From assembly GCA_021817245.1 (NCBI GenBank), contig JAKAVQ010000004.1:51403-115402 (forward strand): a DNA stretch of 64,000 nt. Direction: 5' to 3'. Shown here in pieces: positions 1 through 64,000 of this stretch; position 1 is the first letter of the stretch; the number at the start of each line of letters is the position of its first letter. The translations under genes and the position numbers were made by a program. Under the pieces are notes generated by a model that worked only from the letters and a program-made list of their open reading frames with translations, did not search any database and was not told the origin of the DNA. The stretch is from Thermoplasmata archaeon. GTDB lineage: Archaea > Thermoplasmatota > Thermoplasmata > Lutacidiplasmatales > UBA184.

Positions 1-1384
1 CGGTGGCGGAGACCGCGGTCGCTACCGGCTGCGGCGTGGAGTTGGTCCAGAGATACTGCTCGATCGGGGTGGACGGAGCGAACGTGAGGCCCGACAGGGA
101 GGCGGTCACCGGGGTCGTGGTGTTGACGTTCACGAAGAGGTTGGCGAGGCCGGAAGCGCTCGCCGTGGTGACGGCGAAAAAGGTCGACGGTCCCGAGACG
201 TTGGTCGGGACGGTCTCGCTCCCGAGCCGGGAGCCGAGGTCCGAGAAGAGGTAGTACTGGCCTTGCCAGGAAAGAGGTCGGGTCGACCAGGAGCCCTGGT
301 AGGAGCTGTCGTAGGCAAACCAGTCGAGGTTCGTGACCTGGAGGGTCAGTCCCTGGACGAGCTCGGCCGCGAGATAGAGCGTGCCCGCGAACGTGGGGAG
401 GAGGTTCAAGTACGGGCTCACCTCAGCGGCGTTGATCTCGGTCACGAAGACCGAGAGCTGGGAGCAGTTCGGGCAGCCGGCCGCGAGGTACGCGCGGTCG
501 GCCGCGATCTGGGCCGGCAGCGAGTAGTATCCGCCGAGGTTCGAGAACAGCTCGGCATCGGACGGGTTCGAGGGTCCCCCCTCGATGTACGAGTGCACGG
601 AGACGCCCGCGAGGCGCTGCCCGTCGACCTTTGCGAGCTCCTCGACCCAGGCCTTGTCGTAGTTCTTCCCGCCCATCCCCGCGCCCAGCGCGAGGAACTG
701 GCCCGAGGGGTCGACAGACCGGACCGCCGAGATGTAGTTGCCCACGAGCGTCGCGAACGGCGCCGGCGTCGTGTTCCCTCCACCGGTTGTCGCCCATTGG
801 GACCAGGGGACGCTGTAGTGGGTCCACCCGCTCGGGTCGTTGCCGATCTCCCAGTACGCCGGCTGGAAGCCCAGCGCGTGGACAACGTAGTTCGCGTAGT
901 CGGCCGCGGTCGCGGGACTGTTGATCTCGGCGGGGAGCTCGAGGATCGCTCGGCACCCGATGAGCTCGCACGCGCTGACGAACTCGGCGACCGACGTCGT
1001 CGCGGTCTTCTGGACGCCGCTCGGAGCGGTGAGGACGGACGTCGTATAGTTGTACTCCTCCGCGAGGTTGCCCGCCGGGAACCGGATGTAGTTCACGGGC
1101 GTCGAGGCGACCGCCGTCGCGTCCGAGTTGTTGAACCGCTGGGCGGCCGCCGCGTTGATCCCCCAGAAAGGCCCGGGGACGGCCTGCGCGCTCGAGAGTG
1201 GGGCGGTGGCCACTTGGGCGTTCGAGGACGTTCCGGACGCGGTAAGCGCGGGGGAGGGACCGTCCGGGCCCGCCGGGAACGCCGCCACGGTCGCCAAAGA
1301 GGAAAGGAGAAGGATCGCGAGGGCCACGAGGACCGCGGGCCGCGGGGCGCGGCGACGCGGGCGTCCGCTCCGGGGAACTTCCAA
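1..1384 (-). CDS. Secreted glycoside-hydrolase-like protein (clan GH-A / GH79-GH51-like fold), copy 1; C-terminus runs off the left edge
   Basis: Manual reverse-strand translation from a TTG at 1384: LEVPRSGRPRRRAPRPAVLVALAILLLSSLATVAAF (signal peptide)...FWGINAAAAQRFNN...YIRFPAGNLAEEYNYTT...YWEIGNDPSGW...VFVTEINAAEVS. Parallel to the ORFs at 12132 and 21715. Not in the ORF track (no stop inside the window). Confidence 0.88.
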   Translation of the reverse strand, partial: MEVPRSGRPRRRAPRPAVLVALAILLLSSLATVAAFPAGPDGPSPALTASGTSSNAQVATAPLSSAQAVPGPFWGINAAAAQRFNNSDATAVASTPVNYIRFPAGNLAEEYNYTTSVLTAPSGVQKTATTSVAEFVSACELIGCRAILELPAEINSPATAADYANYVVHALGFQPAYWEIGNDPSGWTHYSVPWSQWATTGGGNTTPAPFATLVGNYISAVRSVDPSGQFLALGAGMGGKNYDKAWVEELAKVDGQRLAGVSVHSYIEGGPSNPSDAELFSNLGGYYSLPAQIAADRAYLAAGCPNCSQLSVFVTEINAAEVSPYLNLLPTFAGTLYLAAELVQGLTLQVTNLDWFAYDSSYQGSWSTRPLSWQGQYYLFSDLGSRLGSETVPTNVSGPSTFFAVTTASASGLANLFVNVNTTTPVTASLSGLTFAPSTPIEQYLWTNSTPQPVATAVSAT

Positions 1385-1633
1385 GATCCAACCTCTCGGT
1401 CGCGCCGCCCCGGCACGGCGCGACCGTGTTCGAATGAGGATGAATACGCATTACCCGCATATATACGCATTGCAACTCGGGCCTTGGACCGCCGTGTTTG
1501 CCCGTGGTCGAGCCCGCGCCTCAGGCCGGGCTCGCCCTCCCGCGGCGGCCGCGTACCGGGTACCCGGACCGGTGGGGAGGCGGCCCCTTATAGACCTTGG
1601 TCCGCTGCTTCGAGAGAGGAGCTTCTCGGGACC

Positions 1634-2755
1634 GTGCGCGTGCTGTTCGCGATCGCCCACGTCGACAAGGGCGGGGGCCAGGCGATCCAGTCCCGGCAGC
1701 TCGTCGAGCGCCTCTCCCGACGCGTCGACGGAGAGTTCCTCGCCCTTTCGAGCACCGGGAACTCCGCGGATACGCTCGGCGCCGACGTGCACATCGTGGG
1801 CCGACTGCGCTTCCCCGGAGGAATCCTCGACCTGAAGCACGCGATCGCCGCGCGTCGGAAGGAGGTGGACCTCGTCCAGGCACTCGATTCCTACTACGCG
1901 CTGCCCGGGGCGCGCCTCGCTCGGGCGCACCCCTTGGTGCTGCGCTCCGGTGCCCATCCCATCGAGGACCTCGGGAGCCGCTACGGGGCGCTCGGGCGGA
2001 TGGCGATGCGTTCGGTGAACCCCTGGCTCCTCTCGGGCACGACCGTGGTCATCAATGCCGAGCATCTGCGGGCGCCCTACGGCCCGCGCAACGTCGTCTG
2101 CATCCCGAACGGTGTGGACACGGCGCGGTTTCGGGCCGCGCCGGACCGGGAGGCCGCGCGCGCAACCCTCGGCCTCCCGAGCGATCGCCCGGTGATCGCG
2201 TTCACCGGGAAGATCATCCCCCGGAAGAACGTCGAGGATCTGTACTGGCTGGCGCGCGAGATCCCCTCGGCCCACCTGCTTCTTGCGGGCAACGATCGCG
2301 AGCCGTACTATGGCGACCGCTACCATCGGACGGTGCGGGAGGCATTCCCGGACGTCCTTCCTCGGGTGCACCTCACCGGAGAAGTGGCGGCCGAACGCAT
2401 TCCGACCGTCCTGGCCGCGGCCGACCTGTTCGTCTTCCCTTCGCGGCTCGAGGGCATGCCGAACTCGGTCCTCGAAGCGATGGCCGCAGCGCTACCGGTC
2501 GTCGCGTCGGATTCCCCGGCCCACCGCGAGCTCCTGACCGACGGGATCGGTCGACTCTACCGCACCCGCGAAGAGCTCGCCGAGACCGTCCGACAGCTTC
2601 TCGCCGAGCCCGAAACGGCGCGCGCGGTCGGCGCCCGGGCCCGCCGGGTCGTGGAGCAGACCCACAGTCTCGACGCCGCCGCGGACCGGTACCTCTCGTT
2701 GTACTCCGCCCTGCTCGGTGAGTCCGACCGCGTGCCGGGCGTGGCGAGCCCGTAG
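1634..2755 (+). CDS. Glycosyltransferase family 4 (GT-B)
   Basis: VRVLFAIAHVDKGGGQAIQSRQLVERL...IPNGVDTARF...GKIIPRKNVEDL...FPSRLEGMPNSVLEAMAAALPVVAS. Start re-picked as GTG 1634, downstream of a TATA-like cttatag. Confidence 0.9.
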   Translation: MRVLFAIAHVDKGGGQAIQSRQLVERLSRRVDGEFLALSSTGNSADTLGADVHIVGRLRFPGGILDLKHAIAARRKEVDLVQALDSYYALPGARLARAHPLVLRSGAHPIEDLGSRYGALGRMAMRSVNPWLLSGTTVVINAEHLRAPYGPRNVVCIPNGVDTARFRAAPDREAARATLGLPSDRPVIAFTGKIIPRKNVEDLYWLAREIPSAHLLLAGNDREPYYGDRYHRTVREAFPDVLPRVHLTGEVAAERIPTVLAAADLFVFPSRLEGMPNSVLEAMAAALPVVASDSPAHRELLTDGIGRLYRTREELAETVRQLLAEPETARAVGARARRVVEQTHSLDAAADRYLSLYSALLGESDRVPGVASP

Positions 2756-2862
2756 CCTCGTCGGCCGTCGAGCACACCATCGCTCCGGCGGGACGAGGTC
2801 ACGCCGCCCGGCGCCGCCGGCCCTCGGCAACGTTAAGCCCCCCGCCCTCGTACTACGTCACC

Positions 2863-3822
2863 TTGTACGACTCCATCGTTACGGGGGCGGCCGGGTTCAT
2901 CGGTAGCACCCTCGCGGAACGCCTCCTCGCCGACGGCGAGCGGGTCCTCGGGATCGACTCGTTCGACCCCTACTATCCCGCGCAGCTGAAACGCCGGAAC
3001 CTGGCGCGGGCTTTAGAGAACTCCCGGTACGCCTTCCGGGAAGCCGATCTCGTCGCCTTTCGTCTCGACCGTTGCCTGGACCGCAATACGCGGATCTACC
3101 ACTTTGCCGGGCAGCCGGGGGTCCGCGGCAGCTGGGGCCCGCAGTTCGGCCAATATGTGACCAACAACATCCTCGCGACGCAGGCGCTCCTGGAACGGGT
3201 GGTACGTGCGGGGCACCCGACCCGGCTCGTCTACGCGAGCTCCTCCTCCGTCTACGGTCAACAGCCCCGGGGTGCGATGGGCGAAGAGGTCCTGCCGAAC
3301 CCGATCTCGCCGTACGGCATGACGAAGCTCGCGGCCGAGCACCTCATGCGATCGTACGCGGGCGCCCACGAACTGCCGCTGGTCGCGCTGCGCTTCTTCA
3401 CGGTCTACGGGCCCCGTCAGCGCCCGGACATGGCGTTCCATCGCTTCTTCCGGTGGGCCTCCACCGGCGCGCCGATCGAGATCCTGGGCACCGGTCGGCA
3501 GCTTCGGGACTTCACCTACGTCGACGACATCGTCGAGGGGATGCACCGGGCCGCCGTCACCGACCGCGCCGTGGGGATTTACAACCTCGGACGGGGTGCG
3601 CCGGTACCCCTCATGACCGCCGTCGGCCACATCCGCCGGATCACCGGAACGAAGAGCCCGATCCAGCGATTCGACCGTCCGAAGGGAGACCCCGACGTCA
3701 CGTGGGCCGACACGCGCCGGGCCACGAAGGACTTTGGATACGCGCCGCGCGTCGACATCGAGGAAGGGCTGCGTCGGCAATGGAGCTGGCAGCAGGAGCT
3801 CCTTCGGCCCCGCTCGCGCTGA
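2863..3822 (+). CDS. NAD-dependent sugar-nucleotide epimerase/dehydratase (extended SDR)
   Basis: TGAAGFIGSTLAERLL Rossmann motif, SSSSVYG, SPYGMTKLAAE (YxxxK); probable TTG start. Confidence 0.92.
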   Translation: MYDSIVTGAAGFIGSTLAERLLADGERVLGIDSFDPYYPAQLKRRNLARALENSRYAFREADLVAFRLDRCLDRNTRIYHFAGQPGVRGSWGPQFGQYVTNNILATQALLERVVRAGHPTRLVYASSSSVYGQQPRGAMGEEVLPNPISPYGMTKLAAEHLMRSYAGAHELPLVALRFFTVYGPRQRPDMAFHRFFRWASTGAPIEILGTGRQLRDFTYVDDIVEGMHRAAVTDRAVGIYNLGRGAPVPLMTAVGHIRRITGTKSPIQRFDRPKGDPDVTWADTRRATKDFGYAPRVDIEEGLRRQWSWQQELLRPRSR

Positions 3823-3910
3823 AGCGCCGACCGGCGCGAAAGGACCTCGCGGTCGGCCCGTAGTCCCGCGACGAACCGCGGCGAACGGCGGGGGGCCGCA
3901 GCGGGCGCTC

Positions 3911-4462
3911 TCAGGCGCCGGTGGCGCCGTGGCGCACCGGCCAGCCGAGACGCTCCAGCTCCGCGAGGATGTACTGCGCGGACTCCGGCGGCGAGCGGCC
4001 GATCGTCTCGACCCGGATATCGGGTCGCTCCGGCGGCTCGTACGGGTCATCGATACCGGTCATATCGTGGATCAGCCCGTCGCGCGCCTTCTTGTAGAGA
4101 CCCTTGACGTCCCGGCGCTCGCACTCGGCGAGCGGCGTGCTGACGTAGACCTCGACGAACCGACCGATCTCGGAGCGCGCGCGGCTCCGGGACGAGGCGT
4201 ACGGCGAGATCAGCGCGACGATGGGGATGACCCCGTTGCGGGCGAGGACCTTCGCCACGTAGGTCACTCGGCTCGCGTGGGCTTCCCGCGCCGTCCGGTC
4301 GAACCCGAGGTCGGAACTTAGCCCCCGCCGGACCTCGTCCCCATCCAACACCTCGACGTTCCAGCCGCTCGCTCGCAGGAGCGGTCCCAGGTGGTGCGCG
4401 ATGGTCGTCTTTCCCGCGGACGGCAGCCCGGTGAGCCAGATACAGTAGCCGTGATGCGACAT
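3911..4462 (-). CDS. cysC: Adenylylsulfate (APS) kinase
   Basis: GLPSAGKTTIAHHL P-loop, DGDEVRRGLSSDLGFDRTAREAHASR, ISPYASSRSRAR, KGLYKKA. Confidence 0.93.
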   Translation of the reverse strand: MSHHGYCIWLTGLPSAGKTTIAHHLGPLLRASGWNVEVLDGDEVRRGLSSDLGFDRTAREAHASRVTYVAKVLARNGVIPIVALISPYASSRSRARSEIGRFVEVYVSTPLAECERRDVKGLYKKARDGLIHDMTGIDDPYEPPERPDIRVETIGRSPPESAQYILAELERLGWPVRHGATGA

Positions 4463-4578
4463 CGTCTCTGTGGAGGCAACGTTTGACCGGCCTTAGTTTA
4501 AGAACTTTACGCGGGGGCGGAGAGCGACGATATCGGGCGCGCAGAGCAGGCTCGGTCGCCCGAACGGGGACGCAGGAG

Positions 4579-7500
4579 CTATCCGGGAGGCGTTCCTTCC
4601 GCGGAGGAGGCGTCCGTGCTCTTCGCGGTCGCGTCGGCCGAGGCCGCTCGATCGGCCGGTGCGCTGCCGTCCCCTCCCTTCCCGGGCTTCTTCAGGGCCA
4701 GGAGCTGCACGCGCACCGTGCGCACTCGCTCGGCGAGGTCGGCGTAGTCGCTCCCGGACCAAGGAGCGCCGTCGGCGGGGCCCCCCGGCGGGAACGGGTA
4801 CGGGGGAGGGACCCCGGTCGACGGCCCGTACGCTCCGGGCGGTGGATGAGGAGATTCGTCGAGGAGCACGGGGGCCGTCGCGGGCGACGCCACCCCCGGC
4901 TCGGGCGGGCGCGGGCGGGAGGGGCCGGACCTCGTGCGGCGGGAGCGGCGGACGAAGAAGACGACCAGGAGGGTCACCGCGATGATCCCGATCAGAACGG
5001 CACTGTCGACCACCCAGCGCGGGTACGCCGGCGGGGGGGCGGTCACGGTGAAGTTGAGCGAGACCGACGGATTCCGACCGTCGCTGATGACGACCGCGTA
5101 GGTGCCGACCGCTTGGTCGGGCACGAGGAACTGGCAAGCGATCGACCCGTTCGGGTCGGTCGTGCCGCCCCCGACCACATACGCACCGGCCCAGGTGACG
5201 GTGAAGTTCGCCGAGTGATTGCTCGCGAAGAAGCCGGCGCCGCTGACGACGACGATCGTGCCGGGAAGTCCACTTGCCACGCTGAACGAGGCCGAGGGCA
5301 CGATTGTGAAGGTCGCGTTCTGGGAGATCGTGATCCCGCCGACGAGCTGACTCGCCTCGATCGACTGGAGTCCGCCGCCCTCGGGCGGTAGGGAGAAGTA
5401 GCAGTCGAAGGCGCCGGTCGAGTTCGTGGTCTGCGTCGCGGGCCGCGACGGGGGCTGGCAGCTCGTCAAAAGGACCACCCCGCCGATGCTCAGCACGTAT
5501 GCCTTGCCGGGAGCGAATCCGCTCCCCGTGAGGTTGACCACGCTCCCCACCGGCCCCTGGGCGCTCGCGCCCGGACCCTGGATCGCGAGCTGGGGGATCG
5601 TGAGTACGAAAAGGGAGACCGATGCCGGCGAGCTCCCGGTCGATGCCCGGAGGAGGTGGGGACCCGGGCCCGAGGTGAGCGGAACGTTGAACGAGCAGCT
5701 GAACTCCCCGGCGCTGTTCGTGATCGGGATCGAGGAGGCGCACGAGATGGCCGAGCCGACCCAGGTGACCGAGTACGGCGCGGAGGCGTTGAACCCGGTG
5801 CCGTTCAGGATGACCGAGGCACCGGCCGGCGCGCTGCTCAGCGAGAGCGTCAAGAACGGCACCACCGTCAGCGCCGTCGAAGCCGCGGTCGTACCGTCAT
5901 GGGCCGTGAGCGTGAAGGTTCCCCCCGGTTCCGCCGGGACCACGATGACGCACCCGAAGCTGCCGTTCGACGCGGCGGTCGGGGTTCCCGAAAGGCAGTT
6001 GATCGGCGTCGTGCCCCACAAAAGGGAGATCTGGGCCCCGGGGTCGAACGCGGTCCCGGCGACCGTCACGTTCGTGCCGACGTCGACGAACGGGGAGGAG
6101 AGGGCGATCTGAGCCATGACCGAGATCGGGGCGTAGGAGATCGTGGCGTTGTTTCGGGAGATGTCGACCAGGTAACTTCCCCACGGCGTCGGGGGGATCG
6201 GGAGGATGGTACTGCCGGGGATCCCACCGGTACTGGACGTGGTGAACTGGAGCCCCGTGCCTGCCGGACACGCGGAGGCGGCGGCGTTGAACGTGGCGGC
6301 CGGTAGGAGGCAGTAGGAGTACGTGGTCAACCCAAGGTACGCGGAGCCGTACAGCTCTACCGGGGAGCCGACGACGGCGGAGGCGGTCGAGAGGGTGAGC
6401 TGGGCCAGACTGACATTGAACGACCTCTCAAGGAGCAGGGTGGTGTTGGAGACCACCACGTAGTACTGCCCTTGCGCCAGCCCCGCCGGAACCAGCAGGG
6501 AGGTCGCCGAAGGGATGCTCCCGCTCGCGAGTGCGGTGAAGGAGGTGGAGCCGGACGGGCAGGAGATCGGGGTCGCTTCAAAGCAGTAGAGGTACGAGGA
6601 GCTCGGCACGAACCCGGTACCGGACAAATTCACCGGGTTCTCGGCGATCCCCGTGGTCGGCGTAAGCCCGAACGTGGGCCGGACAGTGAAGTTCACGCTC
6701 ACGCTCAGGGAGAGGCCCTGTTGTTCCACCGCGACGATCGCACGGAGACCTCCCGGGCCGGAAGGCACCCGAAGGGTCGAGCCACCGCAGACGAAGCTGC
6801 CCGAGGCGCCCACGGGATAGCCGCTGCACAGCGTGTAGGAAGCGTTCCACTCCACGTTGACGGTGGAGGTCGCCACGAAACCGGTACCGGAGATCTGGAG
6901 GGGCGTGCCGTTCGCCCCCGAGTAGGCCGAGAGGGTCAGGTTGGCACGGATGCTGAACGTCGTGGTCGCCGAGTTCACGCCATCGCTCGCGCTCACGACC
7001 TGCCCGCCGTACGGGCTCTGCGGGACGGCAAACGTGCAGACGAAACTGCCGGCGACGTTCGTCGATGGGCAAGTCGATATGCTCGAGGTACCGAGCCTCA
7101 GGGAGATCTTCGCGCTCGCGGCAAACCCGTCGCCCGAGATGCTCAGGGAGCTGTTCACGACCCCGGACGTCGCGGAGGGGACGATCGCCGGTTGGACCGT
7201 GAAATTGGCGACGGCGCTGTTGAACCCGCCGGCGACGGTGACCTGTTCCACACCCGCCGGGGTCGGCGGCACCGCGAAGGTACAGTTGAAAAGGCCCAGC
7301 GAAGTCGAGACCATGCTCCCCGCGGTGCACCCGGGGACACCGGCCGTCCCGAGGGTCATCGTCAGGGTGGTGTTGGGACTGAAACCGCTCCCGACCGCAT
7401 CCGCGAGCGACCCGACCGTCCCGGCCGATGGATTGAGCTGAATCACCGCCGGACCGACGTGGAACGTCTGGGTAGCCGTGTTCACCGCATCGGTGACGGA

Positions 7501-8454
7501 GACGATGTACGAGCCCGAGGTCACGGGGGGCACGCTGAAGGCGCATGCAAACGCGCCGCCGGAGGTCGCAGTCGTGTGCTTGCCGCACGAGAGCGTCGAC
7601 GCGTTGAATTGAAACGTGAGCGGCGCCCCCGGCGTGAAGCCGGTGCCGTTCGCCTGGACGGAGGTCCCGACCACGCCACCGCTCGGCGACAAGCCCAGGT
7701 AGGGAGGGAGTACCTTGAACGGAATCGAGCGGGAATTGACCGGGTCGGACGCCACTAGGCTGGAGGACCCCGCCGGAAGCGCCGGCACGCTGAAATCGCA
7801 GGCGAACGAACCGTTGGCCTGCACCGTCAGAGAGGTGCCGAAATTGCAGGTCTTGATCGAAGCGGTCCCGAGAGAGAGCGTCAGCTTCGAGCCGGAGACG
7901 AACCCCTCCCCGGTCGCATTCGCGGGGGCGGCGACCTGCGCCGCTGAAGGCGAAACGGAAAGTGTTGGGGGGAGGATGGCGAAGTTGGCCAGCGCAGAGG
8001 TCGCGTTCGACAGCTGCGTCGCGTTGATCGTGTAGTTCGCGGCTGAAAGCGCAGGAACCGTGAACCCACAGGTGAAGCTGCCGTTCAAGCTGGCGGTCGA
8101 TGAGCCCGTGCCGCACGTCAGCGGGGCTCCGTTAAAGGTAAGCGTCACGGGACCGGGAGCGAACCCGTTCCCCGAGACGTTCGCACCGGAATCGACATAC
8201 CCCGATGAGGGGGAGGCACCGAGACTCGCGCCGCCCAACGCCGAGTCAAGATGCGAGGAGCCTGGCTGGGTCCCCATCGGCGCGGGCAGCCCCCCGCCGG
8301 CAGGGGCGACCCCCGAAAGGGCCACGTACGAGCCCGGAAGCGCTACAAGCACCACCAAGAGACTTACGACGGCGAGCTCGCTCCGGGAAGTCCTCGATAG
8401 GGCTCCACCGCCCCATCGAGGGCGACGATGGTCTGCCCCGTGGCTCAGCGACAT
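4579..8454 (-). CDS. Large exported protein: signal segment, about 12 IPT/TIG-like beta-sandwich repeats, C-terminal TM anchor and basic tail
   Basis: Repeated signature (P..GxxGxxVxxxGxGFxPxxxxT) every ~95 aa; C-terminal VVDSAVLIGIIAVTLLVVFFVRRSRR. Start chosen at ATG 8454 (MSLSHGADHRRP...LAVVSLLVVLVALPGSYVAL). Confidence 0.88.
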   Translation of the reverse strand: MSLSHGADHRRPRWGGGALSRTSRSELAVVSLLVVLVALPGSYVALSGVAPAGGGLPAPMGTQPGSSHLDSALGGASLGASPSSGYVDSGANVSGNGFAPGPVTLTFNGAPLTCGTGSSTASLNGSFTCGFTVPALSAANYTINATQLSNATSALANFAILPPTLSVSPSAAQVAAPANATGEGFVSGSKLTLSLGTASIKTCNFGTSLTVQANGSFACDFSVPALPAGSSSLVASDPVNSRSIPFKVLPPYLGLSPSGGVVGTSVQANGTGFTPGAPLTFQFNASTLSCGKHTTATSGGAFACAFSVPPVTSGSYIVSVTDAVNTATQTFHVGPAVIQLNPSAGTVGSLADAVGSGFSPNTTLTMTLGTAGVPGCTAGSMVSTSLGLFNCTFAVPPTPAGVEQVTVAGGFNSAVANFTVQPAIVPSATSGVVNSSLSISGDGFAASAKISLRLGTSSISTCPSTNVAGSFVCTFAVPQSPYGGQVVSASDGVNSATTTFSIRANLTLSAYSGANGTPLQISGTGFVATSTVNVEWNASYTLCSGYPVGASGSFVCGGSTLRVPSGPGGLRAIVAVEQQGLSLSVSVNFTVRPTFGLTPTTGIAENPVNLSGTGFVPSSSYLYCFEATPISCPSGSTSFTALASGSIPSATSLLVPAGLAQGQYYVVVSNTTLLLERSFNVSLAQLTLSTASAVVGSPVELYGSAYLGLTTYSYCLLPAATFNAAASACPAGTGLQFTTSSTGGIPGSTILPIPPTPWGSYLVDISRNNATISYAPISVMAQIALSSPFVDVGTNVTVAGTAFDPGAQISLLWGTTPINCLSGTPTAASNGSFGCVIVVPAEPGGTFTLTAHDGTTAASTALTVVPFLTLSLSSAPAGASVILNGTGFNASAPYSVTWVGSAISCASSIPITNSAGEFSCSFNVPLTSGPGPHLLRASTGSSPASVSLFVLTIPQLAIQGPGASAQGPVGSVVNLTGSGFAPGKAYVLSIGGVVLLTSCQPPSRPATQTTNSTGAFDCYFSLPPEGGGLQSIEASQLVGGITISQNATFTIVPSASFSVASGLPGTIVVVSGAGFFASNHSANFTVTWAGAYVVGGGTTDPNGSIACQFLVPDQAVGTYAVVISDGRNPSVSLNFTVTAPPPAYPRWVVDSAVLIGIIAVTLLVVFFVRRSRRTRSGPSRPRPPEPGVASPATAPVLLDESPHPPPGAYGPSTGVPPPYPFPPGGPADGAPWSGSDYADLAERVRTVRVQLLALKKPGKGGDGSAPADRAASADATAKSTDASSAEGTPPG

Positions 8455-8659
8455 GGCCGAACGGATAGGGGGGATCGCTCCACCGGTGGCATAGGGCGGC
8501 CGCAAGGGGGCTGGACTCGCTATAATGGTTGCTCCCACGCCGGGACGCGGTCGCGTTCGCGCGTGGCAACTGCGCCGAGGCGACGGCCGGACGGAGCGCG
8601 GGCGGAGACCGTCCGTCCGCACCGCAATCTTTAGGGCCGGGTCCGCTTCGCGTCTCGGC

Positions 8660-9577
8660 ATGACCTTTCGGGAGGGTACGACGCTCCCGGAGTACCCGAC
8701 GTTCTTTCGACGCGCGCACCTCGCCATCCTCGCGCTGCTCGGGGTGGCGTACGTCGTCGTCGCCTGGTTCCTGCCGGTGGTGGAGCTCGCCGTCCCGCTA
8801 GGGCTCATCACGCTGCTGATCGCCCCCGGATACGCGCTCGGCGCGCTTGCCCTCGGGTTCCGGCCTCGCTGGCCCTGGGCCCTCACCTTCGTGATGGTCG
8901 TGGGGCTGAGCGTTGCCGTTTCCGTCCTCGAGGGGCTCGTTCTGCTCGCGCTCGGGAAGGGGCTCCTCCCGCAGGTCTTCTCGCTCGTTTCCCTCGCGCT
9001 CCTCGCGCTCGCGCTCATCGGTCGGCTGTCGACCACCCCTTCGGCCGAGGCGCCGCGGTTCGGCGCGTTCCTTCGCCGGGAGTTCGCCCTACCGGGGCAC
9101 TCCTCGGGCCAGCGGACGGCCGGCTACGCGCTGCTCGCCGCGATCGTCGCGGTGCTGATCGTGATCGTTTACCTCGCGAGCGTCTTTCCCCACCCCTACA
9201 CCTCCGTGAGCCTTGGCATCACCGGACCCGGCGGAACGAGCGCCACGCTGCCGACGACCGGCAAGGTCGGAGAGATCCTCGCGATCAACGCGACGATCGG
9301 GAACAACGCGACCGCCCAGACGCTCGACCTTGTGGTCCGGTCCTCGGTCGTCGGCGCTCCGCCCGCCAACTACTCCTCCGTGCCGTGGGCCCTCCCTCTA
9401 TCGCTCGGACCCAATCAGACCAGCACGGAGGCGATCCCGCTCTCCGCAGGTCAGCTCGATACGGTGAGCGTCTCCTTCGACTTCGCCGTACGGGGTAGCT
9501 ATGTCGTCGAATTCCTTCTCGCGAACTCGGGCGGCGCCGTCCTCGCGACGGTGTCGATCCCGGTCACGATCAGCTGA
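8660..9577 (+). CDS. Multi-TM protein, DUF1616-like
   Basis: MTFREGTTLPEYPTFFRRAHLAILALLGV...LGLITLLIAPGYALGALALGFRPRWPWALTFVMVVGLSVAV; C-terminal Ig-like domain. Confidence 0.75.
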   Translation: MTFREGTTLPEYPTFFRRAHLAILALLGVAYVVVAWFLPVVELAVPLGLITLLIAPGYALGALALGFRPRWPWALTFVMVVGLSVAVSVLEGLVLLALGKGLLPQVFSLVSLALLALALIGRLSTTPSAEAPRFGAFLRREFALPGHSSGQRTAGYALLAAIVAVLIVIVYLASVFPHPYTSVSLGITGPGGTSATLPTTGKVGEILAINATIGNNATAQTLDLVVRSSVVGAPPANYSSVPWALPLSLGPNQTSTEAIPLSAGQLDTVSVSFDFAVRGSYVVEFLLANSGGAVLATVSIPVTIS

Positions 9578-9591
9578 GGAAAGGTAGACGG

Positions 9592-9771
9592 ATGGTCGAC
9601 CTGCAGTTCGCGGCGATCGTGGTCGGGCTCGCGACCCTCGCGGTCCTTCTGCCGCTCGCCGTCTCCCCCCGGCCGTTCCGGCCCATCGTCGCCGAGATCC
9701 TCGGGTTCGTCGGGGCCGGGCTCTTCCTCACCGACATCGTCCTGATCTGGGAGCTCATCGCTCGCGTCTGA
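9592..9771 (+). CDS. Small 59-aa membrane protein
   Basis: Manual translation MVDLQFAAIVVGLATLAVLLPLAVSPRPFRPIVAEILGFVGAGLFLTDIVLIWELIARV*; 14 bp after the 8660-9577 gene; below the length cut-off of the ORF track. Confidence 0.75.
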   Translation: MVDLQFAAIVVGLATLAVLLPLAVSPRPFRPIVAEILGFVGAGLFLTDIVLIWELIARV

Positions 9772-9781
9772 GCGCGGGTCC

Positions 9782-11722
9782 TCAGGGACCCACCGGCGGT
9801 ACGTGGACGACCTCGTAGATCGTGAAGAGTGAGTTCTGGTAGAGGACCGCGAAGTCGCCGGGGTCGTTGTACTTGTCGATGTTCGCGGCCGGAATGGCGC
9901 CCTTGGGCTGGTCGTTGGCCGGCCCGAAGAACATCGGCGGCGAGTAATGGATCGTCATCAGCACATCGGTCACGATATACTCCCCCGGGAAGAGCCGGGC
10001 AACGAGACCGCTCGTGAACGTGGCGTTCTCGAACGCCGGATACGCGTCCCAGACGATCTCAAAGTGCCCGAACCCTCCGAGGACGGTGTACGTGAGATAG
10101 TCCCCCCAAACGGGACGGTTATGGTTCAAGTGGGCGCTCGCCCAGAGCGCGGTGGCGTAGGCCGTCCGGTTGACGATGAGCGCCGAACTGACCTGGACCT
10201 GGCCGGGGGACTTCGCGAACTGGTCGCGCGTGCTGAGGGGAACCAGGGATCCGCCCCCGACGATCAGGAGCACCACGATCGCCGCCACGACAACCCGGGC
10301 CGTCGCTCGTCGGGGTCGGGGAGCTCGCGGACGGCTCGGGGAGGGCACCGTGGCCCGCTCCGGCCGGGGCCGGGCCTCTGCCAACGCCAGACGGTGCGTG
10401 ATCCACCACGCCACCGCCGGCGCGAAGAAGACGCCCGCGAACTCGAAGACCCGTAGCGCGAGGAAGTTGAATCCGGTCGAGGCAAACGGGATCGCGACGG
10501 CGCCGACGAGCAGCGACGCGAGGATCCCGAAGGTGACGAACGCGTAACGCTCGACCCGGAAGACCTCGAAGAGGGCGATGAGGGAGAGGACCACGAGCAA
10601 CAGGATCGCAAGACCGATCCATCCGAGCTCGTACAGCGGGAACGACTGGCCGGGAGCGACGGCCGCGCCGGCCGCCCGCGCCGCCGGGTGCGTAAGCGCC
10701 GTGAGGTGGCCGGTCAGGATCACCCACTGCCCTTGGATCACCGGCAGGGTCACCGCCGCGACCCAGACCAGCGCGAACGCGACCGCCACTCCCATCGTCG
10801 AGAACATCCTCGCGTTCGGGTAGGGGTCGCGGCGGAGCAGGATCCACGGCAGGATCGCTAGGCCGATCAGGAACCCGAGGAGGACGTAGGTCGAGACGTG
10901 GTGGCTGATCACGACCATGATCGACGCGGCCACGACCATCGCGCGGAGGAACGTCGCGCCCCGCGCGGCCGTGGAGGTCGCGAGAAAGCCCAGCCCGACC
11001 ACTGCCAGGATGAACCAGACGGTGGCGAAGTCCTGTTGCGTCGGGATGTTCATCTCGACCGAGGGGAGCGTGAGATAGAGGAGCGCGGCGAGCGGCGCGC
11101 TCCGGGGGCCGAAGAACCGTGCGGCGAGCGAATAGATCGCGAGCGGGATCACGAGCAGCCGAAGGAGGTCGACCGACCAGTTGAACGTCCCGAGGGGGGG
11201 AAGCGTCGTGAGCGCGGCCACCTCCGCGTTGAAGATCGCGGCGCCCGGGTAGTAACTGTAGGTCTTCGCCTGGGCCGTGACCCCGAGGAGCGGCCTCCAG
11301 GTACCAGTATTGAGGAGGGCCTGGGAGAACTGGAAGACGTAGGTCGGGTCGTGACTGAACGGGAGGCCGTACGGCGCGAAGATCGGGTACAGGAATACGA
11401 TGACGAGGATCGGAGCGATCAGGTAGGGCACCGGAACCCGCCGAAGGGCGGAAACGTAGAACGGCGCCGCCGCGAGGGCCACGAAGAAGACGAAGAGCAT
11501 GCGGGTCGGCAGGCCGTGAAAGCTGTCGGTGACGTGGTGGAACTTGAACTCGTACAGCAGTAGGGCGACGCCGACGAGCCCGAGCAGACTCACGAAGAGC
11601 GCGAGCAGCGCGGCGCGCGGACTCGTCCGGTACGAGGTGACCTCAAGGCCCTGTGTCCCCGGAGTGAGTGCGCTCGGAGCCGTGGAGGGTCCGAGCGGCG
11701 GCGGTGAATGCGCCCCGTTCAC
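9782..11722 (-). CDS. Polytopic membrane protein, GT-C glycosyltransferase-like
   Basis: About 12 hydrophobic segments followed by an extracytoplasmic C-terminal domain (GDYLTYTVLGGFGHFEIVWD...). Start uncertain (GTG 11722 chosen). Confidence 0.75.
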   Translation of the reverse strand: MNGAHSPPPLGPSTAPSALTPGTQGLEVTSYRTSPRAALLALFVSLLGLVGVALLLYEFKFHHVTDSFHGLPTRMLFVFFVALAAAPFYVSALRRVPVPYLIAPILVIVFLYPIFAPYGLPFSHDPTYVFQFSQALLNTGTWRPLLGVTAQAKTYSYYPGAAIFNAEVAALTTLPPLGTFNWSVDLLRLLVIPLAIYSLAARFFGPRSAPLAALLYLTLPSVEMNIPTQQDFATVWFILAVVGLGFLATSTAARGATFLRAMVVAASIMVVISHHVSTYVLLGFLIGLAILPWILLRRDPYPNARMFSTMGVAVAFALVWVAAVTLPVIQGQWVILTGHLTALTHPAARAAGAAVAPGQSFPLYELGWIGLAILLLVVLSLIALFEVFRVERYAFVTFGILASLLVGAVAIPFASTGFNFLALRVFEFAGVFFAPAVAWWITHRLALAEARPRPERATVPSPSRPRAPRPRRATARVVVAAIVVLLIVGGGSLVPLSTRDQFAKSPGQVQVSSALIVNRTAYATALWASAHLNHNRPVWGDYLTYTVLGGFGHFEIVWDAYPAFENATFTSGLVARLFPGEYIVTDVLMTIHYSPPMFFGPANDQPKGAIPAANIDKYNDPGDFAVLYQNSLFTIYEVVHVPPVGP

Positions 11723-12095
11723 AGAGGCTCTCCGGACCCCGACGCAGGTCGCTGCCGACCGCGCCGAGTCACGCCGAGCCCGGTGGGGGAGCGCGGCGGA
11801 CGGCGGACCGACATGGCGAGTTCGGATTGGAACCTCGATCCGCCGGAGCCGTCCCTCGTGGGGTGCATGGACAGCCGCTCGACGGGGGAGCGCAGGATAA
11901 AGATAACCGGCGAGAGACCACTGGCGCGCTAGCACGACGCACTCGGTCCGGCGAGGGTCGCGGCGCGGCGGGGCCAGCGGACCCTTCGCGACCGACAAGC
12001 GACCCGGTCTCAGTATCGTCCGGAAACTGATCGGGAACCCGACTCTGCCCACCCGGGACGGAAACGACGTCCTGTCCCGAGAGGGGGGACCAAAC

Positions 12096-12104
12096 TACAT
12101 ATAC
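12096..12104 (+). promoter_or_regulatory. TATA box of glycosidase-like copy 2
   Basis: ctacatatacaag about 30 nt upstream of GTG 12132. Confidence 0.45.
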
Positions 12105-12131
12105 AAGTGCCCGGCCGGTTGGACGATTACC

Positions 12132-13601
12132 GTGCGCGAACTGAGATTTCGTACGCGCCGGTGGCCCGCCTATCTTCGGTTGCGGATCCGCCGTACGCTG
12201 ACGGTCGCCGGTCTTTGCCTGTTGATGCTATCGTTCGCATGGCTCACCGGCCCTCTCGGCCATGCATCCGCCGTCTCGCCCACCGGGAGCGCCGTGACGC
12301 TCGCGACCACCACGAGCTCCGCCAGCGTTACGGTCGGGGCGTTCTCGACCGCCACGCCCGTCCCGAGCTCCTTCTGGGGCGTGGATGTCGCAGCTCTCCA
12401 GCGCTTCTCGTCCACGGATGCCGGCTATGTGGCGAAGACCCCAGCGACCTTCATCCGGTATCCCGGAGGAGTACTGGGCGAGGAGTTGAACTACACCTCC
12501 GGCGTGGTGACCGCCAGCAACGGCGCCCAGTCGAAGGTCCCCACGACGGTCGCAGAGTTCGTCGCGTCCTGCAAGCTGATCCACTGTCAGGCGATCTTCC
12601 AACTACCCGCCGAGATCAACTCGCCCTCGACCGCGGCCTACTTCGCGAGCTACGTAGTTCACCAGCTGACGTACCAGCCGGCGTACTGGGAGATCGGCAA
12701 TGCGCCGAGCGGCTACAAGCACTTCGGCCAGCCGTGGAGCAAGTGGTCGCAGGGAGACACGGGCAACGTGACGCCCCAGCCGTTCGCGAACCTGGTCCAC
12801 ACGTACATCGCGGCGATCCTGCGGGTCGATCCCGCCGGGCACTTCATCGCCCTCGGGGCGGGGGAGGCCGGCAACAACTACGCGAAGGCGTGGGTCGTCT
12901 CCCTCGTGAAGACGGACGGGGCGCAGCTCTCGGGAATCTCCGTCCACTCCTACATCCTGGGCGGGCCGAGGCACCCCAGCGCGAACCAGCTGCTTGCGAA
13001 CCTTCGCGGATTCTACGCGCTGCCGGCGCAGTACACGGCCGACGCGGGCTACATCCATCAGGCCTGCGGCTGCGGCCGAATCGGCGTCTTCGTCACGGAG
13101 ATCAACGCCGCCGAGGTCGGCTCGTACACCACGCTGCTGCCGACGTTCGCCGGGACCCTGTATCTTGCGGCGGAGGTCACGCAAGGACTTGCGCTCCGCA
13201 CGCCGAACCTGGACTGGTTCAGCTATGACTCGTCGTACCCGGGCGCGTGGTCCCAAAGCCCGGGCCACTTCCAGATGCAGTACTATCTCTTCGCCGATCT
13301 CGCGACCCACTTCGAATCGAAGTATCTGCCGTCAAAGGTGGTCGGGCCCACGACCTTCTATGCCGTGGTGACGTACGGCGTGAAGGGACTCGCCGTCTTC
13401 CTCGTGAATACGAACACCTCGGGCTCGCTGACCGTCAACCTCAGTCACGCCGGGATCAAATCCGGTGCGGCCGTGACCGACTTTTCGTGGAACGGAAATA
13501 CCCTCCAACCGAGCTCCTCGAACGCCGCGATGAAGAGTACGGTCACGATCGGACCGGAGAGCATCTTGCTGATCGTCGCCCCACCGACGTCGGTGGTCTA
13601 G
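12132..13601 (+). CDS. Secreted glycoside-hydrolase-like protein, copy 2
   Basis: Signal peptide RRTLTVAGLCLLMLSFAWL; FWGVDVAALQRF...FIRYPGGVLGEELNYTSG...YWEIGNAPSG...GISVHSY...VFVTEINAAEVG; C-terminal beta domain; upstream acatata box. Confidence 0.88.
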   Translation: MRELRFRTRRWPAYLRLRIRRTLTVAGLCLLMLSFAWLTGPLGHASAVSPTGSAVTLATTTSSASVTVGAFSTATPVPSSFWGVDVAALQRFSSTDAGYVAKTPATFIRYPGGVLGEELNYTSGVVTASNGAQSKVPTTVAEFVASCKLIHCQAIFQLPAEINSPSTAAYFASYVVHQLTYQPAYWEIGNAPSGYKHFGQPWSKWSQGDTGNVTPQPFANLVHTYIAAILRVDPAGHFIALGAGEAGNNYAKAWVVSLVKTDGAQLSGISVHSYILGGPRHPSANQLLANLRGFYALPAQYTADAGYIHQACGCGRIGVFVTEINAAEVGSYTTLLPTFAGTLYLAAEVTQGLALRTPNLDWFSYDSSYPGAWSQSPGHFQMQYYLFADLATHFESKYLPSKVVGPTTFYAVVTYGVKGLAVFLVNTNTSGSLTVNLSHAGIKSGAAVTDFSWNGNTLQPSSSNAAMKSTVTIGPESILLIVAPPTSVV

Positions 13602-13879
13602 GCGCCCGGTCCTCCCCCGATCCCGTCGACCCCGGCGCGCGATCGCCCCGCGAGTACCCGGGGGGGACGGGGGTCTACCGAGGGTCACTCGGGTGTCGGA
13701 CAAACGGGAACGCGGGGGCCGGAACGCTCACACGAATTCAAAAACCGCGACACGATGGACTAAGGTACATATACCCTACTCGCCAGTGGAAATTCACAAG
13801 GCGCTTCTGGCGATTTCCCCCCTTCGAGGACGCTCGGCGGCCCTCGGGGGAGGGGGGAGTTGCCTGGCAGTCGGTGTGC

Positions 13880-16384
13880 ATGAACTCCCCGCTCTGGATC
13901 CCCCGAAGAACCGCCGCCCGTGCGGCGACGTGGGTGCTCGTCGTATTCGCGATCGCGGCATTGGTCGGTACGATCGGCGTTTCGACCGCGCCCGGCCTGG
14001 GGTCGGCGTCGGTCCTCCCGGCCCCAACGCTCTCGCCCGCCGCGACGGGCTTCCCCACGCCGATCCAGCACGTGATCACGATCTTCATGGAGAACAAGGA
14101 GCGCTCGACGGTGCTCAACCAAGGGCCGTTCCAGGTCTCGCTGCAGAACCAGTACGCGTACTCCTCGACGTACTATGCGCCGTGCCACCACTCGGCGCCC
14201 GAGTATCTCGCCGCAACGTCAGGACAGACGCTCCAATGCGGCAGCGACGCGTTGAACAGCTACTCGGTCAACAACATCGGTAACATGCTCGATACGGCCG
14301 GGATCCCCTGGAAGTCGTACCAGGAGTCGATGCCGACCCCGTGCGACAAGTCGAACTCGGGCAACTACGCCTACCGCCACAACCCGTTCATCTACTATAG
14401 TGACCTCGGGAGCAACTGCGCGGCGAACGACGTTCCGTTCACCAACTGGAATCCGAACGCGACGAGCCAGCCCGCCTACATCTGGGTGACGCCGAACGTT
14501 CTCGACGATGCGCACAACACCAACACCTCCTACGGCGACGCCTGGCTCAAGGTCTTCTTCGACGGAGGGTCGTACACCTCCTCGTCCGACCTGCACGGCT
14601 GGAAGGGCATTCTCAACGAGCCCTGGTTCAGTTCCACCGTCGTCTTTGTCACCTATGACGAAGGGTCGACCTCGGCCGGCTACTCGGTCCCCGGGGTGTC
14701 GAACAGCTACTGCACCAACGGACTCTCGGTCTGCGGCGGGAACATCTATTTCTCGGCGGTGAGCCCGTACTCGAGCGGCGTCGGCCTGGTTTCGGGGGAC
14801 GCGACGCACTACAACCTCCTCGCGACGGAAGAGTGGCTCCTCGGCCTCCCCTGCACCGGCGGCGGCCTCGACTGCAACTCCGGTTTCCCCGCGATGACGG
14901 GGCTGTTCCACTTCACGAGCACGGGCTCGTCGAGCTTCTCGGTGGGGGGGAGCGTCGTGGATCCGAACGGGACCGGTCTTTCGGCCGCGACCGTCTACGC
15001 GAACGGTTCGACGGACTCGACCGCGAAGACGGGAAGCACCGGCAGCTTTTCCTTCACGCTCGCGAACGGCACCTACGCGATCACCGCCACCGACCCCGGA
15101 TATCAGGGGGGCTATGCGAACGTCACCGTGCGCGGAGCGAACATCACCGGCCTCACGGTCACGTTGACGCCCCTCAACTCGTCCGGGTCCACGTTCTCGG
15201 TCGGCGGCACCGTCAGCGATAGCTCGAACGGGACGGGCCTTTCCCGCGCAGCGGTCTACGCGAACGGGAGCTCCTCCTCGATCTCCACGACCAGCGGTAC
15301 CGGCGGCGCGTTCGGGTTCCATCTTCGGAACGGCACCTACCGGATCACCGCCACCGCCGCCGGCTACCTGTCGGCCGCGACGAACGTCACCGTGCACGGG
15401 GCGGCCGTTTCAGGGCTAGTCCTTGCGCTCGCGCCGAGCGGCGGACCGTCGTCCAACTACACGGTCGAGGGCCGGGTCACGAGCGCGGTCAACGGCGCCA
15501 ACGTTTCGGGTGCGACCGTCTACGCGAACACGAGCTCGACCTCGATCTCCTCCACATCGGCAGCGAACGGGACGTACCTACTGGCGTTGCCCAACGGCAA
15601 CTATTCATTGACCGCGATCGCCGCCGGGTTCCTCCCCTCGAGCCGCAACCTCACCGTCGCCGGTGGTCCGCAATCCGGGGTCGACCTCGCACTTCCGCCC
15701 GCGGCGGTCGGATCCGGGGCGTACACCCTATCGGGGACGGTGACGAACGGGACGAGCGGCCTTCCGGTTCCCGGGGTGACGGTGTACGCGAACGCCAGCG
15801 GCACCTCTCAGGTCACGGCGGCCGCGGCCAACGGCACGTTCGGATTCCTGGTAGCGAACGGGTCATACGAGCTCACGGCGACCGGAGCAGGCTACGTTCC
15901 CTCCTCGATCAACGTCTCCGTCGCCGGAGCGAACCTCGAGGGCGTCAACCTCTCGCTCGCCCCGAACGGGACCCTTCCCACGGACGGTGTTGTGACCAAC
16001 GCGGTGGACGGAACACCGGTGGGCAACGCGACGCTGACGTTCGAGAATGGGACGACGGTGGTCCAAGTCCGCACTAACGGAACGGGGGGCTACGCGGTTC
16101 AGCTCCCGCCCGGCGACTACCTGGTGTCGGTCCAGGCCACGGGATTCTCGGTGACCACCTCGCTCGTCTCCATGCACGCGCGAGCGGGGGCCGACTACAA
16201 CTTCGCTCTCGCCCCTGCCCTCTCGGCGGGACCGGGGAACGGTGGAGGATCGATGCTGCCCGTCGGTGCCGTACTCGTGGTGGCGATCGTGGCGGGGATC
16301 GCGGGCGTGCTCGCCCCCGGAATCCTCCGCCGCGGGTTCTTCCACCGCGGGCTCTTCCGTCGCCGCCCGCCGCGATCTCGGTAG
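13880..16384 (+). CDS. Exported phosphoesterase (acid phosphatase / phospholipase C-like, PF04185 type) with five carboxypeptidase-regulatory-like repeats and C-terminal TM anchor
   Basis: HVITIFMENKE...YYAPCHHSAPEYLAATSGQT...VVFVTYDEGS; repeats such as FSVGGSVVDPNGTGLSAATVYANGS; TM VGAVLVVAIVAGIAGVLAPGIL. Confidence 0.85.
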   Translation: MNSPLWIPRRTAARAATWVLVVFAIAALVGTIGVSTAPGLGSASVLPAPTLSPAATGFPTPIQHVITIFMENKERSTVLNQGPFQVSLQNQYAYSSTYYAPCHHSAPEYLAATSGQTLQCGSDALNSYSVNNIGNMLDTAGIPWKSYQESMPTPCDKSNSGNYAYRHNPFIYYSDLGSNCAANDVPFTNWNPNATSQPAYIWVTPNVLDDAHNTNTSYGDAWLKVFFDGGSYTSSSDLHGWKGILNEPWFSSTVVFVTYDEGSTSAGYSVPGVSNSYCTNGLSVCGGNIYFSAVSPYSSGVGLVSGDATHYNLLATEEWLLGLPCTGGGLDCNSGFPAMTGLFHFTSTGSSSFSVGGSVVDPNGTGLSAATVYANGSTDSTAKTGSTGSFSFTLANGTYAITATDPGYQGGYANVTVRGANITGLTVTLTPLNSSGSTFSVGGTVSDSSNGTGLSRAAVYANGSSSSISTTSGTGGAFGFHLRNGTYRITATAAGYLSAATNVTVHGAAVSGLVLALAPSGGPSSNYTVEGRVTSAVNGANVSGATVYANTSSTSISSTSAANGTYLLALPNGNYSLTAIAAGFLPSSRNLTVAGGPQSGVDLALPPAAVGSGAYTLSGTVTNGTSGLPVPGVTVYANASGTSQVTAAAANGTFGFLVANGSYELTATGAGYVPSSINVSVAGANLEGVNLSLAPNGTLPTDGVVTNAVDGTPVGNATLTFENGTTVVQVRTNGTGGYAVQLPPGDYLVSVQATGFSVTTSLVSMHARAGADYNFALAPALSAGPGNGGGSMLPVGAVLVVAIVAGIAGVLAPGILRRGFFHRGLFRRRPPRSR

Positions 16385-16463
16385 CACGGGGGCCCCGCCG
16401 TACGTCCGGTTTCGGGCGCAGGTTCATAAAGGAGTGAAAACCAGCTTGGACACAGAGGACGCG

Positions 16464-19400
16464 ATGCGACGGGAGATGGCCCTCGGGAGCTCGCCACCGG
16501 TGAACGTTCGGAAGGACTCCTCTTCCGGTGCCCGACGGGTCTGGGGCGCCGACACGGCGCCCTCCCGGGTCCTCCTCGCCCTGGCGGTCGCGATCACCGT
16601 CGGGATGCTCCTTGCCGGGCTATCCCCGGTCCTCTTCGCACCGTCGTCGACTCCGGGCACCTCCCCCGCCGCTTCGACCCAGCTTGCGGCCGCGGCGGCG
16701 TCGCTCGCGTCGGGGGCCGGGCCCGCGGGCGGCCAACCGACCGCGTGCGCGACGACCGGAAGCGGGAGCGCCGCCTGCTCGCCGACCTCGACCTCCGCGA
16801 TCCCGGCGGTGCTGCCGATCGTGAACACGACCGGAGGGCGCTGGGTGCCGGTGAACTACTCGCGCGCCTACACCTCGCTCGCGTACGACGCCCGCAACGG
16901 CTACGTTCTCGCCTTCGGCGGCCTCGGCCCGACCGGCCCGCTCGGAGACACGTGGAAGTACCAGCACGGCAACTGGACGATCCTCCTGACCGCCACTGCG
17001 CCTTCGCCCCGATGGGGAGCCGCGATGACGTACGACGACTCGATCGCGAGCGTCGTCCTCTTCGGAGGGGAGAATGGCACCACCTACTTCAACGACACGT
17101 GGGAGTTCGAGGGAGGAATCTGGACGAACGTCACGACCGCCCACTCGCCGAGCCCCCGTGCCTTCGCCGGGCTCGCGTTCGACGCGAACACTTCCGACAA
17201 CTACACCGTCCTCTTTGGGGGCAACGACGCCTCCACGGTCTTCGGTGACACCTGGGTCTTCCACGGCCAGAACCACACGTGGAGCCAGCTCGCGCCCATC
17301 GCGGCCCCGGCCGCGGTGACCGGCGCGAGCTTCGTGTTCGACCGGCACATCGGCTACGCGGTCCTGTTCGGTGGACTTCTGCCGAACGGCACGTACTCCT
17401 CCGCGACGTGGGAGTACCTCAACGGGGTCTGGACCCAGCCCGTGGAACTGATCAGTCCCCCCGCCCGCGCGTTCGCCGGCATGACGTACGACCGGGCGAG
17501 CAACGTCCTGGCGCTCGTGCTCTTCGGAGGCAACTCGAGCCTAGGTTACCTCGGCGATACCTGGGAGTTCGTGGGTCAGAGCTGGGTCGAGATCTCGCCG
17601 GGCACACCCGGACTCGGCGCCCGCGCGGGCGCGTCGATCACGTTCGACGGTCTGCACCCCGGCGACTTCTATACCGTCCTCTGGGGCGGGTTCAGCGGAA
17701 CCTCCACCTTCTACTCCGACACTTGGAACTTCACCGGCACCGCATGGAGCGAAGTCACCCCGGGCGGTCACCCGACGGCCCTCAGCGGTGCCAGCCTCGT
17801 GGACCTTCCGAACGCCGGCTACACCGTCCTCTTCGGCGGGCTCGGCCCGCTCGGGCCGACGAACGCGACGTGGCTCGAGCGCGGTGGGTCGTGGACGCTC
17901 CTCTGCGGCGCCTGCGGCCCCTCTCCGCGGTACAACGCGGCCGCCAGCTACGATCGTAAGCTCGGCGCCGTGGTCCTGTTCGGAGGCACGGCCGGCGGAT
18001 CGACGTACTTCAACGACACCTGGGAGTTTGTCGCGGGCCACTGGCTCAACGTCACCGGGGGCGCCGCCCCCTCGGCCCGGGACCTGGCCGCGTTCGCGTA
18101 CTACACGACCCCGCTCAACGTCTCGGTCCTCTTCGGGGGGTACAACGGTGCGACCTACCTCAACGATACCTGGGAGTTCAGTGCCGCCGGTTGGAGCGAG
18201 GTCCCGGTCGCCGGCCCGCACTTTCCGCCGGCCACACGCGCCGACGCCGCGATGACCGACGACGGTCCGGACGGGTACATGCTCCTCTTCGGAGGGTACA
18301 ACGGCGGCACGCTCTTCAACGACACGTGGATCTTCCGGGGCGCCCTGGGGGAGTGGTTCCCGTTGACCCCGGTCCAGCACCCCTCCGCCCGCTACGGGGC
18401 GCGCATGGTCTTTGACCCCTACAACGGGTACGTCGTCTTCACCGGCGGTGCCAACCACACCGCCATCTTCAACGACACTTGGGAATTCCGGGGCGGCAAC
18501 TGGACCCAGTTCCTTGCCCCGAGCCCGCCGCCCGCCCGGAGCGACGCGGCGATGGCATTCGACCGGGCCGACAAGTTCCTGGTGGTCTTCGGGGGCTCGG
18601 GACCGGGCGGGATTCCCTACTCCGACACGTGGCTGTGGGTCGCGTTCAGCGCCCAGGCCACGGCGACCCCCAATCCGACCGATGTCGGAATCCCGGTGGC
18701 GTTCGGTGTCTCGGCGGTGGCGGGGGTGGAGCCGTATACCTACGCGTGGTCGTTCGGCGACGGTCAGTCGACGACCTCTCCGACGCCGTACCACACCTAC
18801 ACGGCCCCCGGTAGCTACAACGCGTCGGTCACGGTGACCGATTCCCACGCCGGGACGCCGGACGTGACGGTCGCGAACGTCACGGTCGTCGTCAACCCAA
18901 CCCTCTTGGCGAGGGCGTCGGCCTCTCCGACGGTCGCGGTCCAGTCCCAGCCGGTCGCCTTCACGGTGACGACGACCGGAGGAACGCCGCCGTTCACCTA
19001 CGCGTGGAACTTCGGAGACGGTGCGGGAGCGTCGGTCCAGAGCCCCGCGCACGCCTACGCCGCGGTGGGAACGTACACGGCGAGCGTGGTCGTGAACGAT
19101 TCGGCGGGCAATTCCGTGAGCAGCTCGATCGCGGTCGACGTGACCACCTCGGGCCTGACCGCAACGGTGTCCGTGCTGCCCAACGTCACGGACGTTGGAG
19201 TACCGGTCGCGTTCCACTCCGTCCCGACGGGAGGCACGGCACCGTACACGTACGCCTGGTTGTTTGGGGACGGCCAGAAGAGCTCCACGCAGAACACCAC
19301 GCATGCCTACGCGACGGCCGGCACCTTCCACGTGGTGTACTGGGCCAACGACAGCGTGGGGCAAAGCTACTCGGCGTCGCTCTCGGTGACGGTCGCTCCG

Positions 19401-19886
19401 CCCCCGAAGGTGGGCGCGTTCACCGTGAGCCCGACCTCCGTCAACGTAGGGGCCAGCGCGAGCTTCGCGGTCTCGGTCTCGGGGGGTACCGCACCGTACA
19501 CCTTCGTGTACACCGGCCTTCCCGCCGGCTGCTCCTCGGCGAACGTGTCGACCCTGACCTGCGTACCCACTTCGGCGGGAACGTACCCGGTGAAGGTGAC
19601 GGTCACCGACGCGTTCGCCCAGGCCGCCAACGCTACGGTGACGCTGACCGTGAACGTCTCCCCGTCCCCGACCCCGGGCCCGAGCCCGGGCGGCGGCGGG
19701 GGTGGCCTTTCGACCACGGAGCAGTACCTCCTCGTCGGCCTCGTGGTAGTCGTGATCGCGGCCGCCCTGATCGCGCTCCTTCTCCGACGGAGGAAGCGCG
19801 GGGCGTCGGTCAAGTCGGGCACGGCCCCGCCGAACTCGTCGCCGGCCTCCCCGGGCGGCGGGACCGGCAAAACCGGGGGCAAGTAG
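16464..19886 (+). CDS. Exported kelch-repeat protein (12 kelch-like repeats) with about 4 PKD-type domains and C-terminal TM anchor
   Basis: Repeated VLFGGxxxxTxFNDTWEFxxxxW; PKD motifs YAWSFGDGQS, YAWNFGDGAG, YAWLFGDGQK; TM LLVGLVVVVIAAALIALLL. Confidence 0.92.
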   Translation: MRREMALGSSPPVNVRKDSSSGARRVWGADTAPSRVLLALAVAITVGMLLAGLSPVLFAPSSTPGTSPAASTQLAAAAASLASGAGPAGGQPTACATTGSGSAACSPTSTSAIPAVLPIVNTTGGRWVPVNYSRAYTSLAYDARNGYVLAFGGLGPTGPLGDTWKYQHGNWTILLTATAPSPRWGAAMTYDDSIASVVLFGGENGTTYFNDTWEFEGGIWTNVTTAHSPSPRAFAGLAFDANTSDNYTVLFGGNDASTVFGDTWVFHGQNHTWSQLAPIAAPAAVTGASFVFDRHIGYAVLFGGLLPNGTYSSATWEYLNGVWTQPVELISPPARAFAGMTYDRASNVLALVLFGGNSSLGYLGDTWEFVGQSWVEISPGTPGLGARAGASITFDGLHPGDFYTVLWGGFSGTSTFYSDTWNFTGTAWSEVTPGGHPTALSGASLVDLPNAGYTVLFGGLGPLGPTNATWLERGGSWTLLCGACGPSPRYNAAASYDRKLGAVVLFGGTAGGSTYFNDTWEFVAGHWLNVTGGAAPSARDLAAFAYYTTPLNVSVLFGGYNGATYLNDTWEFSAAGWSEVPVAGPHFPPATRADAAMTDDGPDGYMLLFGGYNGGTLFNDTWIFRGALGEWFPLTPVQHPSARYGARMVFDPYNGYVVFTGGANHTAIFNDTWEFRGGNWTQFLAPSPPPARSDAAMAFDRADKFLVVFGGSGPGGIPYSDTWLWVAFSAQATATPNPTDVGIPVAFGVSAVAGVEPYTYAWSFGDGQSTTSPTPYHTYTAPGSYNASVTVTDSHAGTPDVTVANVTVVVNPTLLARASASPTVAVQSQPVAFTVTTTGGTPPFTYAWNFGDGAGASVQSPAHAYAAVGTYTASVVVNDSAGNSVSSSIAVDVTTSGLTATVSVLPNVTDVGVPVAFHSVPTGGTAPYTYAWLFGDGQKSSTQNTTHAYATAGTFHVVYWANDSVGQSYSASLSVTVAPPPKVGAFTVSPTSVNVGASASFAVSVSGGTAPYTFVYTGLPAGCSSANVSTLTCVPTSAGTYPVKVTVTDAFAQAANATVTLTVNVSPSPTPGPSPGGGGGGLSTTEQYLLVGLVVVVIAAALIALLLRRRKRGASVKSGTAPPNSSPASPGGGTGKTGGK

Positions 19887-20070
19887 GGCCCGACCGTCGC
19901 TTCGTGCGGGCCCCGAAACCCGGGGAGAGTACCGCCGAGCGGGGCGCTCCGAAGGGGTCTCTGCGGCGGAGCTCCAGGCCCGAGGAGACGGGCTGCGAGG
20001 CGCGAGGTCCTCCTCCGCCGCGGTGGACGCCGGGCGCCGGCGCGCACGTGGGACGAAACCCCTATGAGGA

Positions 20071-20280
20071 GTGGCCGAGTCGCTCTCCCCGATGCAGTCC
20101 GATACGGAACCCGCGAAGGAGGCCGCCCCTCCGACGCCAAAGCGTCGGCCCGGCTGGCACTACGCCGCGATCGGCGTCGGCGTGATCGTCGTTATCGTCG
20201 TGGGGTTCGTGGCAGTGTCGCTCCTCTACTATCACGAGTCGCCGTGGCACCTCGCACGGCACCTGGTGCTCCACCTCTAG
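20071..20280 (+). CDS. Small single-TM protein (69 aa)
   Basis: PGWHYAAIGVGVIVVIVVGFVAVSLLYY; 3' end overlaps the convergent pyruvate-kinase-like ORF. Confidence 0.6.
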   Translation: MAESLSPMQSDTEPAKEAAPPTPKRRPGWHYAAIGVGVIVVIVVGFVAVSLLYYHESPWHLARHLVLHL

Positions 20281-21349
20281 TGCCACCGGCACCAGAGGGC
20301 GGACTCGCCCCGGACGCCTTCACCTCGAGCGGGTGGTGCCCGAGCAGGTCCTCGACCCCGTACCCCTGGAGCTCGCTCTCGTACTCGTGGATCAACGCCG
20401 CGATCATCCGAGCCGCACGCACCGGATAGCGCCCGATCGCCGTTTCCTGCGCGAGAACGAGACCGTCGGCCCCGTCGAGCAACGTGTTGATCACGTCGTT
20501 CACTTCGGCGCGCGTGGGGCCCCGACGTGCCATCATCGACTCCAGGAGGTTCGTCGCCACGTAGACCGGGGTCTTCGCGGCGGTCGCTTCGTGGATGATC
20601 TGCTTCTGAAGGAACGGGATGGCCTGGAGTCGGACCTCGCGGGAGAGGTCTCCGCGGTCGATGAGGATCGCGTCGGCGCTGTGGACGATCTCCGGGAGAT
20701 GACGCACTCCCTCCCGACTCTCGATCTTGGCGATCACGCTCCCCTTGGGGCCGATGAGCTCGCGGATCTCCCGGACCCCGTCCGCATTGTGGCAGAACGA
20801 CAGGGCAAAGTGTCGGATCCCCTTCGCGACCGCGTAGCGGATCGCGAGCGCGTCCTTCTCCGAAATGACGGGGAGCTGGGGAGAAGGGAACGCGGTCACG
20901 GACTTTCGCGTACCGATCTCGCCGCCGGTCACGACCGTGGCCCCCGCGATTCCCGCGCCGACCGAGTCGACCTCGACCACGACCGAGTCGTAGTCGATAC
21001 TGAGCCGGGTGCCGGACGCCAGTTCTTCGACGACTCCGCCGGGGCGAAGGGGAATCGTGGTGGGATCGCCCTCGACGCCCTCGGGCACCAGTCGGACGCG
21101 CTCCCCCTCCTCGACCGCGGTCCCTTCGCGCATGCGCCCGGTGCGGATCTGGGCTCCCTCCGTGTCGATGTAGATCGGGCGCCGCGTGGAGCTGCGGATC
21201 AGCCGGACGAACCCGTCGAGGTCGTCGAGATCCGTGTGGGAGAGATTGATCCGGAACGCCGTGGCGCCGGTCGCGTCGAGCTGAGGGATGACCTCCCGGT
21301 TCAGCGAGCTCGGGCCGAGGGTGCAGAGCAACGCCTTGCTGAGGCTCAT
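20192..21349 (-). CDS. Pyruvate kinase-like protein lacking the C-terminal regulatory domain
   Basis: KALLCTLGPSS, FRINLSHTD, DTEGAQIRTG, IAKIESREG, DRGDLSRE, ATNLLESMM, PTRAEVNDV..DGADGLVLAQETAIGRYP. Confidence 0.88.
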   Translation of the reverse strand: MSLSKALLCTLGPSSLNREVIPQLDATGATAFRINLSHTDLDDLDGFVRLIRSSTRRPIYIDTEGAQIRTGRMREGTAVEEGERVRLVPEGVEGDPTTIPLRPGGVVEELASGTRLSIDYDSVVVEVDSVGAGIAGATVVTGGEIGTRKSVTAFPSPQLPVISEKDALAIRYAVAKGIRHFALSFCHNADGVREIRELIGPKGSVIAKIESREGVRHLPEIVHSADAILIDRGDLSREVRLQAIPFLQKQIIHEATAAKTPVYVATNLLESMMARRGPTRAEVNDVINTLLDGADGLVLAQETAIGRYPVRAARMIAALIHEYESELQGYGVEDLLGHHPLEVKASGASPPSGAGGTRGGAPGAVRGATATRDSRGATLPRTPRR

Positions 21350-21714
21350 GGCGAAATTCGCCGGACGCGGCCCGGGAGTGCGGTTGCATGCGGGCCCTCG
21401 CGCGCGGGACGCCGGGGGTCCCCGTCGTCCTTCGCCCCCTCGTCGCGCTCTCGCTCGCCGCCTCGGAGGATGCTACCGACCCGGTGCGCGTCCACGGTCT
21501 TCGTGAGAGCGGATTTCGAAAACACGCTCCTAGATTAGGCTAGTGAGGGGTAGGGCCGCTCGGCCGTGCTCCTCCTTCCCTCGAGGAGACGGTCGACCGA
21601 CGGATCCGGTAGCGACCACCCCATTCGGCGGGGCGCCCGGGACCCCGCCGCCCGCGCGGGGCCGGTGTGGGACACAAGCTTATCTCGGGACCCCGGGGAG
21701 CAGGACCGACTGAG

Positions 21715-23178
21715 ATGTGCTCCCGTAGGTATCGGCTCCTCGGCTTCTCCGTTCGGCGGCGCTCCCGCCTCCTGATCCCACTCGCGTTGGCGTTGCTGGT
21801 GGCGGGAACGACCTGGATCGCCTTTCCCCTTCGGGCGGCCCCCGGGGGCCCGATCTCCGCTGCGCCGGGGATCGCGACCGTCGAGCTCCAGAGCCCGGCA
21901 AATGCGACCACGATCTCGGCGGCGTACTGGGGAGTGAACGTCGCCGCGGCCCAGCCGTTCGGTCTCTCCGACGCTCGAGCGGTCGTCGCCACCCCCGTGA
22001 ATTACCTGGTGTACCCCTCGGGGGTCCTGGCCGAGGAGCTCAACTACACGTCCGGTGTGTTGACCGCCCCGAACGGCACCTCGACCCCGGCGGCGACCAC
22101 GGTGGCTCAGTTCGTCACCGCGTGCGAGTCGATGCACTGCCGCGCGATCCTCGGCCTCCCCACCGAGATCAACAGTCCCGCGACCGCGGCCGACTACGCG
22201 AACTACGTCGTCCATACGCTGGGCTTCCAGCCGGCGTACTGGCAGATCGGAAACGCCCCGGCCTCCTGGACCCACTTCAACGTTCCTTGGAGCGAGTGGC
22301 CGACCACGGGTGGGGGGAACACGACGCCCCAGCCGTTCGCGGATATCGTGCACACGTACATCGCCGCGATCCGCTCGGTCGACCCGACCGGGCTCTTCCT
22401 CGCACTCGGTGCCGAGACCGGACCCCCCCAGTACGATCGGGCCTGGATCTCCGCGCTGGTCGCCACCGACGGCTTAGAACTGTCGGGGATCTCGGTGCAC
22501 TCCTACGTCCTCGGTGGCCCGTCCTCGCCGACCGACGCGCAGTTGTTCGCGGAACTCCACGGCGCGTACTCGCTTCCGGCGCAAGTGCTCGCCGACCGAT
22601 CCGACATCGTCCGGGCCTGCGCGTGCCAGAACCTCCCGCTCTTCGTGACCGAGGCGAACGGCGCCGAGCTGAGCGACTTCATGCCGCTCCTCTCCACGTT
22701 CGCGGGGACCTTCTATCTCGCCGCCGAGGTCACCCAGGGGCTCGGGCTCTCCCTGACGAACCTGGACTGGTTCAGCTACGACTCCGCGTATCCCGGATCC
22801 TGGTCGACCTCGCCAGGGGTCTGGCAATCGCAGTACTATCTCTTCGCGGACCTCCTGCCGCTCCTCGGGAACGAGTCCCTTCCCCTGAACGGAACCGGAC
22901 CTCCGACGTTCTTCACGGCCGCGACGCTCGGCAGCGGGGGACTCGCGCTCCTGCTGGTGAACGTGAACACCACCGCGCCGGTACAAGTGGCACTGGGAGG
23001 GCCCGAGTTCGCCGGGGTTGCGATCGCCCACGAGTACTACTGGGACGGCGCCTCGAGGCAACCGGTCGAGTCTACCGCACTCTGGACCGGCAACCTCACT
23101 CTCGGGCCGGAGAGCCTCGCGCTCCTGCTCGTGAATGCGGGTGCGGGCCCGATGAATCTCACCTCCGCGTGGCCCTGA
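21715..23178 (+). CDS. Secreted glycoside-hydrolase-like protein, copy 3
   Basis: Signal peptide RRRSRLLIPLALALLVAG; YWGVNVAAAQPF...YLVYPSGVLAEELNYTSG...YWQIGNAPASW...LFVTEANGAELS. Confidence 0.87.
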   Translation: MCSRRYRLLGFSVRRRSRLLIPLALALLVAGTTWIAFPLRAAPGGPISAAPGIATVELQSPANATTISAAYWGVNVAAAQPFGLSDARAVVATPVNYLVYPSGVLAEELNYTSGVLTAPNGTSTPAATTVAQFVTACESMHCRAILGLPTEINSPATAADYANYVVHTLGFQPAYWQIGNAPASWTHFNVPWSEWPTTGGGNTTPQPFADIVHTYIAAIRSVDPTGLFLALGAETGPPQYDRAWISALVATDGLELSGISVHSYVLGGPSSPTDAQLFAELHGAYSLPAQVLADRSDIVRACACQNLPLFVTEANGAELSDFMPLLSTFAGTFYLAAEVTQGLGLSLTNLDWFSYDSAYPGSWSTSPGVWQSQYYLFADLLPLLGNESLPLNGTGPPTFFTAATLGSGGLALLLVNVNTTAPVQVALGGPEFAGVAIAHEYYWDGASRQPVESTALWTGNLTLGPESLALLLVNAGAGPMNLTSAWP

Positions 23179-23467
23179 ACGAGGGGGTCCCTCCCCCGTC
23201 GACCTGCGGTTCCCCGAGGGGACCTGCGTCGCCGCGGTACCGACTCCGGTCCTGGGGCGGGGAACGACGCCCTGACGGGAGTTCCCACCCCCCGTTAGGA
23301 ATCGCGACCGGCAGAAACCTTTAGGAACGCGTCCGATTGACGACCCGGGCCGTGGTGCCGAACTGCAGTATCGGCCACTCGCTCCGTCCCCGGGACACTC
23401 CGTATGGCAGCTCCCTTCCGCCGTCCTTCACCCCGGGGGGCGCTCGCGGCCGTGAGTTCTCGGGCCG

Positions 23468-24964
23468 ATGGCGATCCCGGTCGACCGCCGGACCGTTCTG
23501 CCCGTCCGGAAGCGAGCTACGGAGGTCTCGGTCGTGACCGCGCGACGGTCGTCGCCGAGCCGGGGCCGTCGCCGTCCGCCTCCCCGCACCGTCCCCGTCG
23601 CCGGGATCGTCGGTCTCGGCCACATGGGGCTCGTCACCGGCCTCGCGTTCTCCGCGCACGGACTGAACGTCGTGGGGTACGACATCAGTCCCGAGCTGGG
23701 GAAGCAGATCGCCCGTGGGTCCGCCCCCTTCGCCGAGGAGGGCCTCGCGAAGCTGCTCCGGCAGGAGCTCTCCCGCGGCCGGTTCCGGGTCGTCCCCTCG
23801 CTCGACGCGCTCGCCGCCGAAGCGGAATGCCTGTTCCTCTGCGTCCCGACGCCGAGCCAACCGGACGGAAGGATCAACTTGGGACCGCTCGAGCAAAGTG
23901 CGCGCGCCGTCGCGACCGCACTCCGCTCCGTGACCTCCCCTCGCGTGGTCGTCGTGAAGAGCACGGTCGTCCCGGGAACGACCGAGGGAATGGTCGCCCC
24001 ACTGGTCCGCTCCGTCGCGGGCAAGTCGCCGGAGGAGATCGGCATCGCATCCAACCCCGAGTTCCTCTCCGAGGGGACCGTCGTGCGGGATGCCCTCCGT
24101 CCGGCGCGCGTCGTGATCGGGGCGAGCGACGCCCGATCGCTCGCCTGGCTCCGGCGGGCGTACCGGGACTTCGGGGCGCCGGTCCATGCGTTGAGCCCCT
24201 CGGGCGCCGAGCTCGTGAAGTACCTGTCGAACTCGTTCCTCGCGCTCAAGGTCTCCTTCGCCAACGAAGCCGCGCGGCTGGCCGACCGCCTCGGGGTCCA
24301 CATCGATCGCGTCATGGAGGCCGTCGGCAGCGACCCTCGCATCGGCGGGAGCTTTCTCCGCGCCGGTCCGGGATTCGGCGGGAGCTGTTTTGACAAGGAC
24401 GTGCGCGCCCTCGCGGTCCGCTCGAGCGACCTCGGGCTCGGCCTCAAGCTTCCCCGGGCCGCGCTCGACGTGAACGACGATCAGCTCGAGTACGTGATCG
24501 ACCGGATCGACACGTCGCTCGGGGGATTGAAGGGCGCCCGGCTCGCGCTATTGGGCCTCGCCTTCAAGGCCGGCACCGAGGACGTGCGAGAGTCGCGCGC
24601 CTTACCGATCGCCGAGCGCCTCCTCGAGCGCGGAGCGACCGTGCGGGCCCACGACCCCGCGGCCGCGAAGAGCTTCGCTCGCGCCTGGTCGGAACGGACA
24701 CCGAAAGGGGCCGCCGGACTAACGATCGTCCCCTCGATCGAGCACGCGATCGAAGGGGCCGACGCCGCGATCCTTCAGGCGGACTGGCCCCAGTACCTCC
24801 GCTGGCCCGCCCGGTGGTCCCGGAAGATGCGACGGCCACTCCTCATCGACCTCCGCCGCGCGGTTCCCGTCGAGGTCGCCCGCCGTGCGGGACTCTCGCT
24901 CGTCGGACTCGGCGACGGGACGGACGTCAAGAACGTGGCCGACGTGCCTCGAGCCGCGCCATGA
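23468..24964 (+). CDS. UDP-glucose/GDP-mannose 6-dehydrogenase family
   Basis: VAGIVGLGHMGLVTGLAFSAHGLNVVGYD; VKSTVVPGTT; GPGFGGSCFDKDVRAL; FKAGTEDVRESRAL; N-terminus uncertain. Confidence 0.92.
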   Translation: MAIPVDRRTVLPVRKRATEVSVVTARRSSPSRGRRRPPPRTVPVAGIVGLGHMGLVTGLAFSAHGLNVVGYDISPELGKQIARGSAPFAEEGLAKLLRQELSRGRFRVVPSLDALAAEAECLFLCVPTPSQPDGRINLGPLEQSARAVATALRSVTSPRVVVVKSTVVPGTTEGMVAPLVRSVAGKSPEEIGIASNPEFLSEGTVVRDALRPARVVIGASDARSLAWLRRAYRDFGAPVHALSPSGAELVKYLSNSFLALKVSFANEAARLADRLGVHIDRVMEAVGSDPRIGGSFLRAGPGFGGSCFDKDVRALAVRSSDLGLGLKLPRAALDVNDDQLEYVIDRIDTSLGGLKGARLALLGLAFKAGTEDVRESRALPIAERLLERGATVRAHDPAAAKSFARAWSERTPKGAAGLTIVPSIEHAIEGADAAILQADWPQYLRWPARWSRKMRRPLLIDLRRAVPVEVARRAGLSLVGLGDGTDVKNVADVPRAAP

Positions 24965-25818
24965 AGGTCGTCATACCGGCCGCGGGTCTCGGCACCCGCT
25001 TCCTTCCCGCCACGAAGAGCCAGCCGAAGGAGATGCTACCGGTCGTGGACCGGCCGGTGCTCCAGTACGTCGTGGAAGAGGCGGCGGACTCGGGGGGAGA
25101 CAACATCCTCATCGTCACCGGCCGCGGCAAACGGGCGCTCGAGGACTACTTCGACTACAGTCCGGAGCTGGCCCGCCACCTCGAGCGGCCGGAGCTGAAG
25201 CACCTCGAGGAGCTCGGTCGTCGGACCCGCATCCACTTCGTCCGCCAGCGGGAGCCGAAAGGCCTCGCGAACGCCATCGAGAGCGCCCGGTACTTCGCTG
25301 GGTCAGATCCCTTCGGAGTCCTGCTCGGGGACTCGATCCATCTCTGCGATCCCCCGCTCCTGACCCAGCTGTGGCGGGTCCACGAGAAGTACCGGGCACC
25401 GGTGCTGGCGATCGAGACCGTTCCCGACGAGCGGGTCGGGCTCTACGGGATCATCGGGGGACCCGAGGTCGAGCCCGGAGTGTTCCGGTGCGAGCGCCTG
25501 GTGGAGAAGCCGACTCTCGCGGACGCACCCAGCCACCTCGCGGTGACGGGCGCGTACGTCCTCACTCCCGAGATCTTTCCCGCGATCGACCGCACCCCGC
25601 CGGGACTGAACGGCGAAGTGCAGCTGACCGATGCCCTTCAACTGCTCGCGCGGGAGCGGCCGGTCTATGCGACCACGTTCACGGGCACCCGCTACGACAT
25701 CGGCGACCGGTTCCTCTGGCTCAAGGCGAACATCGAGTTCGCCATGCGGATCCCCGAGCTCCGCGACCGTCTTCGCCCCGTCCTCGAGAGGCTCCTCGAC
25801 GGTGTCGAGTCGACCTAA
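24961..25818 (+). CDS. galU: UTP--glucose-1-phosphate uridylyltransferase
   Basis: MKVVIPAAGLGTRFLPATKSQPKEMLPVVDRPVLQYVVEEA; ATGA overlap with the upstream gene. Confidence 0.93.
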   Translation: MKVVIPAAGLGTRFLPATKSQPKEMLPVVDRPVLQYVVEEAADSGGDNILIVTGRGKRALEDYFDYSPELARHLERPELKHLEELGRRTRIHFVRQREPKGLANAIESARYFAGSDPFGVLLGDSIHLCDPPLLTQLWRVHEKYRAPVLAIETVPDERVGLYGIIGGPEVEPGVFRCERLVEKPTLADAPSHLAVTGAYVLTPEIFPAIDRTPPGLNGEVQLTDALQLLARERPVYATTFTGTRYDIGDRFLWLKANIEFAMRIPELRDRLRPVLERLLDGVEST

Positions 25819-25910
25819 GCCCGGGGGCCCCCACGCGCCGCCGGCCCCGCTCGGCCCGGTCGGGGACGGCGGGCGCAGGACCCGGTGCCGAGAATCGGGT
25901 GCGCACGTTC

Positions 25911-25936
25911 AAATATCCCGCCGGCCAAGCCGGCGG
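25911..25936 (+). promoter_or_regulatory. TATA-like box followed by perfect 8-bp palindrome upstream of the SQD1-like gene
   Basis: aaatat(cc) at 25911-25916, then CCGCCGGC-caa-GCCGGCGG at 25918-25936; ATG at 25954. Confidence 0.5.
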
Positions 25937-25953
25937 CTCGAGGGAGTCGGCCG

Positions 25954-27228
25954 ATGAAGGTCCTCATCACGGGCATCGACGGCTACACCGGCTGGCCGCT
26001 CGCGCTTCACCTCCTCGCTCGCGGCCATGAGGTGGCGGGGATCGACAACTTCGTCACCCGGCGGCGCGTGCGGGAGGTCGGAAGCTGGTCCGCGGTCCCG
26101 ATCGGATCGTTCGCCCGGCGGCGCGCGGCGGCGGAGGCGCAGTTCGGCCGGCCGATCGCGTTCCACCGGGGGGATCTCGCGAAGTACGAGTTCGTCCGCG
26201 GGGTGATCGAGACCGAGCGGCCCGATGCGATCGTGCATCTGGGGGAACAGCGCTCGGCGCCGTACTCGATGATCGACGTACACCACGCCGTCTCGACCCA
26301 GACCGGCAACGTCACGGGAACGCTCAACCTGCTCTACGCGATGCGCGACCTCGTCCCGGGGGCCCACCTTGTCAAGATGGGCACGATGGGCGAGTACGGC
26401 ACTCCCAACATCGACATCGCCGAGGGGTTCTTCGACGTCGAGTGGCACGGGCGCCGCGACGAGAAGCTCCCGTTCCCACGCCAGGCCGGGAGTTGGTACC
26501 ACTGGAGCAAGGTCCACGACTCCGGCAACGTCCTGTTCGCGACGCGGATCTGGGGGCTCCGCGCCACGGACGTGATGCAGGGCGTGGTCTACGGGATCCG
26601 CACCCCCGAGATGAGCAACGACCGGCTCCTGACCCGCTTCGACTTCGACGAGGTCTGGGGGACCGCGCTGAACCGATTCGTCGCCGAAGCGATCCTGGGC
26701 CTCCCCATCACTCCGTACGGGCAGGGCGGCCAGACGCGCGGGTACATCGCACTCGAGGACTCGATGCAGAGCCTGCGCCTCTCCGTCGAGCACCCGGTCG
26801 GCGCGGGAGAGTACCGGGTCGTCAATCAGTTCGATGCGGCCTACTCCGTGAACCAGCTGGCCGCGATCACGCAGGAGGTCGCGCGCGAGTTTGGCCTGGA
26901 CGCCCGCATCGAGCACGTGCCGAACCCGCGGGTGGAGGCCGAACAGCACTACTACCACCCGATCTGCGAGCGACTGCCGGCCCTCGGCTATCGACGGACC
27001 CGGGAGCTGCCCGACGTCGTGCGAGAGATGTTCCGGACGCTTCGGAAGTATCGCCGTCGACTCGAGCAGAAACGGTCCGTGGTCCTGCCCCGCACGGCCT
27101 GGCGGACCGCCGCGACCCCGGTCCCCCCGCCCGCCCCGCCCCCCGAGGGAGCTTCGCCCCTCCACGACCCGGGCGCATCCGCCCTCCCGACCTCGCCGTC
27201 CGAAGCCCTCCATCCCCCTCCGCCCTGA
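25954..27228 (+). CDS. UDP-sulfoquinovose synthase-like SDR (SQD1/Agl3 family)
   Basis: GIDGYTGWPLALHL, LGEQRSAPYSMID, VKMGTMGEYGTPNIDIAEG, FPRQAGSWYHWSKVHDS (YxxxK), GLRATDVMQGVVYG, NPRVEAEQHYY; closely resembles remembered SQD1 motifs. Confidence 0.9.
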   Translation: MKVLITGIDGYTGWPLALHLLARGHEVAGIDNFVTRRRVREVGSWSAVPIGSFARRRAAAEAQFGRPIAFHRGDLAKYEFVRGVIETERPDAIVHLGEQRSAPYSMIDVHHAVSTQTGNVTGTLNLLYAMRDLVPGAHLVKMGTMGEYGTPNIDIAEGFFDVEWHGRRDEKLPFPRQAGSWYHWSKVHDSGNVLFATRIWGLRATDVMQGVVYGIRTPEMSNDRLLTRFDFDEVWGTALNRFVAEAILGLPITPYGQGGQTRGYIALEDSMQSLRLSVEHPVGAGEYRVVNQFDAAYSVNQLAAITQEVAREFGLDARIEHVPNPRVEAEQHYYHPICERLPALGYRRTRELPDVVREMFRTLRKYRRRLEQKRSVVLPRTAWRTAATPVPPPAPPPEGASPLHDPGASALPTSPSEALHPPPP

Positions 27229-27237
27229 AGGGGCCTC

Positions 27238-28161
27238 ATGCAGGGCGTCCTCACCCTCGCCGGCGAAGGGAGCCGCATGCTCCCGTGGAGCCGCGGCCTG
27301 CGCAAGGAGTTCTTGCCGCTGTTCGATCGCGGGGCGAACGATCGGCCGGTACTGAAGCCCGTCGCGAACCTCGCCTTCGAGACCCTCGTCGGTGCCGGTG
27401 TCCGCGACTTCGTCCTGGTCGTGGGGGGGCCCGATAGCGGCGTCACCGCCCGCAACTACTTCACCATCGACCGGAACTTCCTCTCGCGGCATCGGCACCG
27501 CGCGGCCCAGATCGACGAGACGTCTCGGTTCTACGATGCGCTCTCCCGGGTCCGGGTCCGCTTCGCCCATCAACCGGTTCCCCGCGGATTCGGCGACGCG
27601 GTGCTGCGCACCGCGCGGCTCGTCGGGAACGAACCGTTCCTGCTCCACGCCGCCGATGCCGTGCTGCTCGAGCGACACCGGGGGGATCTTCCGTCCCGGC
27701 TGGCGGCGCTGCGGGACCGAGAGGATCTCGACGCAGTCCTTCTGGTACGCCGGGTCGCCGACCCCCGCCAGTACGGGGTCGTGGAAGCGACCTCGAACGG
27801 CCGGGAGGGAACGTACCGTCGCCTTCGGGTGCACGCGATGGAGGAGAAACCCGAACGCCCTCGTTCCCACTGGGCCGCGACCGCGGTCTACTGTTTCGGA
27901 CCAGCGATCTTCGGCGCGCTGCGGCGGGCCCGCTCGCGCTCCGACGCGGCCGAGCTCGAACTGACAAGCGGGGTCCGCGAACTGCTCGCGGACGGCGGCC
28001 GGGTCGCGGCGCTGGTCGTCGACCCCACCCGAGCCGAGTGGCGGAGCGTCGGCTCTCCCGAGGGCTTCGTGCGCGCGCTCCTGCGGACCCGCGAGCTGGC
28101 GGACGCGGGGGCGGAGGCGGGCCCCGTCCGCTCCCCCCGCCGCGGCCGGCCGCTTAAATAG
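27238..28161 (+). CDS. Sugar-phosphate nucleotidyltransferase (GalU/RmlA-like)
   Basis: GVLTLAGEGSRMLPWSRGLRKEFLPLF; 10 bp after the SQD1-like gene. Confidence 0.85.
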   Translation: MQGVLTLAGEGSRMLPWSRGLRKEFLPLFDRGANDRPVLKPVANLAFETLVGAGVRDFVLVVGGPDSGVTARNYFTIDRNFLSRHRHRAAQIDETSRFYDALSRVRVRFAHQPVPRGFGDAVLRTARLVGNEPFLLHAADAVLLERHRGDLPSRLAALRDREDLDAVLLVRRVADPRQYGVVEATSNGREGTYRRLRVHAMEEKPERPRSHWAATAVYCFGPAIFGALRRARSRSDAAELELTSGVRELLADGGRVAALVVDPTRAEWRSVGSPEGFVRALLRTRELADAGAEAGPVRSPRRGRPLK

Positions 28162-28182
28162 TGGACCACTCCGCTCCGAAGC

Positions 28183-29580
28183 GTGCCCCGCGCGCTCTTC
28201 CTCGGACTCGACTCGGTACCGCCCGGGCTCCTGTTCGAGCGATTCCGGTCGGTCCTTCCGCACGTGGAGCGGCTGCGGGAGCGCGCCCGCTACGGGACGT
28301 TGCGGAGCACCGACCCCCCGATCACCGTCCCGGCGTGGGCCGTGATGTTCACCGGCGTAGACCCGGGAACTCTCGGGCTCTACGGCTTCCGGCACCGGCG
28401 CGCGGGCTCGTACACGGAGACGTATGGACCCACCTCTGGGATGATCCCGGTTCCCCCGGTCTGGGACCTCCTTTCGCGCGCGGGGCGCCGGGTCGCGGTG
28501 CTCGGAATGCCGCCGGGGTATCCGCCGCCGCGGTTGAACGGGGTGTACGTCTCCGACTTCCTGACGCCCCCGAGCGCACGGGAGTTCGTCAATCCTCCGA
28601 GCTACCGGGCGGAGATCGACCGGGCGGCGGAGGGCCAGTACCGTTTCGACGTGGCCTTCCGCACCGAGGACCGGGACCGGCTGGAGCGGGAGCTCTTCGA
28701 CATGACCCGGCGGCGGTTCGCCGTGGCCCGTCGGCTCTGGGAGACGGAGGCCTGGGACCTCTTCGCGTTCCACGAGATCGGGCCGGACCGCCTGCACCAC
28801 GCCTTCTGGAAGTACCTCGACCCCGGCCATCCGGGCTTCGTCGCCGATTCCCCGTTCCGCTCCACGGCGGAGCGGTACTATCGGCTGCTCGACGAAGAGA
28901 TCGGAGCGTGGCTAAAGCTCGTGCCCGAGGACGTCGACCTCTGGATCGCCTCCGACCACGGGACTCAGGCGATGGAGGGAGGGTTCTGCATCAACGAGTG
29001 GCTCCTCGAAAAGGGGTACCTCGCGCTGCGCGGCCCCCGACCGCCCCCGGGGACGCCGCTCGAGTCGGCCCCGGTCGACTGGACCCGGACGCGCGTCTGG
29101 GCGGCGGGCGGCTACTACGCTCGGTTGTTCTTCAATGTCCGTGGCCGCGAGCCCGCGGGGACCGTCGATCCTGGCGAGATCGGTCGACTGGCGGAGGAGA
29201 TCGAGCGGGAACTGGGCCGGGTCGTGGCGCCGGACGGGCGGCCGCTCGGCGTCCGGCTCCTCGACCCGCAGCGGGTCTACCGGATCGTGCGGGGCGATCC
29301 TCCCGACCGAATGGCGTACTTCCGGGAGCTCCGCTGGCGCTCGGCAGGAACGCTGGGTCACGCCGGCCTCTTTCTGACCGAGAACGACACCGGCCCGGAC
29401 GACGCCGTCCACTCGATGGACGGCCTCTTCCTCCTCCATGCGCCGCAAGACCGGGCGCCCTCCGGCCGACTTCCCGAGCAATCGATCCTCGACATCGCGC
29501 CGACGCTCCTTCGACGGTTCGGCCTCGCGCTCCCTCCGCACGTTCAGGGCCGGCCGATCCCGGCGCTCCTGCGACCCTGA
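28183..29580 (+). CDS. Alkaline-phosphatase-superfamily phosphodiesterase (type I phosphodiesterase/nucleotide pyrophosphatase-like)
   Basis: MPRALFLGLDSVPPGLL; TDPPITVPAWAVMFTGVDPGTLGLYGF; WIASDHGTQ. Confidence 0.88.
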   Translation: MPRALFLGLDSVPPGLLFERFRSVLPHVERLRERARYGTLRSTDPPITVPAWAVMFTGVDPGTLGLYGFRHRRAGSYTETYGPTSGMIPVPPVWDLLSRAGRRVAVLGMPPGYPPPRLNGVYVSDFLTPPSAREFVNPPSYRAEIDRAAEGQYRFDVAFRTEDRDRLERELFDMTRRRFAVARRLWETEAWDLFAFHEIGPDRLHHAFWKYLDPGHPGFVADSPFRSTAERYYRLLDEEIGAWLKLVPEDVDLWIASDHGTQAMEGGFCINEWLLEKGYLALRGPRPPPGTPLESAPVDWTRTRVWAAGGYYARLFFNVRGREPAGTVDPGEIGRLAEEIERELGRVVAPDGRPLGVRLLDPQRVYRIVRGDPPDRMAYFRELRWRSAGTLGHAGLFLTENDTGPDDAVHSMDGLFLLHAPQDRAPSGRLPEQSILDIAPTLLRRFGLALPPHVQGRPIPALLRP

Positions 29581-29638
29581 TCTCGCCGCCGGCGGCTCCG
29601 CGCACCGAAGCCGACCTTGCGGGGCGCGGAGGTCCGGC

Positions 29639-30361
29639 TCAGACGCCGGAGACCTGCACGAGGGCCGGTCCGCCGAGCGCCATCAGGAGAGCAATCCCGA
29701 GAGCGACCGCGACCACCGAAAGGCCGGCCTGCGGCTTCCGCAGCTCCGACCAGGGGTGTCGCGCTCCGAAGAACAGCAAGACCGCCCCGGCCCCCATCGC
29801 CACCTCGAGGGCGTACGGGAGGGGCCAGGAGGTCCGGGCGAACGGTGCCAGCAAGGGAAAGCCTCCCCCGTCGACCGAGAGATGTCCGAGCCAGCCGGCG
29901 GCGACCAGCCAAACGCCGGACCGGCCGATCACGACGCCGGCCGCGTAGGTCAGCAGAAGGAGGAAGAAGAGATTGTGCGCCGGTCGGCCGACTTCGGTCG
30001 GCAGGTACGCACCATAGACATGGTCGAGGTCGATCTCCGTGGCGAGCACCGGCCCGAACAGCGCGAGGTGAATGTCCCGAGCGGGGAGCACGAGGAGCAG
30101 CCCGATCCCGGCGTGCCAGGCGCCGTCCAGAAGCGCGGGCCGAGACGTCACCGACCCGCCCAAGAAGGTCGGCTGGCCCAAGAGATATGCCCCCAGGTCG
30201 ACCAGTGCGGGAAAGGCGGCGGCCAGCCCTAGGAAGAGCAGGACCGCCTTCCCACCGAGCCGGCAGGAGAACTCGGGTTCGGGGCGGTTCCCCATCCATC
30301 GGCTGAGCCCCCCTCGGCCCGATCGCCGCTCCGCCGGACCGGGCGGGCGAGGCTCGCTCAT
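29639..30361 (-). CDS. Integral membrane protein, DUF457/YdjM-like metal-dependent hydrolase family
   Basis: TEIDLDHVYGAYLPTEVGRPAHNLFFLLLL...GWLGHLSVDGGGFPLLAPF (His/Asp motifs in TM context). Confidence 0.7.
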   Translation of the reverse strand: MSEPRPPGPAERRSGRGGLSRWMGNRPEPEFSCRLGGKAVLLFLGLAAAFPALVDLGAYLLGQPTFLGGSVTSRPALLDGAWHAGIGLLLVLPARDIHLALFGPVLATEIDLDHVYGAYLPTEVGRPAHNLFFLLLLTYAAGVVIGRSGVWLVAAGWLGHLSVDGGGFPLLAPFARTSWPLPYALEVAMGAGAVLLFFGARHPWSELRKPQAGLSVVAVALGIALLMALGGPALVQVSGV

Positions 30362-32451
30362 CCCTGAGAGCCGAGCGGTCGAAGTGCCCCGACCGAAGAG
30401 GCGCCCGGCCGGACGGGGGACTCCGAAGGAGGCGCGCGGGACGCCGCTCCCGCGACGGTCACGGCGTCCAGCGAGCGGAGCGAGCCGTCGGGGGGGACGA
30501 CGAACGTTCGGTCGACCCGGGAGAGGACCGGCTCCGAAGGGGCTTGACCCGGGGCATCCAGATCGAGGTCCAGGACGGCCAGCGCGTTGCGGCCCCGGAC
30601 GAGCGAGCCCACGTTGCGCAGGAAGGAGTACCCGACACGGTAGTCGCGTCGTCGGAGCAGCACGGAGGCTCCGAGCACCACCACGCAGAGGGGCGGCCCG
30701 TTCGCCAGCGAGAGCTCGCGAAGACCCGCGATGAAGCGGGCCAGGAGCCGGACGTAGCTGGGGGGCCGCGCGTCGGCCGGGAAACCCCCTCCGTCACCTC
30801 CGCGAAGCTCGGGTCCGCCGAACTCTGATCCGTCGATCCAATGGAGGCTCCCCTCGAGGAGCTTTCGCGCCGCGTCGGCGTTCGATCTCTCCAGCCGTTC
30901 GGTGACGTCGGCGGGGGAGTCTCGGAAGGTGACCAGGAGCGCCTGGCCCCCGTTCCGGAGGCCCTCGAGGAGGAAACGGTCGATCGCCGACCGGGAGGGG
31001 GTTCCGCCCGCCGACAGTAAGGCGACGGTGGTTCCGGCCCCGAGGCCCTCGAACAGCACGTCGAGGGCCGACTGCGTCGCCGCGGTGCGCTCCGCGGGAA
31101 CCGGGGTCCGGGCCCAGGAGGGAAGCGAAGGCGCGGAGGGTGCGGCGGGAAGAAGAGGGGCCGCCGAGGAGAGCTCGGGCAGGGTCGGCCGGACCACTGT
31201 GGCCGCGGGGGCGGGAACGCGCGCGACCGAGACGGGGACGTCCGCAGGAACGGGCGAGCGGACGGAGGGGAGGGGCATCGTGCGCATGACCCGCGGATCC
31301 GGTGGTGCGACCGCTGCGGGAGCGGGCGCGACCGGAGAGGGCGGGGGGAGCGAGGGAGGCCGCGCGACCATCGGCCGGGTCTCCGCGCCGACGGGAATCC
31401 CAAGGGCCTGTTTCGGGGCGGTCGGCGCCGGGCGTACTTCGAGGACCTCGCGCGGTGGCGTCCGATGCTCGAGTCGGCGCTCGCGTTCGACGAGATCATG
31501 CCGCTGCCGGTCGAGCTCGGTCTGCCATCCGAGGAGCGCCTTCTCGAAGGCACGAAGAGTCTCGGAAGACGGCGGAGCGCGAAGACTTGGAGCCGTGGGC
31601 CCCGGGTTGCGGTCGATCGGAGCCCGCCGTACGGGAGAAGTTCCGAGGGCGGCCGCTGGGACGCCGTCCGGGGTCCCGTACTGCCAGCCCCGCGCTCGGG
31701 TTCCGGCGACGGCGGTCCGCGGAACGATCAGCGGCATGGGGTCGGCCGACTCCTCCGGTGCGGAGTGCAGGATCGAGTCGGCCGCCTCGAAGAGGAACGC
31801 GGCGGTGATCAGGCAGACGCCGACGAGGAGGCTCGAGCCCGCCCCCGAGGTCCCCGGAGCGAAGACCAGGACCCCGAAGACCACCGGCAACCCGAGCAGG
31901 ACGAACCCCGTCCACGGCAGGGGCACCCGGACGAAGTCGACGTGTCCCACCGCGTAGATCGCGAGCGCGATCACGAAAAGCGAGGACGGGAAGAACATCG
32001 CGGCGGGATCGGCCGGGCCGCCGAACGCCCCCGACCCGACGAGCAGGAGCCCCGAGAGGTTCGCGAGGCCGACCCCGGCGGAGATCCGCCGAAGCTGGCT
32101 CGCCGACCCCCGGCCCGGAACAAGGTCGCTTCCCCTTCGGAGAAGCCAGTTGCTGGCGGGCAGGGCGGCGGCCAGGGTCCCGAGGAGGAGAAGGAATCCG
32201 GGCAACGTGGCGGAGTCGACGCCGAATCCGATCGAGACCCGGCCGAGGACCGCTACGCCGAGGGCTACGAGTATCCCGACGGTGATCAGCACGAGCCAGC
32301 GAGGTAGGATCGAGCGAACGCGGGAACCCCGTCCGACCGCGCGCATCGCGGTCACAAGCTGGGCGGCGAGCCGTCCGCGGCGTGGGGTCGGGGTCGACCC
32401 CGGGACCATGGCTTTGGCGCGGGGCGAACGGGCACGCCGGCTACCTCGCAC
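30358..32451 (-). CDS. 6-TM protein with coiled/Pro-rich linker and C-terminal degenerate RecA/KaiC-like domain (copy B)
   Basis: Six N-terminal hydrophobic segments, FEKALLGWQTELDRQRHDLVERERRLEHR, then TTVALLSAGGTPSRSAIDRFLLEGLRNGGQALLVTFRDSPADV...VGYSFLRNVGSLVRGRNALAVLDLD; same architecture as 48345-51152. Start may be GTG 32451 or ATG 32409. Confidence 0.8.
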   Translation of the reverse strand: MRGSRRARSPRAKAMVPGSTPTPRRGRLAAQLVTAMRAVGRGSRVRSILPRWLVLITVGILVALGVAVLGRVSIGFGVDSATLPGFLLLLGTLAAALPASNWLLRRGSDLVPGRGSASQLRRISAGVGLANLSGLLLVGSGAFGGPADPAAMFFPSSLFVIALAIYAVGHVDFVRVPLPWTGFVLLGLPVVFGVLVFAPGTSGAGSSLLVGVCLITAAFLFEAADSILHSAPEESADPMPLIVPRTAVAGTRARGWQYGTPDGVPAAALGTSPVRRAPIDRNPGPTAPSLRAPPSSETLRAFEKALLGWQTELDRQRHDLVERERRLEHRTPPREVLEVRPAPTAPKQALGIPVGAETRPMVARPPSLPPPSPVAPAPAAVAPPDPRVMRTMPLPSVRSPVPADVPVSVARVPAPAATVVRPTLPELSSAAPLLPAAPSAPSLPSWARTPVPAERTAATQSALDVLFEGLGAGTTVALLSAGGTPSRSAIDRFLLEGLRNGGQALLVTFRDSPADVTERLERSNADAARKLLEGSLHWIDGSEFGGPELRGGDGGGFPADARPPSYVRLLARFIAGLRELSLANGPPLCVVVLGASVLLRRRDYRVGYSFLRNVGSLVRGRNALAVLDLDLDAPGQAPSEPVLSRVDRTFVVPPDGSLRSLDAVTVAGAASRAPPSESPVRPGASSVGALRPLGSQG

Positions 32452-32469
32452 AACGAGCGACGCGAACCC

Positions 32470-32480
32470 TACTTAATCCT
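32470..32480 (-). promoter_or_regulatory. TATA-type element AGGATTAAGTA upstream of copy B of the TM-KaiC-like protein
   Basis: Reverse complement of tacttaatcct; 18 nt before the GTG at 32451. Confidence 0.45.
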
Positions 32481-32622
32481 CGGCTTCCGCACGCAGCGAC
32501 GACGCTGCGGATCGCCCGCCCGGGTCCAAGGGGCGCAGTGTCGGCGTCGCGTCCGTGCCGGGAGGCGGCCGGCCGTGCGGAAAGTCCTATAAGTCGGACC
32601 GCCACCCGGGGTCGGTGACGTC

Positions 32623-33786
32623 GTGATCGCTCCGCACGGTGGGCATCTCGTGGACCGTCTGCGACCGAAGAACGAGCTCGCCCGCCGGGAGGGAGAGCTC
32701 GGAGACCTCCTCACCCTCTCGCCGGGGGTCGACGAGGTGTACGACGCCGAGAAGATCGGGATCGGAGCGTACAGCCCCCTCGAGGGGTTTCAGGACTCGG
32801 CAGCCCTCGAGGCGATCCTTTCCCGCGGCCGTCTTCCGAACGATCTTCCCTGGACGATGCCGATCGTGCTCGCCCCCTCGGCGGCCGCGGACGTGGCCAC
32901 CGTCGGAAAACTGCGGGCCGGTGACGAGGTCGGGCTCCTCGACCGCTCCGGCCGCCTTTTCGCCCTCTTGCGGGTCGATGAGAAGTACGCGCTCGACCGC
33001 GCCCGGTTCGCTCAGCAGGTCTACCGCACGACCGACCCGAACCACCCCAACGTCGCCGACGTGTTCGCCCTCGGGGAGACCGCGGTCGCCGGCCGCATCG
33101 ACCTATTGCGCCGTCTCGAGTTGCCGACGGGAGAGTTCGAGCGGACCCCGGCGGAGGTCCGCGAGGAGTTCGCCCGTCGGGGATGGAAGAACGTCGCCGC
33201 GTACCAGACCCGGAACGTACCGCACACGGCCCACGAGTACCTCCAGCGGTGCACCCTCGAGCGGTCCGACGTCGACGGTCTCTTCGTCCATCCGGTCCTC
33301 GGCCGGCTGAAGAAGGGCGACTACCGGCCGGAGGTGATCCTCGCCGCGTACCGGGTGCTCGTGGAGAAGTACTACCCGAAGGACCGCGTCCTCCTGGCCG
33401 CGCTGAGCATCACGATGCGCTACGGCGGGCCGCGCGCCGCGCTGTTCCTCGCGATCGTTCGGCAGAACTTCGGCTGCTCGCACTACATCGTCGGACGCGA
33501 CCAGGCGGGCGTCGGGAAGTACTACGAGCCGTTCGACTGCCAACGCATCTTCGACGAACTACCGCTCGAGATCCTGCCGGTCAAGTACGCCGAGACCTTC
33601 TTCTGCCGGGACTGCCGATGGATGGCGACGCCGCGCACCTGCGCGCACCCGGCCGACCACCGGATCGACACGAGCCAGACCCGAATCCGCACGGCGCTCT
33701 CTAAGGGAGAGCCTCTCCCGAGCGAGATCATCCGACCCGAGATCGCGGAGATCCTGGGCCGGGGCGACGTTCTCCTCTCGGAGTAG
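32623..33786 (+). CDS. sat: Sulfate adenylyltransferase (ATP sulfurylase)
   Basis: AYQTRNVPHTAHEYLQR, GRDQAGVGKYYEPFD, GDYRPEVILAAYRVLVEKYYPKDRVLLAALSITMRYGGPRAALFLAIVRQNFGCSHYIVGRD. Confidence 0.93.
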   Translation: MIAPHGGHLVDRLRPKNELARREGELGDLLTLSPGVDEVYDAEKIGIGAYSPLEGFQDSAALEAILSRGRLPNDLPWTMPIVLAPSAAADVATVGKLRAGDEVGLLDRSGRLFALLRVDEKYALDRARFAQQVYRTTDPNHPNVADVFALGETAVAGRIDLLRRLELPTGEFERTPAEVREEFARRGWKNVAAYQTRNVPHTAHEYLQRCTLERSDVDGLFVHPVLGRLKKGDYRPEVILAAYRVLVEKYYPKDRVLLAALSITMRYGGPRAALFLAIVRQNFGCSHYIVGRDQAGVGKYYEPFDCQRIFDELPLEILPVKYAETFFCRDCRWMATPRTCAHPADHRIDTSQTRIRTALSKGEPLPSEIIRPEIAEILGRGDVLLSE

Positions 33787-33983
33787 GCCGGCGGGAAGCC
33801 CGACCGGTTCCCGATACGAGGGGCCGGCGGAAGACTTTCGCTCGGGGCCGCGCCTCCGACGGTCGAGCTCGGGGCGGACCCCCGCCCCGCACGGACAGTG
33901 TCCGGCGGTCCGCGGCACCTGGGCTCCGATCCGAGGATCGCGGAAGCTCCGTCGCGCGTCCCGCCGGGCAGGAGGATTTGTGC

Positions 33984-35030
33984 CTAGAGCGCGCGCGGGG
34001 GGGTCGACCGGTAACGGCCCGGAGTCCGGGCGTACTCCGCGGCGCCGACGAGGGGGGCGTCCTCTCCGGCCGTCGCGATCGCGATCCGCACCCCGGCGGC
34101 GGACGGCTGGCACCGGGCCCGCACGGCCACCTCGATCACGGGCAGCAGCTCCGGCAGGCCCGCGACGAGCCCTCCTCCGAGGATGAGGACCGAGGGATTG
34201 AACGCGTTGACGACGCCGATCACCCCGTCCGCGAGGAACCGCTCCGTCTCCCGGACCAGCTGGCCCGAGAAGGGGTCGCCGGCGCGGTACTCCTGGAAGA
34301 GCGTCTGTGCGGAGATCGCGTCGATCGCGCCGGCCCGCTGGACGAGCGGGCGCCCGGCGTCGGGATTCGCGCTCACCGCCTCCTGGGCGCGCTCGGCGAT
34401 CGCCCAGCCCCCGGCATACGCCTCAAAGCAGCCCACGTTCGGACAGTGGCATCGGCGGCCCCCGACGACGATCGTCATGTGGCCGACCTCCCCGAGCGCG
34501 TGCGTGCCCCCCTCGAGCAGTCGACCCCCGACGACCGCGGAGCCACCGATCCCGGTCCCCAGGAAGAGGCAAAAGAAGTCGTTCGAGCCGCGGCCCGCAC
34601 CGAACCGCCATTCGGCGATCGTGGCGGCCCGCGCGTCGTTCAGCACGTGCACGGGGCGGCCGAGCTCCTCGGCGACCTGCCGGGCCAACGGAACGTCGCG
34701 CCACCCCAGGTTGGGGGCGTGGACGACGGTGCCGGTGCGGGGGTCGACCTGCGCCGCGACCGCCACGCCGATCGCCGCCGGCCGAAGGGGCGACGCCGCG
34801 AGGCAGCTCTGGGCGGAGCGCAAGAGCGTGCGGAGGACCCCGCTGGGCCCGTCGTTCGAGTGCACCTGGCGACCGCTGTGCGCGACGATCCGACCGTCCG
34901 GTGCCACGAGGCCGCTCACGACCTTCGTCGCGCCAAGGTCGATGCCCAGCACCACCGCGCCCGGGTCCGGGGGCGGGGCCGGGCGCCTCCTACTCTTCGG
35001 AGAGCTCTCCTCGGTGCTCGGCTTCGGCAT
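33984..35030 (-). CDS. ROK-family sugar kinase (glucokinase-like)
   Basis: VLGIDLGATKVVSGLVAPDGRIV; GTGIGGSAVVGG; GEVGHMTIVVGGRRCHCPNVGCFEAYAGG (zinc motif). Confidence 0.92.
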   Translation of the reverse strand: MPKPSTEESSPKSRRRPAPPPDPGAVVLGIDLGATKVVSGLVAPDGRIVAHSGRQVHSNDGPSGVLRTLLRSAQSCLAASPLRPAAIGVAVAAQVDPRTGTVVHAPNLGWRDVPLARQVAEELGRPVHVLNDARAATIAEWRFGAGRGSNDFFCLFLGTGIGGSAVVGGRLLEGGTHALGEVGHMTIVVGGRRCHCPNVGCFEAYAGGWAIAERAQEAVSANPDAGRPLVQRAGAIDAISAQTLFQEYRAGDPFSGQLVRETERFLADGVIGVVNAFNPSVLILGGGLVAGLPELLPVIEVAVRARCQPSAAGVRIAIATAGEDAPLVGAAEYARTPGRYRSTPPRAL

Positions 35031-36855
35031 ACTTGTGGACGACGTCGACGAACGTGGAGTGGGACCAGGTCAGCGGGGTCGCGCTCTTGGGCTCTCCACT
35101 GGCCCGATCGATCTGCTCGGGAAGCAGCCGCGTGGGGGTGGCGTGCGAGGCGGCCCATTCGATGAGCTCCCGGCAGCGCCCCCGTTCCCCGAGGCGCAGC
35201 CGGGCCTCGGCGAGCCACAGCGTGCAGACGACCCAGGGGTTCTCCTGCCCGTAGTACACGTCCCCCTCGTACCGGGCGAGCCCACCGGGACCGCCACACC
35301 AGAGACGCGACTCGATCGCGTCGACCGTAGCGCGGGCCCTCGGGTCCGTCCACGCGACGAGGCCCATCTTGAGCGCGAGCAGCGCGGAGGCATCGAGCCG
35401 GTCGTCCCGCGGGGAGAGGGAGCGGACGAACCGTTCCTTCGCCGAATCCCAGAAGTGCTCGACGGCGGCCCCGGCGATCTCCTCCGCCGCGGTGCGCCAG
35501 TTCCCCGGGTCCTTGCCGATCTCCTCGGCGACGCGGGCGGCGCGCTCGAGGGCGTGCGCGACGGCGGCGGTCGAGTAGAGATGGATGCCGAGCCGCTCCT
35601 CCCAGAGGTCGAAGCTCGGCGCGGGGAGCTTCGTCGCGGGGTCCCGGAATCCGGTGAGGAAGTTCGCCGCCCCTTTGACCATCGGCCAGTGCGCAAGGAG
35701 GACATCCGGGTCGGCGCCCCGCTTGAAGTGGTGCCAGACGGAGGCGATCACGGTCGCGGTCTGGTCGATCTGCAGGTGGGGAGGCGGGTGCCAGGTCGAC
35801 CCGATCGCCCCATCGGGAAAGTGGCGGTGGAAGTACGACCCGTCCGGGTTTTGGCAGATCCGGGCGAAGTCGAGGAATCGTGCCGCGTTGTCGTAGAGCC
35901 CGGCTTCGTCCATCGCCTTCGCGACGTAGCCGCCGTCCCGCCACCAACAGTAGTTGTACGTGTCTCCCGCGGCCGCCAGCGAGCGCGTGTCGGGCGATGC
36001 GATGATCGATCCGTTCGTTCCGGTCGCGTGGCGCAACAGCAGCACGCTCATCCGGTAGACCTCCCGACCGCGCTCGCTCAGGCCCCGCGGCGGGTTCGGA
36101 AGGCGGCGTTGCACCCACGTCCGCCAGAACGCCTCGCTCTCCCGCACGAAGCGGACGTAGCCCCCGTCGCGCACGTAGTCCCGGATCTGGTGCGCTGCGG
36201 GCAGGCTGCGGCCCGCCGCGAGGAACAGGCGGACGACCGTGTCGTTCTCGGGAGCGGCCTCGAGGTCGAACTCCACCACGCTGTCGGCGGCGCCGTGGGC
36301 GACCGCGCCCCCCTCGAGGCGCCCGTCCTCCGCGTCCACGTACGTGCCCCGCAGGCCCTTCAGGGTGTGCTCCCCGCAGACCGCCCGGGAGAACGGCGGA
36401 TCGGAGAAGAACTCGAAGAAGTACCCGCGTTTGTAGTGGACCAGGCTCGGCACCTGGGGGTCGACGAACGCGGTGTCCTGGTACATCGACTCGGCGATCT
36501 GGAAGGAGTGGTAGGTGAAGAGCCGGATCGGGCGGGGCGGGTCCGCGCGGACTCGGAAGACGCGCGCGATCAGGTCGTGGTTGGGGTGGACATGGTCGCG
36601 CACCGTGATCGTGAGCCCATGACCGCACCAGACCGACTCGGGAAGGTGGCCGGGCCCGTACGGCTCCTGGCGGATCTCGTAACCGTTCCCGCGACGCAGC
36701 CAGGCGAACCGCGAGCTGTTGACGTCGAACACCCCGAGCCGTGCCTCGCGCAGTTGCTGGAACTGGCCGGGGAAGGGGTAGAACAGCTCGTTCCAGTCCC
36801 CGTTCTCGTTGACGGTCAGGAGCAACCGCCCGTTCCCCGAGAGTGCGGTGATCAT
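34990..36855 (-). CDS. Glycoside hydrolase family 15 (glucoamylase/trehalase-like)
   Basis: SGNGRLLLTVNENGDWNELFYPFPGQFQQ; YNYCWWRDGGYVAKAMDEAG; DLWEERLGIHLYST; NPWVVCTLWLAEARL; LTWSHSTFVDVV. Confidence 0.92.
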   Translation of the reverse strand: MITALSGNGRLLLTVNENGDWNELFYPFPGQFQQLREARLGVFDVNSSRFAWLRRGNGYEIRQEPYGPGHLPESVWCGHGLTITVRDHVHPNHDLIARVFRVRADPPRPIRLFTYHSFQIAESMYQDTAFVDPQVPSLVHYKRGYFFEFFSDPPFSRAVCGEHTLKGLRGTYVDAEDGRLEGGAVAHGAADSVVEFDLEAAPENDTVVRLFLAAGRSLPAAHQIRDYVRDGGYVRFVRESEAFWRTWVQRRLPNPPRGLSERGREVYRMSVLLLRHATGTNGSIIASPDTRSLAAAGDTYNYCWWRDGGYVAKAMDEAGLYDNAARFLDFARICQNPDGSYFHRHFPDGAIGSTWHPPPHLQIDQTATVIASVWHHFKRGADPDVLLAHWPMVKGAANFLTGFRDPATKLPAPSFDLWEERLGIHLYSTAAVAHALERAARVAEEIGKDPGNWRTAAEEIAGAAVEHFWDSAKERFVRSLSPRDDRLDASALLALKMGLVAWTDPRARATVDAIESRLWCGGPGGLARYEGDVYYGQENPWVVCTLWLAEARLRLGERGRCRELIEWAASHATPTRLLPEQIDRASGEPKSATPLTWSHSTFVDVVHKYAEAEHRGELSEE

Positions 36856-36994
36856 CGATCGTTCCCCCCGCCGCCATCGAGCGCGACGCCCAAGCCGCAC
36901 CGAACCGGCCGATAGAGAGGGGGGGCGCTCTCGGCTTTATCTCCTCGGTTCGACCGGTCCGGCCCTTCCGGTCGACGTCGGCCGGCGTCGGCCG

Positions 36995-38188
36995 TCACTT
37001 GAGGATCGGCACTCCCAGGCGGTCGAGCGCCCGCCGACGAAGGTCGGTAAGCGCATTCATGTAGTTCGCGTAGGCGTCGTACGGACTGTCGTAGCTCGAG
37101 AAGTAGCGGTGCACCCCGAGGTCCCCCCCGTGCCCGCCCGCGTAGATGTAGTACAGGTGATCCGACGTCAAGAGCTTCCGCCAATCCTCGAGGATCCGGG
37201 GATCCCCGGCCTGATGCGCGAGGACCCCGACCTTCTTCGCGGCCTCGAACGCCGAACGCTGGAGGTCGCTCCCGAGCCAGGCCCCGAGGTCCCGGTTCTG
37301 GTCGGCCCAGCTCATCGTCCGGGGGACGCTGATCGGCGCTCGGGGCGTGGTGGCGATCGCTTCCTCGACGGTCGCCCAGCTCAGCCCGGAGTGTCGGCGG
37401 ACCTCGGAGGGGAGCGCGCTCAGGAAATCGAGGATCCCGGTGCGTGCGCTCTGGTGCTCCCCGAATGTCTCAAAGTCCATGAACAGCCCCAACACGTCGC
37501 CCGTCGCGCCGGCGAGCCAGCGCGCGTACTTCTCGGCCGTCAGGGGATACTCGCTCCACGACGTCGAGGAGAAGCGAAAGGCGATATCGTCGCTCAACGG
37601 ATAATGTCGCAGGAGGACGAGGACCGTCGGGGCCGGCGCGGCGCAGTAGACGTGCGTCGCCGGAGCGCCGTGCAGCGCCTTCTCCCACCCTTCGGCGAGC
37701 ATCCCGTGGAACCGCTCCGCCTCGGCGAAGCGGGCGAGCTCGTCGGAATAGGCGAGCTCGGTCATCCGCAGGACCTTCGGCTCCGCGCCGAACTCGGACC
37801 GGAGGATCGCCCGGTGCATCGCCACCTCTTCGGCGAGCTCTGGCGCCGGTAGCAGGAACGCGAGGGAGTGATAGTAGGTCTCCGCGAGGAGCGAGACGCG
37901 GCCGGTCCGGTAGAGGGACCGGAGCCGATCGATCACGTCGGGGGCCGCGAGACGCGCCTGCTCGAGGAAGGTCCCGGTCACGGAGAGGCTCAGTCGGAAC
38001 TCGCCGTGTTCCGCGAGCGCGCGCTCGAGCCGGTCGAGCGCGGGCCGATAGCATCGTTCCGCGATCCCCCGAAAGATCGTGAGGTTGCGCTCCACATCGA
38101 AGTAGGACCGCCCCGAGCCGAGGTCGAGGAAGCGGAATCGGGCGAGCCGCCACGGTTGGTGCAGATGGAGGTACAGCACGATCTTCAT
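36995..38188 (-). CDS. Glycoside hydrolase family 57 (alpha-amylase-type)
   Basis: MKIVLYLHLHQPWR; AETYYHSLAFL; RMTELAYSDEL (nucleophile region); MDFETFGEH. Confidence 0.92.
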   Translation of the reverse strand: MKIVLYLHLHQPWRLARFRFLDLGSGRSYFDVERNLTIFRGIAERCYRPALDRLERALAEHGEFRLSLSVTGTFLEQARLAAPDVIDRLRSLYRTGRVSLLAETYYHSLAFLLPAPELAEEVAMHRAILRSEFGAEPKVLRMTELAYSDELARFAEAERFHGMLAEGWEKALHGAPATHVYCAAPAPTVLVLLRHYPLSDDIAFRFSSTSWSEYPLTAEKYARWLAGATGDVLGLFMDFETFGEHQSARTGILDFLSALPSEVRRHSGLSWATVEEAIATTPRAPISVPRTMSWADQNRDLGAWLGSDLQRSAFEAAKKVGVLAHQAGDPRILEDWRKLLTSDHLYYIYAGGHGGDLGVHRYFSSYDSPYDAYANYMNALTDLRRRALDRLGVPILK

Positions 38189-39043
38189 GGACCTCGCGAC
38201 CCGGGCGGGCTCCCCCTCCCGACTCGGTGTGACGGGGTCACGGATCGGTCGCGTAGGACTTCGAACGGCCGCCGCCGGACCTCGATTCCCGCCGTGGCGA
38301 TGCGCGGAGCCGGGACCCGAGACGCATCGCGGAGGTCCACAGAAGCGGGGGGCTTGCTCGCCCGGGGACCGGGCCAGAATCCTCGCGCAGATTTGGAGCG
38401 GCGCGCCGCATCGGTGGCGGACGCCGAAGCACCTTCGACGCCCTCGCGGGGCAGCAGGGTCGCGCCTCGGAAGGGATTCTCCACGAAGTCCATTCTCGCG
38501 CCCGGAGGGGTCCCCGTGGCCTTTAACCCGTCGGTGGCCACCGAGCGAGGGTCCCCTCAAACCTCCCGAATCCTCGCAGCTCGACCGGGATCGCGAGGGT
38601 CACCGTGGCCGGCGGCTCCCGCGAAGGTGATCGCAGGCCGGGGGAGGAGCTACCAGGAGGGGACCGGAGAAAGCTCCCGCCGTCGTGACGAGCGCGTGCG
38701 GGCCACGGTCCCGCGCTCTACCCACTCACGGGCCGCCCGAAAGCGCCGCGAGAGTCGACGAGGTTTCGCCCGGAGTGCCGTCGTCTCCGAGGAACCCGGA
38801 CCCGGCGCCGGGCGCGCGATGCGGCACCGAGAGCATGGCGCCGGCGTCGCGAGACCGATCAGACCGAGGGCGAAAGCGACCGCGGCTCGACGCTTTCTCT
38901 ACGCGCGCGTTCGAAGCGCGGACGCCGCGCGCTGCGCGACGAGCGCGTCGGGGGGCCCGCGTGCGAGCCTGTCACGTCAGGTACAGGGAACCGGTTTCCC
39001 GATTAGACTGACGTATATGTAGGAGTACGAGGCCAAAGCGACT

Positions 39044-40009
39044 GTGCCGCCGATAAGTCGACGGCTGCCGGTGGTGGCGGGCGCGCTAGGAGCAATACTG
39101 CTCCTGGTGATTGTCGCCCTGTTTTCCGGCACCGCTAGCGCAGCCGCAGGAGCGTCGAGCATAGGGACGACGGCGAACGCGCCGAGCCTGAGCTACTCGA
39201 AGACCTACTACGGAACAATGACACATCGGCCCGGGAACGCCCCGGACGTGCTCGTGCTTCCCTCCCCACCGGTGGGGAGCTGGTGGCAGATCAAGACCGT
39301 GCAGCTGACCGGTCACTTCGGGACGAAGACCGGGTTCGATCAGGACGCGTTCCTCTTCACGCGGACGGTCCAGAATCCAAACTCGTACCCGGGACTCGCG
39401 GACCCGAACCTGGATGTCCTGGCCCACATGGGGATCCAGAGCGGGAAGCTGGGAACGAAGGTCGGCGCGGGTGGGACGGGGCCCTCCCCGAACTCCGCCT
39501 GGAGCTGGTACCGCTTCACGCAGCCGATCCAGCTGAACTCCGAGATCCAGATCGTCATGGGGGCGATCATCGGAATGGGCAACTCGGTGACGGTCACGGT
39601 CAACTACGCGAACCTGGGCAGCGGCACGACGATCGTGGAGTACGGGGCGAACCTCTACCTGAAAGGGGGAGCCCTCACCTTTAGGATCGCGGCGCCCGCC
39701 GGCAAGAGCTGGTACTTGATGAACGCCTTTGCCGACATCAAGGCCAGTTCGAGCGGTTCCCGGTCGATCCTCATCCGGACCTCGACCGGAATGACGCTCG
39801 ACCAGGGCAGCAACTTCCCGGTGGGAGTGCTGGTCCGGTGCACCGGGGGCTACTCCACGGTGCAGACCGGACCCGCGTTGAACCGGTACGGGACGCAGAC
39901 CGTGTGGGGGCCGCAAGTCTCGCTCTACGGAACGGAATACATCACGGCGCAGTTTACGGGACCCGCGACCGCCCAGGCCATGTGGGTGCTCGTGTTCACC
40001 CAGGTGTAG
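39044..40009 (+). CDS. Secreted protein of unrecognised beta-rich family, copy 1
   Basis: Signal/TM PVVAGALGAILLLVIVALFSGTASA; NLDVLA..GAGGTGPSPNS..W...QPIQLNS...GKSWYLMNAF...GGYSTVQTGPALN; shared with 40253-41143. Confidence 0.85.
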   Translation: MPPISRRLPVVAGALGAILLLVIVALFSGTASAAAGASSIGTTANAPSLSYSKTYYGTMTHRPGNAPDVLVLPSPPVGSWWQIKTVQLTGHFGTKTGFDQDAFLFTRTVQNPNSYPGLADPNLDVLAHMGIQSGKLGTKVGAGGTGPSPNSAWSWYRFTQPIQLNSEIQIVMGAIIGMGNSVTVTVNYANLGSGTTIVEYGANLYLKGGALTFRIAAPAGKSWYLMNAFADIKASSSGSRSILIRTSTGMTLDQGSNFPVGVLVRCTGGYSTVQTGPALNRYGTQTVWGPQVSLYGTEYITAQFTGPATAQAMWVLVFTQV

Positions 40010-40252
40010 AAAGGCGACGGACGCAGCTCCGGATCCGGGACCGACGCGTGCGTCGCCGTCGGTCACCAACCCCTTCCTCCCCCGGGGGAAGCGTCGCCCC
40101 TAAGGTCCGTCCACGACGGCACGACCCTCATCCGATTGTCGGGGGGTGCACCCGTTACAAAGAACCGAAGGCCTGCCGGTGCGATGGACGAAGGCACCGT
40201 TTCCGCGTTCTCGAGGCCCGGCCGACGCGGGTCGCTCCTCACGTGGACGACG

Positions 40253-41143
40253 ATGTCGATCATGGGACTCTTCAACCCCCACCCCACGGCCGGGCCGCCC
40301 GCGGGGGCCGGACGGTATGCCGAGACGTATGCCGGCACCGCTACGGCGAGAGGACCGCACGTACCGGACGTAGCCACGGTCCTGCGTCCCCCGGAGGGGC
40401 GGGTCTTCGAGCTCACCGGCGCCCGCATCACGGTCCACGCGGCGGTCCCCGCGGGGTGGCGCCAGCACGCGTTCTTCTTCAGCCGGTTCGTCCGGGTGAC
40501 CGAAGGCGACGAGACGCTCTTCAATCCGAACCTGGATTTCCTCGCGACCGCCCCGATCAAGCCCGGAGAGACCGGCCTCTTCGTCGGAGCGGGGGGGACC
40601 GGGTCCTCCCCCCACTCGACGGGGAGCTGGACCGCGTGGGCCCAGCCGCTCCGGCTGAACTCAGGACTCGAGGTGATCTTCGGTTCCGACCTGGCGGTCG
40701 GGAATTCGGCGGACCTCGAGCTCGCCTGGACCGACGCGGGGCCGGGAGTCAGCGTCGTCCGGTTCCTCCGTCACCGAGGCAACGGGGAGCGCCGGCTCTT
40801 TTCGGTCGGTCCTCCCCCACCGGGGAAGAGGTGGTACCTCCACAACGCCTACCTCCGGTGCGTCGTCGCCGATGCCCCGGGCGACCGGACGGCGGTCGCG
40901 GCACGGCGCTCCGATCGCGGGGTCCTCTGCGAGGTCGTCCACTTCGCCCCGGGGGACCGGCTCCAGTCGACCGGAGGCTACTCGACCTACCAGACCGGCC
41001 CGGCGCTCAACCCCGCCGCGAGTCGCACCGTGTACTCCACGCCTCAATGGGTCGGCCCGGGAGATTGCGTCGACGTGACGTTCCGAGGAATCCGCGGCGA
41101 CAAGTTCCTCTACGCGCTCTCCTTCACGGAGCTTCCGGAGTGA
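40253..41143 (+). CDS. Signal-less paralog of the 39044 protein, copy 2
   Basis: NLDFLA..GAGGTGSSPHSTGSW...QPLRLNS...GKRWYLHNAY...GGYSTYQTGPALNPAASRTVYSTPQWV; start uncertain (ATG 40253 or up to 40136). Confidence 0.82.
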   Translation: MSIMGLFNPHPTAGPPAGAGRYAETYAGTATARGPHVPDVATVLRPPEGRVFELTGARITVHAAVPAGWRQHAFFFSRFVRVTEGDETLFNPNLDFLATAPIKPGETGLFVGAGGTGSSPHSTGSWTAWAQPLRLNSGLEVIFGSDLAVGNSADLELAWTDAGPGVSVVRFLRHRGNGERRLFSVGPPPPGKRWYLHNAYLRCVVADAPGDRTAVAARRSDRGVLCEVVHFAPGDRLQSTGGYSTYQTGPALNPAASRTVYSTPQWVGPGDCVDVTFRGIRGDKFLYALSFTELPE

Positions 41144-41183
41144 GCGGCCGCCGGGAGCGTCGCTCCCCGCGCGGGCCCACGTC

Positions 41184-42635
41184 TCACGCGGGTCCCCGCC
41201 CTTCGCGCGCGGCTTTCGCTTCGAGATAGACTCCGACGGTCTCCCGCGCCCGCTCGGACCACCCCTCGCGGAGGGCCTCCCACCGGCCGGCCTCGCCCAT
41301 CGAGGTCCCGAGGGTCGGGTACTCGAGAATCTCGGCGATGCGGCTCGCGAACTCGTCGACGTCCCAGAAGTCGACGCGGAAGGTCGACGAGCTGATCTCG
41401 GCGATCCCGCTCGTCTTCGAAACGATCGTGGGCACTCCGGCCGCCATCGCCTCGAGCGCGGCGATCCCGAACGGCTCGACCACCGAGGGGAGCACGAAGA
41501 CGGACGCACCCGAGAGCAGGACCTCCCGTTCCTCCTCGCTCACCTTGCCGAGGAACATGACCCGGTCGCCGATCTCGAGCTGCGCCGCGAGCTCGACCAG
41601 GCGCGGATACTCCGGTCCCTCGCCGGCCACCACGAAGAGCGCGTCGGGCACCATGGGGGCGACGCGGGCCGCGGCTCGGAGATAGGTATCGACGCCCTTC
41701 ATCGCCGCGAGGCGACCGACGTAGAGGACGACCCGGCGTGTCGGGTCGATCCGCTCGAGTCGCTCGCTGGGCCGGACCGCGTTGTAGATGACGCGGACCT
41801 TGTCGGGGTCCGCATGGTACCGTTCGATCAGCTGCTGCCGAAGGTGCCGGCTGACCGCGATCACCCGATCCGCCGCGTCGATGCCGAGCTGTTCGTGCGA
41901 GAGGATGTGGTCCCAGGGATGGTTCAGGGAGCGATCGTACTCCGTGGAATGGACCGTCATCACCATCGGCCGGCGGGCCCGCCGGGCAAGATCACGGCCG
42001 CCGACGGTTCCGAACCAGTCGTGCACGTGCACGAGGTCAAACTCTCCGAGGTCCCGGCGCGCGGCGACCCACGCGTTGTACCCTTCGGTCGCGTTCGCAA
42101 AGGGGCTGTCCGGGGAAGCGCCGGCCCAGTAGGCGGGGGGGTACGTTTCCGTCGGGCCCCCCTCCACCGGCGCGGCGGATCGCTCCTCGCCCGGAGAGCG
42201 GAAGTCGACGCCCTCGACCGGGGTGAACGGACCGGGGAAGGGCGTGAGGAACGTGATCCGGTGTCCGAGGCGCGTGAGCTCCCGGGAGAGCTCGAAGCAG
42301 TGGACGCCGAGCCCCCCGGTGTGGCCGGGAGGCCACTCCCATCCCACCATCACGATGTGCAGCGGTCGACCGGTCCGCTCCCGGTCGGTCGCAACCGAAG
42401 GGACGCGGCGCAGAGGACGCGGCCGGCCCGAGCCCGACACCCCTGCGCGGGCCCCGTCGGATCGGGTCGTGCCCGTCTCCGATTCGCGTCGCACGCGGGG
42501 GTGGCCACGGCCCCGTCCCCCCGACCGGTGGCCCCCGACGGCCGCGGCCGCCTTCCGCGCGCGTCGGGGTCGCGCGGAGCTCTTTCGGGCGTGCGTTCGG
42601 GAGGTCATGGCGGTGTCCGGAATCGGGAGGAGCAA
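41184..42635 (-). CDS. Glycosyltransferase family 4 (glycogen/starch synthase-like GT-B)
   Basis: HIVMVGWEWPPGHTGGLGVHCFELSRELTRLGH...VHVHDWFG...YVGRLAAMKGVDTYLRAA...FGIAALEAMAAGVPTIVS; N-terminal ~90 aa doubtful. Confidence 0.88.
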   Translation of the reverse strand: MLLPIPDTAMTSRTHARKSSARPRRARKAAAAVGGHRSGGRGRGHPRVRRESETGTTRSDGARAGVSGSGRPRPLRRVPSVATDRERTGRPLHIVMVGWEWPPGHTGGLGVHCFELSRELTRLGHRITFLTPFPGPFTPVEGVDFRSPGEERSAAPVEGGPTETYPPAYWAGASPDSPFANATEGYNAWVAARRDLGEFDLVHVHDWFGTVGGRDLARRARRPMVMTVHSTEYDRSLNHPWDHILSHEQLGIDAADRVIAVSRHLRQQLIERYHADPDKVRVIYNAVRPSERLERIDPTRRVVLYVGRLAAMKGVDTYLRAAARVAPMVPDALFVVAGEGPEYPRLVELAAQLEIGDRVMFLGKVSEEEREVLLSGASVFVLPSVVEPFGIAALEAMAAGVPTIVSKTSGIAEISSSTFRVDFWDVDEFASRIAEILEYPTLGTSMGEAGRWEALREGWSERARETVGVYLEAKAAREGRGPA

Positions 42636-42679
42636 ATGAAACCCCGCCTCACGGACCGGAGGCGAGAACGGGGCCGGGC

Positions 42680-43363
42680 TCAGTAGCCGGCGAGGAGCTC
42701 CTCGAGCGCGGCCTTGGGGTCCGCCGCGCGAGTGACGGCGCTCGCCACGAGCACGCCATCGCTCCCGAGCTCGAGTGCCCGCCGGACATCGCGTCGGTCG
42801 TGCACCCCGGCGCCGCAGAGCACCCGGGTCCGTGGCGCGACGCGGTGCACGGCGGCGACCGAGCCCGTGATGACGTCGGGTCGCGCCGAGGAGACCGCCC
42901 GGTCCCCGCCGATGAGCTCGGGGGGCTCCACGGCGAGATATCCCGGGTGCGAGCGGGCGAGACGGCGGGCAGCGGGCACATCGCGGGCGCAGACGACGGC
43001 GACCAGGCCCAGGTTCTCGAGCCGGCGCACGGCATTCCCGACGTCCACGCCGCTCAAGGGATGCTCGGAGTGGTTCACGAGACTGCCCCAGGCGCCGGCC
43101 GCGCGGAGCGCTTCGGGCGGAACGAAGCCGGTGTGCGCACCGGCGTCGAGCGGATCGACGTGCTGGGCGAGGACGGGAATCGAGACCGAAGCGGCGACGC
43201 GCGCGAGGTCGGGCGTCGCGGGAGAGATCGCGACCCTTACGCCGGCGGCCCGGCCCGCTTCCTCCAGGAGGCGCGCGGTCCGTTCCGCCCCCGGGCCGAG
43301 GTGGCCGGGGTATACCTTGAGATTCAGTACGAGCAGCGGGGCCCCGAGGTCGGCGGGCTCAAT
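42680..43363 (-). CDS. tpiA: Triosephosphate isomerase (archaeal type)
   Basis: LLVLNLKVYPG; GSLVNHSEHPLS; YLAVEPPELIGGD; GAGVHDRRDVRRALELGSDGVLVASAV; in-frame start appears to be ATT at 43363. Confidence 0.9.
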   Translation of the reverse strand: MEPADLGAPLLVLNLKVYPGHLGPGAERTARLLEEAGRAAGVRVAISPATPDLARVAASVSIPVLAQHVDPLDAGAHTGFVPPEALRAAGAWGSLVNHSEHPLSGVDVGNAVRRLENLGLVAVVCARDVPAARRLARSHPGYLAVEPPELIGGDRAVSSARPDVITGSVAAVHRVAPRTRVLCGAGVHDRRDVRRALELGSDGVLVASAVTRAADPKAALEELLAGY

Positions 43364-43568
43364 GGACGGCGCTCGCGCGCGCCCGTTTCGGTCGGGAGCA
43401 GATGGCGTACTCGTCGCCGTCGAAGAAGACCTCCCGGTCGGGGTGCTTGCGCTGGAGCTCGGAGATGCGGGTGAGGACGTCTTCGAGGGTCGTGGACTCG
43501 TCATTCGGATCGATCCTCAGGTGCACGGTCTTCTCGGGTCGCTCGGTCGTGTGACCTGCTCCCGGCAT
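43359..43568 (-). CDS. Small hypothetical protein (69 aa), translationally linked to tpiA
   Basis: TVHLRIDPNDESTTLEDVLTRISELQRKHPDREVFFDGDEYAICSRPKRARA; stop TGA overlaps the putative tpiA start. Confidence 0.7.
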   Translation of the reverse strand: MPGAGHTTERPEKTVHLRIDPNDESTTLEDVLTRISELQRKHPDREVFFDGDEYAICSRPKRARASAVH

Positions 43569-43833
43569 GAGGCACCGAGAGAGGCGGAACGGAATCAGGG
43601 CTTAAAGCCGTTCGACCCCCCCTCGAGCGAACGCCGAGGGCGTCCCGGTCGACGACGGGAGTCCGGCGCCCGAAGCGGTCGTACGGCGCCGGTCCGGCCC
43701 TCCCCCCGCACCGGAGCGGCCTCCCGGCGGGACCTCACCCCGCACCCGGAGGCGCTGCTATACCGGGGCATGCCAAATCGTAACAGGTATAACCCGGGCG
43801 CACGTGCGCGCAGCCACGGGGTGTTCTACCGAG

Positions 43834-45960
43834 ATGGCGGAGGCCCAGAACGACCGGGAGGCCCGAGAAGCCAAAGAGGATGAGATGCGCCTTTCCGAGG
43901 CGGAGATCGCGGTCCACTGGAAGGAAGAGGAGTACTTCCACCCGACCCCGAAATTCATCGGGCAGGCGAACCTCACGGATCCGGCGGTTCTGGAGCGGTT
44001 CTCGGAGAAGAACTTCCCGGAATGCTATCGCGAGTACGCCGACCTCCTGACTTGGGACAAGTACTGGACGACGACGCTCGACTCGAGCAACGCGCCGTTC
44101 TGGAAGTGGTTCGTTGGCGGCAAGCTGAACGTCTCCTACAACTGCATCGACCGCCACCTCGACAAGCACGCCAACAAGGCGGCGATCCTCTGGGTCTCCG
44201 AAGCGGAGGACGACCCCGTCGTGGCCCTCACCTTCCAGGAGCTGTACGTTCAGGTCAACGAGATGGCCGCCCTGCTCCGGGACTTCTGCGGGCTCAAGAC
44301 CGGCGACCGGGTGACGATTCACATGCCGATGGTGCCCGAACTACCGGTGACGATGCTCGCCTGTGCGCGGCTGGGCATCATCCACTCGGTCGTGTTCGGC
44401 GGCTTCAGCGGGGAGGCCTGCGGCGCCCGGATCGTCGACTCGGGAAGCCGGGTCCTGATCACGATGGACGGCTACTACCGCAGCGGCAAGGTCATCGATC
44501 ACAAGGCCTCCGCGGACATCGCGGTCAAGAAGGCGGCCGAGGAGGGCCAGAAGGTCGACAAGGTCCTGATCTGGCGGCGGTTCCGGGACCGCGCCGCGAG
44601 CTCGACGCCGATGGTCGAGGGCCGGGACTATGTCGTCAACGAGGAGCTGAAGCGTTACGCCGGCCACCGGATCGCCCCGGTGTCGATGCCGGCCGAGGCT
44701 CCGTTCTTCCTGATGTACACGAGCGGCTCCACGGGGAAGCCGAAGGGGGTCCAGCACTCCACCGGCGGCTACCTCGCCTACGTCACGGGGGCCTCGAAGT
44801 TCATTCAGGACATCCACACGACGGATGTCTACTGGTGCATGGCCGACATCGGGTGGATCACCGGTCACTCGTTCATCGTCTACGGACCGCTCGCGCTCGC
44901 CGCGACGACGGTGATGTACGAGGGGGTGCCGACGTTCCCGGACGCCGGGCGTCCTTGGCGGATCGCCCAGCGGCTCGGGGTGAACATCTTCCATACGTCC
45001 CCGACGGCGATCCGGATGCTGCGCAAGCTCGGGCCGGACGAGCCGAAGAAGTACGACCTGCACTTCAAGTGCATGACGACGGTCGGGGAGCCGATCGAGC
45101 CGGAAGCGTGGCTCTGGTACTACCACACGGTCGGCCGCGGCAAGGCGGCGATCACCGACACCTGGTGGCTCACGGAGACCGGAGGGTTCCTCTGCTCGAC
45201 CAAACCCGCGATCGATCCGATGAAGCCCGGCAGTACCGGGCCGCCCATGCCCGGGATCTACCCCGTCATCTACGACGAGCACGGGAAGGAGATACCTCCC
45301 GGCTCGAACCGCGCCGGGAACATCTGCATCCGGAATCCGTGGCCGGGGCTCATGCAGACGATCTGGGGCGACAACGAGCGGTTCGTCCGCCAGTACTACG
45401 GGAAGTACAACAAGAACAAGAACTCGACCGACTGGCACGACTGGCCGTGGCTCGCCGGCGACGGGGCGCTCTGGGCGAAGGACGGCTACGTCCGCATTCT
45501 CGGCCGCATCGACGACGTGATCAATGTGGCCGGTCACCGTCTCGGGACCAAGGAGCTCGAGTCGGCGTGCCTCACGGTGCCCGAGATCGCGGAGGCGGCG
45601 GTCGTCCCGATCGTGGACGCCGAGCGCGGCCGGGTGCCGGAGGTTTACGTTTCGCTGAAGCCCGGGGTCAAGGCCGACCCCGAGATCATGGCCCGGGTGA
45701 CCCGGGCGATCGAGACCAACATCGGCAAGATCGCCCGCCCGCGGATGGTGCGGATCGTACCGGACATGCCGAAGACCCGGTCGGGGAAGATCATGCGCAG
45801 GGTCCTCGCCTCGATCTCGAACTCGATGGACTACGGCGACATCACCACGCTCTCGAACCCCGAGGTCGTCGAGCAGATCCGAGTCCAGGTGCAGGGCGCC
45901 GGACCGGTACGCAAGAAGGAAGGTCCCGAGGACATCAAGAGGTTCGGCGAGACGACCTGA
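43834..45960 (+). CDS. acs: Acetyl-CoA synthetase (AMP-forming)
   Basis: FFLMYTSGSTGKPKGVQHSTGGY; WCMADIGWITGHSFIVYGPL; VINVAGHRLGTKELESA; KTRSGKIMRRVL. Confidence 0.96.
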   Translation: MAEAQNDREAREAKEDEMRLSEAEIAVHWKEEEYFHPTPKFIGQANLTDPAVLERFSEKNFPECYREYADLLTWDKYWTTTLDSSNAPFWKWFVGGKLNVSYNCIDRHLDKHANKAAILWVSEAEDDPVVALTFQELYVQVNEMAALLRDFCGLKTGDRVTIHMPMVPELPVTMLACARLGIIHSVVFGGFSGEACGARIVDSGSRVLITMDGYYRSGKVIDHKASADIAVKKAAEEGQKVDKVLIWRRFRDRAASSTPMVEGRDYVVNEELKRYAGHRIAPVSMPAEAPFFLMYTSGSTGKPKGVQHSTGGYLAYVTGASKFIQDIHTTDVYWCMADIGWITGHSFIVYGPLALAATTVMYEGVPTFPDAGRPWRIAQRLGVNIFHTSPTAIRMLRKLGPDEPKKYDLHFKCMTTVGEPIEPEAWLWYYHTVGRGKAAITDTWWLTETGGFLCSTKPAIDPMKPGSTGPPMPGIYPVIYDEHGKEIPPGSNRAGNICIRNPWPGLMQTIWGDNERFVRQYYGKYNKNKNSTDWHDWPWLAGDGALWAKDGYVRILGRIDDVINVAGHRLGTKELESACLTVPEIAEAAVVPIVDAERGRVPEVYVSLKPGVKADPEIMARVTRAIETNIGKIARPRMVRIVPDMPKTRSGKIMRRVLASISNSMDYGDITTLSNPEVVEQIRVQVQGAGPVRKKEGPEDIKRFGETT

Positions 45961-45975
45961 GCCTACCGTTCCGCC

Positions 45976-46020
45976 CCGGCGGCGCCCGCAGAGATCCTGC
46001 GGGACGCCGCCGGAGCCCTT
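45976..46020 (+). terminator. Hairpin terminator-like structure after acs
   Basis: CCGGCGGCGCCCGCAG-agatc-CTGCGGGaCGCCGCCGG (16-bp stem, one bulge, 5-nt loop), followed by agcccttt, 16 bp after the acs stop. Confidence 0.6.
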
Positions 46021-46128
46021 TCCGTTCCCTCGCCGGGTGCGGGAGCGTGCTCCCGGAGGATCGTTGGCACGCGACGCGGGGCCGGGGCTCCCCGCAGGGG
46101 CTCGACGACGCGGGCGAACGGTCCCTGC

Positions 46129-46269
46129 TCACGCCACGTCGATCCGAGGGTCCTTGAGATCGAATCGACTCCCGCACGCCGTGCACTCCACGTAGCAGTG
46201 GACGTCCCCGCTGATCGGCTCGGTGAGGCGGCCGCCGCAGTTCGGACAGCCTTTCGGTTCGTCGCTCAT
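46129..46269 (-). CDS. 46-aa zinc-ribbon protein
   Basis: Manual translation MSDEPKGCPNCGGRLTEPISGDVHCYVECTACGSRFDLKDPRIDVA*; two CxxC knuckles; below the ORF-track cut-off. Confidence 0.7.
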   Translation of the reverse strand: MSDEPKGCPNCGGRLTEPISGDVHCYVECTACGSRFDLKDPRIDVA

Positions 46270-46369
46270 GGGTCCGCCGCCTCCTTCCGAGGTACCGATC
46301 GGCAGGACCCGGCAGTACTAGCCGTGCTCGCCCCGACCCGCATCGAAGCGATCCCGGTCGTCGTTCGTC

Positions 46370-47080
46370 CTAAACGCGGGCCGGAGCGTAGGAACGGATC
46401 TGGAGCAGATGGAAGGAGACGAGGATCGTCCAGAGCAGCGCGGGAGCGAGGGTCAGCCGCTCCATCCCTCCCGCGCCAAAGGCGGACCAGAGCCCTCCCC
46501 AGTCGTACGCGCGCGCCGCCAGGAGACCGACCGCCACGAGGCCGACGAGCCCGGAGAGGACCGTGTAGACCCGGTACCCGTCCCAGCGGGTATCGCGGAA
46601 CATCGCGAACCCGAGGACCACGAGCGCGAGGTTCGCGCCCACGAACGCGAGCAGGGCCGCGACGAGGTGGGCGGTGAGCGCGACGTTCTCGGGGGCGAGG
46701 CCGACCCCGATCGCCCCGATCCCGGCGACGACGAGGAGGCCGAGCGCGATGCGGCGGATCGGTCGGGTCGGAAACGCCGTCGGGATCCAGAGGACGCCCA
46801 GAATGAGGAGGATCCCGAGGACGATGATCGAGCCGTTGAAGACGTCGTGCCATGGCGAGCAGACGAAGCGGCCCATGACCTGGCCGCAGCCGACCGCGCC
46901 CAGATCGCTGATGTAGTTGTGCGCGAGGCTGTAGTTCGGGTTCCCGAGATGGGCATCCCACGCGAGCTGCACGGCGACCTGGGCCAGGACGAACTGGACC
47001 GCGCCGACGATCCAGAGGACCGCCGCCCGGTGGACGGACCGGTGCACGAGCGGTCCATAGCGTCCGCTCGGGGATTCCAT
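46370..47080 (-). CDS. DUF998-like membrane protein
   Basis: NPNYSLAHNYISDLGAVGCG...WHDVFNGSIIVLGILLILG; six hydrophobic segments. Confidence 0.8.
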   Translation of the reverse strand: MESPSGRYGPLVHRSVHRAAVLWIVGAVQFVLAQVAVQLAWDAHLGNPNYSLAHNYISDLGAVGCGQVMGRFVCSPWHDVFNGSIIVLGILLILGVLWIPTAFPTRPIRRIALGLLVVAGIGAIGVGLAPENVALTAHLVAALLAFVGANLALVVLGFAMFRDTRWDGYRVYTVLSGLVGLVAVGLLAARAYDWGGLWSAFGAGGMERLTLAPALLWTILVSFHLLQIRSYAPARV

Positions 47081-47112
47081 GATCCGGTCGGGGCGGACGG
47101 AAGGGCGAGGGC

Positions 47113-47253
47113 TCAGTCTTCCCGGGCGTTGCGCTGGTAGGAGGCTTCGCTCGCGCGCTTCAGGCGGGCGCCGTCGCGGTCACAGGTCGGATGGGGCGGC
47201 GCGGGGTCGATCACGTAGCCCCCCCCGCATTTCGGACACTCGTAGTACGGCAT
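47113..47253 (-). CDS. Small zinc-ribbon-like protein
   Basis: MPYYECPKCGGGYVIDPAPPHPTCDRDGARLKRASEASYQRNARED; nested in the overlong ORF 47113-47874. Confidence 0.6.
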   Translation of the reverse strand: MPYYECPKCGGGYVIDPAPPHPTCDRDGARLKRASEASYQRNARED

Positions 47254-47352
47254 GGGAACGCACTCGAGCACAGTGACCATCCGTTCATAAACCGTGCGGG
47301 GTCCCCGAAGTCCCCCGGAAAACGCTATCCCCGGTCCGCGGAGGGACCCGGC

Positions 47353-48306
47353 ATGGGTCCCGGCCGGTCGCGCACCGCACTCCGTCTCGCACCAGGGCGG
47401 CGGAGCGCCGACCGTAGGATCGGCCGTCGCCGCCCGTCGGGGGGCGGGCCGTCCGCTCGGGATCGCTTCCGCGAAGTCGACCGCTACCGGGCCGAGCGGG
47501 AATGGCAGAGGTACGAGGGGACCGCCCAGCGGGACCTTTACCGGGAGCTGCGCGAACGGTTCCTCGAGCGCCACTCGGGCCCCGCCCGGTGGGCCGCGGA
47601 CCTCGGGTCCGGGCCGGGCCGCTTCACGGGACGTCTCGGCGGGCCGGGAACCCGCCGGGTCGCGGTGGACCTCTCCCTGGAGATGCTGGCGCTGCTCGAA
47701 GCGCGAGAGCGTCGACCCGAGGTCCGGGCGACTCTCGACCGCGTCCGGGCCGACGCGGCCCGGAGCCCGTTCGCCCCCGGTAGCTTCGAGGCCGTCGCCC
47801 TCCTCGGCAACGCGCTCGGATTTGCGGGCGCGGAGAGCGAACGCCTCTGGAGGGCGGCCCTGAGCCTCGTGCACCCGGGAGGTACGCTGACCCTCGAGAT
47901 CGCTCCGGGCCCGGGCGAGCGCTCCCGCTACCTCGTGCGGCTACCCCCGACGAGCGTCGCCCGGCTCCTGCGCGCCCCGCTCGTTGCGGTCCGCCCGCGG
48001 GTGGAGCGGGAGGGATTCGCCCCGGAGCCCGAGCGCCGGGCCGGCCCTCGGGAGTTCCGTCGCTTTTCCCCCGACGAAGTGACGCGACGGCTCGTCTCGG
48101 CCGGCTGGGAGGTCCGCGAGGTGACGGCCGTGGCCCCCGCGCTCGGGACCGACGCGGCCCGGCTCGAGGCGGTCCGACCGGACGCGAAGGCGTGGGCCCA
48201 CCTCCTCGAGCTCGAGGAGCAGCTCGGGCGAATGCCGGCCCGGGGGGCCCGGGCAGCCGCTGTGCTCATCGCGGCGCGACGGCCCCTGTCCAACGGGCAG
48301 GATTAA
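47353..48306 (+). CDS. SAM-dependent class I methyltransferase
   Basis: RWAADLGSGPGRFTGRLGGPGTRRVAVDLSLEMLALLEAR. Confidence 0.85.
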   Translation: MGPGRSRTALRLAPGRRSADRRIGRRRPSGGGPSARDRFREVDRYRAEREWQRYEGTAQRDLYRELRERFLERHSGPARWAADLGSGPGRFTGRLGGPGTRRVAVDLSLEMLALLEARERRPEVRATLDRVRADAARSPFAPGSFEAVALLGNALGFAGAESERLWRAALSLVHPGGTLTLEIAPGPGERSRYLVRLPPTSVARLLRAPLVAVRPRVEREGFAPEPERRAGPREFRRFSPDEVTRRLVSAGWEVREVTAVAPALGTDAARLEAVRPDAKAWAHLLELEEQLGRMPARGARAAAVLIAARRPLSNGQD

Positions 48307-48309
48307 GTA
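48299..48309 (+). promoter_or_regulatory. TATA-type element AGGATTAAGTA upstream of copy A of the TM-KaiC-like protein
   Basis: Identical 11-mer occurs upstream of copy B (32470-32480, minus strand). Confidence 0.45.
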
Positions 48310-48344
48310 ACCGCCGCCCCCCATTTCTTCGCGAGAGAACCTCC

Positions 48345-51152
48345 ATGGCAAAGGTGCCGGCGGCCTCAACTCCGCCACCGGCGTCCCGCACGGTTACGGT
48401 CCCGGGTCCGACCGGACGGACCGCCGCTCGATCCTCGCGTTCGGCCGCGCCGGCGAAGCCGGGCACCCGCGCGGTCACGGTCCCGTCGGCCGCGGACTTC
48501 CAGCACGCCGAGAAGGATGCCCTCCTCCAACTGCGGATCGGCCGCTCCGCGCACCTCTACGCGGTGATCGCGTCGGCGGCCCTCGCGCTCGACGCCGTCC
48601 TCCTGCTCTTCTTCTACCCCCACCTCCCGTCGCTCGGCGCCGGGGACCATGGCTCCCTCGCGGTCGAGCGGACCTTCTTCCTCGTGCTGCCCCTCCTTGG
48701 GGGGCTTGCGCTCTCCGTCGTGGGGCTCGCGTCGAAGTGGGAGGCGTTCCAGCTCTGGCCGTGGGAGGCCCACTTCTCGACGACGGTGGGCGCGGTCGCC
48801 GTGAACACCCTCCTCGCGCTGGTCTACGGCCTGCGGGTCGGCGGCGTGGGCCCGTTCGCCGCGATCCCCCTGTATCCCTCGTTCTATCCGGCCGAGCTCG
48901 CCGGTATCACGCTGGCACTGGTCGGGATCGTGCTGACCTGGTCCGGCTGGAGCGGCCGGCAGTGGGCGAGTGCGCTCTCCGCGCTGCTCGCCGTCGGCAG
49001 CGCCGCCCTCCTCGTGGTACCCCCACCGGGGGCCTCGGGGGATGCGGACGTGCTCGCCGTCAGTCTGTTCATCTCGGCGATCCTCTACCAGACCTCAGGC
49101 TCGTTCCTCCACCTGATCTCGTCCGGGACCCGCCCGCACGAACGCGAGCTCATCACCTCCGGCCAGAGCCGGATGTTCCGCCTCGCGGACGAGCTCAAGC
49201 AGCGGGACGACGCGATCCGGTTCCGGGAGACGGCCCTCGTCCAGCGGGAGGCCCAGGTCGAGAACGCCTTCCTCTCGGTCCGCCGGCAGCACGACAGCCT
49301 CGAGGAAGCACGCCACCAGCTCGACGACCTCGAGGAGGACTACCGCAAGCGCTCCGACGTGCTCGCCCTCCAGGAACAGAGCTGGGCCGGGCGGATCGCC
49401 GAGAGCGACACGAAGAGCCGTCTGAACGACGATAAGTCGAAGGCGCTCGAGCTCCGGGAGCAAGAGGTCGCCCGGCAGATTCCCCATCTCTCCGCTCGTG
49501 AGCAGCGCCTCGTGGCCCGGGAAGGGGAGCAGACGAAGCGCGACGTGGAGCTCACCCAGCGCCAGCAGGCGCTCGACCAGCGGGACCAGGGCGTCAAGGA
49601 GGCCGAGGCCCGCCTCGCCTCCCGCCGCCAGGAGCTCGACCAGCGGACGCAGGAGCTCCTGCGAAAGGAGGGGGACGTGACCGCACGGACCCTGTCCCCC
49701 GGGGGAGCGGACGCGGTCGCCGCCGCTGGGGGAGGCAGGGCGACGGAGGCCGACCCCGCTCGCGAGGCCCGCCTCCGACAGCTCCAGGCCGCGCTCGACG
49801 AACAGAACGTCCAGCTCGGCAAGCGGGCGCGCGAGCTCGCGGAGCGGGCCAAGACCGTCGAGGCCGCGCTTCAGCGCTCGGCAGAGCAGCAGGCCGACAT
49901 CGCCGCCCGCGAGGCGAACCTCCGCCAGGGGGAGTCCGAGCTCGCGGACCTGAAGAAGAGCGCCGGCGAGCGCCAAGCCCGCTACGATTCCGCCGTCAAG
50001 GAGTACGAGGGCCGGCTCGAGGAGGTCGGCCGAGAGTCCTCCGAGGCCGCCCGGAAGGCGGCGGACGCGGAGCAACGCCTGAAGACCGTCACCGAACGGG
50101 AGGGACTCCTCGCCTCCCGGGGGGAGCGGCTGCGCACCCTCGCCTCCCAGCTCGACCGCCGGGAAGGAGAGCTCACGGCGAGGGAGGCCGCGCTCGTTGC
50201 GGCGGAGGACGAGGTCGGCCTTCGGCGCCAGGCGGCCGCGCGGTCCGCGGCTTCCTCCGGTCCCCGAGCCTCCTCCTCCACGGCCGCCGGTGCGGCCGGC
50301 GGCGCCGGCCGAGAGCGCGCGGTCGCCACGGCGCCGTCCGGTGGGATCCGGGACATCGCGACCGAGGGCGCCGACCCCGGGAAGGAGGCCGCCGCTGGCG
50401 ACATGCTCGCGCCGCTGACCGGCCGCCGGTTCGGCGACCGTCTGCCGACCGGGACCGCCCGACTCGATGACCTGCTCCTCGGAGGGATCCCGCCGCGGGG
50501 ACACATCGTGCTCCTCGGCGACGCGTTCGTGGGGAAGGAGGTCGTGCTGTACGGGTTCGTTGCGGAGGGCCTGAAGCGGGGGGAACCCGTGATCCTGGTG
50601 ACCGCGGCGCGTTCTCCGGCCGAGGTGGCGCAGAGCCTCGGCGTCGTCCAGCCGCAGTTCCTCGAGTACGAGCAGATGGGCCTCGTCCACTGGATCGACG
50701 CCTCGGGTTCCGGCGCCCGGCCGGACGGCCACCACGTGGTGCTCCAAAGCTCGGACGACCGGGCCGGGATTCTCTCGAACCTGGTCAAGGTCGCCAAGGA
50801 GCTCGGCGGGGAGGGCGCGCCCCCGGTACGGGTCGGGTTCCTCGGCCTCGCCGCGGTGCTGGCGCACGGCGACGAGCGGGTCGGATTCTCCTTCCTCCAG
50901 AACGTCGTCGGGATCTTGAAGCCCCGCGATGCCCTCGCGATGTACTCCCTGGAGAGCGGGGCGCTCAGCGAGGCCCAGGTCGAGACGCTCCTGAGCCGGA
51001 TGGACGGGGCGATCCTCTTCCGCCAGGACCGGGACCGGCTCTTCCTGTCGGTGAAGGGGTTCGGCGAGGTCGAGACTCGGGAGTGGATCGAGTGTCGGGC
51101 CACCCCGCGGGGCCTCGTTGTCGGGTCGTTCGCGCTCGAGCGGATCCGCTGA
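48345..51152 (+). CDS. 6-TM protein with long coiled coil and C-terminal degenerate KaiC/RecA-like domain (copy A)
   Basis: Six hydrophobic segments; about 400 aa of heptad-rich (RExxL/QRxxAL) coiled coil; LPTGTARLDDLLLGGIPPRGHIVLLGDAFVGKEVVLYGFVAEGLKRGEPVILVTAARSPAEV...VGFSFLQNVVGILKPRDALAMYSLE. Confidence 0.88.
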   Translation: MAKVPAASTPPPASRTVTVPGPTGRTAARSSRSAAPAKPGTRAVTVPSAADFQHAEKDALLQLRIGRSAHLYAVIASAALALDAVLLLFFYPHLPSLGAGDHGSLAVERTFFLVLPLLGGLALSVVGLASKWEAFQLWPWEAHFSTTVGAVAVNTLLALVYGLRVGGVGPFAAIPLYPSFYPAELAGITLALVGIVLTWSGWSGRQWASALSALLAVGSAALLVVPPPGASGDADVLAVSLFISAILYQTSGSFLHLISSGTRPHERELITSGQSRMFRLADELKQRDDAIRFRETALVQREAQVENAFLSVRRQHDSLEEARHQLDDLEEDYRKRSDVLALQEQSWAGRIAESDTKSRLNDDKSKALELREQEVARQIPHLSAREQRLVAREGEQTKRDVELTQRQQALDQRDQGVKEAEARLASRRQELDQRTQELLRKEGDVTARTLSPGGADAVAAAGGGRATEADPAREARLRQLQAALDEQNVQLGKRARELAERAKTVEAALQRSAEQQADIAAREANLRQGESELADLKKSAGERQARYDSAVKEYEGRLEEVGRESSEAARKAADAEQRLKTVTEREGLLASRGERLRTLASQLDRREGELTAREAALVAAEDEVGLRRQAAARSAASSGPRASSSTAAGAAGGAGRERAVATAPSGGIRDIATEGADPGKEAAAGDMLAPLTGRRFGDRLPTGTARLDDLLLGGIPPRGHIVLLGDAFVGKEVVLYGFVAEGLKRGEPVILVTAARSPAEVAQSLGVVQPQFLEYEQMGLVHWIDASGSGARPDGHHVVLQSSDDRAGILSNLVKVAKELGGEGAPPVRVGFLGLAAVLAHGDERVGFSFLQNVVGILKPRDALAMYSLESGALSEAQVETLLSRMDGAILFRQDRDRLFLSVKGFGEVETREWIECRATPRGLVVGSFALERIR

Positions 51153-51192
51153 CTGAGGACGACCGAAGGGTCGCCGTTACCCGATGCGACGC

Positions 51193-52170
51193 CTACCGGA
51201 CGTAGTCGGCCCGGTCGGCGACGTGGAGCGGGTCCTCCCCCCGGAAGTACCGCCCCAGGTTCTCGAGCGCCTTCGCCAGCACGTACTCCTCCACCCCGGG
51301 GCCGAACCCGGCCGAGTGCGGAGAACCGACGAGGTTCTCGAGCTCATGGAACGGGTGCGCCGCGCGGGTGGTACCCCCGACGAAGTCCTCCTCCCACCAG
51401 ACGTCGAGGGCCGCGCGAAAGTCGGGGTGGGATCGGAGGTGGGCATAGAGCGCGGACTCGTCGACCGTCCCGGCCCGCCCCACGTTCACGTAGACGGCAT
51501 CGGGCCGCATCGCCGAGAGGATCCCCGCGTCCACGGAGCCGCGGGTACTCCGGGTCAGCGGGCGGGCGTCGAAGACGAACTCCCCGTCCGCGACCGCTCG
51601 AGCGGTCTCCGCGGCCGGATACATCGCGTCCGCGTCGGCCGACATCCGCCCGTCGCGGTTGACGCCCACGATCCGCATCTCGAACCCTTGCAGGCGACGA
51701 GCGATCGCCCGGCCGATCTCCCCGTAGCCGAGGATGACCGCCGTCCGGCCGAACAGGACCCGCTGGGAGGGGGCGGGCCGCAGGCGACCCTCGCGGACCT
51801 GCCGGTCGGCCCGCACGAGGTCACGCGCCGCGGCGAGGGCCAGCGCGACGGCGTGCTCGGCCACGAACGGGGCGTACGCGCCTACGTTCCCCGCGATGCG
51901 GACGGATTCTCTGAACCGGTCGAACGGGACGTCGTCGATGCCGGTGTAGATCCTCTGGACGAACCGGAGCGAGGGAGTCTCGGTCGACGCGTACGACCCG
52001 AGCTCCCGCTCGAGCGCTCCGATCAGCATCGCTTCGACCAAGCCCCACTCGGCCGGGGCGGACCCTTCGGCGTACGTCCACGGGACCTGGCCGAGGGCTC
52101 CGTCGATCGCATCGGTGACGGACTCGCGGGGCCGGAGCGTGACCAGGAGGCGCGGGGCCGGTCGGGACAT
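51193..52170 (-). CDS. D-isomer-specific 2-hydroxyacid dehydrogenase
   Basis: AVILGYGEIGRAIARRLQGFEMRIVGVNRDG; DAVYVNVGRAGTVDESALYAHL; GSPHSAGFGPGVEEYV. Confidence 0.88.
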   Translation of the reverse strand: MSRPAPRLLVTLRPRESVTDAIDGALGQVPWTYAEGSAPAEWGLVEAMLIGALERELGSYASTETPSLRFVQRIYTGIDDVPFDRFRESVRIAGNVGAYAPFVAEHAVALALAAARDLVRADRQVREGRLRPAPSQRVLFGRTAVILGYGEIGRAIARRLQGFEMRIVGVNRDGRMSADADAMYPAAETARAVADGEFVFDARPLTRSTRGSVDAGILSAMRPDAVYVNVGRAGTVDESALYAHLRSHPDFRAALDVWWEEDFVGGTTRAAHPFHELENLVGSPHSAGFGPGVEEYVLAKALENLGRYFRGEDPLHVADRADYVR

Positions 52171-52293
52171 GGCCGCAGCGAGGACCTCGCCCGTCTTGAG
52201 ACCGACGCCCCCGAGCCCCGGCGGAACGGGTACCCGCGATCGGCTTCCCCGCTGGGGCGAGAGGCTATACGTGCCGCCGGGACGGTACGGTGC

Positions 52294-53079
52294 ATGGCCG
52301 CGGTGACGCTCGACCTCTGGCACACTCTGATGTTCCTCCGGCCCGAAGCCGAGGAGGAATACATGCGCAGCCAGGTCGAGTTCGCCACCGAGGTCCTCCG
52401 GGACGGGCCGCGACGCCCGGGAGCGCCGGACCGCTCGGACTCCGAGCTCGCTCGAGTGTTCGAACGGGTCTACGCGGAGGCGGTGGCAGAGGCCGGCCGC
52501 GGTCGGACGATCACTCCGGCCCAGCAGCTGAGCCGGGCTGCGGATGCCACCGGCCGGGACGCTCGGCCCGAGGAGTACCTCGGGAGGCTCGCCGCGATCG
52601 TTCCTCGCCTCCCGTTCGAGAGAGCCCCGGGGGCGCTCGAGCTGTTACGGTCGCTCGCGCACGACGGCTACGGGCTCGGCGTGATCTCGAACACGATCGG
52701 AGAGCCGGGGCAGATGCTCCGGCCCGTGCTCCGGTCGATGGGGTTCGACGAGTACGTTTCCGCCTACGTATTCAGCGACGAGCACCCCTGGACGAAGCCA
52801 GCGCCCGAGATCTTCGGGGAGGCGCTCGCGCGCCTCCACGGGGTGCCCGGCCGAGCGGTCCACGTGGGGGACGGCTGGTCCGACATCGAGGGGGCGCGCC
52901 GCGCGGGATTGCGGGCGGGGATCCTCTTCACGGGACTCCAGAACTACGGGGCCCGGTACAAGCAGCTGTTCTTACCGGACGGGTGGGACCGCCCGGCGAC
53001 GGATCACGTCGCCGCGCGTCTCGAGGATGTCGGCCGGATCGTTCGGGAGGTCCTTCCTCCCGACGCCCCGGCCCCGTAG
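52294..53079 (+). CDS. HAD-superfamily hydrolase
   Basis: VTLDLWHTLMFL; GLGVISNTIGEP; HPWTKPAPEIFGEAL; VHVGDGWSDIEGARRAG. Confidence 0.88.
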   Translation: MAAVTLDLWHTLMFLRPEAEEEYMRSQVEFATEVLRDGPRRPGAPDRSDSELARVFERVYAEAVAEAGRGRTITPAQQLSRAADATGRDARPEEYLGRLAAIVPRLPFERAPGALELLRSLAHDGYGLGVISNTIGEPGQMLRPVLRSMGFDEYVSAYVFSDEHPWTKPAPEIFGEALARLHGVPGRAVHVGDGWSDIEGARRAGLRAGILFTGLQNYGARYKQLFLPDGWDRPATDHVAARLEDVGRIVREVLPPDAPAP

Positions 53080-53102
53080 CGCGCCGGGGCCAGGCCGCGA
53101 CC

Positions 53103-53378
53103 CTACTCCTCCCCCATGTGTCGGGGCTTTGGGATCACCTTGGGCTGGTCGGCCTCCGTCGGCATCCCGGTCTTCCCCGGCACGACCTCGCAGTCCCTCC
53201 AGTTCACGCCGACGGTGACCCTCGGGAACGCGACCTTGAGGGTGTAGTTCGCCAGCTTGCCGATCACAAGACCCTGCGATCCCGCCGCCAGGTTGGGGTT
53301 CATGGTCGTGAGGTCGCGGGTCAGCACCACCCGCGTCTCTCCGAAGACGATCTTCTCGAGCTCCGCGTGGTCTTCCAT
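53103..53378 (-). CDS. Hypothetical protein (91 aa)
   Basis: MEDHAELEKIVFGETRVVLTRDLTTMNPNLAAGSQGLVIGKLANYTLKVAFPRVTVGVNW; plausible composition. Confidence 0.65.
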   Translation of the reverse strand: MEDHAELEKIVFGETRVVLTRDLTTMNPNLAAGSQGLVIGKLANYTLKVAFPRVTVGVNWRDCEVVPGKTGMPTEADQPKVIPKPRHMGEE

Positions 53379-53531
53379 GGTCGAGAAGTCGAGCTCCCGG
53401 GAGGCTTAAGGCTCGCCTTCGAACTCCGGCTGCCGCGCGTCCAGGATTCCGCGACACGAGGTCACCGGCGTAACGCGTCCGAACCGTCGAAAACAGCCAT
53501 TATCTACTTGAACCGCGTGCGCCGCCGTAAC

Positions 53532-54197
53532 ATGCCAGCGTCCTCTGAGACGATGGAAACGGCCACGGGGATGAGAGAAGCTCCACCCAAGGTGGAGGAG
53601 AAACCGGAGTGGTGGGCGAGCCCGGCCGTCGTGGGTCTGATGGGATTCGGGACCACGACGATGATCGCCGGGTTGTCGAACCTGCCGAACCCCTACGGGG
53701 CCGGCTTCGGGAACAATTGGGCGGTCTTCGGGATGGCCCTTGCCTTCGGCGGCGCCGCCCAGTTCGTGGCCGGGGCGATCGCCCTCCGAAAGGGGAACAT
53801 GTTCGCCGGTTCGGCGTTCATGGGATACGGGGCGTTCTGGCTCGCGTTCACGCTGATGCTGACGGACTTCGTCAACATCGCGGGGGCGACGACGCCGGTC
53901 TTTTGGGGCGTGGCTGGGTTCGCGTTCGTGTGGATGATGTTCACCTTCACGTTCCTGATCAACGCACCCAAACACGGATGGGGAATCCTGCTGGTCTTCT
54001 TCTTCCTGTTCCTGGCGTTCCTCTTGCTCGTCGTGAAGTTCGCCAGCATCGCAGCGGGGCAGTCGACGTTCCTCTCGGACGGAAGCGCGAACTGGGCAGT
54101 CGGCGGTGAGATCATCTTCGATGGCCTGCTCGCGTGGTACGTCGCGACGGCGGACCTGACGAACTGGAACTACGGCCGCAAGATCCTTCCGGCCTAG
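53532..54197 (+). CDS. GPR1/FUN34/YaaH (AceTr) acetate transporter family
   Basis: EWWASPAVVGLMGFGTTTMIAGLSNLPNPYGAG; GAAQFVAGAIALRKGNMFAGSAFMGYGAFWLAF. Confidence 0.9.
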   Translation: MPASSETMETATGMREAPPKVEEKPEWWASPAVVGLMGFGTTTMIAGLSNLPNPYGAGFGNNWAVFGMALAFGGAAQFVAGAIALRKGNMFAGSAFMGYGAFWLAFTLMLTDFVNIAGATTPVFWGVAGFAFVWMMFTFTFLINAPKHGWGILLVFFFLFLAFLLLVVKFASIAAGQSTFLSDGSANWAVGGEIIFDGLLAWYVATADLTNWNYGRKILPA

Positions 54198-54245
54198 ACC
54201 CCCGGAAGGACCCACGGTCCAACCCTTTCCTTCCTTTCCTTTATC
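54185..54245 (+). terminator. Hairpin plus pyrimidine tract terminator after the acetate transporter
   Basis: CCTTCCGG-cctagacccc-CCGGAAGG (stop codon TAG lies in the loop), then aaccctttccttcctttccttta. Confidence 0.55.
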
Positions 54246-54634
54246 GGAGTTCGCTCGACCGCACCCGTCGCAGGGACCCGAAACGGTCTCCTACGAGCCG
54301 CGATCGCCGAGGGCGGACCGCGATCGGGTCCCGGGGAGCCCCGGCGTCGTGCGGCAGGGTGGGCGCTCAGCGCCCGGACCGGGCTCCGGGTGTCCGCTCA
54401 CCGCGGAGTCAAGGGGATCGCGCGGCCGGAGGCGCGGGAGGAGAGTCCGGCATCGTCCCGCCGTTCCCGGCCATCGGGAGGAATCGCTCCCATAGTGGCC
54501 GAAGCGCCCTCGGGCGGTGACCCTCGAGCTTCACCCGCGGTAGTGGGCCGGTATCGGGGTCGTCCGCTGGCGGTCGGCCCCGGTCGGGCTTCACGCCCCG
54601 CGGTCCGGCCCCGGTCGCTCGGCCCGGGGATCGA

Positions 54635-55309
54635 TCACTCGCGCGTGCGGCGGCGCTTTCGCCGCTCGCCGTCGCGCTCCGGTGGCCCGGAGAACCGGCG
54701 ACTCGGCGGCCCCCGGCCTTCGGGACGGCCCCGGAACCGCCCGGGGCCCCCTCGCGGGGGAAAGCGGCCCCCCCCGCCACGGGCGTCATAGCCGGGCCGG
54801 CCGCCCCCGACCCGGTCCCGGGGCGGCAGCGTGAATCGGTTCCCGCACGAAGAGCACTCTCCGACCAGGAGTCCCTCGTCGTTCGTCGAGAAGCGGAGCG
54901 GCGCCCCGCACTGGCGGCACGGCCGGCCCCGCGGTCCCTCGCCCGGGCCCTCGTCCCGCCGTTCGAACCGACGGCCCCGCTCCCGTGGTGCGGGCGCCTC
55001 GGGCTCTTCCGACCCTTCCGGGACGAACCGGAGCGAGGTGTCGCATTCCTCGCAATAGGCTTCGATCGCCCCGTCCTCGCCCGCGCGGAAGGCGAGCGGG
55101 GTGCCGCATTCCGCGCACTCCGGCCCCCCTTCGACCTCAATGGCCGCCGGGGCAGCCGGGGGTGTCTCGGCGCTCGGAGTCGGCGCGAGGGCCGGGCCTG
55201 CAACGAACGTGAACGCGTGGCTGCACGCCCCGCAGGTCCCGGTCCGCAGCCGGACCTCCTGATCAGTGAACTCCATCTTTTCTCCGCAATCGGGGCAAGT
55301 ACCGCTCAT
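54635..55309 (-). CDS. Triple zinc-ribbon protein with RGG-rich C-terminal tail
   Basis: CPDCG/CGACS, CAECG/CEECD, CRQCG/CSSCG; tail RVGGGRPGYDARGGGGRFPPRGGPGRFRGRPEGRGPPSRRF. Confidence 0.82.
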   Translation of the reverse strand: MSGTCPDCGEKMEFTDQEVRLRTGTCGACSHAFTFVAGPALAPTPSAETPPAAPAAIEVEGGPECAECGTPLAFRAGEDGAIEAYCEECDTSLRFVPEGSEEPEAPAPRERGRRFERRDEGPGEGPRGRPCRQCGAPLRFSTNDEGLLVGECSSCGNRFTLPPRDRVGGGRPGYDARGGGGRFPPRGGPGRFRGRPEGRGPPSRRFSGPPERDGERRKRRRTRE

Positions 55310-55613
55310 GGTCGTCCGTATCGACCCTTCGCGCGCTCTTTAGCTCGACTTGCGCTCCCGGGTTCGAGCGCACCTCGCTCCCGGGTCTCTTTCGCGGCAT
55401 TTGCCGGGCTCTCCCCCTTCCCGCACTCGTCGCGTGAACCCGGCCGAACGGCGGCCCTAAGTAGCCTCCCGGAATGCGCCGACCGAAGGAGGAGAAGGCG
55501 CCGGGAGGAGTCGGACGCCGGAGGACCTCGAGAGGGAGCTCCTTCGGGAGCACCTTCGCAGGGCCGGGTCGACTCCAGAGGGCCTTCTCCCCCTTCTTGG
55601 GGTCCGTTCCGCG

Positions 55614-55811
55614 ATGCGTCCGTTGCATCCCTGTCCGATCTGTGGTCACCGCACCTTCGAGGAGTGTCGGGGAGCGGCGGAGTCCGCGCGCCGATCTGCC
55701 CGCCGAACCTGCCCCCACTGTCGCTGCGGCTGCCTGCCGGCAATGGCAGAGGGCGGATCGACCTTCGCGCCGGAGGCCCTCTCCGAACCGCTCGCCCACC
55801 CGCGGGACTAG
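55614..55811 (+). CDS. Possible small zinc-binding protein (or 3' part of a disrupted gene)
   Basis: MRPLHPCPICGHRTFEECRG...CPHCRCGC; frame extends upstream as RTPEDLERELLREHLRRAGSTPEGLLPLLG without an ATG/GTG/TTG. Confidence 0.4.
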   Translation: MRPLHPCPICGHRTFEECRGAAESARRSARRTCPHCRCGCLPAMAEGGSTFAPEALSEPLAHPRD

Positions 55812-55826
55812 CACCGGTTCCGCGTC

Positions 55827-56537
55827 TCACGGAGCGGCGGGGACCGCGAGCGGTCGCCGAAGGGCTACGGAGAGGGCGGCACGCACGAGGATCAAGGCGA
55901 GCACGAACAGGGGGAGCAGGACGAGGTCGCCCTCGGGCCAGGCGTAATTCGCCGCCTCGCCGAACCAGAAGACTGCGAAAGTGAAGAGCAGCGAGGTCGC
56001 CGCGAGCTTCAACAGTGGGACCTTGAAACGGCGGATCCGCTCGTGCACGAGCGCGGTCGCGATCACGAGCACCGCGCCCGCCGCGACCGCGCCCACCAGC
56101 GCGTCCAGTCCGTAGCCGGCGGCCGCAAGGGCGATCAGGACGATGACGGTCTCGGTCGACTCGACAGCCCCCACCGAGAATCCTCCGGCGAACTGAACCG
56201 CCCGGTGGACCTCCCCGGCGGCGCCCGGAGGTGCCGGGAGCAGACCGCGTGCCCGGCGGTACGTCTTGAGGGTACTGCGGAAGAGGAAGGCCCCAAACCC
56301 GGCGAGAAGGGCCGCGGAAGCCCACAAGAGGTCGTCCCTGGGAAAGGCGAGCAAGAGCGCCCCGAAACCGAGCGCCACGGCCGCCACGAGGGCCGTGCCG
56401 CTGACGGCGCCCCAGGCTCCGTGCGCGATCGACCGCTCACCGGCCGAAAGGGCGAAGACGAGGACGACGACCTCGGTCATTTCGAGCAGCGTGATCAGGA
56501 ACGCCACGAGCAGCGCGGGTCCGTAGAAGGCGACCAT
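55827..56537 (-). CDS. Polytopic membrane protein, COG4280/TMEM165-like
   Basis: Two inverted-looking motifs FLITLLEMTEVVVLVFAL and GGFSVGAVESTETVIVLIALA; about 7 TM segments. Confidence 0.65.
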   Translation of the reverse strand: MVAFYGPALLVAFLITLLEMTEVVVLVFALSAGERSIAHGAWGAVSGTALVAAVALGFGALLLAFPRDDLLWASAALLAGFGAFLFRSTLKTYRRARGLLPAPPGAAGEVHRAVQFAGGFSVGAVESTETVIVLIALAAAGYGLDALVGAVAAGAVLVIATALVHERIRRFKVPLLKLAATSLLFTFAVFWFGEAANYAWPEGDLVLLPLFVLALILVRAALSVALRRPLAVPAAP

Positions 56538-56629
56538 GGTTCGGGGGCCCTCGGCTCGAGCGGGCCGGTCGGGCCGCCCTCGCGGGGAGTTGGCGCATCC
56601 CGGCCATCGTATAATGGGTTGACGGCGCG

Positions 56630-57286
56630 CTAGGTGTACGAGTACGGTCCCACCCGGGTCCGATAGACCGGGAGCCGCTGCCGCAGCGCTCCGACGAGGT
56701 CCTCGAGAGCGCTGGGGGTGATCCGTCCGTGCAGGTCGATCGAGAGGGTCGGCGTCCGCTCACGGTGAACGCGGCGGACGACGACGTCGGCCCGAACCGC
56801 CCCTGGACCGGAGAGACGCACGGAGAACGCGCGGGCGCGGGCCACCTTCGACCACGCATCGCTCGCGAGCGCCCGCACCAGGTGACCCACCGGTTCTTCG
56901 ACCCGCGCGTGGGTCGGCTCCGGGAGGGGCAGCCAACCGCCCGGCTCGACCTCCCAGTGGTCGACGCGGGAGTACCCCTGAGCGCTCATCGCATGCAACA
57001 GACCTCCCGCCAGGCGGAGGAGGTCGCCCGCCTCCACCACCTCGCGCTCCCGCAGGAACGCTTCGAACTGTCGGAGGATTGGCACACTCGGCTCGTGCAC
57101 CGCGCCGGGCTTGAGATCGATGTCCAGGTGGACATGGGTGAACGGTTGCTTGGAGCGCCGCCGCTTTACCGAAGGACCGGACGTGGGCCACTCGAGGATC
57201 GACGTGGGGCCGATGAGGTCAGGGGCCGAGACCGGGATAGGGGACGCGCGCTGTGGGGGCATGCGAGCGTCACCCCCCGGCCGCAC
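56630..57286 (-). CDS. Hypothetical protein
   Basis: FTHVHLDIDLKPGAVHEPSVPILRQFEAFLREREVVEAGDLLRLAGGLLHAMSAQGYSRVDHWEVEPGGW; start uncertain. Confidence 0.65.
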   Translation of the reverse strand: MRPGGDARMPPQRASPIPVSAPDLIGPTSILEWPTSGPSVKRRRSKQPFTHVHLDIDLKPGAVHEPSVPILRQFEAFLREREVVEAGDLLRLAGGLLHAMSAQGYSRVDHWEVEPGGWLPLPEPTHARVEEPVGHLVRALASDAWSKVARARAFSVRLSGPGAVRADVVVRRVHRERTPTLSIDLHGRITPSALEDLVGALRQRLPVYRTRVGPYSYT

Positions 57287-57537
57287 AAAGGGCTTGGGTC
57301 GCTCGGAACGACCGGGTCGAACCGACCCGCCGGCCGGTGGCGCGACGGCACCCGTCCCGGGAGCGCTCGACGGAACCCCATCGCGGTGGTCGGGCGATCG
57401 ACTTCGCGGACCACAGGGTCACCGGGGGCCCTCGCCGGAAAACGACTCGATCCTGCTCGGGGAGGACGGGCGGGGCGTGCGGTCCCCCGGCCGCGCCCGT
57501 CGAAGGATTTGTAGGGGACCTGGCCCTTCCCCGAGGC

Positions 57538-58377
57538 ATGCGGCTCGCGATCGTCCAGTTCACTCCGCAGTTTCCCGGTCGAGAAGAGAACTGGAAGCGG
57601 ATACGGACCTGGGCCGAGACCACCGACGCGGAGGTCGTGCTGTTCCCTGAACTCTCGAGCTGCGGCTACGGCTACGAGGGGCCGGAAGAGATCCGGGGGT
57701 TCACCGATGACGTCGGCGCGCTCGCCCCGCTCGCGGAGATCGCCCGGCGGCACGACCGTCTTCTGGTCGGCGGGTTCGCCGAAGAGGCGGGCGGCCAGCT
57801 CTACAACAGTGCCTTCGTCGTCGGGCCCGACGGGAGCGAGATCTACCGGAAGATCCACCTCTGGAACCGGGAGAAGCTGATCTTCCGTCCCGGCTCGACG
57901 CCAAAGATCGTGGAGTTCCACGGTCATCGCCTCGCGATCGAGGTCTGCTACGATCTCCAGTTCCCCGAGATGGGATCGTACTATTCGCACCAGGGCGCCG
58001 AGGCCTTGCTCGTCCCCATGGCGTGGGCCGAGGAACCGACGGGACCCCTGAGCGGGCTCCAGCCGTACAACCACCTCGCGATCGCGACTGCCTTCTCCCA
58101 CGGCCTCTTCGTGGCCGTCGCGAACCGCTCGGGCATCGAGCGAGGGGCGCTCTTCCCCGGCGAGTCCAGCGTCACAGATCCGTACGGCCGGCTGGTCCAC
58201 ATCGGCGCGGAAGAAGGGGTTCTCGACACCCGGCTCGACTTCGCGCTCCTGGCGGGGGCGAAACGCCCCAACGAACGGAACGATCTCGACGAGGATGCCC
58301 GACTCCCCGTGCTGCCGCCGGCCGAGGGCGCGGGCCCCGGCACGAGCGCGCGCCGGGTGGGCCGATCGACGTCGTGA
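57538..58377 (+). CDS. Carbon-nitrogen hydrolase (nitrilase/omega-amidase-like)
   Basis: MRLAIVQFTPQF; EVVLFPELSSCGYG; KIHLWNREKLIF; AIEVCYDLQFPE (Glu-Lys-Cys triad). Confidence 0.92.
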   Translation: MRLAIVQFTPQFPGREENWKRIRTWAETTDAEVVLFPELSSCGYGYEGPEEIRGFTDDVGALAPLAEIARRHDRLLVGGFAEEAGGQLYNSAFVVGPDGSEIYRKIHLWNREKLIFRPGSTPKIVEFHGHRLAIEVCYDLQFPEMGSYYSHQGAEALLVPMAWAEEPTGPLSGLQPYNHLAIATAFSHGLFVAVANRSGIERGALFPGESSVTDPYGRLVHIGAEEGVLDTRLDFALLAGAKRPNERNDLDEDARLPVLPPAEGAGPGTSARRVGRSTS

Positions 58378-58390
58378 GGCGCTCGCGCGG

Positions 58391-59662
58391 TCAGCGCGGA
58401 CGCCGCGCGCGGGGCCGCCGCTGCCCGGGCCGAGAGCCCCGACGCCCGCGGGGTTCACGGAGCCGGTCGAGCTCCGCCAGGCGTGCGATCGCCCCGTCCA
58501 GCGTCGAATCCCGCTTGGCGAAGACGAACCGGACGTACCTCGCGCCGTTGCTCGGCCGGGAGAAGAAGCTGCTCCCCGGAACCGTGGCGATGCCGAGTTG
58601 CTCGACGAGGGCCATCGCGAACGACCGGTCGTCCGGGTAGGGGAATTCGGAGAAGTCCGCGAGCACGTAGTACGCCCCCTCGGGCACCGTGCACCCGAGA
58701 CCGGACGACGCGAGGGCGCGCACGAACCGATCGCGCTTGCGCTGGTAGCCCCGGGCGAGCTGAGTATAGTATGTCTCGGGGAGCCCCAGGGCGACCTCCG
58801 CCGCGACCTGGAACGCGTGCGGAGCGCAGACCGTCAGGAAGTCATGCGCCCGCCGCAGGGCGGCAGCAAGCCCGGCCGGGGCGATCGCCCATCCGACCCT
58901 CCAGCCGGTCGCGCTGTACGTCTTCGAGACGCCGTTGATCGTGATCGTCCGGTCGGCCATCCCCGGCAGCGCGGCCAGCGAGAGGTGACGTCGGCCGTCG
59001 TAGACGATGTGCTCGTAGATCTCGTCGGTGATCGCGACCGTGTCATGATCGTCGCATAGGTCGGCGATCAGCGCGAGCTCCTCCTTCGTGAGGACCCGGC
59101 CGGAGGGATTGTTCGGGCTGTTCACCACGATCGCCTTGGTCCTCGCCGAGAACGCCTGTTTCAGTCGCTCGGCGTCGAGATGCCAATCCGGCGGAACGAG
59201 CGGCACCGGTCGCGCCCGAGCCCCGCTCACGACCGCGTCCGGCCCGTAGTTCTCGTAGAACGGCTCGGGAACGATCACCTCGTCCCCCGGGTCGACGACC
59301 GAGAGCATCGCGGCCATCATCGCCTCCGTCGCACCGCAGGTCACGACGACGTTCTTCTCGGCGTCGGCCTCGATGCCGTTGAACCGACGGGCCTTCGCGA
59401 CGATCGCCTCGCGGAGCCCGACCGTCCCCCACGTCACCGAGTACTGGTTCGCGCCGTCGGCGAGCGCCCGCTGGGCGGCCCGGAGCACTTTCTTCGGGGG
59501 GTCGAAGTCCGGAAAACCTTGCGCAAGGTTGACGGCGCCGTAAAGGTCGGCGATCCGTGTCATCTCTCGGATGACGGACTCCGGGAATCGCTGGACCCGC
59601 GCGCTGACGTGTCGGTCCGGAATGCTCAGCGGGGGACGCGCGGATCGCTTTCGACCGGTCAC
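58391..59662 (-). CDS. PLP-dependent aminotransferase class I/II
   Basis: LAQGFPDFDPPKKVL; NSPNNPSGRVLTKEEL; ITINGVSKTYSATGWRVGWAIAP. Confidence 0.94.
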   Translation of the reverse strand: MTGRKRSARPPLSIPDRHVSARVQRFPESVIREMTRIADLYGAVNLAQGFPDFDPPKKVLRAAQRALADGANQYSVTWGTVGLREAIVAKARRFNGIEADAEKNVVVTCGATEAMMAAMLSVVDPGDEVIVPEPFYENYGPDAVVSGARARPVPLVPPDWHLDAERLKQAFSARTKAIVVNSPNNPSGRVLTKEELALIADLCDDHDTVAITDEIYEHIVYDGRRHLSLAALPGMADRTITINGVSKTYSATGWRVGWAIAPAGLAAALRRAHDFLTVCAPHAFQVAAEVALGLPETYYTQLARGYQRKRDRFVRALASSGLGCTVPEGAYYVLADFSEFPYPDDRSFAMALVEQLGIATVPGSSFFSRPSNGARYVRFVFAKRDSTLDGAIARLAELDRLREPRGRRGSRPGQRRPRARRPR

Positions 59663-59920
59663 GTGGAAACCGGGTGCTCCGAACGCGCGAAGGGTATAGT
59701 GCCTTCGTGACCCGGTGGGGCTGCGGTCCCATCGCGGCCCGAAGACGCTCGCGCGCGGGTCGCCACGGATTCGCAGTTCAACATGTATAAGTAACCCGAT
59801 CCGTTAGGAGCGCCGCGTGCGGACAGAGAACGGCCGATCGTCGGGGGTCCGTCGCTCGCACGGCGCGTCCCGGCGGTTTCGGAGTGCTCCGATGACCGTC
59901 CACCCGAACGGAACCCTCCC

Positions 59921-61594
59921 GTGAACGATACCGTCGCCCCTGCGGGTGCCGCGACCTCGGCCGAAAGCGCCGCGCCCTCGGTCTTCGCGCGAAAGTCGAG
60001 CGGGCTTGTCAAGGAGCTCGGCGCGTTCGAGTCGTTCTCGATCAACCTGATCTCCCTCGGGCCCGGCCCGGCGTTCGGGCTGTTTTTCACGATCCTCCTG
60101 TTCATCACCGGCGCGAACCTGATGGACGCGGTGCTCATCGCCGCGCTGATCGCGGTTCCCACGGTGATCGCGTACGCCGTGATGAGCATCGAGATGCCGC
60201 GTTCCGGCGGCGAGTACGTGTACTCGTCGCGGATGCTGCACCCGTACTTCGGGTTCGTCTCGGGTGCGGCGCGCATGATGAACGTCATCATCTACGCGGC
60301 GGTCCTCCCCTACTGGTTCGTCACCCTCTCGGTCGGTCCCGGGTTCGGCGCCTGGGGAGCGATCACCGGCAACACCACGTTCCTGAATTGGGGCAACTGG
60401 CTCACGCTCGGGCTCCCGACGATCAACAACCTCTACGTCGTGATCATCGGCGAGGTCCTCACGATCGTCGCGATGCTCCTCTACATCGTGCTGAAGCCGC
60501 GCCCCGCGTTCCGCGTCTTTTCGGCGCTGCTCCTGCTCGAGCTGCTCGGGCTCGTGGTGTCGGTGGTGCTGCTCGCCGCGATGGGGCACTCGGCGTTCGT
60601 GACCACGTTCAACAGCTTCATGACCAACGGCTACGGCGCGCCGGCGGGTTCCTATCAGTACCTTGCGAACTACGGCGCCACGAACTTCGGGGCGTACGGT
60701 TCCTCGTGGACGAACACGCTCGAGTTCGTGCCCCTGATCTTCGCGTTCTACTTCATGTTCTCCACCGCGCCGAGCTACATCGCGGGGGAGTTCCGGCGCA
60801 GCGCCCGCTCGATCCGCATCGGAATGGCGATCTCGTACCTGCTCGCCGTCGTCTTCTCGATCCTCCTGGTCTTCGAGTTCGAGCAGGTCGTCGGCATGAA
60901 CTTCCTGAACGGGACCGCCTCCCAGCTCTATTACGGGGTCTACGGCGGTTCGGCCCAGTACTTCCTGCCGTTCGGCGCGGGGCTCGCCTCGTATCCCATG
61001 ATGGCGGCGCACGGAAACAACATCCTGATCGCCATCATCTTCCTCGGGTCCGTGAGCTGGTACGCGCTCTGGGTGATCCTCGGGCTGTACATCTTCTCCC
61101 GATACGCGCTCTCCTTCTCGCTGGACCGGCTCTTCCCGCGGTTCATGAGCGCCACCACCCGCTCGACGCATTCGCCCGTCGCGGGGATCGTCACGGTCTC
61201 CGCGTTCGGCCTCGTGCTGATGCCGCTCATGACCTACTACTACAGCGACCTCTACACGCCGTTCGTCTTCCTCCTGTTCTTTTTGCCGATGGTGTCGGTC
61301 AGCCTCACCTCGCTCTCCCTGGTCCGGCTCGGCATCCAGAAGCGCCGTCCCCTCTCCACGGCGGCCGGCGTCGTCTCCTTCGGGATCACCGTGGTCGCGG
61401 CCTACCTGGTCACGACGCTGCCCCTGCTCGGCTCGGCCGCCGGCTTCACCCCGTCGAACCAGACGACCGGATACTTCGCGATCGTCTTCATCCTGGTCGT
61501 CTCGGCGATCTGGTACTTCGTGGCCCGCTGGTACCACCAGCGGCGTTCGGGACTGGACATCGCGCTGGCCTTCAAGGAGCTCCCGCCGGACTGA
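59921..61594 (+). CDS. APC-family amino acid permease
   Basis: FESFSINLISLGPGPAFGLFFTILLF; EMPRSGGEYVYSSRMLHPYFGFVSGAARMMN; about 12 TM segments. Confidence 0.9.
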   Translation: MNDTVAPAGAATSAESAAPSVFARKSSGLVKELGAFESFSINLISLGPGPAFGLFFTILLFITGANLMDAVLIAALIAVPTVIAYAVMSIEMPRSGGEYVYSSRMLHPYFGFVSGAARMMNVIIYAAVLPYWFVTLSVGPGFGAWGAITGNTTFLNWGNWLTLGLPTINNLYVVIIGEVLTIVAMLLYIVLKPRPAFRVFSALLLLELLGLVVSVVLLAAMGHSAFVTTFNSFMTNGYGAPAGSYQYLANYGATNFGAYGSSWTNTLEFVPLIFAFYFMFSTAPSYIAGEFRRSARSIRIGMAISYLLAVVFSILLVFEFEQVVGMNFLNGTASQLYYGVYGGSAQYFLPFGAGLASYPMMAAHGNNILIAIIFLGSVSWYALWVILGLYIFSRYALSFSLDRLFPRFMSATTRSTHSPVAGIVTVSAFGLVLMPLMTYYYSDLYTPFVFLLFFLPMVSVSLTSLSLVRLGIQKRRPLSTAAGVVSFGITVVAAYLVTTLPLLGSAAGFTPSNQTTGYFAIVFILVVSAIWYFVARWYHQRRSGLDIALAFKELPPD

Positions 61595-61619
61595 TCGCGG
61601 GGCGCGGGACCGCCGTTCG

Positions 61620-62588
61620 ATGACGGAACCGACCGACGTGACCCGCTCGCCGAGGTTCGCCCAGGTCGCGACGTTCGCCCGGCTCCCGCTGCGCCGGGAG
61701 CTCGACGGGGTGGGGTCGGCGTTCGTGGGGATCCCGTGGGACGATGCGACGAGCTTCCGCAGCGGGGCGCGCGAGGGACCCTCGGCGATCCGGAACCATT
61801 CGCGCCTACTGCGGACCTACCACCTCTTCCAGAAGGTCTACCCGTTCCGCGTCCTCGACACGGTCGACTTCGGCGACATCGATCCGGTGCCGGGCTTCCT
61901 CGACGACACCTTCGCGCGGATCGAAGAGGGGCTCACGCCCCTCTTTCGGGCCGGGGTCGTGCCGTTCATCGGTGGGGGCGATCACTCGATCACGCTCCCC
62001 GTGCTGCGCGCGCAGAAGGCCGCGACCGGCCGGCCCGTCCGGCTCCTTCACTTCGACGCGCACTACGACACCTGGGACACCTACTGGGGATCGCAGCGGT
62101 ACACCCACGGCACTTGGGTGCGCCGCGCCTACGAGGAAGGGCTCATCGAGCCCGGCCACGTCTTCCAGGTCGGGATCCGGTCCTCCCTCTACGCGGCGGA
62201 GGATGTCGAGAACAATGCACGGTACGTGGACCGCACCTTCACGATCGAGGACGTCGACCGGGAAGGGCCCGAGGCCGTCGCGGCCTCCTTGGTCCGAGCG
62301 CTCTCGGACGGGCCGACGTACGTCTCGGTCGACATCGACGTGCTCGACCCGGCGTTCGCGCCGGGGACCGGTACCCCCGAACCGGGCGGGCTTTCGACCC
62401 GGGAGATCTTCCGCATCTTGCGACCGCTTGCGGCCGTGAACGTGGTCGGCTTCGACGTCGTCGAGGTCGCCCCGCAGTACGATCACACCGGTCAGGTCAC
62501 GGCCCTCGCCGCCGCGAACCTCCTCTACGAGGGACTGGCCCTGACCGCGCGACACCGGACGGCCGGCGCGGCCTCCCGGGCGCCCTAG
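61620..62588 (+). CDS. Agmatinase/ureohydrolase family
   Basis: GGGDHSITLPVL; LHFDAHYDTWDT; SVDIDVLDPAFAPGTGTPEPGG. Confidence 0.92.
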   Translation: MTEPTDVTRSPRFAQVATFARLPLRRELDGVGSAFVGIPWDDATSFRSGAREGPSAIRNHSRLLRTYHLFQKVYPFRVLDTVDFGDIDPVPGFLDDTFARIEEGLTPLFRAGVVPFIGGGDHSITLPVLRAQKAATGRPVRLLHFDAHYDTWDTYWGSQRYTHGTWVRRAYEEGLIEPGHVFQVGIRSSLYAAEDVENNARYVDRTFTIEDVDREGPEAVAASLVRALSDGPTYVSVDIDVLDPAFAPGTGTPEPGGLSTREIFRILRPLAAVNVVGFDVVEVAPQYDHTGQVTALAAANLLYEGLALTARHRTAGAASRAP

Positions 62589-62603
62589 CGGGGACCGGTC
62601 CCG

Positions 62604-63392
62604 CTATCGGACCTCGTCGACGTCCTCGAACCAGGGCTCGCGCGTCCCCTTGGCGGCGCGCTTCTCCCACCGACGGGACTTCGGCAGCTGCTCGAGGAAG
62701 GCCAGGAACTGCCGGACGTGCTCCGTCGCGACGCCGAGGTTCTCCTCGGTGAGACCCCGGTCGTTGGGGATCCATTCGCCGAGCCGGTGGAGCACCCGCT
62801 CAAGGTTCGCCCGCGTATCGAACCAGAGCCCCCAGTCATCGCCCAGGAGCCCACCGAGGTACGCCCGGTCCATGCGGGAGAGCGGGATCGCCGTCAGGAG
62901 GGCCGCGAGATCGGCGAGGTCCGCGGGCGTGACGACGTGGATCTGGGACTTCCCGAGGAACAGGTCCTCCGGGGCGAGCGTGACGCCCGGCGAGAAGCGG
63001 TTCTTGAGCGGGATCTCGTGGCTGAACCGGAGCGAGTCGTAGAAGACATCGATCGAGAAGTGTGGGTGGAAGTAGATGTTGCGGAACATCCCATAGAGCG
63101 CGTTGGTCTCCCGGTCCTCGGTGAAGCCGAGCTCTTTGACGAACAGCTTGTAGATCGCCGAGGAATGCTTCTCGAGGCTCGCGAGGTCGAGGTCCTTGAA
63201 TCGGGGCGTTCCGTCGTGGGCGACGCCGTGCCGGTGGAGGTAGATCCCGTGCGCCCGGGGGTCGTGACGGATCCGGTAGTAGATGCCGACGCTACCGATC
63301 GCCCGCAGCGGGACGTTCCGTTCGCCCGCCCGGTGCACGATCGTCTCGAGCTCCCGGAGGAAGGCGTGCTCGTCCAGCCGGACCTCCGACAC
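62604..63392 (-). CDS. Nucleotidyltransferase-fold protein of unknown function
   Basis: IGSVGIYYRI...RFKDLDLAS...FSIDVFYDSLRF...TLAPEDLFLGKSQIH. Confidence 0.65.
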   Translation of the reverse strand: MSEVRLDEHAFLRELETIVHRAGERNVPLRAIGSVGIYYRIRHDPRAHGIYLHRHGVAHDGTPRFKDLDLASLEKHSSAIYKLFVKELGFTEDRETNALYGMFRNIYFHPHFSIDVFYDSLRFSHEIPLKNRFSPGVTLAPEDLFLGKSQIHVVTPADLADLAALLTAIPLSRMDRAYLGGLLGDDWGLWFDTRANLERVLHRLGEWIPNDRGLTEENLGVATEHVRQFLAFLEQLPKSRRWEKRAAKGTREPWFEDVDEVR

Positions 63393-63402
63393 CCTTCCCT
63401 CC

Positions 63403-64000
63403 TCAGCCGGTGACGAACATGTGGTCGAGGACCCGGCCGTCCTCGAGGTTCAGGATCAGTCCCTGGAGCGTTCCGCTGAAGTAGACGCTGCCGGGGTTGT
63501 AGACCGGGGTGCCGCCGACCTGGTCGACGCCCATCGATTCGTGGATGTGGCCGTGGAGACCGACCACGGGACGCACCGACTCGAGGAGCCGTCGGACCGA
63601 GGTGGAACCGACGTGGGTCAGGAGCATCTGCCCCGCCACGGTCTTCGGCTTCAGATTCGCGTCGAGCTCGGGGGCGAGATCGAGGAGCGTCCCCGAGGGC
63701 GGTGCGTGGATGTCGACGATCGTCCGCCGGGGAGAACCGATCTGGCCGGAGGTGCGGTCGAGGAACTTCCCGAGCTCTTCCTCCTCGAGATCGCGCGGAC
63801 AATGCCAGGGCGTCATGTTCGCGTAACCGCAGCCGAAGATCTCGTACGGGCCGCAGCTCACGACCTGACCTTCGGGGACGAGGACGTTCGGCGGGGCCTC
63901 CTTGCGCAGGATCTCGAGGACCCCGTCGGTGTCGTCGTTGCCCACGTTCATCACGAGCGGGAGCTTCTTCGGCAAGAGACGCTCGGCCGCGAGCTGGAGC
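63403..64000 (-). CDS. Calcineurin-like metallophosphoesterase, N-terminus beyond right edge
   Basis: MNVGNDDTDGV (GNHD-like), VGLHGHIHES, VYNPGSVYFSGTLQGLILNLEDG; frame open through 64000. Confidence 0.85.
   Translation of the reverse strand, partial: LQLAAERLLPKKLPLVMNVGNDDTDGVLEILRKEAPPNVLVPEGQVVSCGPYEIFGCGYANMTPWHCPRDLEEEELGKFLDRTSGQIGSPRRTIVDIHAPPSGTLLDLAPELDANLKPKTVAGQMLLTHVGSTSVRRLLESVRPVVGLHGHIHESMGVDQVGGTPVYNPGSVYFSGTLQGLILNLEDGRVLDHMFVTG

Follow-up and report, generated by a model that had tools for sequence, protein, structure and literature searches.

The window, the 64,000-nucleotide stretch of DNA analysed here, is part of contig C26 of G000, the metagenome-assembled genome of a soil archaeon, which measures 2.31 Mb and has a GC content near 70%. 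This GC content, the genome size and the presence of GH57, GH15 and S53 genes suggest a probable placement in the order Lutacidiplasmatales (PMC9287336), and the named relatives are 'Thermoplasmata archaeon JOPF...' genomes whose source is tropical peat (PMC10250450). Two open reading frames, P0001 and P0002, lie in tandem on the plus strand at the positions given by a first-pass annotation, antisense to the genes for a GT4 glycosyltransferase and a GH57 hydrolase that flank them. The features of the locus are:

36995-38191, minus strand: GH57 alpha-glucan hydrolase, a core gene (present in 48 of 61 same-genus genomes), one flank of the insertion
39014-39021, plus strand: AT-rich TATA-like box TATATGTA, at -30 of P0001, assigned by consensus only
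39044-40009, plus strand: P0001, predicted stand-alone double jelly-roll protein, 321 residues, GTG start
39185-39622, plus strand: predicted first jelly-roll of P0001, mature residues 14-159, with the PNLD and GAGG motifs (DSSP of the model; duplication test)
39626-40003, plus strand: predicted second jelly-roll of P0001, mature residues 161-286, with the TGGYSTVQTG motif (DSSP of the model; duplication test)
40155-40162, plus strand: AT-rich TATA-like box TTACAAAG, at -29 of ATG 40184, assigned by consensus only
40184-41143, plus strand: P0002, signal-less paralog, 319 residues from the better-supported ATG 40184
41184-42356, minus strand: GT4/glycogen-synthase-like glycosyltransferase, a core gene, the other flank of the insertion

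P0001 and P0002 are 34% identical over 274 residues (BLASTP, E 3e-47) and are true tandem paralogs; no third copy of their domain was found in the 2.31 Mb assembly. The motifs listed in the first-pass annotation as common to the two are all present and in the same order, except that copy 1 reads DPNLDVLA and not NPNLD. The annotation had also failed to recognise the family, and with reason: searches of Pfam, NCBIfam, PHROGs and PDB sequences gave no usable match, the sole Pfam match among the 13 members (P0001, P0002 and 11 homologs from outside this genome) being to DUF4453 with an E-value of 0.074.

The nearest neighbours of the pair encode ROK, GH15, GH57, GT4 and TIM proteins. A part for the pair in alpha-glucan metabolism was considered, and is weakened by the finding that the GT4-GH57 junction is a variable insertion site. 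In 33 of the 42 relatives that have both genes on one contig, the gap between them is 20 nucleotides or less; it exceeds 1 kb in eight of the 42, G000 counted, and the seven others carry different cargo. The junction (window 38192-41183; L092-L098) is thus an insertion hotspot in this genus. Its cargo measures 1.4-5.7 kb in the eight genomes, and among the genes inserted in the others are those for a GH13-like enzyme and for β-propeller and vWA-like surface proteins, as well as nucleotidyltransferase toxin-like genes, most of them named by eye. Neither target-site nor terminal repeats were found around the insert. Since the pair is one cargo among several, the neighbouring genes say little about what it does, and its place among alpha-glucan genes is probably without bearing on function. 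Elsewhere in the window, three similar secreted proteins (1-1384, minus strand; 12132-13601 and 21667-23178, plus strand) share the motif FWG(I/V)..AA.QRF...TPV.Y(I/L)R(Y/F)P.G.L.EE.NYTS, and the two that were scanned have no Pfam match; another secreted protein, a large one encoded at 16242-19886 on the plus strand, contains Kelch repeats as well as PKD domains.

AlphaFold2 models, for which the underlying alignment had only 13 rows, are all-β for both P0001 (pLDDT 83.3, pTM 0.78) and P0002 (pLDDT 78.5, pTM 0.76), with 8-10 strands in each half and an internal duplication. Comparison of the profiles of the two halves gave an hhalign score of 26.2, against 16.9 or less in 30 column shuffles, which supports a duplication within each protein. 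The Foldseek matches are mainly double jelly-roll proteins (PNGase, PHM, PRD1 P3 and PM2 P2), together with the jelly-roll capsids IBDV VP2 and STIV coat. These models suggest that P0001 and P0002 each comprise two jelly-roll sandwiches in tandem, in keeping with the β-sandwich or jelly-roll that had been guessed from the sequences. The Foldseek E-values for the double jelly-roll proteins range from 5e-7 to 2e-5, yet global superposition gives TM-scores of no more than 0.42, with rmsd values of 7-20 Å, implying either that the two sandwiches are packed unlike those of known structures or that their packing is badly predicted. In the P0001 model there is no helix after strand F, and a helix of five residues follows strand F'. 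Taken together, the results suggest that the pair represents a previously undescribed kind of two-part β-sandwich protein.

Known double jelly-roll proteins of cells, such as PNGase F, PHM and DUF2961, are mostly enzymes, and cellular double jelly-rolls have been used in arguments on the origin of the double jelly-roll capsids. PNGase F and PHM (Pfam clan CL0612) resemble the predicted fold of the present proteins in that a single chain of some 300 residues, often secreted, holds two jelly-roll sandwiches; as in the P0001 model, no helix follows strand F in their first half. P0001 and P0002 differ from them, however, in lacking any sequence match, copper ligands or catalytic acids, and the TM-scores do not exceed 0.37. 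The copper ligands of PHM have no counterpart, as no His or Met is invariant, or nearly so, across the 13 members; with regard to PNGase F, there is no Pfam N-glycanase match and no invariant Asp or Glu. DUF2961/GH172 is likewise a cellular double jelly-roll that is secreted in some members (PMC8812541), as P0001 is predicted to be; none of the 13 members, however, matches a Pfam profile for it, and none of their acidic residues is conserved. The family has 18 invariant columns, mainly Gly and Pro with some N, Q, Y and S, and not one is D, E, H or C. This lack of an invariant acid, His or Cys speaks against an enzyme of any known double jelly-roll kind and points to a role in binding or structure. 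PHM and lysosomal PNGase are top fold matches and the neighbouring genes act on alpha-glucans; nevertheless, an enzyme resembling PHM/PNGase F or DUF2961/GH172 is highly improbable, given the solitary DUF4453 match, the lack of conserved His, Met, Asp or Glu residues to serve as copper ligands or catalytic acids, and an insertion that accounts for the glycan-gene neighbourhood.

Profile searches of 106 genomes from the order place homologs in seven, which belong to two genera of the same family. None was found outside the order in the class and phylum samples, and 390 genomes sampled across the phylum added no further ones; of two weak phylum matches (E 0.007-0.009), one fell in a frame interrupted by stops and the other in a β-propeller-like surface protein, and both were rejected. 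In 10 of the 11 outside homologs a signal peptide is followed by the module as the N-terminal, outermost part of a longer protein. In most of these ten the rest of the protein includes fn3 repeats and a membrane anchor at the C-terminus; the longest carry 1-6 fn3 repeats before a C-terminal membrane segment. This is the architecture of archaeal stalked surface proteins, in which signal peptide, tip domain, fn3 repeats and membrane anchor follow one another. P0001 and P0002, in contrast, correspond to the tip module alone, with neither stalk nor anchor, and P0002 is also without a classical signal peptide.

The remaining homolog, in a genome of the other genus (G122), is a stand-alone ortholog of P0002 with 64% identity and no signal peptide. 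The two differ with dN 0.28 and dS 1.17 (dN/dS about 0.24); the signal-less P0002 type is under purifying selection and is conserved in a second genus. The GH57 proteins of the same two genomes are 73% identical, a value that, set beside the 64% of the P0002 orthologs, is compatible with an old gene that has been widely lost. In the family tree P0001, P0002 and the G122 ortholog are separated from the anchored clade with support of 100/99. P0001 sits on a long branch (2.5), and such divergence means that its function may differ from that of the anchored homologs. In two genomes (L011:3274-4832 and L038:5637-7192) a gene for a nucleotidyltransferase toxin of the AbiEii type is oriented divergently beside the anchored homolog and has, upstream of it, a partner in the AbiEi position.

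The signal peptide that had been claimed for copy 1 is evident in P0001, where a hydrophobic core LGAILLLVIVALF with a mean Kyte-Doolittle value of 3.26 precedes TASA, as in a normal export signal. It takes up approximately residues 1-34, and there is no membrane anchor at the C-terminus; at 9% charged residues, the composition resembles that of an exported protein. The location of P0002 depends in part on its start codon. The first-pass annotation began the protein at ATG 40253 (MSIMGLF..., 296 residues), from which it has no export signal. The true start is probably ATG 40184, 23 codons earlier, which is favoured by the AT-rich box at -29 and by codon use that is coding-like from 40184 onward. 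The N-terminus so extended, MDEGTVSAFSRPGRRGSLLTWTTMSIMGLFNPHPTAG, contains a twin arginine in GRRGSL and then 28 uncharged residues, of which the hydrophobic part is weak (1.41).

This extension allows the possibility that both copies are exported, P0002 leaving through the Tat pathway from ATG 40184, with no intracellular form. The box and the onset of the coding signal fit such a start, the genome encodes TatC, and a similar combination of twin arginine and weak hydrophobic stretch occurs in 2 of 291 control genes. The Tat-like features depend on the 40184 start, however, and the G122 ortholog, which begins MSGSG behind an AT-rich box of its own, does not have them; a hydrophobic in-frame stretch upstream of that ortholog was rejected as an export signal, its codon use being non-coding-like and the box preceding MSGSG. 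Soluble proteins, too, reach hydrophobicity values such as 1.41. A composition classifier (cross-validated AUC 0.92, with only 13 secreted genes for training) gave secretion probabilities of 0.036 for P0002, 0.097 for the G122 ortholog, 0.29 for P0001 and 0.77-0.85 for the anchored homologs tested; two of the 13 secreted controls scored as low as P0002. Composition therefore leans towards a cytosol-like P0002 and an exported-like P0001 and anchored homologs. Export of both copies is unlikely on this evidence, and P0002 likely stays inside the cell. The cytoplasmic version proposed earlier thus draws support from the conserved signal-less ortholog and from composition, while its supposed freedom from any export signal is qualified by the probable 40184 start and the weakly Tat-like N-terminus found there.

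What, then, is to be made of the resemblance to capsid proteins? The double jelly-roll capsids (PRD1 P3, PM2 P2 and STIV coat) are, like the present proteins, recognised by Foldseek as tandem jelly-roll chains. They differ in that most members of this family have a signal peptide or are anchored at the surface, in that no viral genes were found among the neighbours examined, and in that the first half of P0001 has no helix behind strand F; the TM-scores are no higher than 0.31. The first-pass annotation had proposed a search for similarity to viral capsid or tail proteins; phages, PHROGs and two scans of viral contigs yielded no relative. A capsid gene that survives as a remnant or was domesticated, after a double jelly-roll virus had inserted itself between GT4 and GH57, would fit the fold matches, the position in a hotspot and the presence, next to an anchored homolog, of a tyrosine-recombinase-like gene. 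The neighbours examined include neither a packaging ATPase nor any other viral gene, however, and signal peptides in P0001 and most homologs, with fn3 repeats and membrane anchors in most homologs, speak for cellular proteins; we disfavour a viral origin and regard it as highly improbable. The recombinase-like gene (L040:620-1189) has a weak, below-cut-off match to Phage_integrase (E 1.3e-4).

Assembly need not involve a virus. The subunits might polymerise, P0001 outside the cell as a coat, thread or layer and P0002 inside it as a shell or filament. The capsid-forming PRD1 P3, PM2 P2, IBDV VP2 and STIV coat among the top fold matches, the stand-alone, single-module nature of both proteins and the existence of an internal paralog are all consistent with such a role. 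The low TM-scores are not, nor is the adhesin-like layout of most homologs, anchored and stalked, and a family found in so few genomes of the order is unlike a core surface layer; we consider assembly unlikely. A bolder version is very unlikely: it would add to the cellular double jelly-rolls an archaeal family that stands apart from the known enzymes, with P0002 self-assembling into a shell or filament and the secreted paralog and stalked homologs using the same fold at the surface, so that a non-viral assembly would be built on the capsid fold.

From the architecture of the homologs and the absence of catalytic residues we infer instead that the module is a non-catalytic ligand-binding or adhesin module. 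The stalked homologs carry it at the outer tip, the usual site of a recognition domain, so that a binding module is the simplest reading. We therefore favour, with a probability of roughly 0.5, an interpretation of P0001 and P0002 as variants of one cellular double jelly-roll module, confined to this lineage, that binds a ligand without catalysis, one form secreted and the other intracellular. The ligand would most likely be a glycan or another surface component, and the conserved GGYS-x-x-Q and PN-x-D motifs would be used in binding it, not in catalysis. P0001 would act as a binding protein released without a stalk, and P0002, as its intracellular counterpart, would bind that ligand or a related one; the two genes would have arrived as accessory cargo in the hotspot between the GT4 and GH57 genes.

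Such a family offers a concrete candidate for a surface module in an uncultured archaeal order. Being archaeal and non-enzymatic, with forms that are exported, anchored or signal-less, it would also add a new data point to the question of how the double jelly-roll capsids arose, and its importance would grow if the signal-less form proved to assemble.
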